IMG/VR virus record: IMGVR_UViG_3300048586_000886
Span: 1-38,175 of that record
Length of the DNA stretch: 38,175 nucleotides
Source of the DNA: a virus
Reading direction: 5' to 3' (one strand)
The notes beneath the pieces are model-generated. The model did not search any database. It was not told the origin of the DNA and saw only the letters and a program-made list of their open reading frames with translations. This document shows positions 1 through 38,175 of this stretch, one piece after another (the first letter of the stretch is position 1; each line of letters opens with the position of its first letter). The position numbers and the translations under genes are program-made.

Positions 1-1119
1 TCAGTCCTTTGCGCGGGACGATTGGCTAACCTCCGGTTGAAGGTTAGCCAATTCCCACCTGGAGACGGCCTGAATGGCCTGGGTCGCCATGGCCTTCTGG
101 TCAGCGCCGGCGGTGTAGATCGCCACTTCGGAATCGCCGGACCAACCGCCTGCCGCCTTCAATCCCTGCTGGCTGATGCCCAAGTCTGCCGCCCGGCGGG
201 CGGCTGCTTTCCTGAGGCCGTGGGCCGTGCAGTGGGGCAGGCCGGCGGCATCGCACCAGTCCCGCACGCGGTTGCCGAAGCCTGCAGCTGTGAACGGGTT
301 CCCGGCCTCTGTGATCAGGTAGGTGCGGATGCCTGTTTTCGGCATGGCGCGGATCGCATCGAGCAGCTGCGGCGCGGCTGGCAGCCACAGGCACTTCTTC
401 GTTTTCCCCTGCCGATACTGGATCTGCCCTTCGCGGATGTGCTGGGGGCCGAACAGGCGGGCATCCCCCCGCCGCTGGAAGGTCCACAGCATGATCTCCA
501 GCGCCAGGCGCGCGGTGGTGCCAAGCGGGTGGTGCGCGCGGTACTGGGCGATCTCATCCTCAGTCCAGCTGTGATAGCCGCCCGTTTTCGGCACCTTCAC
601 CTTATCGGCCAGCGCCACCGGGTTTTCCGAGATCCAGCCCAGCTTCACCGCGTAGGCGAACAGGCGCAGCAGCTGCTTCCTGAGGCTGTGGGCCGCGACG
701 GGGCCGCCCAGCAGGCGCCCCTTTGGCCCGGGGCGCTTTTCCATCTTCCGCGCGATGATGCGTTCGATGTGATCCCAGCGAAAATTCCCGACCATGTCTT
801 TGCCGAATTCCGCCACGAACGGATCGAGAATCAGGCGGCGCCGGTGCCGGTCAGCCTCTGATGTGCCGAGGTGGTTCGGGCTGGAATAGTAGCGCGACGC
901 CAGATCCGCGACGGATCGCGGGATGGCGCGCCCTTCGCCGGGGCTGATCCGGGCGCCGGCCTCCGCCTGCTTCAGCTCGGCGGCGAAACCCGGCGTATCT
1001 GGCGGCGTGGTGAAATAATAGGTGGGATGCCCCGCCTTGCGCCAGCGCCAGCGGACCTTGCCATGCCGATCCGTGAAAGAGCTGACGTTGGGGTAGCGGC
1101 GCTTCTTAGGTGTTCGCAT
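1..1119 (-). CDS. int: Phage integrase (tyrosine recombinase)
   Basis: A 372-residue tyrosine recombinase that would catalyse site-specific integration and excision of the phage. The C-terminal catalytic domain shows the expected residues: Arg216 in TFQRRGDAR, Lys239 in QGKTKK, His300 and Arg303 in HGLR, Trp326 in GGWSG and the nucleophile Tyr335 in AIYT. A core-binding domain precedes it (about residues 70-180) with an Arg/Lys-rich N-terminus for arm-site binding. I chose the ATG at 1119 (MRTPKKRR) because it sits in a 14-nt overlap with the upstream 66-aa gene; an in-frame ATG at 1155 lies deeper inside that gene and has no ribosome site. It is the last gene of a leftward operon and so should be controlled from the operators near 2367-2405. 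Identity is certain at family level; the attachment site is not in the window. Confidence 0.96.
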   Translation of the reverse strand: MRTPKKRRYPNVSSFTDRHGKVRWRWRKAGHPTYYFTTPPDTPGFAAELKQAEAGARISPGEGRAIPRSVADLASRYYSSPNHLGTSEADRHRRRLILDPFVAEFGKDMVGNFRWDHIERIIARKMEKRPGPKGRLLGGPVAAHSLRKQLLRLFAYAVKLGWISENPVALADKVKVPKTGGYHSWTEDEIAQYRAHHPLGTTARLALEIMLWTFQRRGDARLFGPQHIREGQIQYRQGKTKKCLWLPAAPQLLDAIRAMPKTGIRTYLITEAGNPFTAAGFGNRVRDWCDAAGLPHCTAHGLRKAAARRAADLGISQQGLKAAGGWSGDSEVAIYTAGADQKAMATQAIQAVSRWELANLQPEVSQSSRAKD

Positions 1120-1306
1120 CTTCCAGCAGCCTGTCCAGCGGGTTCCTGAGGCCATCGGGCTGCGTGCTGTCTGTGAAAATCAGGCGCATCTCGCCAGTCG
1201 GCTCGAGCACAATCTGCGCCGGGTTCATGCCGGCCGCAACTGCTGCCTTCAGTGCGCGGGCCATATCGGCCTGGCGAAACCGGGCGCGCCGTTGGGCGGC
1301 GGGCAT
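1106..1306 (-). CDS. Small conserved phage protein, 66 aa
   Basis: A 66-residue basic protein (MPAAQRRARFRQADMARA...) with a predicted N-terminal helix rich in Arg/Ala and a C-terminal part resembling short proteins I have seen next to integrases of alphaproteobacterial prophages. I know of no assigned function. The ATG at 1306 shares one base with the TGA of the gene upstream (TGATG), and its stop lies inside the integrase start region, so all three are translationally coupled. The upstream TTG at 1309 is possible but needs no invoking. It could be a small DNA-binding or excisionase-like partner of the integrase, judged only from charge and position. Confidence 0.7.
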   Translation of the reverse strand: MPAAQRRARFRQADMARALKAAVAAGMNPAQIVLEPTGEMRLIFTDSTQPDGLRNPLDRLLEDANT

Positions 1307-1524
1307 CAAGCCGCCCTCGGTTCGTCGAGCGCCGCCAGCACGGCCTTGCCGAGGGCTGTCAGGCTCAGGCGGCCGTTGTCGAAATCGGCCAGGCCGGAGA
1401 AGACCAGGTGGATATCAGCGCCCATGTCGCCGCAGGATGATCTGCGATCGGGCCGGGCGTGGTATCGCAGCGCGCGCTGGGCCGGTGCGCCGAGCGTCAG
1501 CGCGATGGATGCGGGGTCAGCCAT
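1306..1524 (-). CDS. Small winged-helix-like phage protein, 72 aa
   Basis: A 72-residue protein (MADPASIALTLGAPAQRAL...). The C-terminal half reads DIHLVFSGLADFDNGRLSLTALGKAVLAAL, with a 'LT..G..vl..L' ending that is typical of the last helix and wing of winged-helix DNA-binding domains. That resemblance is the only functional clue. The start codon lies 8 nt inside the upstream gene and the stop overlaps the next start, which fits the compact leftward operon. A regulatory or accessory recombination role is possible but unproven. Confidence 0.6.
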   Translation of the reverse strand: MADPASIALTLGAPAQRALRYHARPDRRSSCGDMGADIHLVFSGLADFDNGRLSLTALGKAVLAALDEPRAA

Positions 1525-1870
1525 TGGTGGGCGGATCCTTTGCCGAGAACTTCGCCCGATAGGCAGTGTGGAGGGCCTGGGCGGCTTCCGCCGTATGGCG
1601 GAGGGCTTCCTCAACCTCTGGGCGGCAGGTGCGGGGGCTGCCGTGGTGCCGGCTGATGCTGTCCGCCAGCTGCTCCAGATCGATCATCAGCCAGTCGAGG
1701 TGGCCGCGAACCTCAAATTCCACGGGGCAGCCGTTCCGGCTGTTCGCCTGATCCACCATCCGCAGCAGCAGCTGGCGCAGGGCCTTCAGCGGGGCCTGCA
1801 TGGCCGGCGGCAGGCGCAGCCGGGGTTGCGCGGGATCGGCGGCGGAGGGGGAGGGCGCCTGCGCGTTCAT
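1517..1870 (-). CDS. Hypothetical phage protein, 117 aa, helical
   Basis: A 117-residue protein with a Pro/Ala-rich N-terminus (MNAQAPSPSAADPAQ...) followed by two long predicted helices (LKALRQLLLRMVDQAN and LIDLEQLADSISRHH-like stretches) and a C-terminal helix rich in Ala/Glu/His. No catalytic motif or family signature is recognised. I chose the ATG at 1870 because it overlaps the TGA of the 39-aa gene upstream as ATGA; a longer in-frame reading to 1921 would run through that gene. It is part of the leftward operon ending in the integrase. Confidence 0.6.
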   Translation of the reverse strand: MNAQAPSPSAADPAQPRLRLPPAMQAPLKALRQLLLRMVDQANSRNGCPVEFEVRGHLDWLMIDLEQLADSISRHHGSPRTCRPEVEEALRHTAEAAQALHTAYRAKFSAKDPPTNG

Positions 1871-1986
1871 GGCAGGAACAGCAGCAGGAACGGGATGGCG
1901 AACACGGCGACCATGCCGCACAGGCTGCCCAGCAGCGCCTCCGGGCGGCGGCCGGCCGGGCGAAGGCAGCGGCGCAGCGCGTTCAT
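1867..1986 (-). CDS. Very small membrane protein, 39 aa
   Basis: A 39-residue reading frame (MNALRRCLRPAGRR...) with a basic N-terminal segment and one hydrophobic segment, LCGMVAVFAIPFLLLFLP, that runs to the C-terminus: a single-span membrane protein with its N-terminus probably in the cytoplasm. Support comes from the start-stop overlaps on both sides (ATGA with the 117-aa gene downstream and TGA/ATG with the 58-aa gene upstream), a pattern unlikely for a random frame. The function is unknown; phage proteins of this size and topology can act in superinfection exclusion or membrane sensing. Confidence 0.5.
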   Translation of the reverse strand: MNALRRCLRPAGRRPEALLGSLCGMVAVFAIPFLLLFLP

Positions 1987-2159
1987 CGCAGCACCGCCAG
2001 CGTCAGCGCGGCGAGGCCGCCACCGATGAGGATGCCCCACAGCAGATCGCCCGCGGTGAGGGGGCCGGGGTGCGGCGCATCGGGGCGATCGAACGGGGGC
2101 ACGGGTTCCGGTTCCGCCGGGTTCACGAATTCGCCGGTGCGGGGATCATGATCCGTCAT
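1983..2159 (-). CDS. Small membrane protein, 58 aa
   Basis: A 58-residue frame (MTDHDPRTGEFVNPAEP...) with an acidic, proline-rich N-terminal half and one C-terminal membrane segment (LLWGILIGGGLAALTLAVL). A tail-anchored inner-membrane protein is the likely topology. Its stop overlaps the start of the 39-aa membrane gene and its start overlaps the stop of the 52-aa gene, so three small membrane proteins in a row are translationally coupled. No family is recognised. Confidence 0.55.
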   Translation of the reverse strand: MTDHDPRTGEFVNPAEPEPVPPFDRPDAPHPGPLTAGDLLWGILIGGGLAALTLAVLR

Positions 2160-2317
2160 CACCAGCCCCCGCCGACGTGCGGCACGACGATGGTGACGAA
2201 GACGAGGAACACGGCGAACCAGGCGAACAGGCGTGTGAGTTCTTCGAACTCCTGCCGACGCCGGCGGCCGATCCTGTCAGCCTGAAGCCGCGTGAGATCG
2301 TGATAGCGGTGGTTCAT
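2159..2317 (-). CDS. Small membrane protein, 52 aa, first gene of the leftward operon
   Basis: A 52-residue frame (MNHRYHDLTRLQADRIGRRRR...) with a strongly basic amphipathic N-terminus and one membrane span (LFAWFAVFLVFVTIVVPH). A good ribosome site (GGGAGG in GGATGGGAGGCCACACG) lies just upstream of the ATG at 2317, making this the operon's first gene, directly behind the PL-like promoter and its operators. Function unknown. Its stop overlaps the start of the 58-aa gene. Confidence 0.55.
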   Translation of the reverse strand: MNHRYHDLTRLQADRIGRRRRQEFEELTRLFAWFAVFLVFVTIVVPHVGGGW

Positions 2318-2363
2318 CGTGTGGCCTCCCATCCTGCGCCCCGGCTGGGGTTGATGGGAGCTT

Positions 2364-2405
2364 ATGATACGATAAATTCGTATTCGTCAAACGAAAATAT
2401 CGTAG
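2364..2405 (-). promoter_or_regulatory. PL-like promoter with two repressor operators (OL1, OL2)
   Basis: Two 17-bp inverted repeats with identical geometry lie here: ATACGA-TAAAT-TCGTAT (2367-2383, perfect 6-bp arms) and AAACGA-AAATA-TCGTAG (2389-2405). Their centres are 22 bp apart, about two helical turns. The same motif occurs three times between the repressor and the Cro-like gene at 6688-6751, so these are very probably operators of the phage repressor. On the minus strand a TTGACG -35 (2385-2390) and a TATCAT -10 (2364-2369) flank the first operator, with a rather short 15-bp spacer. Repressor bound here would silence the leftward operon including the integrase. Confidence 0.75.
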
Positions 2406-2542
2406 CCATGCACTACACCATTGGTTACACTGCGCTCGCGCTGCGACCAATGGTTGCCGCAGCCAGCCAAGGACGCATCAATGAATCTGACTCCACTTCG
2501 GTTGCCGCCTGCGCCAGTGTCGCCGCGAAAGGGCGGTTGCGT

Positions 2543-3091
2543 ATGGGCACAAAAAGAATCTGGGGCCGGGTATTTGCGCCATTCGGCGCGCTGGCGCTGC
2601 TGGTGATCAGCGCGAATGTGGAGCGATGGCTCGTGGCCAACGGCTATGACGGCTGGCTGGTTGCCTTGCTCGAAGCCGGTTGGCCCGAAGATGCCCTGTT
2701 CTTCGGACTTCTGCTGCTGCAATTGGCAGCACTCTATCTGCTGCTGATCGGGCTTCTTCCCGTGTGGGACTGGATCTGGCCGAAGATCGACCGACGGATC
2801 AATCGACAGCAACACCAAAAAGCCGAGCTTCTGAGAAGCATCATGGCTTCCCGTGTTGAGCTTATATCGAGCGGCGCGATCAGTGCGACAATCGTCTGCT
2901 TCCGGAAGCTAGAAGAAGCGGGATTCGGCATCCCGGTTGAAGGCGTGAACCCTGACCGCGCGCTATGGTATTTGGAGATGCTATCGGCACATATCGAGGC
3001 TTTTGGAGTGGAGGTGGCGCGGGATGAGAGCGCCAAATTTGCCGCTCACGCGGTGAGGTCGAATGGGCAAAATATCCCGGATTGGCGCTGA
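2543..3091 (+). CDS. Two-TM membrane protein of unknown function
   Basis: A 182-residue protein (MGTKRIWGRVFAPFG...) with two hydrophobic segments: residues about 10-25 (FAPFGALALLVISAN) and about 50-75 (DALFFGLLLLQLAALYLLLIGLLPV). A cytoplasmic, mixed alpha/beta domain of about 100 residues follows, starting with the basic stretch PKIDRRINRQQHQK. I know no family for it. The ATG at 2543 is preceded by GGGCGG; the frame is open further upstream to an ATG at 2409, but that extension crosses the operator region and lacks a ribosome site. It sits immediately upstream of a ShosTA-like pair and outside the phage core, so an accessory defence or superinfection-exclusion role is plausible but only inferred. 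Confidence 0.6.
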   Translation: MGTKRIWGRVFAPFGALALLVISANVERWLVANGYDGWLVALLEAGWPEDALFFGLLLLQLAALYLLLIGLLPVWDWIWPKIDRRINRQQHQKAELLRSIMASRVELISSGAISATIVCFRKLEEAGFGIPVEGVNPDRALWYLEMLSAHIEAFGVEVARDESAKFAAHAVRSNGQNIPDWR

Positions 3092-3121
3092 ATCCGCCTC
3101 AGCACCAAATCGGATGCGGCC

Positions 3122-3250
3122 ATGAAGCGGAATGGGCAACTCCCGTGCCGGCGCGGCCCGGTCAAGACGAAGGCGCGGGCCCCCGATATCAGGGACCTGC
3201 ACGACGGGCTGAGGGATTGGACGGTTGGCGACGCCAAGCTGCGCGCATAA
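3122..3250 (+). CDS. Possible 42-aa basic peptide
   Basis: A short frame (MKRNGQLPCRRGPVKTKARAP...) between the membrane protein and the DprA-like gene. It is basic at the N-terminus and ends DLHDGLRDWTVGDAKLRA. No ribosome site of note precedes it and no family is recognised. The rest of the 200-bp gap shows no hairpin or promoter that I would defend. It may be a remnant or not translated at all. Confidence 0.25.
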   Translation: MKRNGQLPCRRGPVKTKARAPDIRDLHDGLRDWTVGDAKLRA

Positions 3251-3293
3251 AGTCGGAGATAGAGAATCATCCCGACACGCGCACGTCGGAGCG

Positions 3294-4208
3294 ATGGAAG
3301 GTCAGGACCTCTTGGGCATGCTGCAACTGGCGAAGCGCGATGATGGGCCGGCTGTGGCGCCGATTTCGCCGGCGCTGGAGCTCGGCGCGTATGAAGCGCT
3401 GTGGCTTCAGCAGGGTGCCAGCTTCAAGAGCCTCGCCGAACGCTTTGCACGCGACCCGGCCGCGCTCCCGTCCGATCTGGTGCCGCATGACGTCGCAACC
3501 GCCACGGCCGAACAGGTGCTCGAGCATCTGTCGCGCCGGAACGTCGGACGGTTCGGCATCAGGATCAACCACGCTGCCGACTATCCCGAAAAGCTCCGGC
3601 ACGCGCGGCATCCAGTCGAGATGCTCTACTATCAAGGTGTCTGGGAGTTGACGGAAACGCGATGCGTCTCAATCGTCGGTAGCAGGGCCGCATCGCCAGA
3701 GGGCCGCCGGAGGGCGCAACAGATTGCCCGGGATCTGGTCGCAAACGACTTCACGATCGTTTCAGGCCTAGCGACCGGCATAGACGCCTCGGCCCATTTA
3801 GCGGCAATGCACCATGGCGGACGGACCATCGCCGTCATCGGGACACCTCTGGGGGATTACTACCCGCGCGAGAACCGGCCGCTGCAGGATGAGATCGCCC
3901 GCAACCATCTCCTGATCTCGCAGGTGCCCGTTCTTCGCTACGCGCTGCAGTCGATCGTGCACAATCGCTTGTTCTTTCCCGAACGCAACGTGACGATGAG
4001 CGCCCTTACCGAAGCCACGATCATCGTCGAGGCAAGCGACACGTCCGGAACGTTGACGCAGGCGAGGGCGGCGCTGCACCAGGGCCGGAAGCTGTTCATT
4101 CTCGACTCCTGCTTCCAGCGAACGGACATCAGCTGGCCGGAGCGGTTTGCCAAGCAGGGTGCGGTCCGCGTCCGAACCATGGACGACATCTGGGCCCATC
4201 TTGAGTAA
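3294..4208 (+). CDS. DprA/Smf-like protein, probable ShosA-type antitoxin
   Basis: A 304-residue protein with the Rossmann-like SMF fold of DprA. The family pattern is clear: VGSRAASPEGRR (V128-G-S-R131), then SGLATGIDASAHLAAM, GGRTIAVIGTPLGDYYPREN, the FPERN segment, and VEASDTSGTLTQARAAL. In DprA these bind single-stranded DNA and RecA during transformation. A standalone copy in phage cargo, overlapping a phosphoribosyltransferase gene, instead matches the ShosTA anti-phage toxin-antitoxin system, in which as I recall the DprA-like ShosA restrains the PRTase toxin ShosT. About 120 N-terminal residues have no recognised motif. The start is uncertain: ATG 3294 has its GGAG only 2 nt away, and ATG 3318 (8 codons later) has a better-spaced AGGA. 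Confidence 0.85.
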   Translation: MEGQDLLGMLQLAKRDDGPAVAPISPALELGAYEALWLQQGASFKSLAERFARDPAALPSDLVPHDVATATAEQVLEHLSRRNVGRFGIRINHAADYPEKLRHARHPVEMLYYQGVWELTETRCVSIVGSRAASPEGRRRAQQIARDLVANDFTIVSGLATGIDASAHLAAMHHGGRTIAVIGTPLGDYYPRENRPLQDEIARNHLLISQVPVLRYALQSIVHNRLFFPERNVTMSALTEATIIVEASDTSGTLTQARAALHQGRKLFILDSCFQRTDISWPERFAKQGAVRVRTMDDIWAHLE

Positions 4209-4848
4209 GCCCCGACTTCAGAAGATCGATGCGTCAAACCTCGTCGACCATAGCCGTCTGACGAATGCCGACGAGTGCTACTTCCTGCGCGAATACACGG
4301 CCAGGGGCGGCTACACCGCGAGCGAAACCAACGACCTGATCTCCAACCTGAAGAAGGTTCCCGGTGTCGCCAGCCAAGGCGAGCTCCATTGGAAGGAGAA
4401 GGCGGTCCGCCGGTTTGCCGACGAATTGACAGGCGCGCTTTCGGAAGGCTGGCGCACAGGCGCCACATTCGTCCCGATTCCGGGATCGAAGGCAAGATCG
4501 GACCCGCATTACGACAACCGGATGGAGCGGGTGTGCCGCGCCATCACGGGAGCGCTGGATGTGCGGATGCTCGTGCGGGCCCGCTACAATACAACCACTT
4601 CGCACAAGGCCGGCGACGGCAATAGGGCGTCAGTTGAAGAGCTCGCCGCGGCGTTCGAAATCGACGAAGCCCTGGCCGCGCCGACGCCGTCCCGGATCTT
4701 CATTGTCGACGATGTCCTGACGGTTGGGAATCATTTTCGGGCGATGTCGGATCTGCTGCGCAGGCGGTTTCCAGAAGCGCGACTGGTGGGCATTTTTCTT
4801 GCCCGCACGGTCAGGCCGGTTGCCAGTTTCGAGTACTTGGATTTCTGA
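4201..4848 (+). CDS. Phosphoribosyltransferase-fold protein, probable ShosT-type toxin
   Basis: A 215-residue protein with a type I phosphoribosyltransferase signature: a beta strand then the PRPP loop in RIFIVDDVLTVGNHF (D170, D171, then T174-V-G176), and an earlier ATFVPIPGSKARSDPHYDNR segment resembling the ComF-type 'PvP.s..r...Rg.n' element. The N-terminal 60 residues (LTNADECYFLREYTARGGY...) are specific to this group. The TTG start at 4201 overlaps the DprA-like gene's TAA by 8 nt, so it is translationally coupled and probably made at a lower level than its partner, as a toxin should be. The in-frame ATG at 4147 lies 60 nt inside the upstream gene. Assignment to ShosT rests on fold plus gene pairing. 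Confidence 0.75.
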   Translation: MSKPRLQKIDASNLVDHSRLTNADECYFLREYTARGGYTASETNDLISNLKKVPGVASQGELHWKEKAVRRFADELTGALSEGWRTGATFVPIPGSKARSDPHYDNRMERVCRAITGALDVRMLVRARYNTTTSHKAGDGNRASVEELAAAFEIDEALAAPTPSRIFIVDDVLTVGNHFRAMSDLLRRRFPEARLVGIFLARTVRPVASFEYLDF

Positions 4849-4851
4849 AAA

Positions 4852-4911
4852 GCTGAGCGCGGCATCGGCCCGATTGTGGTGACGGCGCCCCTACCGGTCG
4901 GCTGAGCGCGG
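4852..4911. repeat. 11-bp direct repeat between convergent genes
   Basis: GCTGAGCGCGG occurs at 4852-4862 and again at 4901-4911, flanking the junction between the rightward PRTase gene and the leftward cassette. Such a short repeat could be a recombination scar at a cargo boundary. It may also be chance, since the sequence is GC-rich. Confidence 0.3.
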
Positions 4912-5340
4912 TGGTGCGGAGGAGGTCTGCTCAAGGCGCCGGAGGCTCTCCTCGATGTTGGTCAAGCGCGCGTCCATCCCACTCATTCGTACTTCGACAT
5001 TGCCGAGCTTCGTGTCGACGACCCTGATGTCCCCGCGCATTTCCCGTTGATCGAGTGCGATCTGCTGAAGCGGGCTGTTGAGCGTCAAGAAGCCGGTAAG
5101 CCCGCCGCCAAGCAACGCTATGAAGCCGGCCGCCATCCACTGCTGCAAGGTACGGATGTCGGATCGCAGCTCGGAAAGCCGAGTTTCGACTGTCTCGCGC
5201 CAAGCCGTCATGTCGTCTCCGCCTCCGTCGCCGTCGCCGTCGCCCATCTTGGGGCCAACTACACTGGTCCCGGTAACGGCAGCAAAGGTAAGCCCTGCTG
5301 ATTGCGGACGCAATACATGGACATTGCCGCTCTCAGGCAT
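4891..5340 (-). CDS. Single-TM coiled-coil protein of unknown function
   Basis: A 149-residue protein. The N-terminal 45 residues are flexible (GDGDGDGGGDD run), followed by a helix WRETVETRLSELRSDIRTLQQ, one membrane span (MAAGFIALLGGGLTGFLTL), then a long heptad-like coiled coil (ALDQREMRGDIRVVDTKLGNVEVRMSG...). The overall plan resembles small phage or plasmid proteins with a membrane anchor between coiled coils. The ATG at 5340 is embedded in the last codons of the upstream gene (8-nt overlap), which supports the full-length start over the internal ATGs at 5247 and 5211. It is the third gene of a leftward cassette. Function unknown. Confidence 0.65.
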   Translation of the reverse strand: MPESGNVHVLRPQSAGLTFAAVTGTSVVGPKMGDGDGDGGGDDMTAWRETVETRLSELRSDIRTLQQWMAAGFIALLGGGLTGFLTLNSPLQQIALDQREMRGDIRVVDTKLGNVEVRMSGMDARLTNIEESLRRLEQTSSAPPRSADR

Positions 5341-5629
5341 ATGCTTTTGCCTTCAGACCCAGCATCTGGGCGACCATGGCTGCAGACGACTCCCCAGCCT
5401 GCACGAGTGATCCAAGGAACTCGGCGGTCCGAAGTGCCGGCCCCTCGAGCACGAAGACGCATTCGATAAGGTCACAATCGCGCAACGTCGGTAGCGGCCC
5501 CCCCGCATAAACCAGGCGACAGCGTAGCAGGGTCTTCTTCTCGAGCACCGCATCGTCGAGTTGGATCGCCTGGTTCTCGACGACTGTGTTGCCGGGACGC
5601 CCCGCTCTCTCTTCTTTCGAATTGTCCAT
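5333..5629 (-). CDS. Conserved hypothetical protein, 98 aa
   Basis: A 98-residue soluble protein. Its middle, CRLVYAGGPLPTLRDCDLIECVFVLEGPALRTAEFLGSL, has the alternating short-strand pattern 'C.lvY.Gg.P....C...eC.f...gpA..T..FL' that I associate with a widespread family of small bacterial proteins without known function. A good ribosome site (AAGGA, 6-nt spacing) precedes the ATG at 5629. It is coupled to the membrane-anchored coiled-coil gene downstream, suggesting the two proteins act together. Confidence 0.65.
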   Translation of the reverse strand: MDNSKEERAGRPGNTVVENQAIQLDDAVLEKKTLLRCRLVYAGGPLPTLRDCDLIECVFVLEGPALRTAEFLGSLVQAGESSAAMVAQMLGLKAKAYA

Positions 5630-5659
5630 GGCGTATCCTTCGCGCTCACATGCATCCGC

Positions 5660-5923
5660 TCAGCGGCTGATCGTCTCGCCGACGGTCGAGTAGGTGAGCT
5701 CCCAGCTGGCCTGCAGCAGATTGCCGCCGCCGCATTTCGATGACAGGGCGGTCAGCACGGTATCGGCGCAGCGGGCGCCAACCGCAGAATTGCCCTTCAG
5801 TACCACCCGATTCCAGGTCATTCCGCTTTCGACCTTTCCCCACATTTCGGCAGCGCTGGCCACAGAAGGGAGCGCCGCTGATGCCGAAACAGCAGCAATC
5901 ACAAGCGCAAATGCTGACCTCAT
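5660..5923 (-). CDS. Small exported protein with signal peptide, 87 aa
   Basis: An 87-residue protein with a clear Sec signal peptide (MRSAFALVIAAVSASAALPSV, probable cleavage after ASA before AEMWG), leaving a mature protein of about 60 residues. Two cysteines (in ARCADT and SSKCGGG) could form a periplasmic disulfide. I chose ATG 5923 because GGGGAG lies 8 nt upstream; a GTG at 5932 is in frame but inside the ribosome site. It is the first gene of a leftward cassette, with a LexA-type box 46-60 bp upstream. Phage morons exported to the periplasm often change the cell surface, but nothing here proves that. Confidence 0.65.
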   Translation of the reverse strand: MRSAFALVIAAVSASAALPSVASAAEMWGKVESGMTWNRVVLKGNSAVGARCADTVLTALSSKCGGGNLLQASWELTYSTVGETISR

Positions 5924-5968
5924 CTGACACACTCCCCCTCAAAGGCCTACTGGCACTCGCATTGACTT

Positions 5969-5983
5969 GTTCCGCATTTGTTC
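5969..5983. promoter_or_regulatory. SOS-like (LexA) box 1
   Basis: GTTC-CGCATTT-GTTC is an exact match to the GTTC-N7-GTTC direct repeat bound by LexA in alphaproteobacteria. It lies 46-60 bp upstream of the leftward exported-protein gene, a sensible operator position. A second match lies at 6099-6113. Eight fixed bases twice within 150 bp is more than expected by chance, but binding is untested. Confidence 0.5.
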
Positions 5984-5985
5984 CA

Positions 5986-6039
5986 CTATGGCCCGCCCCA
6001 ACGGTTGGCGGTCTCTAGGTCAATGGCCACGAAGCGCAC
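5986..6039 (-). pseudogene. Remnant of a DnaQ-family exonuclease gene (17 codons)
   Basis: Reading leftward from a GTG at 6039, the frame gives MRFVAIDLETANRWGGP and then a TAG. The first 13 residues match the conserved N-terminus of DnaQ/DEDD exonuclease-domain proteins, with the ExoI motif D-x-E (D7, E9) in 'FVAIDLETAN'. A run of five Gs sits at ribosome-site distance upstream. Nothing after the stop continues the exonuclease fold (no 'SICQIG'-like segment in any frame), so the gene was cut off after its first motif. It probably marks a deletion or insertion junction in the accessory region. Confidence 0.6.
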
Positions 6040-6098
6040 ACATACCCCCTAACTAATCCACAGAAATCAAACCGGTTTCAACGTGGGGACATTGAATC

Positions 6099-6113
6099 GT
6101 TCCCGTTCCGTTC
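6099..6113. promoter_or_regulatory. SOS-like (LexA) box 2
   Basis: GTTC-CCGTTCC-GTTC again fits GTTC-N7-GTTC, here 60-74 bp upstream of the truncated exonuclease start. It lies in a short GTTCC-like repeat, so chance is a greater risk than for box 1. Nearby, AAACCGGTTT (6069-6078) is a perfect 10-bp palindrome. The rest of the 5924-6180 interval holds no further gene that I support. Confidence 0.35.
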
Positions 6114-6180
6114 GCACCATGGCCGCCTTGGGGAGGTGGTTGAATGGCGTTTCACTGTGACGAGGGTTGCCCGGTGTGCA

Positions 6181-6675
6181 TCACTTGCTGTCCCTCGCTT
6201 CTGGCGATGGAGCGGGCAGAGCGGGCGCGCTGGGAGGCCGCCGCTGACCCATGCGAAAAAGCGCGCCTTCAAGCGCAGCTGGAAAATGTTCGGCAAGCAC
6301 TCGCGCGAGTGAATCCCCATCACCCGCTGGCAGGTCGGCCTGTTCAAGAATCGCTTGGAACGCCTCGGCCAATACGTCTGCACTAGGCAGTGTCACAGGC
6401 AGAAGAACGGTTGGCTGCTGATTTCCAGACAGATCGACTGGCTCGCCAGTTATCCCGGCGAGAGCTAGCACCTTGGCCGGATCAACGCCGCGTTTAGAAT
6501 AAATTTGCGCGAGACGTGTTGCATAAGTCACCGGCAGAAGCGGCCCCTTGAATTTGGCCGGATCCTCCTTCGACGCATAGGTGGTCTTCGCCACGCCAAG
6601 TGCCTGCGCGACTTCTGGCTGGCTCATCCCGGCTTCTTCACGAAGTCGCTTCAGCTTGGCGTTAATCGTCTCCAC
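6181..6675 (-). CDS. CI-like phage repressor, HTH_XRE type, no peptidase domain
   Basis: A 164-residue repressor. The N-terminal domain is a helix-turn-helix of the XRE/Cro-CI class (LKRLREEAGMSQPEVAQALGVAKTTYASKE, about residues 8-36). The remainder (about residues 70-164) is helical and Pro/Ala-rich, with no S24 LexA-type Ser/Lys protease motifs visible, so RecA-driven self-cleavage is not expected. I chose the GTG at 6675 because AGGA lies 8-12 nt upstream and because the ATG at 6765 would place all three operators inside the gene. Operator A lies just upstream of this start, so autoregulation is likely. It would hold lysogeny by binding the five 17-bp operators. Confidence 0.85.
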   Translation of the reverse strand: METINAKLKRLREEAGMSQPEVAQALGVAKTTYASKEDPAKFKGPLLPVTYATRLAQIYSKRGVDPAKVLALAGITGEPVDLSGNQQPTVLLPVTLPSADVLAEAFQAILEQADLPAGDGDSLARVLAEHFPAALEGALFRMGQRRPPSAPALPAPSPEARDSK

Positions 6676-6687
6676 GCCGAGAGTCCT

Positions 6688-6751
6688 ATACGAAAAAGTC
6701 GCACCCGCGGGATACGATTTTATCGTTGCAAGAGATACGAAAAGTTCGTAG
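6688..6751. promoter_or_regulatory. Immunity operators OA, OB, OC between repressor and Cro-like gene
   Basis: Three copies of a 17-bp motif with 6-5-6 geometry: ATACGA-AAAAG-TCGCAC (6688-6704), ATACGA-TTTTA-TCGTTG (6712-6728) and ATACGA-AAAGT-TCGTAG (6735-6751). Every left arm is exactly ATACGA. Centre spacings of 24 and 23 bp mimic the three-site lambda OR. A rightward promoter fits TTGCAA (6726-6731) and TAGTTC (6749-6754) with a 17-bp spacer. That puts the start point a few bases before the Cro-like ATG, with operators B and C overlapping the promoter. Confidence 0.8.
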
Positions 6752-6763
6752 TTCTCGGTTGTC

Positions 6764-7195
6764 ATGCATCAGCCAGTCACACTGTTCGATCATTTCGGCG
6801 GCGTTCGCCGCCTTGCCATGGAGCTGGGCGAACCACTCACTACAGTGCAAAGCTGGAAGTCGGCTGGCCGTATTCCGGCAGCCAAGCAGCCATCTGTGCT
6901 GGCGGCGGCCAAGCGTCTCCGCCTCTCAGTTAGGGCGGAAGATATCATCTTCCCGATGGGGGGTGAGGGTTCGGGCCAAGCGGGCGAGGGAGCTGCTGGT
7001 TGCGCCCCCGCCCGCGGTCTTTCATCGGACGGGCCGGAAACGGCCAACCCTGACGCCGATACGCCCGCCGATCCTGATGTGCTGCCCCAGCTGCCCATGG
7101 GGGGCGAGGATGCCGCGGCGGCGGCCGACTGTCAGCGGGAAACGGCGGCTGCCGTTCCCGCCGCCGAACCCTTCAACCCCGGAAAGGCCGCCTGA
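6764..7195 (+). CDS. Cro-like regulator with carph-isopro-type HTH
   Basis: A 143-residue protein, divergent from the repressor. Residues 8-55 (LFDHFGGVRRLAMELGEPLTTVQSWKSAGRIPAAKQPSVLAAAKRL) are a short helix-turn-helix of the YdaS/carph-isopro kind typical of Cro-position genes in alphaproteobacterial phages. The C-terminal 85 residues are disordered, rich in Ala/Gly/Pro/Glu. No ribosome site precedes the ATG and the predicted promoter ends almost on it, so the message may be leaderless. It starts the rightward early operon. Role inferred: competes with the repressor for the operators. Confidence 0.8.
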   Translation: MHQPVTLFDHFGGVRRLAMELGEPLTTVQSWKSAGRIPAAKQPSVLAAAKRLRLSVRAEDIIFPMGGEGSGQAGEGAAGCAPARGLSSDGPETANPDADTPADPDVLPQLPMGGEDAAAAADCQRETAAAVPAAEPFNPGKAA

Positions 7196-7674
7196 TGGCG
7201 CGGCCCGTCACCCCTGCCGCGTTGCGGCTGAAGCGCGCCACGAAGCTGGCGGTGCAGGCCGCCGGCGGGCTGGAGGAGTGCGCCTGCGCGACCGGGCTTT
7301 CCACCAGTCAGATATCACGCTGCTGCCAGGCCGATGCGCCCGACAGCCTGACCATCCGCGATGCGGAGGTGATCGACAGCCTTTCGCAGACGCACTTTCC
7401 GTACATCCTGAACGAATGGGCCCGGCTGGCCGGCCATGTGCTGGTGCGCCTGCCGCAGGGCCCGGCCGAATATCAGGCGCTGGTGCACGGGATCGTGCAG
7501 CTTTCCACCGAGCTGGGCGACGTGGCCCGCAGCGTTTCCGACGCGCTTTCGGACGGGGCCTGCACCCCGCGCGAGGCGCAGCGCGCGCTGGACGAACTGA
7601 CCGAACTGGAAACCGCCAGCGCCCGCCTGCGCGGGCACCTGATGGCGATCGCCTATCCGGGGGTTTCGGCATGA
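7195..7674 (+). CDS. CII-like phage regulator
   Basis: A 159-residue protein. An N-terminal helix-turn-helix (LAVQAAGGLEECACATGLSTSQISRCC, about residues 17-45) is followed by a long helical domain ending ALDELTELETASARLRGHLMAI. The arrangement resembles the phage regulatory CII/CP76 family and its position after the Cro-like gene fits. The ATG overlaps the upstream TGA by one base (TGATG) and its own stop overlaps the next start as ATGA, so it is fully embedded in the early operon. A DNA-binding transcription regulator is likely; activation of the repressor or integrase promoter is only inferred from position. Confidence 0.6.
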   Translation: MARPVTPAALRLKRATKLAVQAAGGLEECACATGLSTSQISRCCQADAPDSLTIRDAEVIDSLSQTHFPYILNEWARLAGHVLVRLPQGPAEYQALVHGIVQLSTELGDVARSVSDALSDGACTPREAQRALDELTELETASARLRGHLMAIAYPGVSA

Positions 7675-8042
7675 CCGGCGGGCAGGTGTGCGACCGGATG
7701 CAGGGCGCCCGGCGGCTGAACAACGGGGCCATCCCCTGGGCCTTCACCGATCTGGTGGCGGCGGCGCTGCAGTGCCTGCCATCGGGCGCGCCCCGGCTGA
7801 TGAACGCGCCGCATCTGCGGCAGGCGCTGCGGCAGGCGCTGGACGGCGCGGCGGATGCCGGGGCCGCCTGCTGGCCGGAGCCGGCGCGGGCCCTGTTCGA
7901 GCGGCTGCGCGAAATCGCGGAGGATGCGGTGCCCGTGCTGCCGGCCGGCCTGATCGGCCCGGCGCTGGATGTGGTGTGGCCCACGCCGGCCACCGGAAAA
8001 CCGGCCTGGTTGCGCCGGGCCGACTGCGGAGAGGGCGAATGA
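7671..8042 (+). CDS. Hypothetical early phage protein, 123 aa
   Basis: A 123-residue protein (MTGGQVCDRMQGARRLNNG...) with a helical middle (LRQALRQALDGAADAGAACW...) and a proline-rich C-terminal third (VVWPTPATGKPAWLRRAD). No motif or family is recognised. Start and stop overlap their neighbours as ATGA, so it is a genuine member of the early operon between the CII-like gene and the next unknown gene. Confidence 0.6.
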   Translation: MTGGQVCDRMQGARRLNNGAIPWAFTDLVAAALQCLPSGAPRLMNAPHLRQALRQALDGAADAGAACWPEPARALFERLREIAEDAVPVLPAGLIGPALDVVWPTPATGKPAWLRRADCGEGE

Positions 8043-8347
8043 GCCGGACGTTCGAGCCGAAGCTGGCATCGGTGCGCGGCTGTGAGGCGCGGCTGTGCGC
8101 CGCCCCGGAATTCAGCCGCTGGCTGGATAAATCGAAGCCGGGCGACCGGATCGTGTATGCCGAGGCGCAGTGGCTGCCGAAGGAAGTGGCCGCCCCGGTG
8201 CTGGGGCTGGTGCGCGCCGGGCATGATGCCGGATCCGTGCTGCTGGTGCAGCAGCGGCTGGCGCCGGGCTGGTTCCGCTATATCGCGGTTCGGCGCCAGC
8301 TGAGGCTGCGCCCGATCACCCGGTTCACGGCGCGGGGGGCGGCATGA
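8039..8347 (+). CDS. Hypothetical early phage protein, 102 aa
   Basis: A 102-residue protein (MSRTFEPKLASVRGC...). The centre KPGDRIVYAEAQWLP and the later GSVLLVQQRLAPGWFRYIAVRR look like a small beta-rich fold. The end is strongly basic (RRQLRLRPITRF), suggesting nucleic-acid contact. No family assigned. It is coupled by ATGA overlaps on both sides. Confidence 0.6.
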   Translation: MSRTFEPKLASVRGCEARLCAAPEFSRWLDKSKPGDRIVYAEAQWLPKEVAAPVLGLVRAGHDAGSVLLVQQRLAPGWFRYIAVRRQLRLRPITRFTARGAA

Positions 8348-9528
8348 CGGCATCCCCCCGGAACGCCCCGGTTTCGCTGGGCACCTTCTTCGCCCAGCGC
8401 GCGCGGGCGGCGATGAAGGCCGCCTATGATGCCGAGCAGGCGGCCCGCGAGTTTCGCGCGACCGATGCGTTCGAGCAGGCCTGCACCTTCCTGCGCACGC
8501 GCGGCTTCGCGGTGTTCCGCGCCCCGGCCGCGCCCGGCGAAGAGCCGCGCTGGTGCGTGGGATCGAAGCGGCTGACCCGCGACGAGCTGATGGCGATGGC
8601 CGCGCGGAAGCGTGGCGAGGGCGCGCGCAACCTGCCGCGCCCGGTGACGATCACAGGAGAAGCCCCGATGGCGATTGTTTCCACCGTTCGTGAGCGGGCC
8701 GCGCCTGAGCCGGCCGAGGACAAGTATCGCGGCATCGGCGCGGACGTGGTGCTGGAATGGCTGCAGGCGCTTCGGCCGCATTTCGCATCCACCGCAGAGT
8801 TCGCGCTGGCGCTGCGCGTGCCTGCCACCTCTCTCTCGCTGGCGCTGAATGGGCGGCAATCGCCCACGGCCGCCATGGTGGCGGCGCTGTTCGGGCCCAG
8901 GGGCAGCGAGATCCTGCCCCGCTGGATGGAACTGATCGCCGGCGGCCCGGTGGAGTTGCCGCCCCCGGGATCGGCGGCAGAGGAAGAAGCGCCGCCCTTG
9001 GGATCGGCGGCTGAAGAGGAAGCGCCGCCCCCGGATGGGGCGGGTGAACAGGATTCCGCGGACGTGGGCGATGCAGGGTCGGAAGCCGTCATGCCCGCCG
9101 CCGTGGATATGGGGGCCGGTGACCTGCCACCGCCTGCGCCGGCCCCCGAACAGATTGCAGGTTCGCCGCCACCCCATGAGGCGGCGGAACCGGGGGCGGG
9201 TGGCCATGCTCATTCTCTGCCCGCCCCCGCAGAGGGTCCGGCCGCGCCGATGGACGCGGCGGATTATCGCCCCTGGTCGAAGCTGGAGGACCGCGACCTG
9301 GTCGCCATCCTGCGCGGCAAGCTGGCCGGCGTGCGCGAAGAGATCGAGGCGCTGGTGGCGGAGGAGGCCGCGCTGAAGCAGCGCCTGCACGATCTGAACA
9401 GGTGGGCGATCGCCCTGGACGTGCGCGCAGACGCGCTGCGCGCCGCGATCGCGGAATTCGCGGCTGAAGAGGAACCGCCGCGCCCGGAATTCGCGGCTGA
9501 TCAGGAAGGAGAGGAAGATGGCTGCTGA
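8344..9528 (+). CDS. Large early protein with internal HTH, repeats and coiled coil; possible two-product gene
   Basis: A 394-residue protein in at least four parts. Residues 1-105 are an Ala/Arg-rich domain (MTASPRNAPVSLGTFFAQ...). Residues about 125-180 form a helix-turn-helix-like unit (FALALRVPATSLSLALNGRQ). Residues about 200-300 are acidic, Pro-rich and disordered with an 11-residue tandem repeat (PPPGSAAEEEA / PPLGSAAEEEA). The C-terminus is a coiled coil (LAGVREEIEALVAEEAALKQRL) followed by a second repeat (EFAAEEEPPRP / EFAADQE). An internal ATG at 8668 (M109) has AGGAGA 7 nt upstream, so a shorter 286-residue product starting MAIVSTV is plausible. Function unknown; regulation of replication genes is one guess from position. 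Confidence 0.65.
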   Translation: MTASPRNAPVSLGTFFAQRARAAMKAAYDAEQAAREFRATDAFEQACTFLRTRGFAVFRAPAAPGEEPRWCVGSKRLTRDELMAMAARKRGEGARNLPRPVTITGEAPMAIVSTVRERAAPEPAEDKYRGIGADVVLEWLQALRPHFASTAEFALALRVPATSLSLALNGRQSPTAAMVAALFGPRGSEILPRWMELIAGGPVELPPPGSAAEEEAPPLGSAAEEEAPPPDGAGEQDSADVGDAGSEAVMPAAVDMGAGDLPPPAPAPEQIAGSPPPHEAAEPGAGGHAHSLPAPAEGPAAPMDAADYRPWSKLEDRDLVAILRGKLAGVREEIEALVAEEAALKQRLHDLNRWAIALDVRADALRAAIAEFAAEEEPPRPEFAADQEGEEDGC

Positions 9529-9802
9529 GACGATCAATATCACGACCCGATGCGTAGGGATTGCGTGGGATGTGGCGGCTGCAGCCTTTGATTCGCCGGA
9601 TGATCCCGGCGGTGTTCTGGGTGTGGAAATTACGGACCTCGGTGGGCATCTTCGTGCCCCGGCCATCGGTATCTTCGTTTCGATGGAGGGCAACGGGCGA
9701 AAGGCCTTTCTGAGCGCCAGCCAGGCACGCGAATGCGCAGCTGAGCTTCTGGCCTTTGCCGACCTTCTGGATGCCGGCGCAACCACGGCGGCCGTGCAAT
9801 GA
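9518..9802 (+). CDS. Hypothetical early phage protein, 94 aa
   Basis: A 94-residue protein (MAAETINITTRCVGIAWDV...) with two beta-rich segments and a C-terminal helix (SQARECAAELLAFADLLDAG). It has an excellent ribosome site (AGGAG, 6-7 nt spacing) despite an 11-nt overlap with the upstream gene. Its codon and base composition is visibly less GC-rich than the neighbours, hinting at separate acquisition. No family recognised. Confidence 0.6.
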   Translation: MAAETINITTRCVGIAWDVAAAAFDSPDDPGGVLGVEITDLGGHLRAPAIGIFVSMEGNGRKAFLSASQARECAAELLAFADLLDAGATTAAVQ

Positions 9803-10011
9803 GCCGGGCCCTGCCAGCGCCGGGGCTGCCGGAACGGCTGCGGGACGGCGCCGCCAGCGAGGAGGACCGCAGCTGGGCCGTGCGCCGGCTGGGCGTGCTG
9901 GAAGAAATGGTGCCGCTGGGCCTGAGCCGGGAACAGGAATGGGAATTGTTCGGCCTGCGGCTGCTGCTGAAGGCCGCGGCCTCTGCCGACAGTGAAGAGG
10001 GGGCCGACTGA
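9799..10011 (+). CDS. Small helical early protein, 70 aa
   Basis: A 70-residue, mostly helical protein ([17 protein letters not shown]..., then [33 protein letters not shown]). Start and stop overlap adjacent genes (ATGA and TGATG), the stop directly on the SSB start. Function unknown; translational coupling to SSB suggests a replication-module role. Confidence 0.55.
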
Positions 10012-10487
10012 TGGCTGGCAGCGTGAACAAGGTGATCCTGATCGGCCATCTGGGGGCCGACCCCGAGGTGAAGAGCTTCCCATCCGGCGGGCAGGTGGCG
10101 AACTTTCGGCTGGCGACCAGCGAAAGCTGGACGGACCGCGCCACCAACGCGCGCAAGGAACGCACCGAGTGGCATTCGGTGGTGGTGACGAACGAAGCGC
10201 TGGTGAGCGTGGTGCAGAAGTATCTGCGAAAGGGCAGCAAGGCCTATGTCGAGGGCCAGCTGCGCACCCGCAAGTGGCAGGATCGCGACGGGCAGGATCG
10301 CTACACCACCGAAGTGGTGGTGGGCGGCTATCGCGGGCAGCTGGTGCTTCTAGACCGGGCCGAGGGCGGGCCGGGCCGCGCCGGGGCGGGTTCCGCCGCC
10401 GATTACGAAGGGCCGGGCAGCGGCGCCGCGCCCCCGGCCGGCGGGCAGGGCGGCTTCCACGACCTGGATGATGACGTGCCCTTTTGA
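10011..10487 (+). CDS. ssb: Single-stranded DNA-binding protein
   Basis: A 158-residue SSB. The OB fold covers about residues 1-110 and carries the family pattern [16 protein letters not shown], then [38 protein letters not shown] and YTTEVVV. A Gly/Ala-rich linker follows, and the protein ends with the acidic tip DLDDDVPF, the element that recruits partner proteins in bacterial SSBs. It would coat the template during phage replication and lies directly before the primase-helicase gene. Length and ends are normal for the family. Confidence 0.96.
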
Positions 10488-10592
10488 GGGGGCGCCGCCG
10501 GCCCTGTGATCCTTCCTGAAAGTCTTCCGACCCGTGCCTGATTTCCTTCCCTTCCTGCCCCCTGCGCGCCGCCTGCGCGCGGGAGAGCTTCC

Positions 10593-13568
10593 ATGAGCGA
10601 CAGCCCGATCCTTCAGGCGGCGCTGGCCTATGCCACCAAGGGCTGGCCGGTGTTTCCATGCCGGGCCGACACCAAGGCGCCGCTGATCAAGGCCTGGCAG
10701 CGCAATGCCAGCACCGATGCCGCGCAGATCCGCAACTGGTGGGGCAGCTGGCCCGCCGCGATGATCGGGTTGCCGCTGGGCGGCGCCACGGGCCTGTTCG
10801 CGCTGGATTTCGACCCGCGCCAGGAGATCGACGGGGAAACCGGCGAAGTCACGCAGTTCACCTATGCCCAGCTGAAGGCCGAGACCGAGGCCATGATCGG
10901 CGGCGAGCTTCCGCCAACCGCCGCGAGCCGGACGCCATCCGGCGGGTTCCACATCTTCTATCGTCAGCCGGCGGATTCCGGCGGCGAGATCCGCAATCGG
11001 GGCAACCTGCCGGCGCATGTGGATGTGCGAGGGCAGGGCGGCTATGTGATCGCGCCGCCCTCGGTTCGGGCCGACGGCGCCGCCTACCGTTGGGTGGAGC
11101 GGCGCGACCCGCAGGCCTGCCCGCCGGCCGAAGCCCCGGCCGCGCTGATCGAGCTGCTGCGCGCCGGCAAATCGGCCCCGGCCGGACCGGCCAGGGAACT
11201 CACCGAATCCGGCAATGGTGCCAACGGGATATGGGTGGCCGGGGCCGCGAAGGGACTCAGCGCCAGCGAGGCCGTGCGCCGCTATGGCCTGTCCGCGCTG
11301 GATGCGGAGGCTGAGGCGCTGCGGCGGATGGGGCGCGGCGGCCGGAACAAGGCGCTGAACATCGCGGCCGTGAAGCTGGGCAGCCTGGTGGCGGCCGGCG
11401 CGCTTTCGGAAGGCGTGGTGCGCGCCGCCCTGCTGGACGCCTGCCACGGCAACGGGCTGGCCGGCGAGGATGGCGCGCGCGCCTGCGAGGCGACGATCGA
11501 CAGCGGGCTGAAGCATGGCCGCGAAAACCCGCGCGACCTGCGCGACATCGAGGCCGAGGCGGAGCGCCGCGCCGGCCGCGTGGGAGGCCCGGCCCGCCGC
11601 CCGGCGGCCGAAGGCCGCGCAACGGGCGGGGCAGCGGGCCGAACGTCGGCGCCGCCGGCGCCGGCCGCATCGTCTGACGAAGGCGCGGCTTCGGCTGCCC
11701 GGCCTCCCGCCCCCTCCGACTGGTCGGACGAATTCAGACCCTCCCATATGGGAGTGGTGCGCAAAAGGGGGCGGCTGTGGGGGCCCCGGGGGGAAGACGG
11801 GCGGCGGCGCTGGGATTGGCAGTGGGCGCGGGAAATCGCCGATGTGGCGCGGCAGCTGCGGTGCATCGGCTTTCCGCTGACTGACTTGGGCAATGCGGAA
11901 CGGTTCGCGGCCCGGCATGGCTGGCGGTTCCGCTATACCGAGATGCGGGGCTGGTTCTGCTGGGATGGCCGGCGCTGGGTGCGCGAGGGGGCCGAAGCCG
12001 CCCTGCTGAAGGCGGCGCAGGATACGGTGCGCGCGATCCAGTGGGAGGCCAAGTTCATCGCCGAGAGTGGCGTGCAGGTTCCGTCCGGCGTTCGTTTCCA
12101 GGACGATGGCGACTTGTCTGCGGTCGGCCGGGCCCTGGAATTCGAAGGGCGGCGGATGGATGATCCAGACGCCCCCGGGCTGGATGAATTCATCGAGTAT
12201 AAGAACGGACGGACGCGCTGCCGTTCCGACCGGCATTCCAGCTGGGGGCGGGCGAGCGAGGCGGCCGGCAAGATCGCGGCGATTCCCCAGCTGCTGAAGG
12301 GCCTGCCGGGCATCACGGTGAAGACCGATGTGTTCGATCGGCACCCGATGGTGTTCAACGTGCTGAACGGCGCGCTGCATTTCGAGCGCGGGCCGGATGG
12401 CCCCCGCCTGGTGAAGCGGCGGCACGACCCCGAGCTGCTGCTGACGAAGCTGGCCGCGGTGATTTACGACCCGCGCGCGGACTGCCCGGTTTATGACGCC
12501 TTCCTGGGCCGGGTGCAGCCCGACCCCGAGATCCGCCGCTTCCTGCACGCCTGGGCCGGTTACAACCTGACCGGCGACGTGGGCCAGCAATGCTTCGTGA
12601 TCCTGCACGGCGCGAAGGGCGCCAACGGGAAGAGCACCTGGGAGAAGCTGCGCAGCGACCTGATGGGCGACTATTCGCTGTCGGTGAAGATCGAGACCTT
12701 CCTGAACAGCGACAAGAAGGGCAGCGGCACCGAGGCCAGCCCGGATATCGCCCGGCTGCCGGGCGCGCGGCATGTGCAGACATCGGAGCCCGGGCAGCAG
12801 GCGGCCTTCGCCGAAGACCTGATCAAGGTGGTGACGGGCAGCGAGCGGATGGTCGCGCGGCAGCTGCACAAGGAATTCTTCGAGTTCGATCCGCAGTTCA
12901 AGATCACGGTGCAGTGCAACCGGGAGCCGAAGGCGAGCGATGATCCGGCCTTCTGGCGCCGGGTGAAGAAGGTGCCGTTCGACGTTTCGATCCCCGAGCC
13001 CGAGCGCGACGAGCTGCTGGGGCAGAAGATGCTGGCCGAGGCGAGCGGCATTCTGAACCACTTCATCGCCGGCGCGCTGGACTGGATGGCGGGCGGGCTG
13101 CCGACGGTGGAACGCATCGTGCAGGCCACCGCCGCCTATCGCGAGCGCAGCGACACGCTGGGCAGCTTCCTGAGGGCCGCCACGCGGCCGGAAGAGGGCG
13201 CGACGGTGGGAAGCCACGAGCTGTACACGGTTTACTGCGCCTGGTGCGTCTTCGCGGGCGAAAAGGCGTGGACCCAGAAGGGCTTCAGCAACGCGCTGAA
13301 CGGCGCCGGGTTCGAGAAGGTGAAGGCCAGCAGCATGCGCTGGCAGGGCCTGCGCCTGACCCGCGACGCCGATGCCTTCGTGATCCGCGACCATGTCGGC
13401 GACGGCAAGTTCCATGAGCGCCCGCGGGAGGAAATGGGCCCCGAGATCGAAGGGCTGCCGGCCGTGGCCGAGGGGGGGTCGGCCGCGCGGGAGGGTGATG
13501 TTCCCAACCCTCCCGCTGGGGCTGTTCCGCCGGAACTGGATGAGAAGGACTGGCCCGATGCGTGGTGA
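10593..13568 (+). CDS. PrimPol-D5 primase/helicase (phage/plasmid primase, P4 family)
   Basis: A 991-residue replication protein. The N-terminal bifunctional primase-polymerase domain (about residues 8-190) shows the family start ALAYATKGWPVFPC, the catalytic acidic segment LFALDFDPR, and PSGGFHIFY. A disordered Ala/Pro/Arg linker follows (about residues 300-380). The C-terminal half carries the D5_N and superfamily-3 helicase domains, with Walker A GAKGANGKST (G673 to T682, Lys680), and DIARLPGARHVQTSEPG and ITVQCNREPK downstream. It should prime and unwind the phage origin. P4 alpha, the model of the family, binds short iterons at its origin, and a dense repeat field overlaps the 3' end of this gene. 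ATG 10593 is preceded by GGGAGAG. Confidence 0.93.
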   Translation: MSDSPILQAALAYATKGWPVFPCRADTKAPLIKAWQRNASTDAAQIRNWWGSWPAAMIGLPLGGATGLFALDFDPRQEIDGETGEVTQFTYAQLKAETEAMIGGELPPTAASRTPSGGFHIFYRQPADSGGEIRNRGNLPAHVDVRGQGGYVIAPPSVRADGAAYRWVERRDPQACPPAEAPAALIELLRAGKSAPAGPARELTESGNGANGIWVAGAAKGLSASEAVRRYGLSALDAEAEALRRMGRGGRNKALNIAAVKLGSLVAAGALSEGVVRAALLDACHGNGLAGEDGARACEATIDSGLKHGRENPRDLRDIEAEAERRAGRVGGPARRPAAEGRATGGAAGRTSAPPAPAASSDEGAASAARPPAPSDWSDEFRPSHMGVVRKRGRLWGPRGEDGRRRWDWQWAREIADVARQLRCIGFPLTDLGNAERFAARHGWRFRYTEMRGWFCWDGRRWVREGAEAALLKAAQDTVRAIQWEAKFIAESGVQVPSGVRFQDDGDLSAVGRALEFEGRRMDDPDAPGLDEFIEYKNGRTRCRSDRHSSWGRASEAAGKIAAIPQLLKGLPGITVKTDVFDRHPMVFNVLNGALHFERGPDGPRLVKRRHDPELLLTKLAAVIYDPRADCPVYDAFLGRVQPDPEIRRFLHAWAGYNLTGDVGQQCFVILHGAKGANGKSTWEKLRSDLMGDYSLSVKIETFLNSDKKGSGTEASPDIARLPGARHVQTSEPGQQAAFAEDLIKVVTGSERMVARQLHKEFFEFDPQFKITVQCNREPKASDDPAFWRRVKKVPFDVSIPEPERDELLGQKMLAEASGILNHFIAGALDWMAGGLPTVERIVQATAAYRERSDTLGSFLRAATRPEEGATVGSHELYTVYCAWCVFAGEKAWTQKGFSNALNGAGFEKVKASSMRWQGLRLTRDADAFVIRDHVGDGKFHERPREEMGPEIEGLPAVAEGGSAAREGDVPNPPAGAVPPELDEKDWPDAW
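11739..11754. repeat. Palindrome carrying one iteron core inside the primase gene
   Basis: CTCCCATATGGGAG (11741-11754) is a perfect 14-bp palindrome, and its left arm is part of CCCTCCC (11739-11745), the same 7-mer that is repeated 12 times at 13489-13892. It lies in the region coding for the end of the disordered linker before the helicase half. It may be an outlying binding site for the replication protein. Confidence 0.4.
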
Positions 13569-13892
13569 TTTCGCCGCCAACCCTCCCGCTATGGGAGGGT
13601 TGGGAGGGTTACGGGAGGTTTGTTCCGGGCGCGCGCGGGAGGGTCAGCCCAAGGGGGAAGTGCGCCAATGGGAGGGTTGGGAGGGTTTCGGCACCTTTTT
13701 CCGGTTCATGTGCGTGCGCGTGCGGGCGCGGGCGCGCATGAGCCTAATATCTTCATAACCCTCCCGTTCCTCCCGTCCCTCCCGTCGACAACATTCCAAG
13801 GTAAGGAATAGATAATGAAAACAGGGCTTAAGATAGAGGCTGGCTTTACGGGAGGGTTGATCCGGGCGGAAATGGCGTCTCCCGTCCCTCCC
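13487..13892. repeat. Iteron field of GGGAGGG/CCCTCCC, probable phage replication origin
   Basis: Twelve exact copies of GGGAGGG or its complement start at 13489, 13508, 13581, 13593, 13602, 13637, 13670, 13679, 13759, 13777, 13850 and 13886, with imperfect copies at 13613 and 13769. They form inverted repeats: 10-bp arms 13487-13496/13507-13516 and the 23-bp AACCCTCCC-GCTAT-GGGAGGGTT at 13579-13601. A 20-bp unit is repeated at 13591-13610 and 13668-13687 and contains a perfect G-quadruplex motif (GGGAGGGTTGGGAGGG). The field spans the 3' end of the primase-helicase gene, the gene-free gap 13569-13814 and the start of the next gene. That is where iterons of P4-type replicons are expected. Confidence 0.7.
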
Positions 13893-14336
13893 GTGCCGGG
13901 CGAGGGCGGCGAGCTGATCGATTTCGTGAGCGTCGAGGCGCGCCTGGTGGAAGCGTTCGACGTGCTGCGCCGCCTGCCGGATCCCGAGCGGCGGTTCCTG
14001 CGGACGCGCACCATGGGCCTGTGGGCGGAGGTGCGGCCGGAGCGGGTGGATATCGACGGCGAGGGGCAGGAAGCCCGCCCGGGCGTGACGCGCGGCGAGC
14101 TGCGGCGGATGGAAGAGGCGCTTGGCTGGTGCGAATGGCTGGACGGCCCGGCCCGCAAGCTGGTGGGCGCCACCATCAGCAGCCTGCGGGAGGCCGACCA
14201 GCAGCCGAACTGGCCGCACATCCGCCGCATCCTGGGCGAAACCCGCACCACGGACGCCCTGCGGATGGCCTATGGCCGCGCACTTTCGCGAATTTGCGGG
14301 AAGCTAAACGCCGGTTCTGGCAGGGCTTTTGGATAG
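13815..14336 (+). CDS. DUF6362-like phage protein
   Basis: A 173-residue protein. Residues about 36-150 (FVSVEARLVEAFDVLRRLPDPERRF..., then RRMEEALGWCEWLDGPARKLV and ending LRMAYGRALSRICGKLN) match my memory of the DUF6362 family, common in alphaproteobacterial prophages between replication and packaging genes. The C-terminal part has a sigma-factor-like helix-turn-helix feel (PHIRRILGETRTTDALRMAYGRAL). It may be a late-gene regulator, inferred only from this and position. ATG 13815 follows AAGGAATAGATA. Its first 80 bp contain two of the GGGAGGG iterons, so part of the origin field is coding. Confidence 0.65.
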   Translation: MKTGLKIEAGFTGGLIRAEMASPVPPVPGEGGELIDFVSVEARLVEAFDVLRRLPDPERRFLRTRTMGLWAEVRPERVDIDGEGQEARPGVTRGELRRMEEALGWCEWLDGPARKLVGATISSLREADQQPNWPHIRRILGETRTTDALRMAYGRALSRICGKLNAGSGRAFG

Positions 14337-14340
14337 TCAA

Positions 14341-14387
14341 GGCCAGAAATCGACAAAATGCGCGATTTTGTGTGTTCGGATTTGGCC
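14341..14387 (+). promoter_or_regulatory. Nested inverted repeat after the early operon
   Basis: CAAAAT-GCGCG-ATTTTG (14354-14370) is a perfect inverted repeat. It is enclosed by GGCCA(GA)AAT at 14341-14350 and ATTTGGCC at 14380-14387, giving a two-tier hairpin in an AT-richer patch. The inner repeat has the same 6-5-6 geometry as the immunity operators but a different sequence. It could be a regulator site or a structured RNA in front of the terminator. Confidence 0.35.
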
Positions 14388-14450
14388 TGTTTTGTGGGAT
14401 CTAACCGATAGTCTGCCGAGGCGTTCGCCCGCAGCGTCACCCGATTTCAG

Positions 14451-14482
14451 GGCCGCCCCCCACACCGGAGGGCGGCCTTTTT
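14451..14482 (+). terminator. Rho-independent terminator of the early operon
   Basis: GGCCGCCC (14451-14458) pairs with GGGCGGCC (14470-14477) as an 8-bp GC stem with an 11-nt loop, followed directly by TTTTT (14478-14482). It ends the rightward early/replication transcript and isolates the esterase/tailspike genes, which should therefore have their own or read-through late transcription. The rest of 14337-14527 holds the nested hairpin and the ribosome site of the next gene. Confidence 0.85.
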
Positions 14483-14527
14483 CGTTCCGCGGCCGACCGC
14501 TGGTCAGGCCGCGAGAGGAGTTCACCC

Positions 14528-17149
14528 GTGGCCGGATCTGAAAAGCCTGCGCTACTGCAATCCACCTCGACCCTGTCGTTCCTGACGCAGCGGCAGGATG
14601 GGAACCAGGGAAGCTATATTCCGCCGGTGATCACCCCGACGCCGACGCCCACGCCCACGCCGACTCCGACGCCAAGCCTTTCGGTTTCGGTGACGGGAAG
14701 TCTGGCAGAGGGCGGGACGATGACGGTGACGGTGACCGCCAGCGCCACCAGTGCGTCGGCGATGATCTGCGATATCGCCATTTCCGGAGCCGGCGCCAAT
14801 CCACTGAATGCTGCCGACTTCGGCGGGGCTTTCCCCGCCTGGACAGGCGTGACGATCGCTGCAGGTCAGCTGACCGCCACCCGAACCTTCGCGGCGACAG
14901 ACGACGCGGACGTTGAGCCTGACGAAACCGGCCGGGTCACTATCAGCAATGCCATCGGCGCCACCATCGGAACCGCCACAGCCGACTTCACCGTGGCGAA
15001 CAACGACAGCGCCCCGACCAGTTATCCGGCGCCGTATTTCGACACTTTCATCGGCGTTACCCCGGCCGCCAGCTTTGCGGGCCGCCCACTGGAAAGCGGC
15101 GGTGTCGTCTGGGAGGACATGAATACAAACGGCCGCGTGGATAACACGCGGATCTCCATCGCCACCAGCGGCATCCTGGCCGGCGCCGCGGTAACGACGA
15201 CGGCGGTTTCCGAGGTGCACGCCGGCTTCCAGTCCGGCACGGTGAGTGCAACGCCCCGCCGCTGGGCGAGCTTCAAGCTGCGCGACCGGATGGCTGTGAG
15301 TTCCGCCAGCGGTCGGCCGTGCCTGATCACCAGCCACCAGCCCTATCCGGCGGCGGCCAGCGACGGCATCCTGATCGTTTCCGGTACTTCACCCGGCGAC
15401 AGCCCGACGACGATCGGGTTCCGAGAGACGCAGGCCGGGGCCGTGGTGGGTTCGACCATTTCGGTTTCCAATGTGAGCCTGCGTGTCGGTGACGTGCTGA
15501 CGATGAAGCACGAACAGGGCAGTGGCACGAATGTTGCCACGCTGCTGATGAACGGCCGCCCGCAGGCGCAGAAAACGGGCCTTGTGATCCCGGTGACCGG
15601 CAAGACAGCCTTTCGGGGTTGCGGGCCGGTTGACGGGCTGGATGCCATCATCGTTTCGAACCCGGATGTTGACGGCGGCCTGATCGTTGAGGCCCCGGCG
15701 CGCGTGCGGGCAGCGACGACGGCCGCCGGAAGCTCCGCCGTGGTGGTGCTGTATGGCGAGTGCGCCGGCGCGGTTCCGGCCACGCTCTATTATAACGCCG
15801 TCGACGTCGCCACCGGCGCTGTCATCAGCGGCCATAATGATCAGCCGCTGACAAACCTGACTTCGGCAGGCCTGACCTGGCGCGCGACAACACCGGCAAT
15901 CCCGGTGCCGGCGACCGGCGCCTATCTCGTGGTGCGCCGGAAGGATATTGAGGGCGGCGGGCAGGCCATCGGCATGACGCCGACGTTCCGGGCCGGAACC
16001 GTGGGGGCCTGGACGGGGCAGAGCCTGAACGCTCTGGGGCTGGAAATGGCCTCTGGCGGGTCTGACCCGGTCGCCGGCGACTGTTTCAAGGCCGAGGGCT
16101 ATTCCGTCAGCAGCGTGGCGATGAGCCGCGTGATGCGGCAGGTTTCGACTGGCGGGGGTGCGACGGCCGCCGCCATCAGCGCGATGCAGTCGGCAGGGCT
16201 GACCGGCCCGCACGCCATCGCCATGGCCGCAATCGGAAACACGGTTGTGAAAGCGCGGAACCCGGGCGGGACGCCGGGCCTGTGGGAAGGTGTCGTGGAT
16301 ACCATCCGGCATGTCGGCGGGCGGTTGAGTTATGTGGCCGACAGCAGCGGCGAATATGAAATCGCCAACAGCGCCACCGGCGGATTTTACCCCTCTGGCG
16401 GGGTCGAGGCGACGGCGGATTACAAGGCCCAGCTGATCGCGATGATGGACGCGATCGACGCGCTGTCCGGTTCGGCGGTGCCCTGTTCGCTTTCTTACCT
16501 GGGCGCGGTGTGGAATGTCACCGACGAGCAGGCGCAGGCGATCCGTCGGAAGCAATGGGAACTGGCGCAGGCGTATCCGACGCGCTTCTTCATCGGCAAC
16601 AACCCGCTGGATCTGCAGCACAACAGCGCGGACCAGTATCACCTGACCGGCGCCGGGAATATCGAGAAGTTCCGGCGTCATGGCTGGGGCATCGCGAAGA
16701 TGCTGGGGCTGGCGGCGAATGACCGCACAGGGCCGAAGATGGTGTCGGCAGCCCGCTCTGGCACGGACGTGACGGTGACGTTCGACCTGAACGGGGCCAG
16801 CGCTCTGGAGATCACGGGAACGGCCTATGCCAGCGATTTTCGCTGCGGGCTGGATTTCGCCAGCGATGCGGCCTTCACGAGCCCCATCTTCCCGACGAGC
16901 GCGACGGTTTCGGGTTCGACTGTGGTGTTCGGGTTCGCCAGCGCGCCAGGGCCGACCTATGTGCGGGCGGCCTGGGGGCGGGAGCCATACGGGCGCGGCG
17001 CAGGCGGTTATTCCGGCGTGACGGCGATCCGCGACAATCTGGCTGCGAATGCGGCAGCCATCCGTGGTGTGTTCACCGGCGAGGCGACGAACCCGCCGGT
17101 GCAGCCCTACTTTCATTCCTCCGGCAACGACTATGTGGTGGCGAGCTGA
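14528..17149 (+). CDS. Virion fibre with Calx-beta-like and SGNH esterase-like domains
   Basis: An 873-residue protein. After a short N-terminus comes a Pro-Thr linker (residues about 36-49), then a Calx-beta-like domain (about 50-160; SLAEGGTMTVTVTASAT...TDDADVEPDETG). A beta-rich region follows, then an SGNH-hydrolase-like domain (about 490-725) with block I TGQSLN (Ser499) and the terminal D702-Q-Y-H705-L motif; the protein ends in another beta-rich domain. Family knowledge predicts a deacetylase/esterase acting on surface polysaccharide. It would be a receptor-binding or capsule-modifying fibre, paired with the beta-helix protein whose ATG overlaps its stop. The GTG start at 14528 follows GAGAGGAG by 8 nt. 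Which carbohydrate it acts on cannot be told. Confidence 0.7.
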   Translation: MAGSEKPALLQSTSTLSFLTQRQDGNQGSYIPPVITPTPTPTPTPTPTPSLSVSVTGSLAEGGTMTVTVTASATSASAMICDIAISGAGANPLNAADFGGAFPAWTGVTIAAGQLTATRTFAATDDADVEPDETGRVTISNAIGATIGTATADFTVANNDSAPTSYPAPYFDTFIGVTPAASFAGRPLESGGVVWEDMNTNGRVDNTRISIATSGILAGAAVTTTAVSEVHAGFQSGTVSATPRRWASFKLRDRMAVSSASGRPCLITSHQPYPAAASDGILIVSGTSPGDSPTTIGFRETQAGAVVGSTISVSNVSLRVGDVLTMKHEQGSGTNVATLLMNGRPQAQKTGLVIPVTGKTAFRGCGPVDGLDAIIVSNPDVDGGLIVEAPARVRAATTAAGSSAVVVLYGECAGAVPATLYYNAVDVATGAVISGHNDQPLTNLTSAGLTWRATTPAIPVPATGAYLVVRRKDIEGGGQAIGMTPTFRAGTVGAWTGQSLNALGLEMASGGSDPVAGDCFKAEGYSVSSVAMSRVMRQVSTGGGATAAAISAMQSAGLTGPHAIAMAAIGNTVVKARNPGGTPGLWEGVVDTIRHVGGRLSYVADSSGEYEIANSATGGFYPSGGVEATADYKAQLIAMMDAIDALSGSAVPCSLSYLGAVWNVTDEQAQAIRRKQWELAQAYPTRFFIGNNPLDLQHNSADQYHLTGAGNIEKFRRHGWGIAKMLGLAANDRTGPKMVSAARSGTDVTVTFDLNGASALEITGTAYASDFRCGLDFASDAAFTSPIFPTSATVSGSTVVFGFASAPGPTYVRAAWGREPYGRGAGGYSGVTAIRDNLAANAAAIRGVFTGEATNPPVQPYFHSSGNDYVVAS

Positions 17150-18180
17150 TGGCGACATTCGACGTATCCGACCGGGCCGGCATCGCGGCGGCAATGCAGG
17201 CCGCTTCGTCCGGCGATGTGATCCGTCTGGCGGACGGAGCCTATCCGCTGATCAACATCGGCCGGCCCCGCGCCTTCGATCCGGCGAACCCGCTGGTGAT
17301 CGAGGCGGCGAACCGGAACGGGGCTGTGCTGGCCGGGCTGGTGCTGAAAGGCTGGGCCGGCCTTACTGTGCGCCGCCTTCGGGTGGCGACCGACACTTCC
17401 ACCGTGATCGACATCAACGGCTGCAAGGATATCCTGATCGACGATTGCCGGGCGGGGCCTTCGGTGGACAATCGTGACCCGTGGGATAACGGCGGAACTG
17501 GCGTTCGTGTTTCCGGCAGCGAGCGGGTGGTGGTGCAGGGCTGCGATGTCAGCGACCTGTATCGCGGAATGGCCGCGACGCGATCCAAGTTCGTCAGCTT
17601 TCGCCGGAACCGCCTCTGGCAGATCCGCGAAGGCATCATCTTCGCGGCGATGTTCGACAGCGACATCACCGAAAACGAGTTCAGTGAGTTCTGGCCGCGC
17701 TACAACAAGGGCGAGCACCCCGACGCCATCCAGTTCTGGAACAACGGCGAGGAAACGGGCTGCCACCGCTGCGACGTGCGCCGGAACACCATCGTCGCGC
17801 TGGGGCAGCGCCCGGTGCAGGGGATTTTCATCACCACCCAGCGCACCGCACCGGAGTATCGGCACTCCAAGATCAGCGTGGCGGAGAACCTGCTGATGTG
17901 CGCGGCGAAGTGGGGCATCTGCCTGGGCGGTGTGGACGACGCGCTGGTGGAACTGAACACGGTGCTGGCCACGAACCACAGCGGCAGCGGTTACGACAAG
18001 GGGCAGGATGGCGGGCGCACAGGATCAAGCGGCACGCCCTGCATCAGCTTCGGCGATACATCCAACGGGATCTGCCGGAATAATCTGGCGCACTGGTTCG
18101 ACAAGTCGATGCAGCGGGCAGACGTGGAGTTCTACGGGAACAGGTCGAGCCGGGTTGCCGACCTGCTGAAGGCGGGCTGA
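17149..18180 (+). CDS. Right-handed beta-helix tailspike-like protein
   Basis: A 343-residue protein with the look of a pectate-lyase/NosD-type right-handed parallel beta-helix. It opens with AAMQAASSGDVIRLADGAYPLI, followed by short repeated rungs such as VIDINGCKDILIDDCRAG, VRVSGSERVVVQGCDVSD, KFVSFRRNRLWQI, CDVRRNTIVAL and ALVELNTVLA. Such folds form phage tailspikes and polysaccharide depolymerases. There is no N-terminal virion-anchor domain, so it may dock on the 873-aa fibre encoded just upstream (TGATG overlap), the two proteins acting as one receptor-degrading unit. Catalytic residues cannot be assigned from sequence alone. Confidence 0.75.
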   Translation: MATFDVSDRAGIAAAMQAASSGDVIRLADGAYPLINIGRPRAFDPANPLVIEAANRNGAVLAGLVLKGWAGLTVRRLRVATDTSTVIDINGCKDILIDDCRAGPSVDNRDPWDNGGTGVRVSGSERVVVQGCDVSDLYRGMAATRSKFVSFRRNRLWQIREGIIFAAMFDSDITENEFSEFWPRYNKGEHPDAIQFWNNGEETGCHRCDVRRNTIVALGQRPVQGIFITTQRTAPEYRHSKISVAENLLMCAAKWGICLGGVDDALVELNTVLATNHSGSGYDKGQDGGRTGSSGTPCISFGDTSNGICRNNLAHWFDKSMQRADVEFYGNRSSRVADLLKAG

Positions 18181-18309
18181 GGCCAGAGGGGGGGGGTGGT
18201 TTGGGTCCTCCCTGGCCCAAATGCGTATACGGGGTGCAGAGGCTCCGGTCGTGCAATTTTGCTTTGTTTTTCGGATATGCTCTTGTTTTTGTTTCTTTTT
18301 GGGTGAGGC
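18181..18309 (+). other. Probable cos region upstream of terS
   Basis: The gap begins with GGCCAG (18181-18186) that pairs with CTGGCC (18212-18217) around a run of nine Gs (18188-18196), followed by GCGTATACG. From about 18250 there is a strikingly T-rich tract with repeated T4-T5 runs (TTTTGC, TTTTTCGG, TGTTTTTG, TTTCTTTTTGGG) in an otherwise GC-rich genome. In lambda-type phages cosN and cosB, with a bent IHF-bound segment, lie exactly here before the small terminase gene. The role is inferred from position and bending potential; no cohesive end can be read from sequence. Confidence 0.4.
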
Positions 18310-18900
18310 ATGACGGAATTCGTTTCGCTGGGCGAATTTGCGATTATCGTTGGGGTTTCAGAGCCGACGGTGCGCAAGCGCTTCGCCATGGCGGGCGATG
18401 ATGCGCCGATCGAGGAGCGGGGCAAGAACGGCGACGCCTACAAAATCCCGACGCAGCGAGCGCTGGCCTGGTGGCGGGCGCAGGATGCGGCGGCGGAAGA
18501 GGCGAGGGTTGCCCGCCAGAAACAGATCCAGTCCCTGCAGATGGACTTCCTGGGCGAGGACAGCGCCGCCGTCGATCATGGATTCGAGGGGCTAACGCCT
18601 TCGGAGATGGCGGCGCAGCTGGAAGCCGAACTGAAGGCAATCAAGATCGGTGAGTTGAAGGGCGACCTGGTGCGGGTCGCCGATGTGGAACAAGTGGCTG
18701 CGGCCTTCATGGGAAAGGTGGCGGAAGCCCTGCAATCGCTGCCGGATCGCCTGAGGAAGCGGATCGAGGTGTCGGCGGACGTGGCCGAGGCGCTGGAGCG
18801 CCTGCTGCGCCGGGACCTTAACGAGCTGGCGGACGCGGCCCAGAGGATCGGGATAGAGATCGGTGCGAAGGAGGAGTTTGCCACAGATCCCGCCGTTTAG
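18310..18900 (+). CDS. terS: Terminase small subunit, Nu1-like
   Basis: A 196-residue protein with an N-terminal winged helix-turn-helix (residues about 5-50: SLGEFAIIVGVSEPTVRKRFAMAG, ending PTQRALAWWR). A long helical stretch follows (EEARVARQKQIQSLQMDFLG) and a C-terminal helical domain with GELVRVADVEQVAAAF-like spacing, as in the Nu1/DUF1441 terminase small subunits. It should recognise cos DNA and recruit the large subunit, whose gene overlaps its 3' end by 38 nt. Family assignment is from pattern and order. Confidence 0.85.
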   Translation: MTEFVSLGEFAIIVGVSEPTVRKRFAMAGDDAPIEERGKNGDAYKIPTQRALAWWRAQDAAAEEARVARQKQIQSLQMDFLGEDSAAVDHGFEGLTPSEMAAQLEAELKAIKIGELKGDLVRVADVEQVAAAFMGKVAEALQSLPDRLRKRIEVSADVAEALERLLRRDLNELADAAQRIGIEIGAKEEFATDPAV

Positions 18901-20899
18901 GCGGGCGGCAGAGATATGGGGCCGTGCGGCCCGGCGCCTGCGCCCACGAGAGCCGATCAGCGTTTCGGACTGGGCGATCCGGCACATGGGCTATGACCCC
19001 GACGTTCTGCCCTGGCAGACCGAGATCATGGACGCGCTGGCCGATGGCGACGTGGACCTGATGGGGCCGGCGCAGGCGGGCAAAACAGAGATTGGCCTGG
19101 CCTGGTGGGGCTGGACGATCGATCATAGCCCGGCGGATTTCATGATCTGCCAGAGCGACAAGAACCTGATGCACGACCTGGTGCTGCGCCGCCTGCAGCC
19201 CATGATCGAGCGGGTGCCGGCGCTGCAGGAATCCCTGCTGACCGGCAATGGGGCCGACAACATCTTCCTGAAGCAGTTTCAGGGGATGATCAGCACTCAC
19301 ATCTGGCCGGTCGCCAGCCAGTTCACGGCGCGGCCGATCGAGCGGGGATGGCTGGACGACTTCGACCAGATCCCGGACGATATCGACGGGCAGGGAAGTG
19401 CCCACAAGCTGATGGAAGGCCGGCAGACCTGGTTCGAGGGGAGAAGCCGGACGTTCACCAGTTCGAGCCCGGCCCGGGAGGATGGCAGCGGGATCGAAGC
19501 CCGGGTGGCGAGCGGAACGGATGAGCGGCTGTGGCCGGAGTGCCCGCATTGCGGCGATCGCTTCGAGATCCAGTTCGACCAGCAGCTTCGCTACCCGAAG
19601 GGCGCGCCGGAACAGGCCGAGGCCGGCGCCTACCTGCTGTGCCCGGCGAACGGATGCATCATCCAGCCTGCGGAGAAGCGGCGGGTGCTGGACAGCCTGA
19701 CCCGGCTGCCGAACCGCGGATGGGTGCCGCTGAACCCTGCGGCCAGGCGCCGATCCTTCCGGATCGACGGGCTGGTGAACATCCGGAGCTGGGGCAGCCT
19801 GGCGAAGGCGCTGCGCGAGGCGGAAATCGCGTGGGAAACACGGCAGGACGAGGGCGAGCTGCGCGCGGTGTGGAACACCAAGGGCGGCAAGAATTATCGC
19901 AGCAAGGCTGCCGGTCTGAAGGCGCTGGTAAAGGAGGACCTGGCCGGGCGGCTGGAACCGCAATGGCAGATGGGCACGGTGCCGGCCGGCTGCCGGGTGC
20001 TGGTGGCGTCCGTGGACGTCCAGGCGAACCGCTGGGAAGTGATGGTGCGGGGTTTCGGCGAGGGGCTGGAGAGCTGGATCGTCGATCGGTTCGACATCGC
20101 GACGCTGGAGGATGGGGTGACGCTGGTGGATCCAGCGATGCACCCGGAACACTGGGCGGTGCTGACGACGCGGGTGGTACAGCGGCGTTACCCGATGGCG
20201 CAGGATCCGACGATCCTGGTGCCGATCCTGACAGTGGCGGTGGACACCGGCGGGGAAGCCGGGGTGAGCCAGAATGCGGCCAACTGGTACCGGGCCTGCA
20301 TCCGGATGGGCATCAGCCGGGACCGGATCACGCTGGTGAAGGGATCAAGCAAGATCCAGGCGCGTCCCGTGATGGCGGCCTGGCTTGACCAGAAGAAAAA
20401 GGGCGGGCCCGAGAAACGGGGGGTGCGGCTGTGGACGGTCGACACCCACGCCCTGAAGAATGTGATCGATGTGCGGCTTCGGCGGACGGACCCTGGGCCT
20501 GGGGCCATCCACTTCCCGGCCGGATTCGAGATGATCTGGCTGGATGAGCTGACGGCCGAACAGAAGATCAAGGGGCGCTGGGTGAAGATGCGCCCCAGAA
20601 ACGAGACACTGGACCTGATGGTTTACACCGACGCGGCGCTTCAGCGCCCGCCCTTCGCCCAGACGCGGGCGGATATGGGGTGGGTGCCGGCAGACTTCCG
20701 CGTGCCCGTGCTGAGCGGGCCGATGATGGACCTGGAACAGAAAGTGGCTCCGGCGGCGCCTGCCTTCGCCGCCGAGAGCCCCCCGGCTGCGGCGCCGCCC
20801 CTTCCTCAGGCGCCGCGGCCGGGCCCACCACGAACGAGCGAAACCCGCCGGCAGACGCCGGCAGACGACTGGATCGGCGCCGGATCAAACTGGCTCTGA
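18863..20899 (+). CDS. terL: Terminase large subunit, GpA family
   Basis: A 678-residue DNA-packaging motor. The N-terminal ATPase domain starts ISVSDWAIRHMGYDPDVLPWQTEIMDAL and has Walker A GPAQAGKT (G68 to T75, Lys74). Cys pairs in CPHCGDRF and LLCPANGC resemble the metal-knuckle found in GpA proteins, and the C-terminal nuclease-type domain includes LVASVDVQANRWEVMV and IRMGISRDRITLVKG. The last 60 residues are Pro/Ala-rich. The start is uncertain: GTG 18863 gives the longest form, and TTG 18878 follows AAGGAGG by only 3 nt. It cuts cos and pumps DNA into the prohead through the portal. Confidence 0.93.
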   Translation: MRRRSLPQIPPFRRAAEIWGRAARRLRPREPISVSDWAIRHMGYDPDVLPWQTEIMDALADGDVDLMGPAQAGKTEIGLAWWGWTIDHSPADFMICQSDKNLMHDLVLRRLQPMIERVPALQESLLTGNGADNIFLKQFQGMISTHIWPVASQFTARPIERGWLDDFDQIPDDIDGQGSAHKLMEGRQTWFEGRSRTFTSSSPAREDGSGIEARVASGTDERLWPECPHCGDRFEIQFDQQLRYPKGAPEQAEAGAYLLCPANGCIIQPAEKRRVLDSLTRLPNRGWVPLNPAARRRSFRIDGLVNIRSWGSLAKALREAEIAWETRQDEGELRAVWNTKGGKNYRSKAAGLKALVKEDLAGRLEPQWQMGTVPAGCRVLVASVDVQANRWEVMVRGFGEGLESWIVDRFDIATLEDGVTLVDPAMHPEHWAVLTTRVVQRRYPMAQDPTILVPILTVAVDTGGEAGVSQNAANWYRACIRMGISRDRITLVKGSSKIQARPVMAAWLDQKKKGGPEKRGVRLWTVDTHALKNVIDVRLRRTDPGPGAIHFPAGFEMIWLDELTAEQKIKGRWVKMRPRNETLDLMVYTDAALQRPPFAQTRADMGWVPADFRVPVLSGPMMDLEQKVAPAAPAFAAESPPAAAPPLPQAPRPGPPRTSETRRQTPADDWIGAGSNWL

Positions 20900-20918
20900 T
20901 CCAGCCACGGAGACGAAC

Positions 20919-21131
20919 ATGGCTTTGACGCAATCCCATCTGACCGCGCTGGATGATGCGATCGCGGCTGGCGTGCTGGAAGTGCGCTACCCGGACGGAT
21001 CGCAGGCGAAGTTCGACAGCTTCGACAAGCTGCTGGCGCGGCGGAACTGGGTGGCCGGGCAGCTGGGGGCGGCCGGAGGCGCCGCCTCTGGTCCGCTTCA
21101 GGGCCGCCGCGTGACGGTGGCGGGTTTCTGA
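20919..21131 (+). CDS. gpW-like head-tail joining protein
   Basis: A 70-residue protein whose first half, LTALDDAIAAGVLEVRYPDGSQAKFDSFDKLLARRNWV, matches the gpW/head-tail joining pattern (helix, beta hairpin 'vrY.dG....y.s.d.l', helix). A Gly/Ala-rich tail follows. gpW plugs the portal after packaging. The position between TerL and portal is the lambda order (A-W-B). GGAG lies 7 nt before the ATG. Confidence 0.85.
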   Translation: MALTQSHLTALDDAIAAGVLEVRYPDGSQAKFDSFDKLLARRNWVAGQLGAAGGAASGPLQGRRVTVAGF

Positions 21132-21135
21132 GGCC

Positions 21136-22629
21136 ATGGCCAATGTGCTGGATGACCTGATCGCCTGGTTCAGCCCGGGCGCTGGTGCGCGCCGGCTGGC
21201 CGCCCGCCGGGCGATTGAGGTGCAACAGCGCGCCTATGCCGCCGGGCGACGGGATCACCGGACGCAGGGCTGGCAGACGCCGGGCAGCAGCGGCACGGCG
21301 GAGGCGATGGGGGCGGCCCATGTGCGGGATCGCGTGCGAGCGCTGCTGCGCGACAATGGGTATGCCGCCAAGGCGATGAATTCGCTGGTGGACCATGTGG
21401 TGGGCACCGGAATCCTGGGAACACCGAAGGGCAAGCGCGCGCAGCAGTTGTGGACCGATTGGCAGGCGCAGGCGGATTTCGACGGGCACCACGACTGGCA
21501 CGGCCTGCAGGCGCTGGCGGTGCGGGCAATGCTGGGCGACGGCGATGTTCTGATCGTGCGGAAGCGGCAGGGATGGGTGGGTTCGCCGAACATCGTGCCG
21601 CTGCAGATTCAGGTGCTGGAAGCGGACTATCTGGATGTTTCCAAAAGCGAGCGGCTGGCTGATGGCGGGGAGATCGACCGGGGTATCGAATATGATGCCA
21701 CCGGGCGGAAGGCTGCCTATTGGCTGCTGCGCAGCCACCCGGGCGATGTGACGCTGCGGATCCGGGACGCCTGGAAATCAGACCGGATCCCGGCGGAGGA
21801 TGTGATCCAGCTGTTCGATCGGACGCGGCCCGGGCAGGATCGTGGCGTGTCTACGTTCGCGCCGGCGGTGATGACGTTCCACGAGCTGCAGGCCTATCTG
21901 GAGGCAGAGCGGGTCCGGAAGCGGATCGAAAGCTGCCTGGCTGGATTCATCACCACGGAAGACGCGGAGATGTCGGTTTCATCCGACGGTGCGGTGGATG
22001 ATCAGGCAAAGCCTGGGCTGCTGGTGGAGAAATTCCAGCCCGGCATGCTGATGCGGCTGCGCGGTGGTGAGGATGTGAAACTGACCAGCCCGATGGCCGC
22101 CAGCGGGATCGGGGAGTTCACGACGGTGCAGCTGCGCGAGATCGCGGCCGGGCTGGGCGTGATGTACGAAATGCTGACCGGTGATTTCAGTAACGTGAAC
22201 TATTCAAGCTGGCGGGCCGGAAACCATGGATTCCAGCGCCGGATCGAAAGCTGGCAGTGGCTGCTGGTGATCCCGATGCTGTGCACGCGGGTGGCCAGCT
22301 GGTGGAATGATGCGGCCCAGCTGGGCGGCCTGTTGCAGAGGCCGGCCCAGTTCAGCTGGGAGCCGCCGGGTTTCGTTTCCGTCGATCCCTACAAGGATTC
22401 CCAGGCGGACCTGATGAACCTGCGGAACGGCACGGTGACGCCATCCGAATTGGTGGCCCGCCGTGGGTGGAACTATCTGGAATTCCTTTCGCAGTATGCG
22501 GAGGACCTGGCCGGCGCCGATGCGGCGTTTGCGGCCATCGGCGGGGCCAAATTCGATGGCGACCCGCGAAAACTGAAAGGACAGCAAAATGCCGGAAGCA
22601 ACGACGCTGGCGCCCAGCCAGCAGGCTGA
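21136..22629 (+). CDS. Portal protein, lambda gpB family
   Basis: A 497-residue portal protein. Diagnostic segments: VRDRVRALLRDNGYAAKAMNSLVDHVVGTGI, LQALAVRAMLGDGDVLIVRKRQ, PAEDVIQLFDRTRPGQDRGVSTFAPAV, and GLGVMYEMLTGDFSNVNYSSWRAG near the end. Twelve subunits should form the ring at the head vertex through which TerL packages DNA and to which the head-tail proteins attach. Length and gene order fit the lambda type. The last 41 nt overlap the protease/capsid gene. Confidence 0.95.
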   Translation: MANVLDDLIAWFSPGAGARRLAARRAIEVQQRAYAAGRRDHRTQGWQTPGSSGTAEAMGAAHVRDRVRALLRDNGYAAKAMNSLVDHVVGTGILGTPKGKRAQQLWTDWQAQADFDGHHDWHGLQALAVRAMLGDGDVLIVRKRQGWVGSPNIVPLQIQVLEADYLDVSKSERLADGGEIDRGIEYDATGRKAAYWLLRSHPGDVTLRIRDAWKSDRIPAEDVIQLFDRTRPGQDRGVSTFAPAVMTFHELQAYLEAERVRKRIESCLAGFITTEDAEMSVSSDGAVDDQAKPGLLVEKFQPGMLMRLRGGEDVKLTSPMAASGIGEFTTVQLREIAAGLGVMYEMLTGDFSNVNYSSWRAGNHGFQRRIESWQWLLVIPMLCTRVASWWNDAAQLGGLLQRPAQFSWEPPGFVSVDPYKDSQADLMNLRNGTVTPSELVARRGWNYLEFLSQYAEDLAGADAAFAAIGGAKFDGDPRKLKGQQNAGSNDAGAQPAG

Positions 22630-24631
22630 AGAGACGCGCCATGTCGGGATCGTATCCCGGGCGCTGTCGCTGCGGGCCGAGACGTTCGATGAGGCGAGCA
22701 GGACGGTGGAGGTGGTTTTCACCACAGGCGCGCGCCGGACGATGTTCGACTGGGAGCGCTGGGCCTATGTGGAAGAGGAGCTTTCGACCGAACCCGGTGC
22801 GGTGCGGCTGGAGCGCGTGAACAGCGGCGCCCCGGTGCTGGACAGCCACCAGCGGTACGAACTGGAAAACCAGATCGGCGTGGTGGTTCCCGGTTCCGCG
22901 CGGATCGAAGCGGGGCAGGGCATCGCAACGCTGCAGCTTTCGGCGCGCGAGGATGTCGCCGGCATCGTCCAGGATATCCGGGATGGAATTATTCGCAATA
23001 TCTCAGTCGGATACAGGGTTTATCAGTATGATGTGACCGAGAAGGACGGTGAGCGACCCGTTTACCGCGCTGTTGACTGGGAGCCTGCCGAAATCAGCTT
23101 TGTACCTGTTCCCGCCGATGCCGGGGCGCAGGTGCGCGCCAGTGATACCGCGACGCCTTCCAGGCGTGGCGATCAACCCGCGCAGGGCGGAAATCCCTGC
23201 CTGATCCGCCGCAGCGGTGCGGCACCTGCCAAGGAGAGTATTATGCCTACCCCGAATCCGGGTGCGGGTGCCGAGCCGGCGCCCGCCCAACGTGTTGCCG
23301 ATCCGGTGCCCGCCCATGTGGCACCTGCCGCCCCGGCCGCTGCGCCGGCGGCTGTCGAGCGCCAGAGCGCGGCCTTTATCCGCGAGAGCGTTCGCGCGGC
23401 CGGCCTTGATGATGCCGCCGCCGATCAGCTGATCGCGCGCAGCGACAGCGAACAGGGCTTGAGCCTGATGGCCCTGCGCGCCGAAATCGGCGAGCGGATC
23501 ATTGCCCGTAACGCGGGGCAGCCAGCGCCGGTGAACCGTGTGCGGATCTCCATCGATGAAGGCGACACCCGCCGCGAGGCGATGGGTGACATGCTGCTGG
23601 CCCGGATGAACCCGTCGCATCAGCCGGGCGATGGTTCCCGCGCCATGTATCGCAGCCACAGCATGCTGCGGATGGCTGAAGAGCTGCTGGAAGCGCGCGG
23701 CGAATCTGTCCGCGGGCTGAGCCAGAATGAGATTGCCGAGCGGGCGCTGCATTCGACCAGCGACTTCCCGAGCATTCTGGCCAACACGGTGAACAAGCGC
23801 CTGCGCCAGGCCTATGGTGACGCGATGCCAACCTATCGCCAGTGGGCGCGCCGTGCGCCGAACCTGCGCGATTTCAAGCAGACGGACGTGGCCCAGATTT
23901 CGGCGATGCCCGATCTGATGGCCGTGACCGAGGGTGGTGAAATCAAATACGGCACCGTTTCCGACGGAAAGGTCAGCTATGGGCTGGTGACGTTCGGCCG
24001 GATCATCGGGGTGACGCGCCATACGCTGATCAACGATGATCTGCGGGCGCTCGATCGGTGGGCGACGGGCTATGCGGCCTCTGCCGCGCGGCTGGAAAAC
24101 CGCTTCATCTATGGCCTGCTGACGGGCACCGGCACCTATGCCGGCGGCAACCTGTTCCAATCCGGCTATGGCAACCTCGCCGGCAGCGGCTCGGCGATCA
24201 GCATCACCTCGCTGGGCGCGGGCCGGACGGCCATGGGCCTTCAGAAGGGTCTGCAGGGCGAAGAGCTTCACATCACTCCGAGCTTCCTTCTGACCCCGGT
24301 GACGCAGGAACAGCTGGCGTTCCAGTACACCAGCGCGAACTATGTGCCCGCCACCCCGGGCACCATCAACGAGTTCGCGGCCGGTGGCCGTGCCTCGGTG
24401 CAGGTGGTTTCCGATCCGGTGCTGGACAGCATCTCTGCCACGTCCTGGTATCTGGCAGCGAACAGCGGGCAGGTGGACACCATCGAATACGCCTATCTGG
24501 ATGGGGCGGAGGGCGTGAACCTTTCCACCCGGCAGGGCTTCAACATCGATGGCGTCGAGTTCAAGGCCCTTCTCGACTTCGGCGGGGCGGTGATCGATCA
24601 CCGCGGCTTCTGGAAGAACGCGGGCGCCTGA
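22589..24631 (+). CDS. Prohead protease-major capsid protein fusion
   Basis: A 680-residue polyprotein. Residues about 20-185 are an S78 (HK97-type) prohead protease with His87 in VLDSHQRY, Ser139 in RNISVGYR and the end motif AEISFVPVPAD. A low-complexity linker follows, then from about residue 219 the scaffold-like delta region (QSAAFIRESVRAAGLDDAAADQLI) and the major capsid domain (about 330-680; SDFPSILANTVNKRLRQAYGD..., AVTEGGEIKYGTVSDGKVSY..., GFNIDGVEFKALLDFGGAVIDHRG). Protease-capsid fusions are known. Remarkably, ATG 23243 (M219) has its own AAGGAG 6 nt upstream, so free capsid precursor can probably also be made. The main start is preceded by AAAGGA. Confidence 0.93.
   Translation: MPEATTLAPSQQAEETRHVGIVSRALSLRAETFDEASRTVEVVFTTGARRTMFDWERWAYVEEELSTEPGAVRLERVNSGAPVLDSHQRYELENQIGVVVPGSARIEAGQGIATLQLSAREDVAGIVQDIRDGIIRNISVGYRVYQYDVTEKDGERPVYRAVDWEPAEISFVPVPADAGAQVRASDTATPSRRGDQPAQGGNPCLIRRSGAAPAKESIMPTPNPGAGAEPAPAQRVADPVPAHVAPAAPAAAPAAVERQSAAFIRESVRAAGLDDAAADQLIARSDSEQGLSLMALRAEIGERIIARNAGQPAPVNRVRISIDEGDTRREAMGDMLLARMNPSHQPGDGSRAMYRSHSMLRMAEELLEARGESVRGLSQNEIAERALHSTSDFPSILANTVNKRLRQAYGDAMPTYRQWARRAPNLRDFKQTDVAQISAMPDLMAVTEGGEIKYGTVSDGKVSYGLVTFGRIIGVTRHTLINDDLRALDRWATGYAASAARLENRFIYGLLTGTGTYAGGNLFQSGYGNLAGSGSAISITSLGAGRTAMGLQKGLQGEELHITPSFLLTPVTQEQLAFQYTSANYVPATPGTINEFAAGGRASVQVVSDPVLDSISATSWYLAANSGQVDTIEYAYLDGAEGVNLSTRQGFNIDGVEFKALLDFGGAVIDHRGFWKNAGA
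23231..23245 (+). promoter_or_regulatory. Internal ribosome-binding site and ATG for stand-alone capsid precursor
   Basis: AAGGAG at 23231-23236 and ATG at 23243 are spaced 6 nt and in frame with the protease/capsid fusion. The site falls exactly at the domain boundary (protein starts MPTPNPGAG, 462 residues). This is a better initiation signal than most gene starts in the window. Confidence 0.6.
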
Positions 24632-24656
24632 TCCTGACCATCTGAAAATCGGCACT

Positions 24657-24696
24657 GCGCGGACGGGCGGGGAGGCGACTTCCCGCCCGTCCGCGC
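24657..24696 (+). promoter_or_regulatory. Strong hairpin with GNRA tetraloop after the capsid gene
   Basis: GCGCGGACGGGCGGG (24657-24671) and its perfect complement (24682-24696) form a 15-bp stem. The ten bases between them can add three more pairs (G-U, A-U, G-C) closed by GCGA, a GNRA tetraloop. No U-run follows, so it is probably not a simple terminator. It may protect the abundant capsid mRNA 3' end or attenuate transcription to lower downstream expression. The rest of the 24632-24723 gap is the ribosome site of the next gene. Confidence 0.6.
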
Positions 24697-24723
24697 GTCT
24701 GCCCCGGACTGGAGTGAGACGAC

Positions 24724-24966
24724 ATGACCAAGACCATGGTGGTGCTGAAAAGCTACGCCCATGTGGGCGGCACCTTGCGCACCAGCGCGGAAGGCCCGAT
24801 CGAGGTTGACGCCGAATGGGCGGAATCCGCGCGGGAAGCCGGCCTGCTTTCCGACGATTTCGTGATTGCAGGCCCCGAAAGCGAAACTGAGGCGGAGGCT
24901 GCTGCCGCCGAAGAGGCCGCGAATATCGCGCAGGCGGAAACCGCCAAGGCCGGAAAGGCCAAGTAA
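24724..24966 (+). CDS. Small head protein of unknown function, 80 aa
   Basis: An 80-residue protein. A short beta-rich N-terminus (TMVVLKSYAHVGGTLRTSAEGPIEVDAEWAESAREAGLL) is followed by a charged Glu/Ala coil (SETEAEAAAAEEAANIAQ) and a basic end. It lies between capsid and cement protein, where lambda has the head-completion genes. Its N-terminus resembles small head-assembly proteins with a 'G....eve...A......G' pattern, but I do not assign a family. GGAGTGAGACGAC precedes the ATG. Confidence 0.65.
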   Translation: MTKTMVVLKSYAHVGGTLRTSAEGPIEVDAEWAESAREAGLLSDDFVIAGPESETEAEAAAAEEAANIAQAETAKAGKAK

Positions 24967-25020
24967 CCCCATCCCCCCAGCCTGCCGCGCACGCGGCAAT
25001 CATCGAGATCGGAGAGACCC

Positions 25021-25350
25021 ATGAAGAACTTCATTCAGCCGGGCGGCACGCTGACGCTGACCGCCCCCTATGCCGTGACGTCCGGGCAGGGCGCCCTTGT
25101 GGGCGCCGTCTTCGGCGTGGCAGTGACGGACGTTGCCAACGGTGCGGCCGGCCAGTTCGTGACCGAGGGCGTGTTTTCGCTGGCCAAGGCGACCGGCGCG
25201 GCCTGGACGCAAGGCGCCCTGCTGTACTGGGACAACACCAACAAGAACGTCACCACGACGTCGAGCGGCAACACCAAGATCGGCGTCGCCACCGCCCCGG
25301 CGGATTCCGCCGCCACGGTCGGCAATGTCCGCCTGAACGGCGCCTGGTAA
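25021..25350 (+). CDS. DUF2190-family capsid cement protein
   Basis: A 109-residue protein of the DUF2190 group: QPGGTLTLTAPYAVTSGQGALVGAVFGVAVTDVANGA at the start, then EGVFSLAKATGAAWTQGALLYWD and TKIGVATAPADSAA toward the end. Members are small beta-rich proteins that decorate and stabilise the capsid exterior. Position right after the head genes fits. A good ribosome site (GGAGAGACCC) precedes the ATG. Confidence 0.85.
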   Translation: MKNFIQPGGTLTLTAPYAVTSGQGALVGAVFGVAVTDVANGAAGQFVTEGVFSLAKATGAAWTQGALLYWDNTNKNVTTTSSGNTKIGVATAPADSAATVGNVRLNGAW

Positions 25351-25363
25351 GCCGGGGGCCGGC

Positions 25364-25684
25364 ATGAACGGCTTCGTTGCGCTGAGGTCCGCGCTGTTTC
25401 GCACGGCGCGGGCCTCTTCCGTTTCCGTGGTGCTGGGCGGTGCCCCGGCGATCCCGGATGTGCGGGCCGTTCGCTATGACAAATCCATCGAACCCGGCTT
25501 CGACCCAACCGAGGATGGCTCTGCCTTCCGCCGGGTGCGGTTTGAAATCGAGTTCGGACAGCTTCCTACCCGCCCACTGAAGGGCGACACCATCAATGAC
25601 GGCGTCACCGCCTGGACCGTTGTGGAGGTGGAGGAGAAGCCGGAAGTCGGCAGCTGGATGATCGGGGTTGAGGACAATGGCTGA
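25364..25684 (+). CDS. Head-tail attachment protein, gpFII-like
   Basis: A 106-residue, beta-rich protein. The C-terminal segments KGDTINDGVTAWTVVEVEEKPEVGSWMIGVE resemble the small beta-barrel head-tail attachment proteins (lambda FII type), and the preceding RVRFEIEFGQLPTRPLKGD fits the barrel start. It should sit at the head-tail interface between gpW and the tail terminator. Assignment rests on weak sequence pattern and strong positional logic. Its end overlaps the next gene's start by 8 nt. Confidence 0.65.
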   Translation: MNGFVALRSALFRTARASSVSVVLGGAPAIPDVRAVRYDKSIEPGFDPTEDGSAFRRVRFEIEFGQLPTRPLKGDTINDGVTAWTVVEVEEKPEVGSWMIGVEDNG

Positions 25685-26105
25685 CGCCATCGCCTTTCAG
25701 ATCGCCGAAGCCGTGCTTCAGCGGCTGTCGCCGCTGGCCGTGGAGGTCGAGCTTTCGCCATCTGGCGAGGCGCAGAGCTTCCCGGCGCTGCTGATCGATG
25801 ATGAGGGCGAGCAGATCCTGCAGCAGGATTGGCAGACCGTGCGCGCCCGGCTGCTGCTGAGCGTGGAGGGCAGCGTGCTGGGCGGCGGCGCGGATGGCCA
25901 GCGCACGGCGCGCAACCTGGATGCCGCCATGGTGGCGGCGCTGATGGCCGACCAATCGCTGGGCGGGCTGGCAACCCTGATCAATCTGGGCGCTGCGACA
26001 TTCCAGCGAGTGAAGCTGGCCAGCAAGCCCGGCGTGCAGTTCCAGCGCCAGCTGGACATTGAATTTTCGTACCTGACCACAGACCCCACCGCCATCGGCG
26101 GCTGA
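25677..26105 (+). CDS. Tail terminator / minor tail protein, gpU-like
   Basis: A 142-residue protein with the alpha/beta plan of tail terminators: an N-terminal helix IAFQIAEAVLQRLSPLA, strands around FPALLIDDEGEQILQQ, a central helix with DAAMVAALMADQSLGGLA, and an end pattern VQFQRQLDIEFSYLTTDP typical of gpU/gpZ-like proteins. It would cap the tail tube and set its length together with the tape measure. I chose ATG 25677 (MADAIAF) rather than 25668 because it fits the overlap with the previous gene. Confidence 0.7.
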   Translation: MADAIAFQIAEAVLQRLSPLAVEVELSPSGEAQSFPALLIDDEGEQILQQDWQTVRARLLLSVEGSVLGGGADGQRTARNLDAAMVAALMADQSLGGLATLINLGAATFQRVKLASKPGVQFQRQLDIEFSYLTTDPTAIGG

Positions 26106-26132
26106 ACCCCTTAACCTGAAAGGAGACCCCCC

Positions 26133-27308
26133 ATGGCGGGCGAGATTCGCACGCGGAATGCCGCGTTCCTGTTGAAAGAAGAAACGAGCGAGGGTGTCGA
26201 TGCCGCCCCCACTGCCGCCGATGCCATCCTGGTGGAAGAAGTCACCTCTGGCGTGGGCACCAGCTTCATCGAATCCACCGAGGTGACGGGTTCGATCGAT
26301 GCCGGCGCCCCTGCCGTGATCGGCGCGCCGACGAGCTGGAGCCTGCGCGCCCGGCTGCGCGGCACGGTTGGCGCGCCGGGCGCAGGCAATCTGCCGAAGA
26401 TCGATCCGCTGCTTCAGATCATGGGCTTTCAGCGGGTGGTGCAGCCGGCGGTGGCGGCAGCGGCCCTGCAGGCGGGATCGGCCACCACGGCGACGCTGGA
26501 CAGCAGCTTTTCGAACGTGGCGCAGGCCTATCGCGGAATGCCGTTGATCATCACAACGGGCGTGCATGCCGGCCGAGTGGCGATGATCACCGATTATTCC
26601 GCCGCCCGTGTCGCCACCCTGTCGGACACGTTCGATCCGCCGCTGTCCGCCAGCTTCCAGGCCAGCATTCCGGCGTGCGTGCTTTACAAGCCGCGATCCA
26701 GTGGCATTCCGGCCGACACGGCCTATCACTATCGCGACGGGCTGCTGCGCAAGCTGCTTGGCGCGCGGGCGACCGGATCGATCCAGATGGACGCAGGCAA
26801 TATCCCGTTCATTTCCGCGACGCTGACCGGCAACTTCGGCGGGGAAAGCGATGCTGCGATCCCGGCCGGCGCGAATGCCGCGGCCACGCTGGCGGCGCCG
26901 CTGTTCGTGCAGGGCGCACTGCCCAGCCCGGCGTTCACGATGGACCGCAAGGCCGTTGGGATCGGCACCTTCAGCATCGACATCGGCGCCCAGCTGACCA
27001 GCCCGGCAGACCCGAACACCGTGAACGGGTTTGGCGGCGGCCTGCTGGTGAGCCGGGACATGCGGATGAACATCAATCCGCAGACGCAGCTGGTGGCCAC
27101 GGCCGACGTGATCGGGCAGCTGCAGGCGGGCGCGAATTTCCCGGTGGCCGCGAAGGCGGGCAGCATTGTCGGCAACCGCCTGGGCCTGACGGCGCCCAGC
27201 GCCCAGATCATCGAAGCGCCGGATCAGGATGATTCCGGCATCCAGCGGCGCCAGATGCAGCTGAAGCTGAACGGTGCGGACGCGGGCGTGTTCCTGGTGT
27301 TTTACTGA
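26133..27308 (+). CDS. Major tail tube protein
   Basis: A 391-residue tail tube protein. It begins EIRTRNAAFLLKEETSEGVDAAPTAADAILVEE and contains SWSLRARLRGTVGAPGAG, a two-part beta-rich architecture with an inserted domain around SSFSNVAQAYRGMPLIITTGVHAG, and an end QIIEAPDQDDSGIQRRQMQLKLN. I recognise this as the long tail-tube type of several GC-rich Pseudomonas/alphaproteobacterial siphophages. It stacks around the tape measure. A strong AAAGGAG at 7 nt spacing suits a highly expressed structural gene. It overlaps the chaperone gene by one base. Confidence 0.8.
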   Translation: MAGEIRTRNAAFLLKEETSEGVDAAPTAADAILVEEVTSGVGTSFIESTEVTGSIDAGAPAVIGAPTSWSLRARLRGTVGAPGAGNLPKIDPLLQIMGFQRVVQPAVAAAALQAGSATTATLDSSFSNVAQAYRGMPLIITTGVHAGRVAMITDYSAARVATLSDTFDPPLSASFQASIPACVLYKPRSSGIPADTAYHYRDGLLRKLLGARATGSIQMDAGNIPFISATLTGNFGGESDAAIPAGANAAATLAAPLFVQGALPSPAFTMDRKAVGIGTFSIDIGAQLTSPADPNTVNGFGGGLLVSRDMRMNINPQTQLVATADVIGQLQAGANFPVAAKAGSIVGNRLGLTAPSAQIIEAPDQDDSGIQRRQMQLKLNGADAGVFLVFY

Positions 27309-27970
27309 TGGCCGTGATCGGAAGAGCGCCGCTGCGCATCGAAGTTCCGGCGGCGCTGAACCCCAAATCGCCCGTGTATTTCGGGCGTGTGGCAGGCGTA
27401 ACCGACCGTGCCCTTTTCGAAGCCGAGCTTTCAGCCCCCCCATGGAATGCTGGCCGTGTTTTCGATTTCCAGCTGGTGGATGCCCTGGAAGCGTCTGTGC
27501 AGGAGCGTCTGGATCCGGAACTGGCGGCCCCGCTGCTGGATGTGCTGATGCGGCTTCGTCACGATCCCGGCAGTCTGACTGTGAATGATCGGGGTGTTAT
27601 TGCCGAGATGGAAGAGGCGGAAAGCCAGAGGCCTGGCGCCTATGCTTCCCTGCTGGCAGCCCGGCGCAGGCGCGCCAGCCTGTTGCCACTTCTGGCGTTG
27701 CGCCGGTTCCTGACAGGATGGGACCGGCCAGAGCCTTTCGTTCTGGCCCACGACGGGGGCCCCGACGAGGCGACGCTGGAACTGATCCCTGAAACAGAAA
27801 GGCTGTGGCTGGGAAGTCAGTTGTGGGCCCGGCAGAAGGTGCAGCCTGATGAGGGAAAGCCCTCGCCGTCGCCGCCTCCGTCGCCGCCCGCCCCGGCGAC
27901 TTCAAAGGCGGGCGGCGGCCGCAAGACGGCGGGCCGGGCTGGGAAATCGCGGGCGAAATCTACCCGCTGA
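27308..27970 (+). CDS. Tail assembly chaperone (gpG-like, zero-frame product)
   Basis: A 220-residue protein directly upstream of the tape-measure region, where lambda has gene G. The N-terminal 165 residues form a helical domain (LEASVQERLDPELAAPLLDVLMRL and LAARRRRASLLPLLALRRFLTGW are helices). The zero-frame tail after the frameshift site is a Ser/Pro/Lys-rich stretch ending in KSRAKSTR. It binds the tape measure during tail assembly and is not in the virion, by family analogy. The slippery site is at codons E182-G183-K184. Confidence 0.75.
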   Translation: MAVIGRAPLRIEVPAALNPKSPVYFGRVAGVTDRALFEAELSAPPWNAGRVFDFQLVDALEASVQERLDPELAAPLLDVLMRLRHDPGSLTVNDRGVIAEMEEAESQRPGAYASLLAARRRRASLLPLLALRRFLTGWDRPEPFVLAHDGGPDEATLELIPETERLWLGSQLWARQKVQPDEGKPSPSPPPSPPAPATSKAGGGRKTAGRAGKSRAKSTR

Positions 27971-28161
27971 ACCCCGCGCTGGACCTGCCCCAGTGGGTGT
28001 TGGACGTTCGCGACCTTTGGCAGATTTGCAGGGATCAAGAAGGCGGATTGCGTCACCTGCCGTTCGGCGGCGGGGCGGCTGAGCAGCCGGCGTGGCTGAT
28101 GGAGGCATTCGAACTGCTCGAGGCGCAGTTCCAGAAGGTGAGGCCGAGGCGTGAGACATAA
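27308..28161 (+). CDS. Tail assembly chaperone frameshift product (gpGT-like)
   Basis: A -1 shift at 27853-27859 (G GGA AAG in the zero frame) joins the first 184 residues of gpG to 100 residues read from 27859 to the TAA at 28159. The -1 frame is closed by TGA at 27850-27852, just before the slip, and is then open with good coding character: GWEIAGEIYPLNPALDLPQ, VLDVRDLWQICRDQEGG, PAWLMEAFELLEAQFQKV. It has no start codon of its own. This heptamer is the one used by phage lambda. The predicted product is 284 residues and would carry the T domain that recruits tail tube protein to the tape measure. Confidence 0.85.
27853..27859 (+). promoter_or_regulatory. Programmed -1 ribosomal frameshift site GGGAAAG
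   Basis: The heptamer lies in phase X XXY YYZ (GAG GGA AAG) near the 3' end of the tail chaperone gene and is identical to the lambda G/GT slippery sequence. No strong downstream pseudoknot is obvious; a C-rich run follows. Confidence 0.85.
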
Positions 28162-28822
28162 CCAGAGCCGGTATGTGGACGTCACGTTCGACGCATCGGC
28201 GTTCAGCGGTGGCCTGCTCGTGACGACTGACGGGTTGCGCCGGGCGGCGCGCACGGTGGTGACACGGCAGACAAGGGCCGCAGAGAAAGCCCTGGAGGGC
28301 GCGACAAGAACGGGAACTCGAGGGGCCCTATGGCGGGCCTGGGCCTCGGAGATCTATCCGAAATCCGGCCTGGCGAATGCGCCCGCCGGCGAAATCTATT
28401 TGAATGGGGGCGCGCGAACCCGGGGCGCCATGGTGGCGAATGCCTATGGGGCCAGGATCCGGGGGCTGCGCGGGCAGATGCTGGCCATTCCGTTTCCCTA
28501 TTGGCGCGAACGCTTCGCAGAGAGGGGGCGCTATGCACGCGCGTTGTCGCCCATGCTGTTTGTTGCCCGTAGTGGCCTGAAGCTGAGGTTGCTGCCTCGG
28601 CGCGGGAAACCATCTTTGTTGATCGTGGACTGGCGCGCCGCTGGCCGCACAGGGCTGGCGGCGCGAGAGGTGACGCCGGTGTTCCTGCTGCTGCCGGAAT
28701 CTATTCTTGAAGGCCGTTTTTCGGTCGAAGGCGAGCTGGCTCCGTTTCAGCAGCGGCTTCCGCTGGATTTCACCAACGAGATGGTTTCAGTGATCGCGCG
28801 GGAGTTCGGGAGGGCCTTCTAG
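28151..28822 (+). CDS. Tail protein, DUF6441-like
   Basis: A 223-residue basic protein (MRHNQSRYVDVTFDASAFSGG...). Features include LRRAARTVVTRQTRAAEKALEGATR, a Gly-rich middle GGARTRGAMVANAYGARIRG, and the end PFQQRLPLDFTNEMVSVIAREF. It resembles the DUF6441 group of prophage proteins, as I recall them, found before the tape measure; the role is probably tail completion. Its GTG start at 28151 overlaps the last codons of the GT frame. Its TAG stop shares the palindrome CTAG (28819-28822) with the stop of the antisense gene. Confidence 0.65.
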   Translation: MRHNQSRYVDVTFDASAFSGGLLVTTDGLRRAARTVVTRQTRAAEKALEGATRTGTRGALWRAWASEIYPKSGLANAPAGEIYLNGGARTRGAMVANAYGARIRGLRGQMLAIPFPYWRERFAERGRYARALSPMLFVARSGLKLRLLPRRGKPSLLIVDWRAAGRTGLAAREVTPVFLLLPESILEGRFSVEGELAPFQQRLPLDFTNEMVSVIAREFGRAF

Positions 28823-29013
28823 TCCTCTTCTGGTTTCAGGGCCTTCAGGATGGCCGCCCTCTGCAGGGTGGATGTGACGCAGTACGGAATCAGGGTGAGT
28901 GCGATCGCCATTGCCATGCCGGCTGCTTCCTGCGGGGCGCCGTTGGCGAGCATCAACGTAGAGAAGAACATCAGCGCGGCGAGCCCCGCGCAGATGAGCG
29001 TTATTTTTTGCAT
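28819..29013 (-). CDS. Antisense small membrane protein (moron) inside the tail operon
   Basis: A 64-residue protein from ATG 29013 (MQKITLICAGLAAL...), or 67 from ATG 29022. It has two membrane segments (ITLICAGLAALMFFSTLMLANG and AAGMAMAIALTLIPYCVTSTLQ) and a charged C-terminus. The 'GAPQEAA...aLtlIPYCv' pattern resembles small inner-membrane proteins seen in many proteobacteria. It points against the late operon, fills the whole gap between the DUF6441-like gene and the tape measure, and meets its neighbour stop-to-stop in CTAG. That is typical of a moron expressed in the lysogen. Superinfection exclusion is a possible role, not shown. Confidence 0.6.
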   Translation of the reverse strand: MQKITLICAGLAALMFFSTLMLANGAPQEAAGMAMAIALTLIPYCVTSTLQRAAILKALKPEED

Positions 29014-29054
29014 GATCAGCATCTTTTCAGGGGCCTTTCGATGGAGATTAACTG

Positions 29055-32000
29055 GTGAACAATCAGGCCACCATCAATGCCAGGTTGCAAGTCAACACTT
29101 CGGAATTCGATGAGAAGACAAAGCGCTCCCTTGATGTGTTCAAAACCCGGGCCAGTCAGGCCGGGGATGAGGCTGCCGTGAGCCTTAGCGGCGGAATCGA
29201 TGGATTCACGACCAGTTTCCCCTCGAAGCTTGGCAAGGCGGAGGCGGGGCTTGCGGCCTTTCGAGGTGCGGCCGTTGCGGCCGGCGCGGGGATCGGTGTT
29301 GTCGCTGGTGCGACCTACGAATTCGTCCGAATGGCGGGTCAGTTCGCGGATGATCTGTCCACTGCGGCCGAGCAGGCGAACATCAATGTGGAGCGGTATC
29401 AGACCCTGACGGAGGGTCTGCGCAAGCTGGAGATTTCCGGGAATCAGGCAGATCAGATCTTCCGCAGGCTGACCAATACCCTGGGGGAAGTGCAGGGCGG
29501 AACAGCTGCGAAGGGGGTGGAAGCGGCGCTGGACAAGATGGGCGTCAAGGCGCGCATCCTTTCCGGCGAAATCGAGACGACGGACCAGCTGTTCGATGCG
29601 ATCGCGGCGAGCGCCGGGCGATTCGGCACCGAGGCGGAGTATACGGCCAGTGTCGTTGATGTTGTTGGTCGCGGGGTCGGTGTTCAACTGGCGGCGGCGC
29701 TGCGCGATGGCGGGGATGCCCTGCGTGAGCAGGAAGAGGCTTTCCGGGCTGCTGGCGCTGTGATCGAGGAGGATTATATCCGCCGTCTGGCCGACGCGAA
29801 CGAGAAAATCGACGCGTTCACTAGCCGGCTGAAGGGGCTGGCCGTTCAGTCCGCCGGTTTCGTTCTCACCGTTGTTGAGGATACATCCGACGCGATTTCC
29901 GAAATGGTCCGGGATGCGTTGAATGCGCTGGACCGGCTGGCTGGCGTTGGGCCATCTGTCTCCGCAGCCGCCACGATGAAGCCGAACCGCGATCGGGAGC
30001 TTTCCGCCATCAGCGCGCTGCCGGCCGGTTCCGATGCCCGCCGGCAGCTGGAAGCCCGCTATTATCAGACCTTCGGTGAAAGTGCGCCTGAAGGCGATAT
30101 CGTGGTGACTGGGAAGAGGTGGACGAAAGACGATGCGCGGGCAGAGGCTGAAGCGAAGCGCGAGGCGGCGAAGCTGGCCCGGGAACAAGCGGATGCCGAA
30201 CGCAAGGCGGCGGCGGCCCAGCGCGAGGCAGCCTCTGCCGCGAAGGCGCTGGCTGGCGAAAACGACCGGCTGGCGCGCACATATGGCAACATCACCGGCC
30301 CGTCGGCGGCCTATGAGAAGACCCTTGCCGAAATCGCGACGGCCGAACAGCGCGGGCTGCTGACCACGCGGGAGGTGATCGATGCCAGGATCGCCGCCTG
30401 GGAGAAGCTGGAAGAGGCGCAGCGGCGCGTGCTGGATGCGGAGCTGAAGGCGGGCGGTTCCACCCTTTCGGCGGCGAACGACAATGTGCTGAGCTGGCGT
30501 ACATCTTCCGACGATCAGGGCCTTGAGGCCAGCGTGAACCGGCTGCTGGAACGGGCCGGCTTCGGTGTCGAGAAGGTGGCCGACAGGTTCGAGAGCGAGG
30601 GGATCAAGGCCGCCCAGGCCATCGCGCAGATTTTCGGCGGGAAGGTGGGTGGCGAAGTATCGAAGATCGCCGGGGTTCTTCGTGGGCTTTCCACGGGGGA
30701 TTTCACCAGCGTGGGCGGAAAAATCGGCGGCGCTGCAACGCTGATCGCCCAGGACAAGGATACGCGAAAAGCCCTGAAGGAAGCCTTCGCCCCCGTGACC
30801 GAGGGGCTGGAAAAAACCTTCGACAACGTTCTTTCCGAGCTGGGGCTGGAGGGATCCAGCGCCGGCGGGCTGGCCTCTGCCGGCCTGGCCGGGTTCGGGA
30901 TCGGCAGTGCGCTGGGCGGCAATCTGGAATCCGGCATCGGCGGGGCTGTGGGTGGCATGGCCGGCAGCGCCATCGGCATGGCCGTGGGCGGCCCGATCGG
31001 GGCCGCGGTGGGTCAGGCGCTGGGATCGGTAATCGGCTCTGGTATCGGCGGGCTGTTCGCCAGCGCGAAGAAGGGCAGCGTCACGCTGGGCAGCAGCGGC
31101 GGGGAAGTGACCGTGGGCGCGGCCACGGGGAACAGCGCTTCGCGGAAGGCCAACGCCAGCGAGCTGGGCGGCAGCGTGGCCGATACGCTGAACAGCATCG
31201 CGAAGGAGCTGGGCGCCGGCATCGGCAGCTTCGCCGTTTCGGTGGGGCAGCGCGATGGCGTGTTCAGCGTGGACCCGACCGGCCGGGGGATGGTTTCCAA
31301 GAAATATGGCGCCGTGCAGTTCGAAACGGCGGAGGAGGCCGCGCGGTTCGCCATTCAGGACGCGATCAAGGATGGCGCCTTCACCGGCCTGACCCAGACG
31401 GTGGTGAATGCCCTGCGGAACGCCAGCACGCTGGAACAGGGGCTGGATGATGCGGTGCTGATCCAGTCTGTCGCGAAGCGGCTGGCGCAGATCGATGATC
31501 CCGTGGGCGCCGCGATCGAGGCGCTGAACGACGAGTTCGAGGATCTGCGCGACACGCTGATCGCGAACGGCGCCACTGTGGCGGAGCTGGCCGATGCGGA
31601 GCGGCTGTACAATGAGGAACGATCCACCCTGCTGAAGGCCAGTATCGCCACCCTGAAGGAATTCCAGAGCAGCCTGAACGTGGGCAGCGGCAGCCCGCTT
31701 TCCCTGACGGATCAGCAGGCGGCGGCGCAGAAGGCGTTCGCGGCCTTCGAATCCGACATTCTGGCCGGGCGCGATATCGACCAGGCGGCCTATACCAAGG
31801 CGGCGCAGGATCTGCTGGACGTGACGCGGCAGATCGATGGCGGCACCGCCGGCTTCTTCGCCCAGTTCGATCGGGTGCAGTCGCTGACGGCGAAGGCGAT
31901 CAGCGACCTGGAGAATGTGGCGGCGATCCGCGAAGGGCCGTTCGCGCAGAAAACGGCGGAATCCACGGCGGCAACGGCGCAGTCCACGGCCGCGCTGCTG

Positions 32001-32120
32001 AACGCGCAGAATACAGCGATTCAGCAGAATGCGCAGATCATCAGCCTGCTGCAGGCGCTGGGTGGCGGCGGCAGCGGATATGATGCCGCCGCGCTGGCCG
32101 GTTTCGTGAGGGCGGCGTGA
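29055..32120 (+). CDS. Tape measure protein
   Basis: A 1021-residue tape measure. The N-terminus (MNNQATINARLQVNTSEFDEKTKRSLDVFK) and the long helical stretches are typical. Hydrophobic Gly/Ala segments at about residues 75-95 (AVAAGAGIGVVAGATYEFV) and 610-680 (a long GIGSALGGNLESGIGGAVGG-type run) could insert in the host membrane during DNA ejection. An Ala/Lys/Arg/Glu-rich coil lies about 355-400. At roughly 0.15 nm per residue, the family rule, the tail would be about 150 nm. GTG 29055 follows GGAG by 8 nt; an ATG at 29041 opens only a 5-codon frame that ends on the GTG. Confidence 0.93.
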   Translation: MNNQATINARLQVNTSEFDEKTKRSLDVFKTRASQAGDEAAVSLSGGIDGFTTSFPSKLGKAEAGLAAFRGAAVAAGAGIGVVAGATYEFVRMAGQFADDLSTAAEQANINVERYQTLTEGLRKLEISGNQADQIFRRLTNTLGEVQGGTAAKGVEAALDKMGVKARILSGEIETTDQLFDAIAASAGRFGTEAEYTASVVDVVGRGVGVQLAAALRDGGDALREQEEAFRAAGAVIEEDYIRRLADANEKIDAFTSRLKGLAVQSAGFVLTVVEDTSDAISEMVRDALNALDRLAGVGPSVSAAATMKPNRDRELSAISALPAGSDARRQLEARYYQTFGESAPEGDIVVTGKRWTKDDARAEAEAKREAAKLAREQADAERKAAAAQREAASAAKALAGENDRLARTYGNITGPSAAYEKTLAEIATAEQRGLLTTREVIDARIAAWEKLEEAQRRVLDAELKAGGSTLSAANDNVLSWRTSSDDQGLEASVNRLLERAGFGVEKVADRFESEGIKAAQAIAQIFGGKVGGEVSKIAGVLRGLSTGDFTSVGGKIGGAATLIAQDKDTRKALKEAFAPVTEGLEKTFDNVLSELGLEGSSAGGLASAGLAGFGIGSALGGNLESGIGGAVGGMAGSAIGMAVGGPIGAAVGQALGSVIGSGIGGLFASAKKGSVTLGSSGGEVTVGAATGNSASRKANASELGGSVADTLNSIAKELGAGIGSFAVSVGQRDGVFSVDPTGRGMVSKKYGAVQFETAEEAARFAIQDAIKDGAFTGLTQTVVNALRNASTLEQGLDDAVLIQSVAKRLAQIDDPVGAAIEALNDEFEDLRDTLIANGATVAELADAERLYNEERSTLLKASIATLKEFQSSLNVGSGSPLSLTDQQAAAQKAFAAFESDILAGRDIDQAAYTKAAQDLLDVTRQIDGGTAGFFAQFDRVQSLTAKAISDLENVAAIREGPFAQKTAESTAATAQSTAALLNAQNTAIQQNAQIISLLQALGGGGSGYDAAALAGFVRAA

Positions 32121-32233
32121 TGGGGGGTGGGGACACGGCGCGACGCGCCGCAAGCGCGACTGCGCGCCCGAGCCAGTGCGAGGCAAGCCAAGGGCGCGGA
32201 TGCGCCCGCCCGGCGTATGAGGGAAAGAAATAA
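32120..32233 (+). other. Palindrome-rich 112-bp insert with a coupled 37-codon frame
   Basis: The gap between tape measure and next gene contains CGGCGCG-A-CGCGCCG and GGGCGC-GGAT-GCGCCC, two perfect GC hairpins, in a segment whose composition differs from its neighbours. A 37-codon frame (MGGGDTARRAASATAR...) starts on the tape-measure TGA (TGATG) and stops on the next ATG (TAATG). It is low-complexity Ala/Arg-rich. I favour a mobile palindromic repeat that happens to keep the reading coupled over a true protein, but both remain possible. Confidence 0.4.
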
Positions 32234-32604
32234 TGCCTGCGTTGGCGGCGGACATCGAGGCGGCCACGCGCCCCAATGGGGTGACGCTGGATACCCAGGC
32301 GGATCCTGCCGTGCTGGCGGCCTATCCGAACGCGATTGATGGCTCTGCCAGCCCGGCCGGGGGCTACTGCGACGACATGGCCCACACCGCGCTGCTGAAC
32401 GCGCAGCGGTTCGCCCTGCTGAAGGTGCCGCGGCGGCGGTTCCGCACGGAAGCGGACCGCGACCTGCCCGCGCTGCGCACGAACGGCAGGACGCCGACAG
32501 TGCAGGCGGTGGATAGCGAGGTACGGGCCAACGGCCCCTTTCTGGTGAGCGGCTGGAGCTTCGACCGGGACAGCGAGAGGACGGGGATCGAGATCTATGG
32601 CTGA
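32233..32604 (+). CDS. Hypothetical tail-tip protein, 123 aa
   Basis: A 123-residue protein (MPALAADIEAATRPNGVTLDT...) with a beta-rich C-terminal half (VRANGPFLVSGWSFDRDSERTGIEIYG). It lies directly after the tape measure, where distal tail and baseplate-hub genes are found. No family recognised. It overlaps the next gene by 8 nt. Confidence 0.6.
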   Translation: MPALAADIEAATRPNGVTLDTQADPAVLAAYPNAIDGSASPAGGYCDDMAHTALLNAQRFALLKVPRRRFRTEADRDLPALRTNGRTPTVQAVDSEVRANGPFLVSGWSFDRDSERTGIEIYG

Positions 32605-33370
32605 CGGGTTTCTGCTGCGATCCCTTTCGTTCACGACAAGCGATTTCATCGCGATGCAGGCCGGAACGTCGGGCGCCTATACCGGCAACGATTTCATGGG
32701 CATGGTCGCCCGCACGGATGCGGCTGGCGTGAGCTGGCAGGTCCGGTTCGATCTTGGCGCGGCGCTGCCTGTGGATACGATCGCGGCCCTGAACAGCCTG
32801 TTCGCAGACGGGGCGGCCTGGTATGTGACAGCCGGGAACGATCCGAGCTTTGCCACCTATGGCTATCAGCAGTTTTACACTGCCGGCGCAGAGCTGCCGA
32901 ATTCCGCCGGGCGGCGCCACCTGCTGCACATGGGGCCGACGCAATCCTATCGATACTGGCTGATCACCATCGAATCGGCGCCCGGCCTGCGGGTTGAAGT
33001 GGCACGCGTCCTGTTTGGGGTCCGCTCTGCCTATGGCCGGAACTTCAGCTTTGGCGCCCAGCGCGGGGCTGAGGACCTTGGGGAGATCGATCATTCATCC
33101 CGCGGCGCGACGCTGAGGCGGCGCGGGCGGAAGCTGCGCACGCTGGGCCTGGGCTGGCAGATGCTTTCCCAGGCCGAGGCGGAGGGGTTCACGCTGCCGC
33201 TGCTGGAAGAGGCGGGCAACACCGATTTCGTGCTGGCCTGCCTGAACCCTGATCCCGATCCGCAGCGCAGCAGGCGAATTTATTACGGGAACCTGACCGG
33301 TGATCTTTCCCTGACCTGGCGGAACCACAATATGTGGGAAAAACGCCTTCAGATGCAGAGCGTTATTTAG
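32597..33370 (+). CDS. Distal tail-type protein, 257 aa
   Basis: A 257-residue beta-rich protein. The start GFLLRSLSFTTSDFIAMQAG and the middle RHLLHMGPTQSYRYWLITIES look like a galactose-binding/discoidin-type jelly roll. The C-terminal half (RRRGRKLRTLGLGWQMLSQAEAEGFTLPLLEEAG..., NMWEKRLQMQSVI) looks like the beta-barrel of distal tail proteins that report 'element replaced by measured value' signatures. It probably forms the tail hub between tube and tip. Family not certain. Confidence 0.55.
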   Translation: MADGFLLRSLSFTTSDFIAMQAGTSGAYTGNDFMGMVARTDAAGVSWQVRFDLGAALPVDTIAALNSLFADGAAWYVTAGNDPSFATYGYQQFYTAGAELPNSAGRRHLLHMGPTQSYRYWLITIESAPGLRVEVARVLFGVRSAYGRNFSFGAQRGAEDLGEIDHSSRGATLRRRGRKLRTLGLGWQMLSQAEAEGFTLPLLEEAGNTDFVLACLNPDPDPQRSRRIYYGNLTGDLSLTWRNHNMWEKRLQMQSVI

Positions 33371-33372
33371 AG

Positions 33373-35550
33373 ATGCCCGCAGTTCTGGCCGAAATCTCCC
33401 CCTACGATCCGGTCGCAGGGGCAACGGTGACGCTGCGCGTTTCGACAGATGATGATGCGCGTGTGTGCGCGCTGAACGGGCAGCCCTGGTGGCCGGTGCT
33501 GATGAAGGCCGGGAAGGCCAGCGCCACCAGCTTCGACGCGAGCTTTCCCGGCTTTGCCGCGACGCCGACGGACAGGATCGAAATCGACCTGTCCGCGTTT
33601 CCGGATTCCGCGCGCTATAGCTGGGGCGACCGGCCTGTGCGGCTGTGGCTGGGGGAGCCGGGGCAGGCCTGGCCCTGGACATTGGATTTTCAGGGGCTGG
33701 TGGCGGCGGCCGCCATCAAGGATGGCCGCATCGCCCTGACCATCCGGCCGGATGACGCCTGGCTGGATCGGCCCGTGCTGGGAACCTATGCGGGCACCGG
33801 CGGGCTGGAAGGGCCGGCGGCCCTTGCCGGTGCGGCAAAGCCGCTGGCGCTGGGGCAGCCGAAATATCTGGCGCCGGTGCAGATCGATACGGTGCAGAAT
33901 GTGTGGCAGTGGCATGGCGCGGGTGCGGCCGGCGGCGTCATCGCGGCGCTGGATCGCCTGGTGCGCTATCCGCCATCGCTGGGGGATGATGCGACGCTGG
34001 CGGCGCTGATCGCGGCCACCATCCCGCCCGGCAGTTACCGCACCTGCAACGCGCAAGGGCTTGTTCGGTTCGGTGCGCCGCCGGCCGGGCCGCTGACGCT
34101 GATCGTGAACGGGGGTGTGTGGGATTCGGTGCAGCCGCGACGCGCGGGGGCCCTGATCCGCCGGATCGCCCTGCTGGCGGGGGCGACACCAGACCAGATC
34201 GATGCCGCCAGCCTTGCGGCGCTGGATGCCGGCGCACCCTACAACATCAGCCTGTATCAGGCCGAGCAGATCACCGCGCGGGACCTGATCGCGCGGATCG
34301 CGGCAAGCATGAACGGGCTGGCCCGCATCAGCCTTTTGGGGAAGCTGGAGGTGATCCTGCCGGAAATCGGCACGCCGGTGCTGACGCTGGCGGCTGACGG
34401 TTCGGCCGAACCGCAAGTTCTGCCGCTGGAGCTGCTGGAAACCGGCGCGCCGACATGGCGGCTGCAGATGGCCGGGAACCCGTGCTGGCGGGTGCATGGG
34501 GCCGGCGAATATTATGAGCCGCCGGCCGGTGCGGATGGCGCGGATGGCGTCGACGGGGTGGACGGCGCTGACGGGAAACTGATCGAGTTCGTCTGGAAGC
34601 GTGCGGCGACAGCGCCGGCAACCCCGACAGGAAACGGGGTCCCGGCGGGCTGGAGCGATGATCCGCCGACGGGCAGCGCCCCGCTGTGGATGAGCAAGGC
34701 CAAGCAGGAACTGGACGGCACGCTCGTCGCCGGCGAAAGCTGGTCTGCCCCAATCCGGCATGACGGGCCACCGGGCGCGGATGGCGCAGACGGGGTGGAC
34801 GGCGTCTCTGCGTTCACGGCCTGGCTGACCCGGCCGACCGTGACGCTGGCCTGCGATTCATCGGGCGCCCTGCGGCCGGGGGAACTGGCCAAGGCGTCGG
34901 GGCAGATGCGTGGCAGCTATGCCGGCGCCGACGTCACCGCGAGCTGCACGTTCAGCAAGATCGCCGAATCCAGCCTGATTTCCGGCGCAATCAGCAGCGG
35001 CGGGGCCTATTCACTGCTGAGCATCGGCAGTGTCGAAAGCGGCGTCATCACGTTCCGGGCCAGCTATGACCCGCCCGGATCGGACCCGGCTGTCAGCCAG
35101 GACATCGATTTCGTGATCACGAAGGCCCCGCGGGGGGCAGCCGCAATCCGGGCGATGGATGATGACCCGGCGGTTCCCACCACCAGCATGGCCGGAATCA
35201 GCGATATCCTGATCATGCCGGTGGCCAACGGCACCGTCATCAGCATCAGTGCCTATGCCGGCTATATCGGCACCGGCAGCAGCGGCACCTGCAACGTGCG
35301 CCTGAAGGCGGTGTGGCGCTATGCCGGCGATGCCAGCTGGACGGACGCATCCGCCTATGTCGAGGGCGTGGCCAGCTATTGGGATGCACTGGATTCCGCT
35401 TGGTATGGCGGGATGTGCAGCTATTCGACGACGCTGGGGGGGTTCACGACTGACGACGTGATCGAGATCCGGCTGGAGGGTCAGCGCCTTGGGCAGCCCA
35501 TCAGCGCGCCCAGCTTCAGCGGGAACATCGTGGCGGAGCGGACGGCATGA
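33373..35550 (+). CDS. Tail-tip protein with collagen-like repeats
   Basis: A 725-residue protein. The first 370 residues form a hub-like domain (VRLWLGEPGQAWPWTLDFQGLV..., AEQITARDLIARIAASMNGLARISLLGKLEVILPE). A Gly-X-Y collagen-like segment follows at 386-402 (GADGADGVDGVDGADGK), then a domain typical of phage tip proteins (FVWKRAATAPATPTG...PLWMSKAKQELDGT) and a second Gly-X-Y segment from 465. Beta-sandwich domains end the protein. The trimeric collagen-like stalks suggest an elongated fibre. ATG 33373 is near the previous stop; an earlier ATG at 33334 would overlap that gene. Confidence 0.75.
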   Translation: MPAVLAEISPYDPVAGATVTLRVSTDDDARVCALNGQPWWPVLMKAGKASATSFDASFPGFAATPTDRIEIDLSAFPDSARYSWGDRPVRLWLGEPGQAWPWTLDFQGLVAAAAIKDGRIALTIRPDDAWLDRPVLGTYAGTGGLEGPAALAGAAKPLALGQPKYLAPVQIDTVQNVWQWHGAGAAGGVIAALDRLVRYPPSLGDDATLAALIAATIPPGSYRTCNAQGLVRFGAPPAGPLTLIVNGGVWDSVQPRRAGALIRRIALLAGATPDQIDAASLAALDAGAPYNISLYQAEQITARDLIARIAASMNGLARISLLGKLEVILPEIGTPVLTLAADGSAEPQVLPLELLETGAPTWRLQMAGNPCWRVHGAGEYYEPPAGADGADGVDGVDGADGKLIEFVWKRAATAPATPTGNGVPAGWSDDPPTGSAPLWMSKAKQELDGTLVAGESWSAPIRHDGPPGADGADGVDGVSAFTAWLTRPTVTLACDSSGALRPGELAKASGQMRGSYAGADVTASCTFSKIAESSLISGAISSGGAYSLLSIGSVESGVITFRASYDPPGSDPAVSQDIDFVITKAPRGAAAIRAMDDDPAVPTTSMAGISDILIMPVANGTVISISAYAGYIGTGSSGTCNVRLKAVWRYAGDASWTDASAYVEGVASYWDALDSAWYGGMCSYSTTLGGFTTDDVIEIRLEGQRLGQPISAPSFSGNIVAERTA

Positions 35551-35984
35551 CGATCTGGTGCCTGATCGATGCCGGAACCGGCGAACTGCGCCGGACCCTG
35601 ATGGACCACCCGGAGGGGCAGGGGCTGGATCTGGATGGCCTGGAGGTGGTGGAACTGCCCGCACCCCCGGATCCGCATGCCACGATATGGGATCCATCGG
35701 CCCGCGCCTTCGTGCCGCGCGTGCCGGCGCTGCGTGCGCGCGAGATCTACAACCTGTTCACGGCGCAGGAAAAGGCCGCGATCCACGGCAGCGTGTATGC
35801 ACCCGTGCAGGGGCTGATTTCCGCGCTGCTGTTCGCGGAGGGGCCGATCGCGATGAACAGCCCGTTTCACATCAACGGCGTCGGCCTGCTGGCGCAGCTG
35901 GGCCTGCTGACTCCTGAGCGGGCGGCCCAGGTGCTGGCGTTCGAGCCGCCGCCAACAAGTTCGGGCATCCCGCCCGGAGACTGA
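35547..35984 (+). CDS. Hypothetical tail-associated protein, 145 aa
   Basis: A 145-residue protein (MTIWCLIDAGTGELRRTLMDH...). The first third is beta-rich and has PHATIWDPSARAFVPRVPAL, a short linker found in fibre-assembly proteins. The remainder is helical (AREIYNLFTAQEKAAIHGSVYAPVQGLISALLFAEG), ending Pro-rich. Its start overlaps the tip gene as ATGA. A fibre chaperone or small tip component is likely, from position only. Confidence 0.6.
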   Translation: MTIWCLIDAGTGELRRTLMDHPEGQGLDLDGLEVVELPAPPDPHATIWDPSARAFVPRVPALRAREIYNLFTAQEKAAIHGSVYAPVQGLISALLFAEGPIAMNSPFHINGVGLLAQLGLLTPERAAQVLAFEPPPTSSGIPPGD

Positions 35985-35997
35985 GAGAGGACTGACG

Positions 35998-36138
35998 ATG
36001 GAAAGCTATCTGCCCCTGATTATGGCCGCTGTGGTCGGCCTGGCCGTGATCCTGCTGGCGCGCTCGCGCGGGAAATCGCCCACCGGAAGCGGGGCCGGCG
36101 CGCCGCGTGAGCCGAACGGCCGCGAACAGGAAAAATGA
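35998..36138 (+). CDS. Small membrane protein, 46 aa
   Basis: A 46-residue frame with one N-terminal membrane span (YLPLIMAAVVGLAVILLA) followed by a basic, Gly/Pro-rich cytoplasmic tail (RSRGKSPTGSGAGAP). It follows the tail genes by 13 nt with GAGAGGAC upstream, at the entry of the lysis module. It could be a pinholin-type or accessory lysis protein; unproven. Confidence 0.55.
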   Translation: MESYLPLIMAAVVGLAVILLARSRGKSPTGSGAGAPREPNGREQEK

Positions 36139-36329
36139 CCCGCGCCCTGCACCTGCTGGCCGGGCTGCCGGTGGCGCTGCTGCTGATCTGCGGGCGGCCG
36201 TGGGTGGTGCGGGCGATGATTTCAACTGCTGGCGAGAGGACAGTGAATGAGCGGTCGCGGCCTGCCCACGAACGAGGATCTGATGGTGGAGCTGCACGCG
36301 ATCAGCGCCCGGCTGGATCGGGGGGATAA
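36135..36329 (+). CDS. Possible small membrane/lysis protein, 64 aa
   Basis: A 64-residue frame starting on the previous stop (ATGA). The first 30 residues are hydrophobic (LHLLAGLPVALLLICGRPWVVRAMI) and look like a membrane span or signal anchor. The last 28 codons overlap the next gene in another frame and read as low-complexity (HERGSDGGAARDQRPAGSGG), so only the front half has coding character. It may be real with an overlapping tail, or a spurious frame. Confidence 0.35.
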   Translation: MTRALHLLAGLPVALLLICGRPWVVRAMISTAGERTVNERSRPAHERGSDGGAARDQRPAGSGG

Positions 36330-36519
36330 ACGCTTCGCCGAGCTGGACGAAAAGCTGCGCCACCTGAGTGGGGTGACAGAAGCCGCCGCCACGCTGGAAA
36401 CCGTGGCGCAGACCTGGAAGCTGGCGAGCCTTGGCGGCCGGATCGTGAAATGGCTGGCCAGCGTGGCGGCCGCGATCGGGGCGCTGTGGGTGTTGCTGAA
36501 CGACGGGCCGAAGGCATGA
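36247..36519 (+). CDS. Holin-like protein, one TM after a coiled coil, 90 aa
   Basis: A 90-residue protein. The N-terminal part is a coiled coil (LMVELHAISARLDRGDKRFAELDEKLRHL). One C-terminal membrane span follows (VKWLASVAAAIGALWVLL) with a short polar end. This layout matches XhlA-type/haemolysin holin-associated proteins. It is located just before the endolysin and so is the best holin or holin-partner candidate. AGAGGA precedes the ATG. Confidence 0.65.
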   Translation: MSGRGLPTNEDLMVELHAISARLDRGDKRFAELDEKLRHLSGVTEAAATLETVAQTWKLASLGGRIVKWLASVAAAIGALWVLLNDGPKA

Positions 36520-36752
36520 TGGACGCGCCCAACCCTCTGCCCGGCCACCCGGATTATCCGCTGTTTCTGGCCCGCGCCCAGCTGCGGTCAGCCGTTCTGC
36601 AGGTGGTGGCGGGGCTGGAAGCGCTGGGCGAGATCGATGCGCCCGGCGTGGTGGCCCGCGCGCTGTGGGATCTGGCGATGGAGCATGATGCCGAACGGGC
36701 CGCGAAGGTGGTGCCGTTGATGCCGCCCAGCGAGCGTGGCTGCCGCGCCTGA
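36516..36752 (+). CDS. Small hypothetical protein of the lysis module, 78 aa
   Basis: A 78-residue helical protein (MMDAPNPLPGHPDYPLFLARAQ...), with ALWDLAMEHDAERAAKVVPLMPPSERGC at the end. The start overlaps the holin-like gene's stop (ATGATGG). No membrane span and no motif known to me. Position suggests a role in lysis or late regulation. Confidence 0.5.
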   Translation: MMDAPNPLPGHPDYPLFLARAQLRSAVLQVVAGLEALGEIDAPGVVARALWDLAMEHDAERAAKVVPLMPPSERGCRA

Positions 36753-36788
36753 AAACCGGCGTCCGCGCCGAACCCTGAAAGGACTGAG

Positions 36789-37298
36789 ATGAACGAACCT
36801 GCCTGGCTGGCGGAAGCCAGGCGGCTGATCGGCGTGCGCGAAACGCCGGGGGCCGCCAATAATCCGGTGATCATGGGCTGGGGCAACCGCCTGGGCGCCA
36901 AGGTGCTGGGCATCGCCTATGGCGCCGATTCGGTGCCATGGTGTGGCCTGTTCGCCGCGCACTGCGTGGACCGCGCCGGGTTCCGCCCGCCGGCCATCGC
37001 CATCCGGGCCAAGGCCTGGGCAGGGTGGGGCGGGCCCATCAGCCTGGCCGCCACGCGCCCGCCGCTGGGCGCGGTGGCCGTGTTCGAGCGGCAGGGCGGC
37101 GGCCATGTGGGCTTCGTGGCAGAGGTGCACCGGGACGGTTCGCTGGGGATCCTGGGCGGAAACCAGGGGGACGCAGTGAACATCCGCCGCTTCGCCCGCG
37201 ATCGGCTGGTGGCGCTGCGCTGGCCGGCCGGCGCGCCGATGGCGGATTCCGCGCCCTGGGCGAAAACGCCGGGCGTGCGCACCACGGGGGAGGCGTGA
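36789..37298 (+). CDS. Endolysin, TIGR02594/NlpC-P60-like amidase or peptidase
   Basis: A 169-residue cell-wall hydrolase. It begins PAWLAEARRLIGVRETPGAANNPVIMGW, then has the catalytic Cys52 in SVPWCGLFAAHCV and His106 in GGGHVGFV, with ILGGNQGDAVNIRRF behind, which is the TIGR02594 pattern. It lacks a signal peptide, so it needs a holin for release. The region after residue 140 is a Pro-rich tail. It would degrade peptidoglycan at the end of the lytic cycle. AAAGGACTGAG precedes the ATG. Confidence 0.9.
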   Translation: MNEPAWLAEARRLIGVRETPGAANNPVIMGWGNRLGAKVLGIAYGADSVPWCGLFAAHCVDRAGFRPPAIAIRAKAWAGWGGPISLAATRPPLGAVAVFERQGGGHVGFVAEVHRDGSLGILGGNQGDAVNIRRFARDRLVALRWPAGAPMADSAPWAKTPGVRTTGEA

Positions 37299-37831
37299 AG
37301 CCGCCACCGGCCGGGTGGCGGCCGTGGATCTATATGGCGGCGATGCTGGGCGGCGGGATCGTGATGACCCTGCTTGCGATCTGGCTGGTGGTGCTGATCC
37401 GCTGGGATTGGCCGCGCGGAACCGAGGCGCAGCGGCTGGGCATTCTGGGTAACGCGCTGCTGGGCACGCTGGCGGGCGCCGGGCTGGTGCAGCTGGGGCT
37501 GGTGGTGCGGAACCTGATCCGGAACCTGCGGGGATCGGTGGGGCCGGATGGCGTGAGCTTCGAGGCGGTGAGCCATCGAGACGGAGGAACGGACGATGAG
37601 GGCGAAGACGATCCTGGGCCTGCTGGCGCTGGTGGCGGCGGGCCTGCTGGCGGCCTGGGCGATCTGGGCGGTGGTGATCCGGCCGGGCCAGAATGCGGAC
37701 GCGGCGGCGCAGGGCAGGGCGGATGCGATCGTGGCCGGGGGGGAGGCGGCGAAGGCGGCAGCGGTGGTTCCGATCATCGAGCGGCACTTCATGGAGAGAG
37801 AGAGGATCGAGCGTGTCACGATCGAAGGTAA
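37295..37831 (+). CDS. Two-TM lysis-module membrane protein (holin candidate)
   Basis: A 178-residue frame from GTG 37295, overlapping the endolysin stop as GTGA. Residues 9-38 contain one span (WIYMAAMLGGGIVMTLLAIWLVVLI) and residues about 50-70 a second (LGILGNALLGTLAGAGLVQLGLVV), then RNLIRNLRG and a polar segment. The last 78 codons overlap the i-spanin gene in another frame and read as a Gly-rich low-complexity tail. The functional part may therefore be only about 100 residues. A two-span class II holin or a partner of the endolysin is likely. Confidence 0.6.
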   Translation: MKPPPAGWRPWIYMAAMLGGGIVMTLLAIWLVVLIRWDWPRGTEAQRLGILGNALLGTLAGAGLVQLGLVVRNLIRNLRGSVGPDGVSFEAVSHRDGGTDDEGEDDPGPAGAGGGGPAGGLGDLGGGDPAGPECGRGGAGQGGCDRGRGGGGEGGSGGSDHRAALHGEREDRACHDRR

Positions 37832-38015
37832 CGAGCGAATCCTGGCCGCTGAGGGCGCGCAGGTTCGCATTCCTGCTGCTGTCGATCGGGCTGGCCGTGC
37901 TGCTCTCTGCCTGCACCAGATCTATCGTGGTGACCCGGCCTGCCAGCAGCTGCCTGACGCTGATCCCGCAGACGGTGAAGGCCCCGACGCCGGGCGCCCC
38001 GCTGCCGAAGGATGA
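37596..38015 (+). CDS. i-spanin (Rz-like)
   Basis: A 139-residue protein with an N-terminal membrane anchor (ILGLLALVAAGLLAAWAIWAVVI) and a periplasmic part rich in Ala/Glu/Arg (QGRADAIVAGGEAAKAAAVVPIIERHFMERERIERVTIEG). The end includes the family-type segment ALCLHQIYRGDPACQQL. It has an excellent GGAGGA 8 nt before the ATG. In lambda this protein joins an outer-membrane o-spanin to fuse the two membranes. The o-spanin candidate starts inside it in the +1 frame, the classic nested arrangement. Confidence 0.8.
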   Translation: MRAKTILGLLALVAAGLLAAWAIWAVVIRPGQNADAAAQGRADAIVAGGEAAKAAAVVPIIERHFMERERIERVTIEGNERILAAEGAQVRIPAAVDRAGRAALCLHQIYRGDPACQQLPDADPADGEGPDAGRPAAEG

Positions 38016-38175
38016 CACGGCCGGCCAATGGGTTGCGTTCGGACACAGCCAGACGGGCCAGCTGGAACAGGCGAACCGCGACAAGGCGATCGCCATCGAG
38101 ATCGTTGAGGGGTGCGAGGCCCGCGACGCCGAGACGGTGAAGGCCCTGACGAAGCGCCGCGGCTGGTTTCGCTGA
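37813..38175 (+). CDS. o-spanin lipoprotein (Rz1-like)
   Basis: A 120-residue frame from GTG 37813. The N-terminus is a basic then hydrophobic signal (RARRFAFLLLSIGLAVLLSAC) with a lipobox L31-S-A-C34, so Cys34 should be lipidated. The mature part is polar (SSCLTLIPQTVKAPTPGAPLPKDD), with Pro as usual in o-spanins, and ends RRGWFR at the last base of the window. GAGAGGAT precedes the GTG. It overlaps the i-spanin gene by 203 bp and then continues beyond it. Confidence 0.75.
   Translation: MSRSKVTSESWPLRARRFAFLLLSIGLAVLLSACTRSIVVTRPASSCLTLIPQTVKAPTPGAPLPKDDTAGQWVAFGHSQTGQLEQANRDKAIAIEIVEGCEARDAETVKALTKRRGWFR

Follow-up and report, generated by a model that had tools for sequence, protein, structure and literature searches.

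The primase-helicase gene and its neighbors

By its integrase, terminase, portal and capsid genes, the window (the whole 38,175-base virus record analyzed here) is from a temperate tailed phage. A helix-turn-helix protein is encoded at 6181-6765 (Pfam), and a 1021-aa ORF with no Pfam match lies in the structural gene region, at 29055-32120. The replication module includes a large primase-helicase (Table 1) with Pfam matches to Prim-Pol (PF09250; 2.4e-42) and D5_N (4.4e-17) and a match to PHROG 1156, DNA primase (1.5e-146). A sequence search of solved structures with this protein gave no match, but a fold search matched its helicase half to the ASFV PrimPol and to the SaPI5 primase-helicase, 7ola. 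The initial annotation had called the protein P4-type. This holds for the helicase half, which is of the SF3/D5 type by the D5_N match and the fold match to 7ola. It does not hold for the primase half, which is Prim-Pol (PF09250), whereas P4 alpha has a bacterial-type (Toprim) primase domain (PMC4234260). An AlphaFold2 model of the protein has a mean pLDDT of 88.6 and predicts a winged helix (a strand, two helices and a beta wing) at aa 864-922, where pLDDT exceeds 90; the tail past about aa 933 is of low confidence. The protein encoded downstream matches PHROG 6836 (3e-20) and, below the Pfam cutoff, DUF6362 (1e-5).

Table 1. Coordinates of the primase-helicase gene, its neighbors and the parts of the iteron field
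Feature	Coordinates	Strand	Basis
Single-strand DNA-binding protein (SSB), same replication module	10011..10487	+	Pfam SSB 4.7e-33
Prim-Pol + D5_N/SF3 primase-helicase, presumed initiator, 991 aa	10593..13568	+	Pfam, PHROG
C-terminal winged-helix domain, codons 864-922, presumed iteron reader	13182..13358	+	AlphaFold2, co-variation
Iteron field with 12 exact GGGAGGG copies, presumed origin of replication	13489..13892		Counts; place and layout kept, 121 loci
Two iterons (13489 +, 13508 -) in last primase codons	13489..13514		Both identical in L028
Inverted iteron right behind primase stop	13581..13587	-	Inverted first copies common among relatives
Tandem pair GGGAGGGTTGGGAGGGTT, 9-bp period, quadruplex motif	13593..13610	+	Most frequent spacing is 9 bp (258 pairs)
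Single iteron	13637..13643	+	Exact 7-mer
Second tandem pair GGGAGGGTTGGGAGGGTT	13670..13687	+	Exact 7-mers
Central spacer, 71 bp, with 18-nt alternating purine-pyrimidine run CATGTGCGTGCGCGTGCG	13687..13757		Run mapping
Inverted iterons AACCCTCCC and CCCTCCC, degenerate copy between	13757..13783	-	Sequence
DUF6362-like downstream gene, 173 aa	13815..14336	+	PHROG 6836, Pfam DUF6362
Outer iterons (13850 +, 13886 -) in start of downstream gene	13850..13892		Both identical in L028

A cluster of iterons at the primase 3' end

The initial annotation proposed a probable phage origin at the end of the primase gene, on the strength of twelve clustered 7-mers on both strands. A count on the whole record found exactly 12 copies of GGGAGGG/CCCTCCC within 13489-13892, starting at 13489, 13593, 13602, 13637, 13670, 13679 and 13850 on the + strand and lying at 13508, 13581, 13759, 13777 and 13886 on the - strand. 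Outside the field the 7-mer is found only at the scattered positions 1849, 11739 and 28808. The record-wide total of 15 is not unusual (the shuffle mean is 11.7); the clustering is the unusual feature. Under an order-3 Markov model of the record, 4.2 copies are expected overall, and 300 simulated runs gave a maximum of 2 per 404-bp window. The 9-mer GGGAGGGTT is a better unit than the 7-mer, all 8 of its copies in the record being inside the field. The 20-bp unit ATGGGAGGGTTGGGAGGGTT is indeed duplicated exactly, at 13591 and 13668, and the field does run, as described, from the last ~27 primase codons (stop codon 13566-13568) across the gap and into the first ~26 codons of the next gene (ATG at 13815). 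Single-strand folding of the field is strong (z = -5.4) because of the facing iterons and was not counted as a separate element. An Rfam search gave chance matches only, and a nucleotide search with the field against phage records found no match. The 16-mer GGGAGGGTTGGGAGGG was missing from five related alphaproteobacterial genomes. Iterons also lie within the coding ends of both neighboring genes (13485-13565 and 13846-13895), so that the protein ends VPNPPAG and SPVPPVPG are shaped by the iteron word.

Survey of related primase loci

With the full primase as a single query, neither the viral nor the genome contigs yielded a relative. Profile searches, two on viral contigs and one on genome contigs, yielded 240 loci, and the full survey set was 249 loci with related primases; a 14-row alignment was too diverse to serve as query, but smaller alignments worked. 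The 18-mer GGGAGGGTTGGGAGGGTT is shared by four contigs that lack this primase (L003, L004, L007 and L008); having no tblastn match to it, they were set aside; in L003, L007 and L008 the 18-mer sits in an ORF with HIPKHEREFVIIANKAIQDPRISHTARGILALVLSLP or a close variant.

For 173 of the 243 loci with at least 550 bp of downstream sequence, the most repetitive 600-bp window was centered between -200 and +600 bp relative to the primase stop. The mean array score at the primase 3' end was 6.0, versus 3.9 and 3.8 for control windows of the same loci. An array-score threshold of 5.5, together with removal of near-identical proteins, left 121 non-redundant arrays. About half of the 249 loci fell below the threshold, and some of these may have been missed through an inserted gene, as in Bordetella phage BIP-1 (below). 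The arrays share a layout in which iterons with the G-rich strand forward are followed by a gap of about 70-72 bp and then by iterons with the G-rich strand reverse (>>> spacer <<<). For neighbors on the same strand, the most frequent distance is exactly 9 bp (258 cases). The repeat cluster of the window is directly downstream of the presumed initiator gene, as in SaPI- and SCC-type elements. This comparison of some 250 related loci strongly supports the proposal of a probable phage origin with iterons.

The closest primase, that of L028, is 77% identical over the helicase half, and the same field is present there, so the refuting outcome named in the initial annotation, a field missing beside a near-identical primase, was not seen in this nearest relative. 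Iteron bases are identical at 79/84 positions (94%) between L028 and the window, versus 194/320 (61%) of the other bases of the field (Fisher p = 2e-10); the iterons are thus conserved over their flanks. The best relative among named phages, Microcystis phage Mae-JY28, has repeated GGAAGGRT words at this place instead of GGGAGGG. Rhodobacter, Paracoccus, Pseudanabaena, Aurantimonas and Bacillus phages have differing words at the same place, e.g., GGGACGCAA, GGGCCTGA, GGGGAAGAT, GGGAGGCTA and AAGTAACAA, and the words found across the arrays include GGGAGGAT, GGAAGGAT, GCAAGGGT, GGGACGAT and GGGCTTGA among others.

The iteron word and the primase C-terminal domain

We compared iteron similarity with similarity of the protein parts, using simple similarity measures from which shared ancestry is not fully removable. 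Iteron similarity followed the primase C-terminal domain when the ATPase core was controlled for (partial r 0.333; 0/2000 permutations), versus a partial r of -0.108 for the ATPase core when the C-terminal domain was controlled for. Along the primase the signal was limited to aa 876-990. The C-terminal signal could reflect mere nearness on the DNA, and therefore the equally near downstream gene was used as a control. Its relation to the iteron, with the core controlled, was 0.004, and the C-terminal signal with both core and downstream gene controlled was 0.334 (0/1000 permutations); the control is weakened in that the downstream genes are clearly homologous in just 8% of pairs. By mutual information between protein and iteron columns, the C-terminal domain, with 86 of the 273 columns tested, supplied 15 of the 25 highest-scoring ones, but this is not main evidence since core columns also score high via shared ancestry.

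The primases of phage phi105 (L021) and vB_BteM-A9Y (L025) are mostly 87-100% identical per 60-residue block until the wing, where they diverge. Their iterons are AAGTAACAA for phi105 versus GGGTTAAT for A9Y. Judged from sequence, the pair, with primases differing mainly in the C-terminal wing, is a natural specificity switch. In sum, by these comparisons the iteron word tracks the C-terminal winged helix of the primase, and not the ATPase core or the downstream gene.

The spacer between the facing arrays

The longest alternating purine-pyrimidine run per field has a median of 16 nt, versus a mean of 8.2 in equal-sized windows of the same loci, and in 80 of 121 loci the run of the field is longer than that of every equal-sized window of its own locus. 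The center of the longest run falls between the two facing arrays in 108/117 fields, compared with an expectation of 26% by length; the run in the phi105 spacer, for example, is ATATATATATAC. Spacer G+C is also lower than that of the own locus in 108/117. Both the alternating run and the lower G+C could aid opening, and the alternating run may melt or become Z-DNA.

Comparison with known replication systems

In SaPI origins the iterons are directly downstream of rep and are recognized by the Rep C-terminal domain, and the isolated C-terminal domain of Cch2 binds its iteron region, the putative SCCmec origin (PMC7581432). The window resembles these systems in the pairing of a self-loading helicase initiator (D5-type in SaPI5 and Cch2) with short iterons directly downstream. 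SaPI5 Rep, further, has the same fold as the primase-helicase of the window; recognition by the C-terminal domain is known for SaPI and Cch2 and predicted here. Unlike the present field, the Cch2 iteron is AAGTG, and an SCC element has three iterons, as opposed to up to 12 in facing arrays. Also unlike SaPI and SCC elements, the window is a high-GC full phage and has an alternating purine-pyrimidine spacer.

P4 likewise uses a primase-helicase initiator, and its crr is directly downstream of alpha. The initial comparison with P4 iterons was apt in layout: the P4 crr has 8-bp type-1 repeats (iteron GGTGAACA), with a 9-bp-spaced pair facing inverted copies, as in the present field. The P4 crr spacer, by inspection, is not an alternating run. 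In the record of Streptococcus phage Sfi21 an annotated origin comes immediately after a related primase gene, with repeated AGTAAC words that are visible in 6-mer counts; the automatic 9-mer finder missed them against the AT-rich background. Sfi21 differs in having an AT-rich spacer and its primase-polymerase part in a separate gene, and the homology is distant only.

pRN1 and phage BIP-1 are like the window in combining Prim-Pol, an SF3 helicase and a winged helix, and in having the origin region on the 3' side of the gene. The proposal made for them was a stem-loop rather than an origin with iterons (PMC4234260). In BIP-1 (L269, AY526909) we found a TTTGCCTCG tandem pair facing an inverted pair, with a 9-bp period, about 466-570 bp past the stop of the replication gene. 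The facing pairs surround CATACGTGTACATG. This array, displaced by ~460 bp from the gene end, is unreported in PMC4234260.

Proposed function of the field

We read the field as the origin that the primase-helicase recognizes, as in SaPI/SCC elements and P4. It is very likely the origin of phage replication, or that part of the origin to which the initiator binds, and the repeats are very probably the landing sites where the primase-helicase starts copying the phage DNA. In the mechanism we propose, the Prim-Pol/D5 primase-helicase, whose gene is just upstream, would bind the 9-bp iterons through its C-terminal winged helix, and the facing arrays would load two helicase rings, one on each side of the ~70-bp spacer. 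The first strand opening would likely occur in the alternating purine-pyrimidine stretch of the spacer, from which the primase-helicase would unwind and prime outward, giving a bidirectional start.

The P4 repeats that alpha binds just past its own gene make up crr, a cis-required region apart from ori; type-1 repeats are present in both ori and crr, and the annotated origin is about 4.5 kb away. The present field could thus be an accessory site, so that the same protein would act here at a crr-like or copy-number (handcuffing) site while forks start elsewhere. We consider this unlikely. There is just one iteron cluster in this record, a possibly incomplete virus contig without host sequence, with no second cluster of GGGAGGGTT; further, the annotated origin of Sfi21 is at exactly the corresponding place, and SaPI origins also lie directly downstream of rep (PMC7581432).

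The initial annotation also singled out the quadruplex motif; a second alternative reading is that the GGGAGGG repeats act through G-quadruplexes, for instance as a structural signal for initiation. The motifs are real: GGGAGGGTTGGGAGGG fits the canonical quadruplex motif at 13593, at 13670 and, on the - strand, near 13779, although eight other places in the record carry a quadruplex motif as well. A canonical motif is present in 8/9 GGGAGGG fields versus 37/112 fields with other iterons and the same layout, which makes the quadruplex potential a by-product of the iteron letters. The motif is not conserved among homologous fields; relatives use different words, most same-layout fields have iterons whose tandem pairs cannot form a quadruplex, and the G runs it requires are missing from, for example, GGAAGGAT and AAGTAACAA. 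Quadruplex use at the origin is not supported by these comparisons, and we regard it as very unlikely. Less credible still is that the repeats are operators for a phage repressor or transcription factor governing the downstream gene, for while iterons flank the start codon of that gene and the record encodes the helix-turn-helix protein mentioned above, iteron identity goes with the C-terminal domain of the primase rather than with that gene, and facing 9-bp arrays of 7-12 copies are not operator-like.

A possible class of phage origins

The kind of origin proposed for the window is already known. What is new is the phage-wide architecture, the natural specificity switches (phi105 versus A9Y), and the alternating core in the stead of an AT-rich element. 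We suggest tentatively, at something short of even confidence, that these fields form a widespread class of phage origin with facing 9-bp arrays, in which an alternating (Z-DNA-prone) core replaces the AT-rich unwinding element in GC-rich genomes and the word is rapidly switched via the C-terminal winged helix. In the open-access part of the literature we found no description of facing 9-bp arrays with an alternating core and a switching word in GC-rich phages. If the proposal is correct, the origins of many temperate phages could be read off the sequence around the 3' ends of their D5 primase genes, and a GC-rich alternating core in the middle of the arrays would run counter to the rule of origin opening at AT-rich DNA.

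In the PLE satellites of Vibrio, the DNA-binding domain of RepA co-varies with ori, and specificity swaps were both observed and tested (PMC8263062). The present loci are similar in that the iterons co-vary with the predicted DNA-binding domain of the presumed initiator. They differ in that the PLE initiator is of the unrelated RepA_N family and that PLE specificity is selected by an origin-directed nuclease. We know of no origin-directed attacking agent for the phages studied here. The rapid turnover of origin specificity would suggest prophage incompatibility or attack on the origin, the latter as shown for the PLE elements. More than 100 initiator/iteron pairs would make up a natural series on how a winged helix reads DNA, with phi105 and A9Y, as closely related switches, being ready test cases for winged-helix specificity. 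Among the iteron words, that of L157, a Bradyrhizobium japonicum contig, is AAGTGTCGG, which starts with AAGTG, the five letters of the SCCmec Cch2 iteron.
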